From the IMG/VR virus record IMGVR_UViG_3300043429_000237, positions 1-21,474 of that record: a stretch of DNA of 21,474 nucleotides; one strand, given 5' to 3'. Below the pieces are notes generated by a model that made no database searches, was not told the DNA's origin, and worked only from the letters and a program-made list of their open reading frames with translations. Below are positions 1 to 21,474 of the stretch, piece after piece. Each line of letters starts with the position of its first letter. The first letter of the stretch is position 1. The translations under genes and the position numbers were made by a program. The DNA is from a virus.

Positions 1-1
1 C

Positions 2-1186
2 CATCGCCGCGCTGGAAAGACGGTTGCCACGATTGCGGACCTGATCGACGCGCTGCTGAGGTGCGACAAGCCTAACCCGCGTGGAGCCTATGTCGCTCCT
101 ACGTTCGTTCAAGCCAAAGACGTTGCATGGGAATATGCCAAGCGGTTCTCTGGTGCCATTCCAGGTGTGACGTTCAATGAGAGCGAACTGCGGATTGATT
201 ATCCGAACGGAGCGCGGCTGAGGCTTTACGGAGCCGAGAATTATGACCGGATGCGCGGCTTGTATCTGGATTATCTGGTTCTGGACGAATACGCGGACAT
301 GAACCCGGCTGCGTGGCCGGAGGTGCTGCGCCCGGCGCTGGCGGACCGGAAAGGTCAGTGCGTCTTCATCGGGACACCGAAAGGTCGCAACGCATTCTAT
401 GAGATATGCGAACACGCCAAAGGCTCGCCAGATTGGTTCTATGACCGGATGAGGGCAAGCGAGACGGGCATCGTTGACGCGGACGAGCTGGCAGACGCTC
501 GCGCTACGATGACCAAAGAGCAATACGCCACGGAGTTCGAGTGCAGCTTCGATAGCGCGGTGGTCGGGTCTTACTACGGTGGCGAGATTGAGCAGGCTTA
601 TGAAGAGCGCCGCGTTGGCAATGTGCCTCATGATCCTGCCCTACCCGTTACGACGTATTGGGACTTGGGGCTTGATGACGCGACGGCTGTTTGGTTCGTC
701 CAGACGCTAGGCAAGGAAATACGGGTCATTGAGGCGCAAGAGTGGACGCAGACGCCACTAACCCAGATTGCCAGCGAGGTGGCCGGTCGGCCCTACACCT
801 ACGCCGATCATGTCTTTCCTCATGACGTGCGGGTCCGAGAGATGACCACGGGCCGGAGCCGTGAGGAGGTCATGCGCAACATTTTGGGCAGGCTGTCGAT
901 TGCGCCCATGCTGGATATTGAGGACGGCATCAACGCGCTGCGGACACTGTTCACGCGGTTATGGTTTGATCAGACGAAATGCGCGGGCCTGGTCGAGGCG
1001 CTTAAGAACTACCGAAAGAAGTGGGACGATAAGCGCAAGGTGTTTGAAAACCGGCCTTACCACGACTGGTCAAGCCACTTGGCGGATGCGGGTCGGATGC
1101 TCGCTGTTAGCTATCGTGAGGTGGTGCAGCAGGACCGTGACCGATACAGCAAAAAGCGTTCTGGCCGGTCGAGTTGGGCTGCGTGA
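2..1186 (+). CDS. terL: Phage terminase large subunit (5' truncated by window edge)
   Basis: This is the ATPase and nuclease that drives DNA into the prohead through the portal and cuts the concatemer. The frame is open from base 2, so the gene begins outside the window and 394 residues are visible. The first visible residues, HRRAGKT, are the terminase-type Walker A. YLVLDE at visible residues 91-96 is Walker B with its catalytic Glu, and FIGTPKG at 122-128 is the usual coupling motif. The C-terminal RNase H-like nuclease starts with WDLGLDDATAV (220-230). Likely metal-binding acids are D221, D275 in FPHDVR and D362 in HLADAGR. The GTG at 167 is an internal codon, not the start, because Walker A lies upstream of it. 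Only the N-terminal tip is missing, judging by usual family layout. A small terminase gene would be expected further left. Confidence 0.95.
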   Translation, partial: HRRAGKTVATIADLIDALLRCDKPNPRGAYVAPTFVQAKDVAWEYAKRFSGAIPGVTFNESELRIDYPNGARLRLYGAENYDRMRGLYLDYLVLDEYADMNPAAWPEVLRPALADRKGQCVFIGTPKGRNAFYEICEHAKGSPDWFYDRMRASETGIVDADELADARATMTKEQYATEFECSFDSAVVGSYYGGEIEQAYEERRVGNVPHDPALPVTTYWDLGLDDATAVWFVQTLGKEIRVIEAQEWTQTPLTQIASEVAGRPYTYADHVFPHDVRVREMTTGRSREEVMRNILGRLSIAPMLDIEDGINALRTLFTRLWFDQTKCAGLVEALKNYRKKWDDKRKVFENRPYHDWSSHLADAGRMLAVSYREVVQQDRDRYSKKRSGRSSWAA

Positions 1187-1235
1187 CTTTGGCGAAATGT
1201 TGCGTTACCCTAGATGAAACGTGCGCGAGGACGGC

Positions 1236-1331
1236 ATGAACCGCGAGATTTTGGCCATTGCCATTGCCCGGCTAGAGGCTGCGGGGAACGTATTGGCCGC
1301 AAGGATGCTGAGAGGTCTGCTGAATGGTTGA
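1236..1331 (+). CDS. Possible 31-aa protein between terminase and the next gene
   Basis: A very short ORF starts at ATG 1236 with GAGG at 1227-1230 at usable spacing. It encodes a mostly helical Ala/Leu-rich peptide beginning MNREILAIAIARLEAAG. Its TGA (1329-1331) lies 8 bases inside the following gene, which is the same overlap length as two other junctions in this operon. The tight coupling and the lack of another gene in 1187-1323 favour real translation. The size makes coding status uncertain, and I do not recognise a family. A second overlapping frame from ATG 1214 lacks a ribosome-binding site and looks less likely. Confidence 0.4.
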   Translation: MNREILAIAIARLEAAGNVLAARMLRGLLNG

Positions 1332-1944
1332 TGTTGTGAAGCGCAAGCCGGGCCGTCCGGCCAAGCCGCGTCCCGTTGAATCTGTGGAGGCTCATGTTGA
1401 CCCGATCAATGAAGTCGAGAGCGGTGCGGACGGCGATGCGGACGATGGTGACGCGGAGAGTGTGGCCGTCGTCTTCGGGGATGCTGTCGGACTTGATAGC
1501 GATGGGGTGGCTGAGGCTGACCCCCTTTCCCCGCGAGAAATAGAGGAAGCCAAGAATGTTCCGGCTTTACCTGATATTGGCGCATCGCTGCAAAAGCCTG
1601 AGCCGGTGCCGGTGCTGACACCTAAGCAAGTGGTCGCTCTTGATCTGGACTTTGACGGTGAGGCGGGCGGTTCGCGTCCGGTCGCCGGTCTGAGCGAGTT
1701 GCAGCGTGATGCGTTCGCCCATGATGCGATTGACGCATATGAGGGGCAAATCGAGGTCAAGCGCGTGGACGGGTTTAACCGCGTCTGGACGTTCCGCCAT
1801 GAGATTGTGAAGAGCCAGGATCATATGCTGGTCGAGTGCCGCCGTGGCCCGACCGTGGCTCAACGGCTGATTTCGTCTGCGCTGTTCACCAAGGGGCAAG
1901 CGATGGTGGCGATTGAGAGTGCGGATGCGGAGACTTCCCGTTGA
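1324..1944 (+). CDS. Hypothetical phage protein with basic N-terminus and acidic linker
   Basis: I do not recognise this 206-residue protein. It opens with a basic Pro-rich patch, KRKPGRPAKPRP, that looks like an AT-hook (GRP core). A long acidic low-complexity stretch of Asp, Glu and Ala follows (about residues 24-75). The C-terminal half, about residues 118-206, is ordinary globular sequence with aromatic and charged residues. The start ATG is preceded by GAGAGG at about 1310-1315. The gene overlaps the 31-aa ORF before it by 8 bases and the next gene by 4. It sits between terminase and portal, where phages often carry small accessory or packaging-related genes. The DNA-binding idea rests only on the short N-terminal motif. 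Confidence 0.75.
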   Translation: MVDVVKRKPGRPAKPRPVESVEAHVDPINEVESGADGDADDGDAESVAVVFGDAVGLDSDGVAEADPLSPREIEEAKNVPALPDIGASLQKPEPVPVLTPKQVVALDLDFDGEAGGSRPVAGLSELQRDAFAHDAIDAYEGQIEVKRVDGFNRVWTFRHEIVKSQDHMLVECRRGPTVAQRLISSALFTKGQAMVAIESADAETSR

Positions 1945-2258
1945 CCGTCAAAGCCAGCCAGATTGCAGCCGGACTGAAAGCCAAGGGCTACGCGGTCCAA
2001 TGGGCGCAAGAGACGCCTGATCAAATCGTGGTGTCGATTGATTTCATCCAGAACCCAGAACTGCCGTGGCTTCGCGCGTTTCATCTGGACGCGGCGGGGT
2101 CGGACGTGGGGACGTTCGTGGCTGAGATTGAGGCGTGGAAAGAGGATGTGCGAAAGCATCTGTCCTTTGGCGTCGCCTCGCCCGTCGTGCAGCAGGTCAT
2201 TGCCCATTACGGCATCAAGCGGACTAAACAGGCCATAAAGGCGATTGAGCATGTCTGA
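1941..2258 (+). CDS. Hypothetical 105-aa protein with TTG start
   Basis: This is a small protein with no family I can name. The likely start is a TTG fused to the previous stop (TTGA at 1941-1944), with GGAG about eight bases upstream at 1929-1932. No ATG lies near the start of the open frame. The sequence reads as a compact domain: an N-terminal helix (SQIAAGLKAKGY), a beta-rich centre with Trp residues, and a basic C-terminal helix (YGIKRTKQAIKAIEHV). Its end overlaps the HNH gene by 8 bases in the string ATGTCTGA. It is probably co-translated with its neighbours. Function is unknown. Confidence 0.7.
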   Translation: MTVKASQIAAGLKAKGYAVQWAQETPDQIVVSIDFIQNPELPWLRAFHLDAAGSDVGTFVAEIEAWKEDVRKHLSFGVASPVVQQVIAHYGIKRTKQAIKAIEHV

Positions 2259-2733
2259 CGAAGGCCCGAACTTTGAAGGTCCGGACGACCTGCTGGCCAA
2301 GCTGACGGATTCGGTCGAGTACGACACCGTGTCCGGGTGTTGGCTTTGGGCTGGCACTGTTAGCAAAGGCGGATACGGCAGCGTTCGTCGGAGCGGCAAG
2401 TCGTGGCTTGCGCACCGCTTGGCATGGGCAGCGGTCAACGGCCCGATCACAAACGGCCTTCATGTCTGCCACCGCTGCGATACGCCCGCTTGCATCAATC
2501 CCGCCCATCTCTTCCTCGGGACGGCTAAGGACAACATGGCGGACCGCAAGGCCAAGGGTCGGTGCGCGTCTCATGTTGGCGCGCTCAACGGACGTGCGCG
2601 GCTGAATGAGGACGCGGTTCGGGCTATCCGTTGCAGCGACTTGCCGTTTACGGAGTTGGCGCGGCAATATGGCGTTACGCCTGAGGCGGTAGGGTATGCC
2701 GCTCGCGGCCAGACTTGGGGACACGTTACATGA
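2251..2733 (+). CDS. Free-standing HNH endonuclease (HNH_3-like, possible homing nuclease)
   Basis: This is a probable DNA-nicking or cutting enzyme of the HNH family, often mobile in phages. From ATG 2251 the protein has 160 residues. The core runs from about residue 55 (HRLAWAAVNGPI) through HVCHRCDTPACINPAHLFLG at 71-90. His74, Asn83 and His86 are the likely active-site residues, and Cys73, Cys76 and Cys81 are possible metal ligands. The C-terminal part (about 118-160) looks like a small helix-turn-helix (FTELARQYGVTPEAVGY), common in homing HNH enzymes for target binding. An in-frame TTG six bases upstream is possible, but ATG fits the AAAGG at 2237-2241 better. Its first ~18 residues strongly resemble those of the portal that follows it; see the findings. 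The portal ATG overlaps its stop (ATGA). Confidence 0.88.
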   Translation: MSDEGPNFEGPDDLLAKLTDSVEYDTVSGCWLWAGTVSKGGYGSVRRSGKSWLAHRLAWAAVNGPITNGLHVCHRCDTPACINPAHLFLGTAKDNMADRKAKGRCASHVGALNGRARLNEDAVRAIRCSDLPFTELARQYGVTPEAVGYAARGQTWGHVT

Positions 2734-4643
2734 CCGACAACGAGGGTCCGCAGTTTGACGGCGATTCCGACAAACTTCTGGCAAAGCTAGAGGGGTGGCG
2801 GAGGGACGCTGATCAGCATTGGAGCACGTGGAAACAAGAGGCTAGGGAAGATTTTGACTTTGTGGCCGGTCGCCAATGGGCGCAGGAAGCCATTGCGGAG
2901 ATGGAGGAACAGAACCGCATTCCGGTGACGTTCAACCGCGTTGAGCCGACGATTGACGCCGTGTCTGGCGCTGAAATCATGGGCCGTCAGGAGGTGACTT
3001 ATCTGCCTCGCACGGTGAATGACACCGGCGTTACGGACGTGCTGTCGCAAGGCGCTCAATGGCTGCGCCAATCGTGCGACGCTGAGGATGAGGAATCGGA
3101 ATCGTGCCGGGATACGCTGATCTGCGGCATTGGCGCGACTGAAACCCGCGTTAGCTACGATGAAGAACCGGACGGGCAAATCATCATTGAGCGGTGCGAC
3201 CCGCTACAGTTCTCGGTCGATCCGTCGTCTCGCAAGGCCAACTTTGCCGATGCGCGGTATGTCGTCCGTGAAATCCCCATGTCGAGGGAGCAAGCGGAGG
3301 AAGAGTTCGGCGATCTGGACTTTGACCTTGTGGATTCGACCACGCAGCGCCAGCCGACTGTCGTTGACCCACAAGTCCGTTACAAGAACGGTGAGAGCGA
3401 CCAAGGCAACCCGAACGAGGTCCAGGTTTGCGAGTATCAGTGGTTTGACACTTACCATGTGAACCGCATTCAGAACCCGATGACGGGTGAAGAGGCTGAG
3501 GTTGACGATGAAACGCTAGAAGCCGCGATGGCGGAAATGCCCGGCGTTGAGCTTAACCCCGTCCGGCAGAAGCGTCGTCGGTATTGGAAAGCGTTTGTGG
3601 TGGCCGGTGAGGTTCACGACAAGACGGAGATTGAGGCGGGTAAGTTCACCTATACGTTCATCACCGGCAAGCGTGACCGAAACAAGGGGACGTATTACGG
3701 CCTTGTCCGACCGATGAAAGACCCGCAACGGTTCGCTAACAAGTTCTTTTCGTCCATGCTGGAACAGTTCATCAAGGGCGCTAAAGGCGGCGTGATGGCT
3801 GAGGAAGGCGCGGTTGCGGACCAGCGCCAATTCGAGAACAGTTGGGCACAGACGGACGCGATTACATGGGTGCCGAACGGCTCGCTTAGCCAGAACCGCA
3901 TTCAGGAGAAGCCTAATCAGCCAATCAGCCCGGCGCTTCCCCCGATGCTGGAGTTTTCCGTCGCGTCGATCCGCGACGTTACGGGCGTGAACCTAGAGCT
4001 TCTGGGCATGGCGGACCGGCAGCAGCCGGGAGTGCTGGAGCATCAGCGCAAACAGGCGGCTTACGGCATTCTGTCCGCGTTCTTTAACGCGTTCAGGCGG
4101 TATCGGAAGATACAAGGCCGACTGATGCTCAAGATGATGCAACTGTATCTCCCGCCTGACCAGCTTGTGCGGATTGTGGGGGATGATGGTGAGGCCAAAT
4201 ACGTCCCGCTCGCGCTGTCGCAAGAGGTGCAGGAGTATGACGTGGTGGTTGATGAGGCTCCGTCGTCTCCGAACCAGAAAGAGCGCGTGTTCGCTATCCT
4301 CACGCAGTTCCAAGGGATGTTCGGAGAGGCGTCGCCAGAGATTATTGCGGAGATTGTCCGCTATAGCCCGCTGCCTGCCGCGCTGAGCGAGAAGATTGTG
4401 AAGAGCCTGATGACCCCTCCCCCGCCCGACCCTGCGGCTGAAAAGGCTGCTGCGCTCGGCATGGCCCAGATGGAGCAATCCGTCCGCAAGACGGCGAGCG
4501 AGGCGACGAAGAACGAGGCTCAGGCGCAACAGAGCGACGCTGAGGCGGCGAGAGACTTGACGGAGGCCATGCGGAACGATGCAGAGGCTTCCCTGATGCA
4601 AACCGTGACCAATCTTTCAGGAGGGATGAACCCCAATGTCTGA
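2730..4643 (+). CDS. P22-type portal protein
   Basis: This protein should form the ring at the packaging vertex through which DNA enters and leaves. It has 637 residues, close to the roughly 700 typical of P22-type portals. Supporting stretches are the N-terminal WKQEAREDFDFVAGRQW (34-50), the VEPTIDAVSG segment of the clip and wing region, and the basic RQKRRRYWKAFVVAGEV block. The last is followed by GTYYGLVRPMKDPQRFANKF, which matches the equivalent P22 portal region in pattern. The last ~80 residues are Ala/Gln/Glu-rich helix, like the barrel of P22 portal. ATG 2730 is chosen because GGGG precedes it at 2717-2720 and it forms an ATGA overlap with the HNH stop. An upstream TTG at 2715 is less likely. 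It overlaps the scaffold gene by 8 bases. Confidence 0.92.
   Translation: MTDNEGPQFDGDSDKLLAKLEGWRRDADQHWSTWKQEAREDFDFVAGRQWAQEAIAEMEEQNRIPVTFNRVEPTIDAVSGAEIMGRQEVTYLPRTVNDTGVTDVLSQGAQWLRQSCDAEDEESESCRDTLICGIGATETRVSYDEEPDGQIIIERCDPLQFSVDPSSRKANFADARYVVREIPMSREQAEEEFGDLDFDLVDSTTQRQPTVVDPQVRYKNGESDQGNPNEVQVCEYQWFDTYHVNRIQNPMTGEEAEVDDETLEAAMAEMPGVELNPVRQKRRRYWKAFVVAGEVHDKTEIEAGKFTYTFITGKRDRNKGTYYGLVRPMKDPQRFANKFFSSMLEQFIKGAKGGVMAEEGAVADQRQFENSWAQTDAITWVPNGSLSQNRIQEKPNQPISPALPPMLEFSVASIRDVTGVNLELLGMADRQQPGVLEHQRKQAAYGILSAFFNAFRRYRKIQGRLMLKMMQLYLPPDQLVRIVGDDGEAKYVPLALSQEVQEYDVVVDEAPSSPNQKERVFAILTQFQGMFGEASPEIIAEIVRYSPLPAALSEKIVKSLMTPPPPDPAAEKAAALGMAQMEQSVRKTASEATKNEAQAQQSDAEAARDLTEAMRNDAEASLMQTVTNLSGGMNPNV
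4618..4625 (+). promoter_or_regulatory. Strong Shine-Dalgarno site for the scaffold gene
   Basis: CAGGAGGG at the 3' end of the portal gene is the closest match to the anti-SD sequence I noticed in the window. It lies ten bases before ATG 4636. This supports that start and suggests high translation, as expected for a scaffold made in excess over the portal. Confidence 0.7.
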
Positions 4644-5535
4644 CGTTTCCTACGAAGAGCAAAGCGACGACGGTTTTGAGGCGGAGATGGACGAAGCCCG
4701 TCAGGCTCAAGAGCAAGACGATGCCGGAGGCGATGAAGGCGAGGCAGATGATGCGCCCGCTGAAAAGCCTGCCGTCTCCAAGGACGTGGAGAAGCTTGAG
4801 CGCGTAGCCGCTGACAAGTCTCGCATGGCCCATGCGGAGCGTCGCCAACGCCAGGCTGCTGAGGCTCGTGCGGAGGCGCTTGAGGCGCGGCTGGCGGCTC
4901 TTGAAGGCCGTGGCCGTGGCAATGATGACGTTGACCTGTCGGCCATTCCCGATGTGGAAACGGACCCTATCGGCAACATTGAGGCCCTGCGGAAGATTGC
5001 GCTCAAACTGACGCAGCGCGAGCAAGAGACACAACGGGCGACGCAGGCCCAGACCGCACAACAGCGCCAGTTCCAGCAAATCAATGCGCGGATGCAGGAG
5101 TATGAGGCGGATTTCATCGAGACAAACCCCGATTACAACGATGCAGCCAAGCATTTCCGTGAGGCCCGCATTTTGGAGCTTCAAGAGCAGGGTTATGACG
5201 GCGATGAACTGACTGCGGCCCTGACTACCGAACTGGTCGGGCTTGTGGCGCGGTCGCTTCAATCCGGCAAAGACCCTGCGGAAGTCGTTTACAAACTGGC
5301 AAAAAATCGCGGCTTTAGCGGCGTTGCGGGAAAGTCTAACCCGGCACAGGTTGACAAACTTGGAAAAAGGTTGGAAACGATTGACCGAGGCCAGAAGGCT
5401 TCACGCTCCCTCAGCGGAATGAGCGGCAAGATGGGCGACGGTGAGTTGTCTGCGGAGTCGGTCACGAGGCTTGAAGGGGCGGCGTTCGATGCGGCGTTTG
5501 CCAAGTTGCGTTCGCAGCAGCGTCGGGCGGGATAG
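4636..5535 (+). CDS. Putative capsid scaffolding protein
   Basis: This is likely the internal scaffold on which the major capsid protein assembles. The call rests on position between portal and capsid genes and on composition, not on a specific motif. The 299-residue protein starts with a strongly acidic segment (about 1-45). A long charged Ala/Arg/Glu/Gln helix likely to form a coiled coil follows (about 50-95), then a second Gln-rich helix (about 120-160). A more compact part near 160-240 contains ETNPDYNDAAKHF, a pattern common in phage scaffold and capsid-associated proteins. The end is basic (RSQQRRAG), which is usual for scaffold tails that bind coat protein. It starts inside the portal gene (ATGTCTGA overlap) and is followed by 109 non-coding bases before the capsid gene. 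Confidence 0.72.
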   Translation: MSDVSYEEQSDDGFEAEMDEARQAQEQDDAGGDEGEADDAPAEKPAVSKDVEKLERVAADKSRMAHAERRQRQAAEARAEALEARLAALEGRGRGNDDVDLSAIPDVETDPIGNIEALRKIALKLTQREQETQRATQAQTAQQRQFQQINARMQEYEADFIETNPDYNDAAKHFREARILELQEQGYDGDELTAALTTELVGLVARSLQSGKDPAEVVYKLAKNRGFSGVAGKSNPAQVDKLGKRLETIDRGQKASRSLSGMSGKMGDGELSAESVTRLEGAAFDAAFAKLRSQQRRAG

Positions 5536-5644
5536 TCGGGCGGTTCACGGGACGAACCAAACCCACGGCGGGTGAGGATGCCGTTCGGATGTTGGCACGG
5601 TAGCCCAACGCGAGAACGACCCCTCATTCACTGTGGAGGCCCAA
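5536..5644 (+). promoter_or_regulatory. Leader of the major capsid gene with Shine-Dalgarno site
   Basis: This 109-base gap is one of only two gaps over 100 bases between confident genes. The capsid SD is GTGGAGG at 5633-5639, five bases before ATG 5645. That makes ATG the start and leaves the in-frame GTG at 5633 as part of the SD. Two weak inverted repeats occur upstream (GGTTC/GAACC and GTTGG/CCAAC). No convincing sigma-70 promoter or U-tract terminator is visible. It may be an mRNA leader that boosts capsid translation. Confidence 0.5.
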
Positions 5645-6694
5645 ATGGCCCTGACTTCATACGGCGTGAACGCTCCCGAGGCTGTAAAGCTTTGGTCCAA
5701 GGCGCTGATGCGCGAAGCCCTCAAGGCAACGTGGATCGGCAAGTTCATTGGTGACAGCTCTGACAGCCTGATCCAGCAAAAAGACGATTTCAAAAAGTCG
5801 GCGGGCGACCGTCTGACCATGACCCTGCGGATGCAGTTGACCGGCGATGGTGTGCTGGGCGACGGCACTCTTGAGGGCAACGAAGAGCGTCTGACCACTT
5901 ACACCGACAACCTGCTGATTGATCAGCTTCGCCACGCGGTTCGTTCCGCTGGCAAGATGACTGAGCAACGCATTCCTTGGAGCATCCGCGAGGAAGCCAA
6001 GGACGGGCTGGTTGATTGGTGGGCCGGTCGCATGGACACCGCCTTCTTCAACCAACTGTGCGGCTACACCGTGCAGACCGACCTTCGCTATACCGGCAAC
6101 AACGCCGTTCTGGCTCCGACCACGGTTATTCGCCCGAACGCTCGCGCCAACGACCAATCGCTGACCACTGGCGACGAGTTCACCCTGCAACTGATCGATG
6201 CGGCTGTCGCCGCTGCAAAACTGGCCACTCCGGTTATTCGTCCGCTCAAGATGAACGGCGAGGATCGGTACGTGATGTTCCTGCATACCAACCAGGTCAC
6301 GCAACTGCGGACCAACACTTCGGCTGGTCAGTGGCTTGACATCCAGAAGGCGGCAACGACCGGCGACGGTTCGCGCAGCAACCCGATCTTCACGGGCGCC
6401 CTGGGCATGTATAACGGCGTCATCCTGCATGAATCGACCCGCATCACTCCGGGGGTCAACTCGTCCACGGGTGCGTCGGTCGCCAACACCCGCCGTGCCG
6501 TTCTGGCTGGCGCTCAAGCCGTTGTTCTCGGCTTTGGCGGTGGTCAGGATTACGGTTCGTGGGACTGGAACGAAGAACTGTTCGACTACGGCAACCAACT
6601 GGGTGTCGAGGCGGGCTGCATCTTCGGCCTGAAAGCGGTTCGCTACAACTCTGCTGATTTCTCGAAAATCGGCGTTCACACCTATACCGCTTAA
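5645..6694 (+). CDS. Major capsid protein, N4-gp56 family
   Basis: This is the shell-forming coat protein. The 349-residue sequence matches the N4-gp56 family pattern from its start (MALTSYGVNAPEAVKLWSK) through several hallmark blocks. These are MQLTGDGVLGDGTLEGNEE (about 63-81), the nearby LLIDQLRHAVRSAGKM, and WWAGRMDTAFFNQLCGY. The motif MFLHTNQVTQL and the C-terminal FGLKAVRYNSADFSKIGV also fit. Length is in the normal range of the family. It has a good SD (GTGGAGG) and ends with TAA; the neighbouring decoration gene also ends with TAA, whereas most others use TGA. This fits high expression. Family members occur in N4-like and other podoviruses, and here the protein is paired with a P22-type portal. 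Confidence 0.93.
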   Translation: MALTSYGVNAPEAVKLWSKALMREALKATWIGKFIGDSSDSLIQQKDDFKKSAGDRLTMTLRMQLTGDGVLGDGTLEGNEERLTTYTDNLLIDQLRHAVRSAGKMTEQRIPWSIREEAKDGLVDWWAGRMDTAFFNQLCGYTVQTDLRYTGNNAVLAPTTVIRPNARANDQSLTTGDEFTLQLIDAAVAAAKLATPVIRPLKMNGEDRYVMFLHTNQVTQLRTNTSAGQWLDIQKAATTGDGSRSNPIFTGALGMYNGVILHESTRITPGVNSSTGASVANTRRAVLAGAQAVVLGFGGGQDYGSWDWNEELFDYGNQLGVEAGCIFGLKAVRYNSADFSKIGVHTYTA

Positions 6695-6705
6695 GGAGTG
6701 GGATA

Positions 6706-7104
6706 ATGGCTGTTACCGCACGTCAAAACGCTACGCAGGAAATCCACTACATCCGCGCCAATGTCGCCTTTAACTCGGTGGCATCTGGCACGTCGGTGTC
6801 GCTGGGCGCTGCGCTTCCTGCCGGTGCCGTGGTGCTTTTCACCTCGGTTGGCATTCAAACCGTCTTCAACGCTGGCACCACCAACGTTCTCATTGTCGGC
6901 ACTGGTTCCGATGATGACGCGCTGGTTGCTGCTGGTGGTGCAGATGAAACCGCTGTCGGTGTTACCAACGTGGTTCCTGCCACGCTCGGCGGCATCATGT
7001 CGGCTTCGGCTGACACCGAACTGTTCTGGAAATACACCCAGAGCGGCACGGCTGCGACCACGGGTGCCGCCACGATTGTCGTGGCTTACGTCCCGAACGC
7101 CTAA
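6706..7104 (+). CDS. Putative capsid decoration or head-associated protein
   Basis: A 132-residue protein lies directly after the capsid gene. It is rich in Ala, Gly, Thr and Val and poor in charged residues, and looks all-beta. Characteristic stretches are LPAGAVVLFTSVGIQTVFNA, then NVLIVGTGSDDDA, and the C-terminal IVVAYVPNA. Proteins of this type and position are common in phage head modules and are thought to decorate or stabilise the shell. That role is inferred here from position and composition. AAGGAG about seven bases before ATG gives a strong ribosome-binding site, and the stop is TAA. The next gene is separated by a stem-loop. Confidence 0.65.
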   Translation: MAVTARQNATQEIHYIRANVAFNSVASGTSVSLGAALPAGAVVLFTSVGIQTVFNAGTTNVLIVGTGSDDDALVAAGGADETAVGVTNVVPATLGGIMSASADTELFWKYTQSGTAATTGAATIVVAYVPNA

Positions 7105-7110
7105 GGAAAA

Positions 7111-7134
7111 GGAGCGGGTGTAAAAGCCCGCTCC
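7111..7134 (+). promoter_or_regulatory. Perfect 8-bp stem-loop between decoration and adaptor genes
   Basis: GGAGCGGG (7111-7118) pairs perfectly with CCCGCTCC (7127-7134) around an 8-base loop. No U-tract follows, so it is not a standard intrinsic terminator. AAGGA (7103-7107) lies just before the stem and ATG 7144 is nine bases after it. Folding would bring that SD-like site close to the start codon, as described for T4 gene 38. It could instead slow transcription or protect the 3' end of the abundant capsid messages. Confidence 0.65.
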
Positions 7135-7143
7135 GACCCCTGA

Positions 7144-7773
7144 ATGGCAACCCTCGCTGACCTCAAAGCCCGCATCATTGCTGAGACGAACCGCGATGAT
7201 CTGGCAGACGACCTAGCAACCGCGCTTGATGAGGTAATCTCTCGCGCGATTGAGTTTTATGCGGTTCAGCGGTTCACGTTCAACGAATATCGCCAGACCG
7301 CAACGACGGTGGCAAACAATCAATATGTGACGCTCCCGTCCGGCATACGGATGATTGACTATCTGTCCGTCACGGTCGGGTCCAATGCCTATCCGCTTCG
7401 CCCGCAGGCATGGCAGGTGATTGAGGAGTGGAACGGCTACGCGACCACGAGCGGCCAACCTACGGACTATTCGGTGCAGACGGGCCAGGTTCGTCTCTAC
7501 CCCGTGCCAAATACGGCCTATCCGCTGACCTTCCTCGGTGTTGCAGACGTGACGCCCGCGCTTGACTATAGCGACGACACGTCAACGAACGCATGGCTGA
7601 CGGACGGTTATGACCTCCTTGCCGCTCGCGTTCGCTATCTGCTGTATCGGGATTATTTCCGTGATGCGGAAGGCGCTAATATTGCGCTCGGTGCAGAGCA
7701 AGAGGCATTGGCGGACCTCCGCAATAGCGTGGCGCAACTCCTTGGCACCGGAAGGATGCGAGGGTCATGGTAG
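7144..7773 (+). CDS. Head-tail adaptor-like protein
   Basis: This protein probably forms a ring under the portal that joins head and tail. The 209-residue protein begins with the helical pattern MATLADLKARIIAETNRDDL. Around residues 37-43 it has the helix EFYAVQRF, then beta-rich YVTLPSGIRMIDYLSV, and a later VRLYPVPNTAYPLTF. It ends in a long helical region containing the YDLLAARVRYLLYRDYF block. This layout is typical of phage adaptor proteins found after the capsid genes, and the position matches that of gp4 in P22. No SD lies next to its ATG, and the preceding stem-loop may compensate. Its end overlaps the next gene by 7 bases. Family membership is from memory of the pattern, not a search. 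Confidence 0.7.
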   Translation: MATLADLKARIIAETNRDDLADDLATALDEVISRAIEFYAVQRFTFNEYRQTATTVANNQYVTLPSGIRMIDYLSVTVGSNAYPLRPQAWQVIEEWNGYATTSGQPTDYSVQTGQVRLYPVPNTAYPLTFLGVADVTPALDYSDDTSTNAWLTDGYDLLAARVRYLLYRDYFRDAEGANIALGAEQEALADLRNSVAQLLGTGRMRGSW

Positions 7774-7994
7774 CGCCTAACGCCATCCTGATTGAGCCGG
7801 AATCGCCTTTGTGGTGGAAACGGGCCGCGTTGCAGATTCAGCAACTGTTCGTGCTGTCGCGTCGTCCCTTGCAGCTTACCGGATACACGACTGCCAACCT
7901 GCCAGACCCGGCACAATGGAAATCGTGCCTTGTTTATGACCTGACCACGAACGGTGTGAAGGTTTCCAACGGAGCGACGTGGAATGCCCTCTAG
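7767..7994 (+). CDS. Small hypothetical virion-module protein (75 aa)
   Basis: This short protein is translationally coupled on both sides: ATG lies inside the adaptor gene and its TAG lies 11 bases inside the collar-fibre gene. SD candidates are GGAAGGA (7750-7756) and GAGGG (7760-7764). The first half is helical (WWKRAALQIQQLFVLS). The second half, YTTANLPDPAQWKSCLVYDL followed by VSNGATWNAL, resembles the small beta domain that ends many phage tail proteins, where 'LPDPA..W' leads to 'S.G..W'. Here it stands alone. It may be a minor tail or fibre-attachment protein, but there is no direct evidence for function. Confidence 0.65.
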   Translation: MVAPNAILIEPESPLWWKRAALQIQQLFVLSRRPLQLTGYTTANLPDPAQWKSCLVYDLTTNGVKVSNGATWNAL

Positions 7995-9402
7995 TCCAAC
8001 GCCACTCTTGAACATTGAGCAGCAGGCGGCGGGTGAAAACCTCAACGTCTGGGGCGATCCGAACTTGAACTCCGCGCTGCAACGGCTGACGGAGGCTATT
8101 GCCGCAACTACGGCCATTTCGTCGTATCCGATCACGCTGACCTCTACCAACTACGTCGCCAACCAAGCGCGGAGCATGATGCTGTCGTGTTCGGGTGCTG
8201 GCGGGACGGTGACGGTGCCGGGGCAATCAAAGCTCTACATCGTCCGCAACGCATCGAGCGGAAACGTCGTCATCACGGCGGGTGCTACGGGTGCAACGGT
8301 GGCTGCTGGTGATACGGTGCCGGTGATCTGCGACGGCACGGACTGCCGGATTGCGGCTCGGACGGACTTTCAGAACAGTGTGCTTAAGAACGTCGCCAAC
8401 GGCTCCAATGCGCTGGATGCGGTCAATAAGCAGCAAATCGACGCGGTTCTAGCAGCGGCACAAGCCTATACGGACGCAACGGCATTTGCGTCGGCTTCGC
8501 TGCCAGGTCAGGCGGGTGAGGCGGGTAAGTTCCTGCAAACCAACGGCACGTCAACGCTCTGGGCTACGGTATTCCCGTCGTTTTCAGGGACAACGGACTA
8601 CACGCTGACCAGTGATGGTTCTGCGGCGGTATGGTCTTCACCGGCCACGATGCGAACCAAACTGTCCCTTGGTGGTGCGGCGCTGCTGAATGTCGGCACG
8701 ACTGCGGGAACGGTCGCTGCGGGTAATGATTCGCGCATCGTCAATGCGGCTCAACTGTCCGGCGCGGTGTTTACGGGCGCGGTGTCTGGCCCGTCTGGCG
8801 TCTTTACGGCTTTGTCGGGCGCTCTGACGGGCAACGCATCGACTGCAACCGCATTGGCCACGGCGAGGGACTTGAGCCTTACCGGCGACGTGACGGGCAC
8901 CCTGAGCGGCTTTAACGGAACGTCCAACGTATCGGGGGCTATGACGCTTTCGGCTTCTGCCGTTCGTCTGGTGGCCTTGCCTGCCGGTTCCATTATCCAG
9001 TTTGCGGCTTCTTCGCCTCCCTCTGGCTATCTGGTTTGCGATGGTTCGGAGGTTTCTCGGGTGACCTATGCCGCGCTGTTCGCAGCGGTTGGGACCGTCT
9101 GGGGTGTCGGTGACGGTTCGACGACCTTTAATCTGCCGGACCTTCGCGGCGAGTTCATCCGTGGCTGGGATAACGGGCGAGGTATCGACCCCGCTCGCAC
9201 CTTTGCGAGTTCGCAAGCGGATGAACTAGAGGCCCACGTTCACTCGGTTAGCCCGCCATCGTGTTCGTCGGACGGTGGTTCCGGCTTGACGGTTTCGGGA
9301 TCGACCGGTTCGGAAACCATCACGGCTTATGACACGGGACTTACCGGAGGCACTGAGACGCGGCCTCGTAACGTCGCCGTCGTGTTCCTGATCAAAACCT
9401 GA
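7984..9402 (+). CDS. Tail fibre protein with phage tail collar domain
   Basis: This is a fibre-like structural protein of 472 residues. After a short helical N-terminus (about 25-45), residues 62-123 form a beta domain (TVTVPG, YIVRNASSGNVVITAG, VICDGTDCRI) common in phage tail proteins. Residues 140-330 are Ser/Thr/Gly/Ala-rich fibre shaft, with VVNAAQL-type and TGNASTATALATARDLSL segments. The collar domain (PF07484 type) is clear at about 334-396: LPAGSIIQFA, PPSGYLVCDGSEVSR, FNLPDLRGEFIRGWD. The end RPRNVAVVFLIK is the usual C-terminal strand of such proteins. GGAG at 7971-7974 sets the start. It likely aids host recognition or fibre assembly at the tail. It lies between the adaptor and nozzle genes, a place P22 has no fibre. 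Confidence 0.87.
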   Translation: MPSSPTPLLNIEQQAAGENLNVWGDPNLNSALQRLTEAIAATTAISSYPITLTSTNYVANQARSMMLSCSGAGGTVTVPGQSKLYIVRNASSGNVVITAGATGATVAAGDTVPVICDGTDCRIAARTDFQNSVLKNVANGSNALDAVNKQQIDAVLAAAQAYTDATAFASASLPGQAGEAGKFLQTNGTSTLWATVFPSFSGTTDYTLTSDGSAAVWSSPATMRTKLSLGGAALLNVGTTAGTVAAGNDSRIVNAAQLSGAVFTGAVSGPSGVFTALSGALTGNASTATALATARDLSLTGDVTGTLSGFNGTSNVSGAMTLSASAVRLVALPAGSIIQFAASSPPSGYLVCDGSEVSRVTYAALFAAVGTVWGVGDGSTTFNLPDLRGEFIRGWDNGRGIDPARTFASSQADELEAHVHSVSPPSCSSDGGSGLTVSGSTGSETITAYDTGLTGGTETRPRNVAVVFLIKT

Positions 9403-11012
9403 TGCGCGTTCCCCTTGTCATTGGCGCGGGCCTTAATCGAGACGACACGGTTTTCAGTGTCGGTTCTGGCGCGTGGGCAGACGTTGACAAGGTGCGTTTC
9501 TGGCGTGGCAAGCCCCAAGTCATCGGGGGGTGGGAGCGGTTTAGCGGCGACACCCTTCTCGCGCCCTGCCGTGGCATCTATTCCTACACGGACAACACCG
9601 GAAACCTTGTCGTCGGCTACGGCTCGGCCTTGGGGCTAGAGGTGTCGTATGGCGGCGGTCTCTACGACATCACGCCAACATCGTTCGTGGCGGGTGCCGT
9701 CGATGGAACGGGTGGCCAAGGCTATGGCACCGGCACCTATTCAACGGGCGAATATTCCGAACCGTCAACGGTCGATTATTTCCCGATGACGTGGAGCCTG
9801 TCTAGCTACGGCGCAGACATGATTGCGAACCCGCGCGGCCAGACGATTTACATTTGGCCGTTGGATACGGGAGCGGCGGCAATCGAACTTACCAATGCGC
9901 CGGATGAGGTGACTTACACGCTTGTCGTGCCTCAACGGCAGGTGATGGCGTTCGGATGCAATGAGGAATCGTCCGGTGATTTTAACCCGCTGTGCATCCG
10001 GTTCTCCGACATTGAGGCTCCGACCGTCTGGACAACCACGGCAACGAACAACGCTGGCGAGGTCATTCTTGAAGGCGGTGGCCGGATTGTTGGCGCTCGC
10101 CTGATTGGTGATCTGGTCTATGTCTGGACGGATTCCAACCTTTTCCGTGGGCAGTTTGTCGGAAGCCCAGACCAGACGTGGCGGTTTGACCGAGTCGGAG
10201 AGCATTGCGGGCTGATCGGGCCGAATGCGGCGGTTGTCGTCTCGCAAGTGGCCTATTGGATGAGCACGGAAGCTCAGTTCTATCAGTGCGCCTTGGGCGG
10301 TGCGCCTCAACTGATTCCTAGCCCTATCCAAGCGGACGTGAAGGCCACGCTTTCGTCTGTGCAGCAGGATAAGGTTTACGCCTCAAGCTGTGCTGAGTTT
10401 GGCGAGGTCCGGTGGGATTACCCTGATACAAGCGGCGAGGACGTGCCGGGCATCGATCTGCTGGCAGATAGCGTCGAAACCATTGACGATGGCACCGGCT
10501 CAACCTTGCTGGTTACGGCGGATGTGGTGAACGGCTCGGAAAACAACCGCTATGTTGCGGCGTGTACGCTGGACGGTTCGTGGTCGCGCGGCAACCTATC
10601 GCGCACGGCCATGATCGACGCCGGGCCGGGGGCTTACCCTATCGGCACCGATTCCAACGGACGTATCTATCTCCACGAACGCGGGCAATCGGCGGACGGC
10701 AACGTGCTGTCGTGGAGCATGGAGACGGCTGATCAGTACATTGGCGACGCATCGCAGATGCTTATGCTGAAAGGCGTTTGGCCAGACTTTGAGGGTCAGG
10801 TCGGGCCAGTCAATCTCACCATCGTGACGCGGAAATATCCGCAGGCAAATGAGGTTGAACACGGACCGTATGTTCTAACGCCGGGCCGATCTAAGAAAGA
10901 TTTTCGCGCGACAGGACGGGTTGCGCGCATTAAACTATCCGCGAGCAGCAGTCCGTCGTTTGTTCGTGTCGGCAAGCCTGAGTTTGAGGCGGAAGGAACG
11001 GGTTTCCAATGA
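9402..11012 (+). CDS. Putative tail nozzle or packaged-DNA stabilisation protein
   Basis: A 536-residue, largely beta protein follows the adaptor and fibre genes, the slot taken by gp10 in P22-like phages. It starts MRVPLVIGAGLNRDD and soon has DKVRFWRGKPQVIGGWERF (about 29-47), a pattern I associate with such proteins in alphaproteobacterial phages. Repeated strand motifs such as IVGARLIGDLVYVWTDSNLF and a late NGRIYLHERG fit a beta-propeller. Several Asp/Glu-rich loops are present. Its role would be to close the tail end and hold packaged DNA. The start ATG shares one base with the fibre stop (TGATG), with no clear SD, so translation is probably coupled. The assignment rests on position and sequence style, not on a diagnostic motif. 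Confidence 0.6.
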   Translation: MRVPLVIGAGLNRDDTVFSVGSGAWADVDKVRFWRGKPQVIGGWERFSGDTLLAPCRGIYSYTDNTGNLVVGYGSALGLEVSYGGGLYDITPTSFVAGAVDGTGGQGYGTGTYSTGEYSEPSTVDYFPMTWSLSSYGADMIANPRGQTIYIWPLDTGAAAIELTNAPDEVTYTLVVPQRQVMAFGCNEESSGDFNPLCIRFSDIEAPTVWTTTATNNAGEVILEGGGRIVGARLIGDLVYVWTDSNLFRGQFVGSPDQTWRFDRVGEHCGLIGPNAAVVVSQVAYWMSTEAQFYQCALGGAPQLIPSPIQADVKATLSSVQQDKVYASSCAEFGEVRWDYPDTSGEDVPGIDLLADSVETIDDGTGSTLLVTADVVNGSENNRYVAACTLDGSWSRGNLSRTAMIDAGPGAYPIGTDSNGRIYLHERGQSADGNVLSWSMETADQYIGDASQMLMLKGVWPDFEGQVGPVNLTIVTRKYPQANEVEHGPYVLTPGRSKKDFRATGRVARIKLSASSSPSFVRVGKPEFEAEGTGFQ

Positions 11013-11437
11013 GCGGTTTGAACGAAGAGCTTGAGGCGATGGGCGTTGAGGCAACCTTGACGCTGGTTCCCGACGCGCCCTCGCCTGAAATGGCGCAGTT
11101 TGAGCGGTGCAAGGCATGGCTTGAGGCTGGCCTAGAGCATAGCCCGCTGACGATGGTTGACGTGCTTCGCGCGGTTCAACGGGGCGCGATGTTCTGGCCC
11201 GGCAAGACGTGCGCGATGGTGACTGAGATTGCGCCGTTCGGAGAGGGTAAGGCTATTTCGGTGCTGACGGCAGGCGGCGACATGGCAGAGCTTCGGCAAA
11301 TGGCGCTCGGTGTCGAGGCGTTCGGGCGGCTGAATGGTTGCTCTTGCGCTTTGATCGAAGGCCGCAAGGGATGGGAACGGGCCATGAAAGACGACGGCTA
11401 CAAGTTCCAATCCGTCACGCTCGTAAAGGACTTGTAA
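11009..11437 (+). CDS. Conserved 142-aa phage protein, possibly GNAT-like fold
   Basis: This small protein follows the nozzle gene with an ATGA overlap, and GGAAGGAA at 10991-10998 serves as SD. After a variable N-terminus, it shows a pattern seen in many alphaproteobacterial phage late regions. This runs MVDVLRAVQRGAMFWPGKTC, then VTEIAPF, VLTAGGDMAELRQMALGVEA, LNGCSCALIEGRKGWERAM and a final LVKDL. The alternation of strands and helices, with the GRKGWE element, resembles a reduced acetyltransferase (GNAT) fold. No acetyl-CoA-binding loop (R/Q-x-x-G-x-G/A) is obvious, so enzyme activity is doubtful. It could be a structural or assembly factor. Function is unknown. Confidence 0.7.
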   Translation: MSGLNEELEAMGVEATLTLVPDAPSPEMAQFERCKAWLEAGLEHSPLTMVDVLRAVQRGAMFWPGKTCAMVTEIAPFGEGKAISVLTAGGDMAELRQMALGVEAFGRLNGCSCALIEGRKGWERAMKDDGYKFQSVTLVKDL

Positions 11438-11438
11438 G

Positions 11439-12407
11439 ATGTCCAGCAAATCCACGAAACAAACGACCAACCAGACCGTCACGCCGACTAACCCGCAATG
11501 GGTAACGGATGCCCTGCAAGGCTATAGCCAACGGGTGCAGCAGTTTGGTCAGAAAGACCCGACGACGCTAGTCGCGCCGTCGTCTGATTTGCAAAACAAG
11601 GCGTTTTCGGCGGCTGCCGGAATGTCAGGCTCTCCGCTGTTTGGTGAGGCGGCTGGCATTGCACGTGGGGCAGTCAATAGCGGCTCTCCGCAGGACTTCA
11701 TGTCGCCCTACACTGAGCAAGTGGTCGATACGACGCTGCAAGGTTATGACCAGGACGCAGGCCGTCAACGCGCGGCCCTAGCGGCTCGCGGTGCGGCTAA
11801 CAAGGGTTTCGGCGGCTCACGCTTTGGCGTCGCTGAGGGGCTGCTTGGCGGGCAACTGGCGCAAGGCCGTGCGGGTGCGGAGGCCCAGCTTAGGGACCAA
11901 GCCTATAACACCGGCATGGGTTATTACGGCGACGCGCAAGGCCGGAACTTGCAAGCGGGTGGTCTGCTGTCGAATATCGGCTCGGCTGAGGATGCAAACA
12001 CGCGCTCTAACGTCGGCTTGATGGCGGGCCTTGGCGAGACGCAGCGAGGCATCGACGCGGACTATCGCACGGCTGATCTGTCGATGTTGCAGGCGCTCGG
12101 TGCTTTGAACTCGCAAAACCAGTTCGGCCTGTTCCAAGGGTCTAACACCAAAGGCATGACGGTTGAAAAGAAAGAGCCGTCCAAGTCGGAACAAGCGGGT
12201 CAGGCGATTGAGATTGCCGCGTCGCTTGCAAAACTGTTCTCCGACCGTCGCCTTAAGCGCAACATTGTTCCGCTTGGCCAAGGATGGTACGCATATAACT
12301 ACCTTTGGAGCGACGATGTGGAGGTGGGCGTCATGGCTGATGAGCAACCGCAAGCCGCTTCGGTCGGGCCGGGCGGGTTCCTCGTTGTCGATTATGGGGC
12401 GCTGTGA
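11439..12407 (+). CDS. Putative internal virion protein with short C-terminal S74-like domain
   Basis: A 322-residue protein opens the block where ejection proteins are expected. The N-terminus is Gln/Thr/Ser-rich. The middle is Gly/Ala/Gln-rich helix (RQRAALAARGAANKGFGGSR, about 108-127, and QAYNTGMGYYGDAQGRNLQA). The last 55 residues begin with SDRRLKRNIVPLG at 268 and continue with VGVMADEQP and a final VVDYGAL. That matches the core of the peptidase S74 intramolecular chaperone domain, in which Ser and the Lys five residues later (268 and 273 here) form the self-cleavage pair in endosialidases. The domain is far shorter than those on tailspikes, about 55 rather than over 100 residues, so cleavage or chaperoning is uncertain. 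AAAGGA at 11425-11430 is the SD. Confidence 0.68.
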   Translation: MSSKSTKQTTNQTVTPTNPQWVTDALQGYSQRVQQFGQKDPTTLVAPSSDLQNKAFSAAAGMSGSPLFGEAAGIARGAVNSGSPQDFMSPYTEQVVDTTLQGYDQDAGRQRAALAARGAANKGFGGSRFGVAEGLLGGQLAQGRAGAEAQLRDQAYNTGMGYYGDAQGRNLQAGGLLSNIGSAEDANTRSNVGLMAGLGETQRGIDADYRTADLSMLQALGALNSQNQFGLFQGSNTKGMTVEKKEPSKSEQAGQAIEIAASLAKLFSDRRLKRNIVPLGQGWYAYNYLWSDDVEVGVMADEQPQAASVGPGGFLVVDYGAL

Positions 12408-13108
12408 TGGGCCTGCTTTCTGACGCTATTGCTCGCCTTCAAAAGAGCCGTGCAGGCGGTACGGGCTTCCCTGTGCCGGTTGATGCGGGTAGCGCCCTCA
12501 TGCCCAAGCCTGAGCCGGTTGAGCAAGGCGGATTGATGGGCTTCATGCGTCAAGCGCAACAGCCGGGTGGCTTTGTTGAGCGGCTTGGCGATTTCGGCGC
12601 GACTTTGCAGGACATTGATAACGGCGGAAACCGTCTGGCGCAGCGCGAGGAAGCGCGGAACGGCACGGCGGAAGAGCAAGAGGCCGCACGGCAACGTGAG
12701 CAGGTCAATATGCTGGCCAAGTCGTTGAACTTGTCGCCACAAGACCAACTGTTTTTCAACGTGAACCCGGAAGGATTTATGACGGCTTACGGGCGTCGTC
12801 AGGATGCGGCTGCGGAACGTGAGGCGGAAGCGAATGACGTTGAATACCTGAATACGGCTCGCGGCGTTTATCGCACTGGACCTAACCCCGGCTGGCAAGA
12901 GCAGTTTGAGCCGGAGCGGGATAGCCCCGGTGATGGCCTTCGCTGGACGGAAGATGGCGGCGTTGAGCCGATTCCTGGTTGGCTGGAATATCAAGGCCGC
13001 TTGGCTGCGGCTCGCCGTGCGCCTCCGCGTCCTCGCGCTCCTGCCCGTCCAAGTTCACGCGGCAATAGCCCCGCGCCCGCTCGCGCACCTTGGGAAAGGA
13101 CTTGGTAA
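12407..13108 (+). CDS. Putative DNA-ejection-zone protein with basic Pro/Arg-rich tail
   Basis: The 233-residue protein lacks a domain I can name. It begins with a likely amphipathic helix (MGLLSDAIARLQKS). A region with LVERLG-type and FGATLQDIDNGG segments follows, then an Arg/Glu/Gln helix near 78-104. Next comes NLSPQDQLFFNVNPEGFMTA (108-127), a pattern I have seen in phage internal proteins. The final ~30 residues (from about 201) are rich in Pro, Arg and Ala, basic and probably disordered, which could contact DNA. ATG 12407 is chosen over the GTG three bases earlier because it makes the usual one-base TGATG overlap. It lies between two other presumed ejection proteins and shares their short spacing. 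Function is inferred from place only. Confidence 0.62.
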   Translation: MGLLSDAIARLQKSRAGGTGFPVPVDAGSALMPKPEPVEQGGLMGFMRQAQQPGGFVERLGDFGATLQDIDNGGNRLAQREEARNGTAEEQEAARQREQVNMLAKSLNLSPQDQLFFNVNPEGFMTAYGRRQDAAAEREAEANDVEYLNTARGVYRTGPNPGWQEQFEPERDSPGDGLRWTEDGGVEPIPGWLEYQGRLAAARRAPPRPRAPARPSSRGNSPAPARAPWERTW

Positions 13109-14040
13109 TGCCCGGACCTACAGCTGGACAAGTTGTTGACGGCTATCGCTTTCGGGGTGGCGATCCAAACAATCGCGCGTCTTGGGAGCCGGTTGCGGGC
13201 GGGGCGCAATCTGGCCCAGCAGCAGCGGGATTCACCGATTTGGGGGGTGGCTGGTATCGAGGCCCGAACGGCGGCTCGTATCAAGTTGGTAGAGGCGGTG
13301 CGATGGTGGAGCGAGCAGCGCCAGCCGCAAACACGGGGGCATCAACAAGCCCTTTGGTGGGGGCAGACGCTCGCGCGCGGTTTATGATTGGACTTGGCCC
13401 GATGACTGAGGCGCAAGTGAACCTTAGTCGCGCTGAAACCGCGTCCGGCCGACGAATTAATCCGTTCAACCGGGATTGGGGCGCTCGTTTAGCGGAGGCT
13501 ATTCCTTTTGATAGTGGGTCGGTGGCCAGAATGATCGGTGGCCAAGACTATCAAGAGTATGAGCAGGCCGCACGGTCTTACGAAGCGTCGATTATGCCTA
13601 TCCTTTCCGGGGCAGCGGTTACGCCGCAAGAGGCGCAGCGCCTAGCGCGAGCGGACTTGCCTCAGTTGGGGGATACTCCGGACATTTTGGAGCTAAAGTC
13701 GAGAAACCGCGCCATGCGTATAAACGCTGCGGCGGCTGGCGTGGGGCAAGAGGCACCGTTTCCCGACTTGAACGCTCCCGCTCGCCGCCGCGCATCCGCG
13801 TCCGAACAACAAGTGGCTTATTTTCGCTCTAACCCGGCAAACCCCCAAAGTCCTCGCGGAAGTCGGGAGCGACCGTTTGCGGAGATTGAGGGTATGAACT
13901 GGCGGAACCTGCCGCCGGGGTCCTTCTTTGTGGATCGGCAAGGCGTTTTGCGGACGGTTCCGGCGCAGCGAGAAGCGCAAGCGAGCCGACTCCGCAATCA
14001 ATCCGGTCGCGGCAACGTCACTGTAAGGCGCGTTCAATGA
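13108..14040 (+). CDS. Putative internal virion (ejection) protein, 310 aa
   Basis: Near the start it carries GYRFRGGDPNNRASWEPV (12-29), a short module that recurs in phage ejection and transglycosylase-associated proteins. A second small module, GWYRGPNGGSYQVGRGG, follows. The central part (about 95-210) is mixed helix with DYQEYEQAARSYEASIMPIL. Near the C-terminus are NWRNLPPGSFFVDRQGVLRT and a basic tail (RGNVTVRRVQ). No lytic transglycosylase catalytic motif (such as ES...GL...Q.MP) is visible, so it is not called an enzyme. ATG 13108 gives a TAATG overlap and sits seven bases after AAAGGA (13095-13100). An in-frame TTG at 13090 is less likely. It overlaps the next gene by ATGA. Confidence 0.65.
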   Translation: MPGPTAGQVVDGYRFRGGDPNNRASWEPVAGGAQSGPAAAGFTDLGGGWYRGPNGGSYQVGRGGAMVERAAPAANTGASTSPLVGADARARFMIGLGPMTEAQVNLSRAETASGRRINPFNRDWGARLAEAIPFDSGSVARMIGGQDYQEYEQAARSYEASIMPILSGAAVTPQEAQRLARADLPQLGDTPDILELKSRNRAMRINAAAAGVGQEAPFPDLNAPARRRASASEQQVAYFRSNPANPQSPRGSRERPFAEIEGMNWRNLPPGSFFVDRQGVLRTVPAQREAQASRLRNQSGRGNVTVRRVQ

Positions 14041-16202
14041 GCGATCCGGTCTATGAAATCACGCTTGAGGATGGCCGCAAGATTCTGCTGGAAGAGCAGA
14101 ACGAAACGCTTGCGCGTGAAGCCGCCCGCCGATGGGCTAGGCTCAATCCGCCCGATGGTGGCGAGGTCGGTATCTATGAAGTCACGGTCGGGGACCGGAC
14201 GGTAAGGGTTCCGGCTGTCTCTGAAGCTGCGGCTATCGAGTTCACGCAAGCGTGGGGTCCGCAACAGCGGGCGCTTGAGGATGCGCGAGCGCGAGCAGCA
14301 ACGACGCCGGGCCAAGTTCGGGCTATTACGGAAGGGTTCACGGCAAACCTTGTTCGTCCGCTAGACGCTGCTACGGCGGCGTTAGAAACGGGCGTAACCA
14401 ACCTTGCAGGGGACATGGGCATTGGAGACGGTGCCGGTTATGGAATGTCGGATGCCTTCAACGCTGTCCGCGTGGCAGAGGGCGAGCGGTCGGAAGATTT
14501 CTTCAATGAAGAACCGGTCCAAAGCATTGGGCTGAATATTCTAGGCGGTTACGCAAATCCGTTGCTGCGGCGTTCTGGCGATTTTGTCGCAAGCGGTGCA
14601 GGGCGTGGGTTGCTGGCGTCGGAAGGGCTATTGCCAGCCGTAGGGCGTGGTTTAGGGGTTGGCGCGGGCATCGGTGGCGTTTCCGGGCTTGCAGCCTCTA
14701 ACCCCGGCGATGAGGTTGGCGCAACCGTGCGCGGCGGCATCATTGGCGGCGCATTGGGTGGCGGCGTTCCTCTCGCATCGGGTGCTGCAACGGCTACCGC
14801 ACGAGCGGTTGGCCTCGACCAACTCCCTGCCGTTATCAATCGCGCGACGGGCGGGCGCATTTCGGCACTTAACGGCGACGTTGACCGGAGGAACTTGCAG
14901 CGTCTCAGCGAGGCCATGCGGGCTGACAACATCTCGCCTGACCAAATCCGCACGGCCATGAACGATGCGATGCGGTATGGTATCAGCCCGAACTTGCTGG
15001 ATATTGTGGGGCCGAACGCAACGCGGACGCGGATGCTGGTTGTCGGTGCGGCACAAGCCCCCGGACCTGGTATGACGGCAGGCACTCGCTATCGTGATGA
15101 GGTGGCTGGTTCCGTGCAGGATCAAGCCGTCGATCAAGCCTATCGCCTGACCCCCGGCGAGACGCGCTCGGCTATGCAATATCGTCAGGGCCTTGATGAC
15201 ACGTCGGAGGGCCTAGCCGCGACGGATTACGCGGGACCGTATGCAGAGCGCGTTCCGATTACAAACGAGATTGAACGGGCCTTGCAAGGCGTTCCGGGCG
15301 AGGTTGAGGCGGCGCGTCGGGCTTCGGCGTATCGGTTCCCTGAAAGGGCGGCAGAGATTGCCGATCTGGTGGACCCGAACACGGGGACGGTGGACATATC
15401 AGGCGGTGCGCTTGATCGTATCCAGCGCCGCCTTGGCACGGCAGGCCGCAACGCGCGTCGGAGCCTTGAAAACCCCGACAACGAAATGGGCGCAGACCTG
15501 TTTGCGCGCCAAGGCGCTATCAATGAGGCGCTTGAGGCAGTGCCGGGCCTTGCTCCCGCTCGTGCTACGTTCCGAGGCTATAACGTGGCCGGTGAAGGCG
15601 TCGATCTGGGGCAAGCTGGCATCCGTCAAAGCGCGGTCAGCGTTCGGCCTGCGGATTACATCGATCAGATGGGCGTCCTTGAGCGGCAAGCGGCGGAAGC
15701 GGCGGCTATTGCCAACCGGGCCATCCCTACGCCTCGCCAAGCCGCTCAAGTCGGGATGCGCGACCAAATCGTGCAGGACTTGGGTGGTATGGTTGAAGGC
15801 GGCGGTGTGCCTAGCCGGTATTTCAACACGAACGATTCCGCCAATGTTCGCCGCGTCATGGGCGCGACGTTTGACCAGCCCGTCGTTGATGATTTCCAAG
15901 GTGCGCTTGGGATGCTCAACGAGCGGATGCGGATTGCCAACTTTATGGACAGTTCGCGCGGCTCGCCTACGGCAGGACGCCTTAGCGCGGTGGATGCCAT
16001 TGAAAACCAGCCCCGTTCCATCTCCGGCGTGGTTCTGAGCCTGATCGGCAAGATTCGTCGGGGAGCGACCCTTACCGATGCAGACCGGGAAGCCATCGTC
16101 CGTCTCGGCACGACCTTCGGCGCTACGCCTCCGACGCCCGCCACTCGCGGTGTGCCGGTCAGTGGTCGAATCGCGCCCATTCTGGCTGGACAGGGGGGAT
16201 AA
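14037..16202 (+). CDS. Large internal virion / DNA-ejection protein candidate
   Basis: This is the second largest protein in the window (721 aa). The N-terminus has two similar small units, YEITLEDGRKILLEEQNETL (6-25) and YEVTVGDRTVRVP (47-59), each followed by an Ala/Glu helix ending in Trp. A glycine- and alanine-rich stretch (about 189-258, with GLGVGAGIGGVSGLAAS and RGGIIGGALGGGVPLASGA) could insert in or cross a membrane, as expected of proteins that help DNA through the host envelope. The remainder is mostly helical, with ISPDQIRTAMNDAMRYGIS and IVGPNATRTRML typical of related phage proteins. No peptidoglycan-cleaving motif is visible. AAGG at 14025-14028 is the SD. The role is inferred from position, size and the hydrophobic Gly-rich region. 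Confidence 0.7.
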   Translation: MSDPVYEITLEDGRKILLEEQNETLAREAARRWARLNPPDGGEVGIYEVTVGDRTVRVPAVSEAAAIEFTQAWGPQQRALEDARARAATTPGQVRAITEGFTANLVRPLDAATAALETGVTNLAGDMGIGDGAGYGMSDAFNAVRVAEGERSEDFFNEEPVQSIGLNILGGYANPLLRRSGDFVASGAGRGLLASEGLLPAVGRGLGVGAGIGGVSGLAASNPGDEVGATVRGGIIGGALGGGVPLASGAATATARAVGLDQLPAVINRATGGRISALNGDVDRRNLQRLSEAMRADNISPDQIRTAMNDAMRYGISPNLLDIVGPNATRTRMLVVGAAQAPGPGMTAGTRYRDEVAGSVQDQAVDQAYRLTPGETRSAMQYRQGLDDTSEGLAATDYAGPYAERVPITNEIERALQGVPGEVEAARRASAYRFPERAAEIADLVDPNTGTVDISGGALDRIQRRLGTAGRNARRSLENPDNEMGADLFARQGAINEALEAVPGLAPARATFRGYNVAGEGVDLGQAGIRQSAVSVRPADYIDQMGVLERQAAEAAAIANRAIPTPRQAAQVGMRDQIVQDLGGMVEGGGVPSRYFNTNDSANVRRVMGATFDQPVVDDFQGALGMLNERMRIANFMDSSRGSPTAGRLSAVDAIENQPRSISGVVLSLIGKIRRGATLTDADREAIVRLGTTFGATPPTPATRGVPVSGRIAPILAGQGG

Positions 16203-16293
16203 GCCATGTCGCAAACGCTTTGGACGAAAAATGCACGGTTGCCAGTATTGTGGCAAAAACCGCCAGCCAAACGATGTTTTTCAGCACTTTCAT
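16159..16293 (-). CDS. Possible minus-strand 44-aa secreted or membrane peptide
   Basis: A short frame on the opposite strand runs from ATG (16293-16291) to TGA (16161-16159). The product starts MKVLKNIVWLAVFATIL, followed by a few more hydrophobic residues and SSKAFA. It has two early lysines, a hydrophobic core of about 14 residues and an A-F-A site, so it reads like a signal peptide or single membrane helix. About 14 residues follow, rich in Pro, Trp and Arg. Its first 30 codons fill the GC-poor gap between genes; the rest is antisense to the end of the ejection gene. No strong SD or promoter is visible on that strand. It could be a tiny moron gene or a type I-toxin-like peptide, or chance. 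Confidence 0.35.
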   Translation of the reverse strand: MKVLKNIVWLAVFATILATVHFSSKAFATWLIPPVQPEWARFDH

Positions 16294-16322
16294 GTGCTAA
16301 CCATAGCCCATTGAAGGGATAA
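16206..16322 (+). CDS. Weak candidate 38-aa plus-strand ORF
   Basis: The ATG at 16206 lies six bases after a strong purine run (GGGGGGA, 16193-16199), in a context (ATAAGCCATG) like that of the gene at 20555. The encoded peptide starts MSQTLWTKNARLPVLWQKPP, has no recognisable domain and ends just before the SD of the next gene. It shares DNA with the minus-strand peptide frame, so at most one of them is likely to be maintained as a gene. It may be a decayed gene start. Confidence 0.25.
   Translation: MSQTLWTKNARLPVLWQKPPAKRCFSALSCANHSPLKG
16239..16256. repeat. Inverted repeat TTGCCA-N6-TGGCAA
   Basis: Perfect 6-bp arms sit around six bases (16239-16244 and 16251-16256) in the GC-poor gap. 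It could be a small hairpin or a protein-binding palindrome. No U-tract follows on either strand. Confidence 0.4.
16283..16298. repeat. Inverted repeat AGCAC-N6-GTGCT
   Basis: Perfect 5-bp arms surround six bases. On the minus strand, the loop holds the ATG of the possible 44-aa peptide (ATGAAA), so a hairpin here would present or hide that start codon. On the plus strand it lies about 15 bases before the SD of the gene at 16328. The short arms could arise by chance. Confidence 0.35.
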
Positions 16323-16327
16323 AAACC

Positions 16328-16699
16328 ATGTCTCGACTTCTTCCCCTCCCCGCGACAAACACGCAAGTGGATGAAACGGTTGTCGTGCTTAACGCTGACG
16401 GGTCGGTGGCCAACGTCGGCGGCGTGGTCGCGTCGGTCTATTCTGACCAGCAAGTCGTGACGGCTTCGGCGGTCGCGCTGACGGCGCAGGCGCTGGCGAA
16501 CGGGCTGTGCATCAGAGCGAAAAGCACCAATGTCGGAAACGTTTTTGTTGGCGGTTCGACCGTCACGGCGACAGATGACGGCTCCGGCAACGGTTTTGCC
16601 GTGCCGCCCGGAGCGACCATCAGTCTGCCGGTGAGTAACGCGAGCGCCGTTTACATCATCGGCACGGCGGGTGACATCGTCTATGTGACGGGGAACTAG
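16328..16699 (+). CDS. Small beta-rich phage structural protein (123 aa)
   Basis: A small protein low in charged residues and rich in Val, Ala, Gly, Ser and Thr. The C-terminal ~75 residues have the pattern ALANGLCIRAKSTNVGNVFV, then FAVPPGATISLPVSNASAVY and IIGTAGDIVYVTGN. This beta-sandwich-like module is common in phage late regions and usually lies near fibre genes. The N-terminus (VDETVVVLNADGSVANVGG) is also strand-rich. It is probably a virion component such as a fibre accessory or decoration protein, with no known enzyme role. GAAGGGA at 16313-16319 is eight bases before the ATG. It is the first gene after the GC-poor gap, and the next gene starts one base after its stop. Confidence 0.68.
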   Translation: MSRLLPLPATNTQVDETVVVLNADGSVANVGGVVASVYSDQQVVTASAVALTAQALANGLCIRAKSTNVGNVFVGGSTVTATDDGSGNGFAVPPGATISLPVSNASAVYIIGTAGDIVYVTGN

Positions 16700-16700
16700 G

Positions 16701-17381
16701 ATGCTGCCGGTTTTCACTCCCCCGTTTCGCGATCCGGCTAACTCCCGCGCATCTACGATCCTGGTTGATGAGTTCATGTTCGCCTCGACGGAAGCGGGCG
16801 AGATTGGTGAGCTTGGGTGGGGCTTCACCAGCGGAACTTGGAATCTTGTGAGTGCCGTGTCCAACCACCCCGGCATTTGTCGCCGGACCTCGACGGCTGT
16901 GATTGACGCAATCGCATCGTCCTACCCCGGTGGCGGGGGCACGGCTGTCAATATGCTGTTTGAGCAGTTGGACGAAATCAACTGGGTGGTGCGGGTGCCC
17001 ACGACGATTGCCAACATGGACATCCGCATTGGTCTAGCCAACGACTTCACGGCTAACCCGCCAATCAATGGTGCGTATTTCGAGAAGCTGACGGCTGATA
17101 CGAACTGGTTTGGCATCGGGCGCGTTTCCAACGTCGAGACACGGACTGATACCGGCGTGGCGGCAGCGGCTGACGCTTGGCTCAATCTCAAACTGCGCCG
17201 CGTGAGCGAGACTGTGCTTGGTTTCTCCGTCAATGGCGGGGCTGAGATTCAGGTTGCGGGCAATATGCCGGTGAACTCGACCTCTCTGCTGCCGGGATTC
17301 CACATCATCCCGAAGGCACTGAGCGCCAGATCGCTCGATGTCGATTTCTTCTCTATGACCCTCGCACCGCAGGTTAGGTAA
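16701..17381 (+). CDS. Putative tail-associated protein with lectin-like (ConA-type) fold
   Basis: I recognise the general look but no named family. The 226 residues are strand-rich. They include a segment GWGFTSGTWNLVSAVSNHPG (40-59) and RTSTAVIDA. Further blocks are NWVVRVPTTIANMDIRIGLA and PPINGAYFEKLTADTNWFGI, then a late LDVDFFSMTL. This order resembles LamG/concanavalin-like sandwiches found in phage tail proteins that bind sugars. It sits immediately before the tailspike, sharing one base with its start (TAATG). That context suggests a receptor-binding or spike-accessory role, which is an inference. No catalytic residues can be assigned. Confidence 0.62.
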   Translation: MLPVFTPPFRDPANSRASTILVDEFMFASTEAGEIGELGWGFTSGTWNLVSAVSNHPGICRRTSTAVIDAIASSYPGGGGTAVNMLFEQLDEINWVVRVPTTIANMDIRIGLANDFTANPPINGAYFEKLTADTNWFGIGRVSNVETRTDTGVAAAADAWLNLKLRRVSETVLGFSVNGGAEIQVAGNMPVNSTSLLPGFHIIPKALSARSLDVDFFSMTLAPQVR

Positions 17382-20300
17382 TGGCTGGAAAAACCTATCA
17401 GCAGCTTCCGCGTCGGTCTGGCGCTACGCTCGGCACGGACCTGTTTGCCACGGCGAGGGGGTCGGACCCGCTGGAAGTGGTCGATGGGGAAAATGTCCGC
17501 GATTATATGCAGTTGTTTGAGCAAAACAGTTCAGACGCTGTAGCGACTACGCTTGACGCCAAAATGCAGGCCGATGTTCCGTTGGACATTCGCCTCGACT
17601 TTGGCGCTGTCGGTGACGGCGAGACGGATGACGGTCCCGCGTTTCAGAAGGCGGTGGATTTCGGCAACGGTCGCCCGATCATCGTTCCGTCCGGCTACAC
17701 CTTCGCAATCAAGACGACGGTTCACGTTGACGATGTGCCGCTGATTGATGAAGACCCGCAGCCTCCGGCAGTCCCTGGTGCGTTTGCTCCCGGCCTCTGG
17801 CTTGTCGGTGACGGCATGGCGCTTTCCGTCATTCGCCCGATGGTTCCGAATGGCTTTGCGTTTGACGTGGATGTGACTAATCCAGACCCCTACGCCTACC
17901 GGGCGCAGCAGGGCTTGCTGGTTGAGAACATCGCGTTTGTCGGCTCCGGCTCGGTGGCCAACTCCTCCGTGTTCAAGTTCCGCAACGTCTATCAGTCCAA
18001 GATTTCGCAGTGCCATATTCGCGGCATGACGGGATCGGCCATCGTCATGGTCAACGGGGACTATCCCGATGACGGCTGGAACATGATGGCGTTTGAAAGC
18101 CTCTGGATTGAAAGCTGCCAAGGGTGGGGCATTGACGCCACTGGCTCGGCCTCGCGTAATGAGGGCAGCTTCACCCACATGAAGCACGTCTTCATTCAGG
18201 GGTGCGGCAAGAACGAGTATTTCCACATCACGGGCATTAGCAATGCCAGCCCAGCGGTGGTGACGGTTTCGCCCCTGCAAATCCCGACTGTGACGCCGGT
18301 TCGCTCCGCTCATATCTTCGTGCCGGGCGACCGTGTGAAGCTGTGGGGCATTAACTCTACCGTGACGCTTGGCGCTGACCCGATTACGACGGTGGCCGGT
18401 TCGGCGGCGGTGACGATTACAGACACGGCGCACGGGTTTGTTGAGGGAGATAATATCTTCTTCGCAGGCGCTACGGCGGTCGGTGGCATTACGGTTGCAG
18501 GGGCGTACCAAGTCGCGGCGGTCCCGACTGCTAACAGCTTCATGATTCTGCATAGCTCTGCGGCGTCTGGTTCGGCCACGGGCGGCGGGGCTTCGGTCAC
18601 GCTCCGCGCTCCTATGACCGGCCTGAATGAGCTTGATCGGTATGTTGGCCCGTCTCCGACCGCCACGACGTTCTCGCTGTATAAGGCGTCCGGCTCTGTC
18701 GTTTCGCTTGGCACTGACCCGCTGGCGACCACAAGCGGCTCTGCAACGGTCACGGTGACGGCAACGGCGCATGGCTTGAGCGTTGGCAATCTTGTGGTGT
18801 TTAGCGATGCCACGGAAGTCGGTGGGCTGACTATCGATAAGATGTATGCGGTGGTTGCCACCCCGACCGTCAATACGTTCACCATCACGGCGGCGAGCAA
18901 CGCAACCAGCACGGCAACGGGTGGCGGTTCCAACATCCGGATGCAACTGGTTGTCGCGGTTGATAGCACGTCTTACGGGGCGCTCTACAATCCGCTTTCG
19001 CCGGTCACGATCAATAACAACCCGTTTTCGGTTACGAGCGGTTCAGCGCTTGTCACGGTTACGGACACGGCGTTCGGTGCAGACAGCACGGACACGGTGA
19101 CGTTCTCCGGCGCTACGGCGGTCGGTGGAATCACCATTTCCGGTGAATACCGCATTACGAAACTGACTGACGACACCTATACCATCACGCATTCCGCAGC
19201 GGCTACTTCGACGGCCACGGGCGGCGGTGCGGCGGTTGAGGCGACGTATTACAAACAGAACGGCGTGAGCGTTCCGGAGGTCGGTTATTACGAGCCGCAG
19301 TCCGGTGGAATGCGCTGGAAAGGCCAGTTGGTCCATCAAGATCAATGCGGCTTCACCGTCAACCAGAACTGCGCGTTCTACGTCAAGGGGCAGTCCGGCC
19401 TTGGTATCGGCGTTCTGACCCATGCCGTAACGTGGGAAAACAACTATCGCCGCCACGTCTTTTGCACGGGCATCACCAACTGGCGCTCTGAGGTGTGTCA
19501 GTTCCACGGAAACCAGTCTTACAAGACGTGGGCCGGGGTCGATTTCGACGCGCAGGACTACACCGTGCGCGGCGTCCAATGGGTCAATACGAAAGTTCGC
19601 GCTAGGCTTGGCGAGGGTTTCGCGTTCCGGCTTGCGGGTGAGAATGCGGCGGGGAATAGCTGCCGTGTCCGCACGACGCTTTGGGATGATTTCGACTATA
19701 CCGGACAGCGCCGCTTTATCGGTTGGCAGTTCGATCAGGTCGAGGACGATTGCACCCTCCGCAATGCCGGTGCGACGGCTGTAACCTACGGGCCTCCGTC
19801 TGGATATGCGACGGGCAACAAGACCATTCTGCGCCTGCGTGGGCCGGACAACTCGGTCCCTGGTGGCGTTGCATCGCGCACGGGCGAGTGGGTCGAATGG
19901 CGCATCCCTAACACGGGCGTTACCCTGCTTAACTCCTCGCTGGATGATGAAGGCGCGGCCATCACGGCGAACACGCTCTATAACATCTACCTCTACGACG
20001 ACGACGGCACTCCCAAGATTGTTGCCTCAACCGTGGCCGAAACCATCGACACCACGCACGGCTACATGGTCAAAACCACCAATTCCTCCAAGCGGTGGAT
20101 CGGGCGGATCAAGACGGAAAGTGCCTCGACGGACTTTATCCAGACCAGCACGCAGTTTCTGGTTCCGATGACGCAATCCGGCAGCCAATTGGGTGTTGGC
20201 GAGCATTTCTGGTGGGACCCGACTAACGGCGGGCGGTTCTGGCAAAAGTCCGGCACGTTGCCGACCACGACCAGCGGCGGGACCACGGCTCTGCGTCCGG

Positions 20301-20551
20301 CTCTTGAGTTCAACACGACGACGGACCTTGGCAGCATCGCAGCGGGCGCAAGCACGGAGTTCACCATTACGGCCACGGACGTTGCGACGCAGGATGCTGT
20401 TGTCGCGGTGTCGTCATCGGCCAATAATAGCCTTATGCTGACCGGGCGGGTGTCGTCGGCTGGCACGGTGACAGTTACCGCGTTCAATCCCACGGGTGGG
20501 GCAATCGACCCTGCCAATGCAACGTATCGCGCGTTCGTTATTCGGAGGTAA
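17381..20551 (+). CDS. Tailspike with pectate-lyase-type beta-helix and inserted module repeats
   Basis: This is the likely receptor-binding and possibly surface-polysaccharide-degrading spike (1056 aa). Residues 1-45 (YQQLPRRSGATLGTDLFATA, later VRDYMQ) look like a virion-attachment segment. The beta-helix starts at about 72 with LDFGAVGDGETDDGPAFQKA, the hallmark of the pectate lyase superfamily domain (PF12708 type), and runs to about 280. Residues ~283-622 contain three ~80-residue repeats, described separately, set into another module. Beta-helix-like sequence returns at about 635-800. Residues ~835-930 (TANTLYNIYLYDDDGTPKIV, then RWIGRIKT) and ~980-1056 (TVTAFNPTGGAIDPANATYR) are C-terminal beta domains known from rhizobial-type phage spikes. 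No S74 domain is present. Catalytic residues cannot be assigned by eye. Confidence 0.85.
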   Translation: MAGKTYQQLPRRSGATLGTDLFATARGSDPLEVVDGENVRDYMQLFEQNSSDAVATTLDAKMQADVPLDIRLDFGAVGDGETDDGPAFQKAVDFGNGRPIIVPSGYTFAIKTTVHVDDVPLIDEDPQPPAVPGAFAPGLWLVGDGMALSVIRPMVPNGFAFDVDVTNPDPYAYRAQQGLLVENIAFVGSGSVANSSVFKFRNVYQSKISQCHIRGMTGSAIVMVNGDYPDDGWNMMAFESLWIESCQGWGIDATGSASRNEGSFTHMKHVFIQGCGKNEYFHITGISNASPAVVTVSPLQIPTVTPVRSAHIFVPGDRVKLWGINSTVTLGADPITTVAGSAAVTITDTAHGFVEGDNIFFAGATAVGGITVAGAYQVAAVPTANSFMILHSSAASGSATGGGASVTLRAPMTGLNELDRYVGPSPTATTFSLYKASGSVVSLGTDPLATTSGSATVTVTATAHGLSVGNLVVFSDATEVGGLTIDKMYAVVATPTVNTFTITAASNATSTATGGGSNIRMQLVVAVDSTSYGALYNPLSPVTINNNPFSVTSGSALVTVTDTAFGADSTDTVTFSGATAVGGITISGEYRITKLTDDTYTITHSAAATSTATGGGAAVEATYYKQNGVSVPEVGYYEPQSGGMRWKGQLVHQDQCGFTVNQNCAFYVKGQSGLGIGVLTHAVTWENNYRRHVFCTGITNWRSEVCQFHGNQSYKTWAGVDFDAQDYTVRGVQWVNTKVRARLGEGFAFRLAGENAAGNSCRVRTTLWDDFDYTGQRRFIGWQFDQVEDDCTLRNAGATAVTYGPPSGYATGNKTILRLRGPDNSVPGGVASRTGEWVEWRIPNTGVTLLNSSLDDEGAAITANTLYNIYLYDDDGTPKIVASTVAETIDTTHGYMVKTTNSSKRWIGRIKTESASTDFIQTSTQFLVPMTQSGSQLGVGEHFWWDPTNGGRFWQKSGTLPTTTSGGTTALRPALEFNTTTDLGSIAAGASTEFTITATDVATQDAVVAVSSSANNSLMLTGRVSSAGTVTVTAFNPTGGAIDPANATYRAFVIRR
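18368..18607 (+). repeat. Tailspike module repeat 1 (residues ~330-409)
   Basis: This is the first copy of a Gly/Ser/Thr/Val-rich unit: LGADP start, GSAAVTITDTAHGFVEGD, FAGATAVGGITVAGAYQV, and an end with SATGGGASVTLR. Similar phage units are often labelled E1 FCCH-like in databases. That label reflects fold similarity only. A 20-bp stretch at 18467-18486 (ggcgctacggcggtcggtgg) is identical in copy 3. Confidence 0.85.
18707..18946 (+). repeat. Tailspike module repeat 2 (residues ~443-522)
   Basis: This is the second copy: LGTDP start, GSATVTVTATAHGLSVGN, ATEVGGLTIDKMYAVVATPT, and an end with TATGGGSNIRMQ. It is more diverged in DNA than copies 1 and 3, yet begins and ends at the same points as copy 1. 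Confidence 0.85.
19010..19243 (+). repeat. Tailspike module repeat 3 (residues ~544-621)
   Basis: This is the third copy: NNNPFSVTSGSALVTVTDTA, GATAVGGITISGEYRIT, and an end with STATGGGAAVEAT. It contains the 20-bp exact match to copy 1 at 19109-19128. The usual HG after the TDTA segment is replaced by FGADST, so this copy is altered at its first loop. Confidence 0.83.
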
Positions 20552-20554
20552 GCC

Positions 20555-20800
20555 ATGACTGCTCAAGCCCACATCAACGCTATCGGCAAGGCCATTACAG
20601 AGCTTGAGGATGCGGCGAAGGATGCTCGCCAAGCGTCCAAGCGCGTGGTTCTGGCGACTAACGCTCTGCATGACGCGCTAGGCGCTGCGGAGGCTGCTTA
20701 TATCGCCAGTGTCTCCAAGAGCGGCGGCAACGTGGTGGCCTTCTCCGGCGGCACAAACAAGCCTCCCGTCAATGACCCGAATGAGCCTGTGAAGCCATGA
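20555..20800 (+). CDS. Small helical protein, unknown function (81 aa)
   Basis: Residues 1-52 form one or two Ala-rich charged helices (AIGKAITELEDAAKDARQAS, LATNALHDALGAAEAAYIAS). The rest is a flexible Gly/Asn/Pro tail (NKPPVNDPNEPVKP). There is no hydrophobic membrane segment. GGAGG at 20544-20548 gives a good SD, three bases separate it from the spike stop, and its TGA overlaps the next ATG. It is the first gene after the spike, at the junction to the presumed lysis genes. It could be a spike accessory or lysis-region protein. I do not recognise a family. Confidence 0.65.
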   Translation: MTAQAHINAIGKAITELEDAAKDARQASKRVVLATNALHDALGAAEAAYIASVSKSGGNVVAFSGGTNKPPVNDPNEPVKP

Positions 20801-21285
20801 TGTATTGGTATCTGGTCGCAATGATTGGCGTGTTTGCTCTGTCGTATTGGGCATACGCCTCTCGGCCTCGCAGATACGCTGACCTCATGGGGGTGAGTGC
20901 GCTGCTGTCCGTTGTGTTCGTGGTCAACAATCTGCTGGTTGAGCTTTACGGCTTTCCAGAGGTGATGTTGGCGGCTCCGATTCTCGATCTGGCTCTGTCG
21001 GTGATGATCTACCGGGCTTGGAAAGCAAACCCGCAGCCTTGGAAAATCTGCATGGTTTGCGCCTTGGTCGCCCAGCTTATGCTACACACGGTCGCCATTG
21101 CGATGTGGCGGCTTAACGAACTCACTCACGCAGGTCTTTACACTTATGTTGTGGCGGTCAACGGCTTCTTTATCGTCCAACTGCTCACCCTCGGAATTGT
21201 CGGGGCCGGTCATGGGTTGGATATTGTTCGCCAGTGGGTGTCTGATCGGAGGCGGGATGCTGCTGTCCCGTATGCTGGCCGATGA
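20797..21285 (+). CDS. Membrane protein with about five helices, lysis-region candidate
   Basis: This 162-residue inner-membrane protein has hydrophobic segments at about 3-20 (YWYLVAMIGVFALSYWAY), 32-50, 56-72, 82-103 (with CMVCALVAQLMLHTVAIAMW) and 113-137. It ends in a short basic tail (DIVRQWVSDRRRD). Two consecutive ATGs (20797, 20800) could start it; the first gives an ATGA overlap with the preceding gene. Position just before a holin-like gene suggests a role in lysis, for example as a holin. Five helices is more than usual for holins (one to four), so it may instead be a lysis-associated or superinfection-type membrane protein. I do not recognise a family. Confidence 0.72.
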   Translation: MMYWYLVAMIGVFALSYWAYASRPRRYADLMGVSALLSVVFVVNNLLVELYGFPEVMLAAPILDLALSVMIYRAWKANPQPWKICMVCALVAQLMLHTVAIAMWRLNELTHAGLYTYVVAVNGFFIVQLLTLGIVGAGHGLDIVRQWVSDRRRDAAVPYAGR

Positions 21286-21470
21286 GCGAAAAGACCCTCC
21301 CCGTAGTGGCCAACGACGTAGCCCATCTGACGCGCCGCGTGGAGGCGGTGGAAACCAAACTCGACGCTGTTTTGAGGTCTAACATCTGGATTTACGGCGT
21401 GGCGGGCGGGGCCGGAGCGGTCTTGATGATTCTGCTTCCCAAGGTGTCCAAGATTCTGGGGCTGTCATGA
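21282..21470 (+). CDS. Holin-like / XhlA-like protein (62 aa)
   Basis: This short protein has an N-terminal heptad-like helix (VANDVAHLTRRVEAVETKLD, about 9-28) and one C-terminal membrane segment (about 36-53, IWIYGVAGGAGAVLMILLP), followed by KVSKILGLS. This coiled coil plus single TM layout is that of haemolysin XhlA-type and related phage lysis proteins. It starts with an ATGA overlap from the five-helix protein and ends with an ATGA overlap into the next gene. SD is weak, so it is probably translated by coupling. A holin or holin-partner role is likely but rests on architecture and position. Confidence 0.68.
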   Translation: MSEKTLPVVANDVAHLTRRVEAVETKLDAVLRSNIWIYGVAGGAGAVLMILLPKVSKILGLS

Positions 21471-21474
21471 TTCC
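21467..21474 (+). CDS. Start of a further gene, cut by the right window edge
   Basis: ATG 21467 overlaps the preceding TGA as ATGA, the junction type used repeatedly in this operon. Only about two codons are visible (Met-Ile). From its place after holin-like genes an endolysin would be expected, but nothing in the visible sequence shows this. Confidence 0.4.

Follow-up and report, generated by a model that had tools for sequence, protein, structure and literature searches.

The window, a stretch of 21,474 bp from an IMG/VR virus record and the whole of the DNA analysed here, carries an HNH endonuclease gene immediately upstream of a P22-type portal gene. The portal ORF (2730–4643, 637 aa; Pfam P22_portal, E=1.8e-104) and the HNH ORF overlap as ATGA. 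A portal-based scan recovered two close relatives, L002 and L003 (98% and 97% identity over the best segment), and the more distant L004–L007. Against these the locus can be broken down into the following features.

1941–2258, + strand: gene for a 105-aa protein, upstream, resident DNA; it shares its final codons with the captured portal start.
2231–2250, + strand: resident portal leader and ribosome-binding region (AAAGG ... ATG), now that of the HNH gene; same as the L002 portal leader.
2251–2306, + strand: 5′ end of the resident portal gene (18 codons and 2 further bases), which has become the HNH N-terminus; equivalent to L002 2995–3050.
2251–2733, + strand: HNH_3 endonuclease ORF, 160 aa, an in-frame fusion to the resident portal start (Pfam HNH_3, E=1.6e-12).
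2307–2854, + strand: inserted or replaced segment of 548 bp, comprising the HNH body and the putatively foreign portal tip, delimited by comparison with L002 and L003 and by blastn breakpoints.
2730–2854, + strand: putatively imported (foreign) portal 5′ tip, about 42 codons, whose own ATG overlaps the HNH stop.
2855–4643, + strand: resident body of the P22-type portal, about 90–100% identical in nucleotides to L002 (60-bp blocks).

HNH_3 nucleases are homing-type enzymes. The window protein belongs to this family (PF13392), scoring 47.3 bits against a Pfam gathering cut-off of 24.8, and residues C30, H55, R56, H74, C76, D77, C81 and H86 are invariant in an alignment of 53 HNH sequences. AlphaFold modelled the protein with a mean pLDDT of 91. 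In this model residues 1–10 are of low confidence, the portal-derived residues 11–19 open the fold as a confidently predicted helix, and the captured portal end may thus be structurally tolerated or used by the HNH protein; a GTG at 2329 provides an alternative start. The top Foldseek match was I-HmuI (PDB 1u3e; probability 1.00, E=1.1e-3, TM-score only 0.39, 18% identity), which is the closest solved fold but, unlike the window HNH, is intron-encoded. A group I or II intron-encoded nuclease was rejected, as no ribozyme or other RNA family was matched in 1900–3300 (Rfam, E≤1) and the insert at 2307–2854 consists almost entirely of HNH and portal coding sequence. An intein was likewise rejected; the HNH frame ends at a stop codon, the portal restarts from its own ATG and no intein family was found in the HNH protein by Pfam.

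A preliminary description of this DNA had remarked that the HNH protein and the portal start alike, with base differences concentrated at third codon positions, and this is borne out. The HNH tip MSD-EGPNFEG-PDDLLAKL aligns to the portal tip MTDNEGPQFDGDSDKLLAKL with 13/20 columns identical and two one-residue gaps, and 11 of the 15 base differences between them fall at third codon positions. When the HNH N-terminus was shuffled 20,000 times, no shuffle reached the observed score against the portal tip. Comparison of the N-termini of 294 family HNHs with the same tip gave a score of 48 for the window HNH and 32 for the next best, and upstream of the GCWLW motif the family N-termini are variable. 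Since no shuffle scored as high and no other N-terminus came near, the match is neither chance nor a family trait, and a short motif common to many phage proteins does not account for it either.

The relatives reveal which of the two tips is the older occupant. Both L002 and L003 lack the HNH gene and run from the 105-aa gene straight into a single portal start, as the preliminary description had anticipated for relatives without the nuclease, and no HNH of the same family was found in the stretches of either that were examined. DNA around the locus is collinear and 93–96% identical to L002 and L003; the 105-aa protein shares 97% of its residues with its L002 counterpart and its gene is mostly 90–98% identical in DNA (60-bp blocks). 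The small terminase-like genes of the two relatives differ and appear unrelated (L002 295–672, L003 136–531), upstream of large terminase genes that are nearly identical. A gene for 73–76 aa precedes the portal in L004 (2477–2707) and L005 (2772–2993), in L005 in place of the 105-aa gene; the window has no such gene.

Between window positions 2251 and 2306 all 56 of 56 nucleotides are identical to the 5′ end of the L002 portal gene, and base-by-base comparison and blastn breakpoints agree that homology to L002 and L003 ends exactly at 2306. The final mismatch of the divergent stretch lies at 2854, beyond which the next 100 codons are 99% identical to L002. Thus 548 bp of the window (2307–2854) stand against 63 bp in L002 (3051–3113). 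Over the codons compared, the tip fused to the HNH matches L002 at 54/54 nucleotides and the window's own portal tip at 69%. The leader that served the resident portal start, AAAGGCGATTGAGCATG, is now that of the HNH gene. It had been proposed that the nuclease gene invaded the portal 5′ end and kept a portal-derived start with its translation signals, and the identity of both fragment and leader to L002 upholds this. The polarity must be reversed in one respect: the nuclease was said to carry a copy of the portal end, yet it holds the resident original, and the tip on the portal itself is the one that appears foreign. Two possibilities had been offered for the divergence, an old event or import from another phage together with its portal tip. 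The data favour import; an old event finds no support, given that the captured end has stayed identical to L002 at 56/56 positions.

The portal gene is now a chimera of a divergent tip and a resident body. Its tip (2730–2854) shares 67% of nucleotides with L002, 63% with L004 and 56% with L005, against 99% for the adjacent body and L002. A history in which the resident start was captured by the HNH gene and a divergent, imported tip placed on the portal is strongly supported by these alignments. That the tip is foreign we infer from its divergence, as no donor phage carrying it was found: two degenerate DNA patterns run against viral contigs returned 13 unrelated loci and no donor, and only one of these loci (L026) had a portal, a remote one. 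A search with a third pattern, matching the resident-type tip, gave the three known relatives plus three loci that had no portal match. No portal relatives were found in genome contigs, and no annotated phage exceeded 60% portal identity.

Failure to find a donor would also be expected if the portal tip had been duplicated in tandem within the lineage and the working copy had diverged fast, for example to escape cleavage, with no foreign DNA involved. The tip is indeed the fastest-evolving part of the portal among the relatives, L002 and L004 being 71% identical in the tip and 82% in the body. However, so fast a divergence inside one lineage is implausible, because the tip is at 67% to L002 while the adjoining body is at 99%, and the tip also differs by two additional codons and numerous synonymous substitutions. 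We therefore regard such a duplication as very improbable. Less credible still is a chimera made during assembly, to which a record from an uncultivated virus is in principle open. The two tips, at 69% identity, are too divergent for an assembler to confuse, reading frames are intact over both junctions, and contigs independent of this one, among them a genome contig (L268), show like structures; we give this explanation next to no weight.

These like structures came from a survey of HNH relatives gathered from phage records and from viral and genome contigs, amounting to 294 distinct HNH_3-family loci. At each, the DNA just upstream of the HNH core was compared at the protein level with that just downstream of the stop, with mispaired flanks as the control. 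Flank similarity of at least 50 was observed at 8/294 loci, where mispaired flanks predict 0.33, and of at least 55 at 6 loci, where 0.08 are expected; as an estimate of frequency this rate is not free of bias, because the alignments of the later scans included L066, L070 and L115. Six of the eight high scorers are credible end duplications (the window, L066, L070, L115, L147 and L268), and the remaining two, L138 and L233, were set aside as low-complexity alignments. Inspection added a seventh credible locus, L308. Six loci beyond the window thus carry a duplicated end of a neighbouring gene.

Window: portal gene, 5′ end.
L070: 5′ end; MTFNRDVNCYRATPRS begins the HNH and MFSKDINCYRKTARTM the gene after it, and the two have similar GGAGG leaders.
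L308: 5′ end; TKIAWTENT is found in the HNH, and MSNKTKIAWTERT opens the DUF5131 gene that follows it.
L066: 3′ end; the upstream gene ends GPLPATIADTMTLLKKYGD, and a leftover GPLPATIAETMTLLRKYGGN lies downstream of the HNH.
L115: 3′ end.
L147: 3′ end, of a DUF968-like gene.
L268: 3′ end, of a Rad52-like gene, in a genome contig.

In L308 the N-terminus of the HNH is the DUF5131 start TKIAWTE. Synonymous codon differences outnumber nonsynonymous ones between the duplicate ends in L066 (14/2), L308 (6/1), L115 (7/3) and L147 (9/6). Third-position or synonymous changes clearly dominate in these four and in the window, and weakly in L070 and L268. In the five clear cases, then, the protein end has been kept while its DNA has diverged. 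Resident and imported ends can be told apart for the window only, because for the other six no close relatives free of the HNH were found: annotated phages offered no close empty relatives of L070, L147 or L308, and the Rad52-like relative of L268, at 57%, is too distant to polarise the event.

Other high scorers (L299, L155, L284 and others like them) were dismissed because their alignments were of low complexity or in the wrong frame. L258 was rejected as an end duplication, being a pair of HNH paralogues; these stand in tandem at 4105–5100 with near-identical leaders and N-terminal segments. The HNHs of the T7-like isolates CR44b, PH1061, CHF1, P413, LL2, Tarrare, PCW2 and ST20 carry no neighbour's end, and the other HNHs of the phages that hold L070 and L066 show no end duplication. 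The 61-kb record containing L070 (G001) has five matches to the HNH query, and a duplicated gene end was seen only at that of L070. In L147 (3451–3453) and L115 (3431–3453) the leftover 3′ gene end and the tail of the HNH frame overlap, and the nuclease gene may take its stop codon from this leftover. A different overlap is found in T7-like phages (L034 2905, L041 2911, L037 2878, L038 2986), where the stretch encoding the conserved HNH C-terminus (R-R/G-K-x-W-x-H-V) shares bases with the ATG and ribosome-binding site of the gene that follows, as in AGGAGAAAGACATGGCGACACG, such that the end of the nuclease doubles as its neighbour's start signal.

The main rival to a nuclease-driven origin is illegitimate or unequal recombination, in which the nuclease played no part: a donor phage whose HNH gene lay just upstream of the portal would have recombined with the resident portal in the wrong register, and the old tip would have stayed in front of the HNH. 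Phage genomes are mosaics, the left junction lacks obvious long homology, and such an event would leave an identical scar beside the HNH gene. Seven loci at which one nuclease family adjoins different target genes, at 5′ and at 3′ ends, are hard to obtain by random recombination alone, and we consider this account unlikely, though deserving of more weight than any other alternative. The fusion might instead be functional: its portal tip could guide the enzyme to the procapsid or portal, or the protein could be a packaging nuclease of the terminase–portal type. A part in packaging has been suggested for HNH genes of other phages that lie between TerL and portal (HrdP; PMC12724721), and the portal-derived helix is confidently modelled within the HNH fold. 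However, L002 and L003 do without the HNH at this locus despite 97–98% portal identity, which led us to reject a terminase-associated nuclease of the HrdP/GVE2 type. Moreover, the fused end is merely that of the local resident, and family members elsewhere carry the ends of unrelated genes (Rad52-like, DUF5131). A functional fusion is accordingly most improbable, a shade more so than tandem duplication.

Close parallels to the window exist outside phages. In yeast FBA1 (Torulaspora, Lachancea), each integration of a WHO element replaces the 3′ end of the gene and leaves the old end downstream, and its authors regard this as a third structural class of homing besides introns and inteins (PMC7282813). 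As in those loci, a free-standing nuclease gene lies in the window between a fragment of the target (2251–2306) and an intact, full-length chimeric portal (2730–4643), one end of which has been exchanged for a divergent allele (PMC7282813). The parts compare with L002 as an imported end and a resident remainder should (fragment 100%, body 99%, tip 67%), the donor itself not having been found. The two differ in that WHO elements replace the 3′ end, in eukaryotes, with allele-specific cleavage demonstrated (PMC7282813), whereas in the window the 5′ end is replaced and the putative cutter is a phage HNH_3 protein; the 3′ arrangement occurs here at L066, L115, L147 and L268. WHO proteins are intein-derived and contain zinc fingers. 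The window protein is hence not a WHO protein, but may work alike, and in the window, unlike the WHO loci, the leftover fragment has become the N-terminus of the nuclease.

In the mitochondria of Glomus and Allomyces, mobile endonuclease ORFs come with the same signature of duplicated ends; imported ends there have 64–81% DNA identity with near-identical protein, and native ends, on the far side of the nuclease, are 91–98% identical to relatives (PMC3630166). Those ORFs differ from the window in replacing C-terminal ends, in encoding LAGLIDADG or GIY-YIG nucleases and in residing in fungal mitochondria (PMC3630166). Among phages, the Seg and Mob nucleases of T4-type genomes are likewise free-standing, lie between or overlap host genes and bring about co-conversion of flanks, and in Aeh1 a MobE gene is inserted inside nrdA; in the portion of the source covered here they insert between genes or split a target, unlike the swapped end of the window with the old end as nuclease start (PMC2988022). 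Hidden HNHs of the ShiLan type are similarly inserted in a phage gene, a methylase, with no splicing element, but are read through within the target in another frame, and the part of that account covered here does not describe a duplicated end (PMC11855218). The preliminary description knew of no such case for a virion gene. The open-access literature, most subscription journals being outside its scope, yielded no description of end replacement in phages; parallels in mechanism are described for yeast FBA1 (PMC7282813) and fungal mitochondria (PMC3630166).

Taken together, the pattern across loci and the analogy with these systems make a nuclease-driven mechanism the best explanation. We think it probable that the resident portal gene was invaded at codon 19/20 by an HNH_3 element that brought along the divergent portal 5′ end of another phage. 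The HNH would nick or cut the resident portal near that codon, and repair from the donor phage would install the nuclease and the donor portal tip together. As the donor tip would encode the same protein end in different DNA, the new portal would escape cutting. The resident end left behind would be kept as a ready translation start for the nuclease, and in a next round it may act as the homology arm on the left. By analogy this is best read as WHO logic, known from the 3′ end of FBA1, transposed to the 5′ end of a gene. What would be new is that the swapped end is the 5′ end and the setting a phage; the kind of homing is already known.

We put the odds at about even that phages host such elements as a general class. 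Each would be an HNH_3 nuclease travelling with a copy of one end of its target, 5′ or 3′, that resists cutting; every transfer would put this copy in place of the recipient's own end, and the fragment left over would lend the nuclease a start or a stop codon. If so, essential genes of phages, the portal gene among them, would have ends that evolve through repeated replacement, and phages would gain, in 5′ and 3′ versions, the homing strategy that the WHO authors placed in a third structural class. The locus suggests a route by which the ends of essential virion genes may be recombined and nuclease genes may acquire translation signals. It may also explain why the history of gene ends can depart from that of gene bodies.
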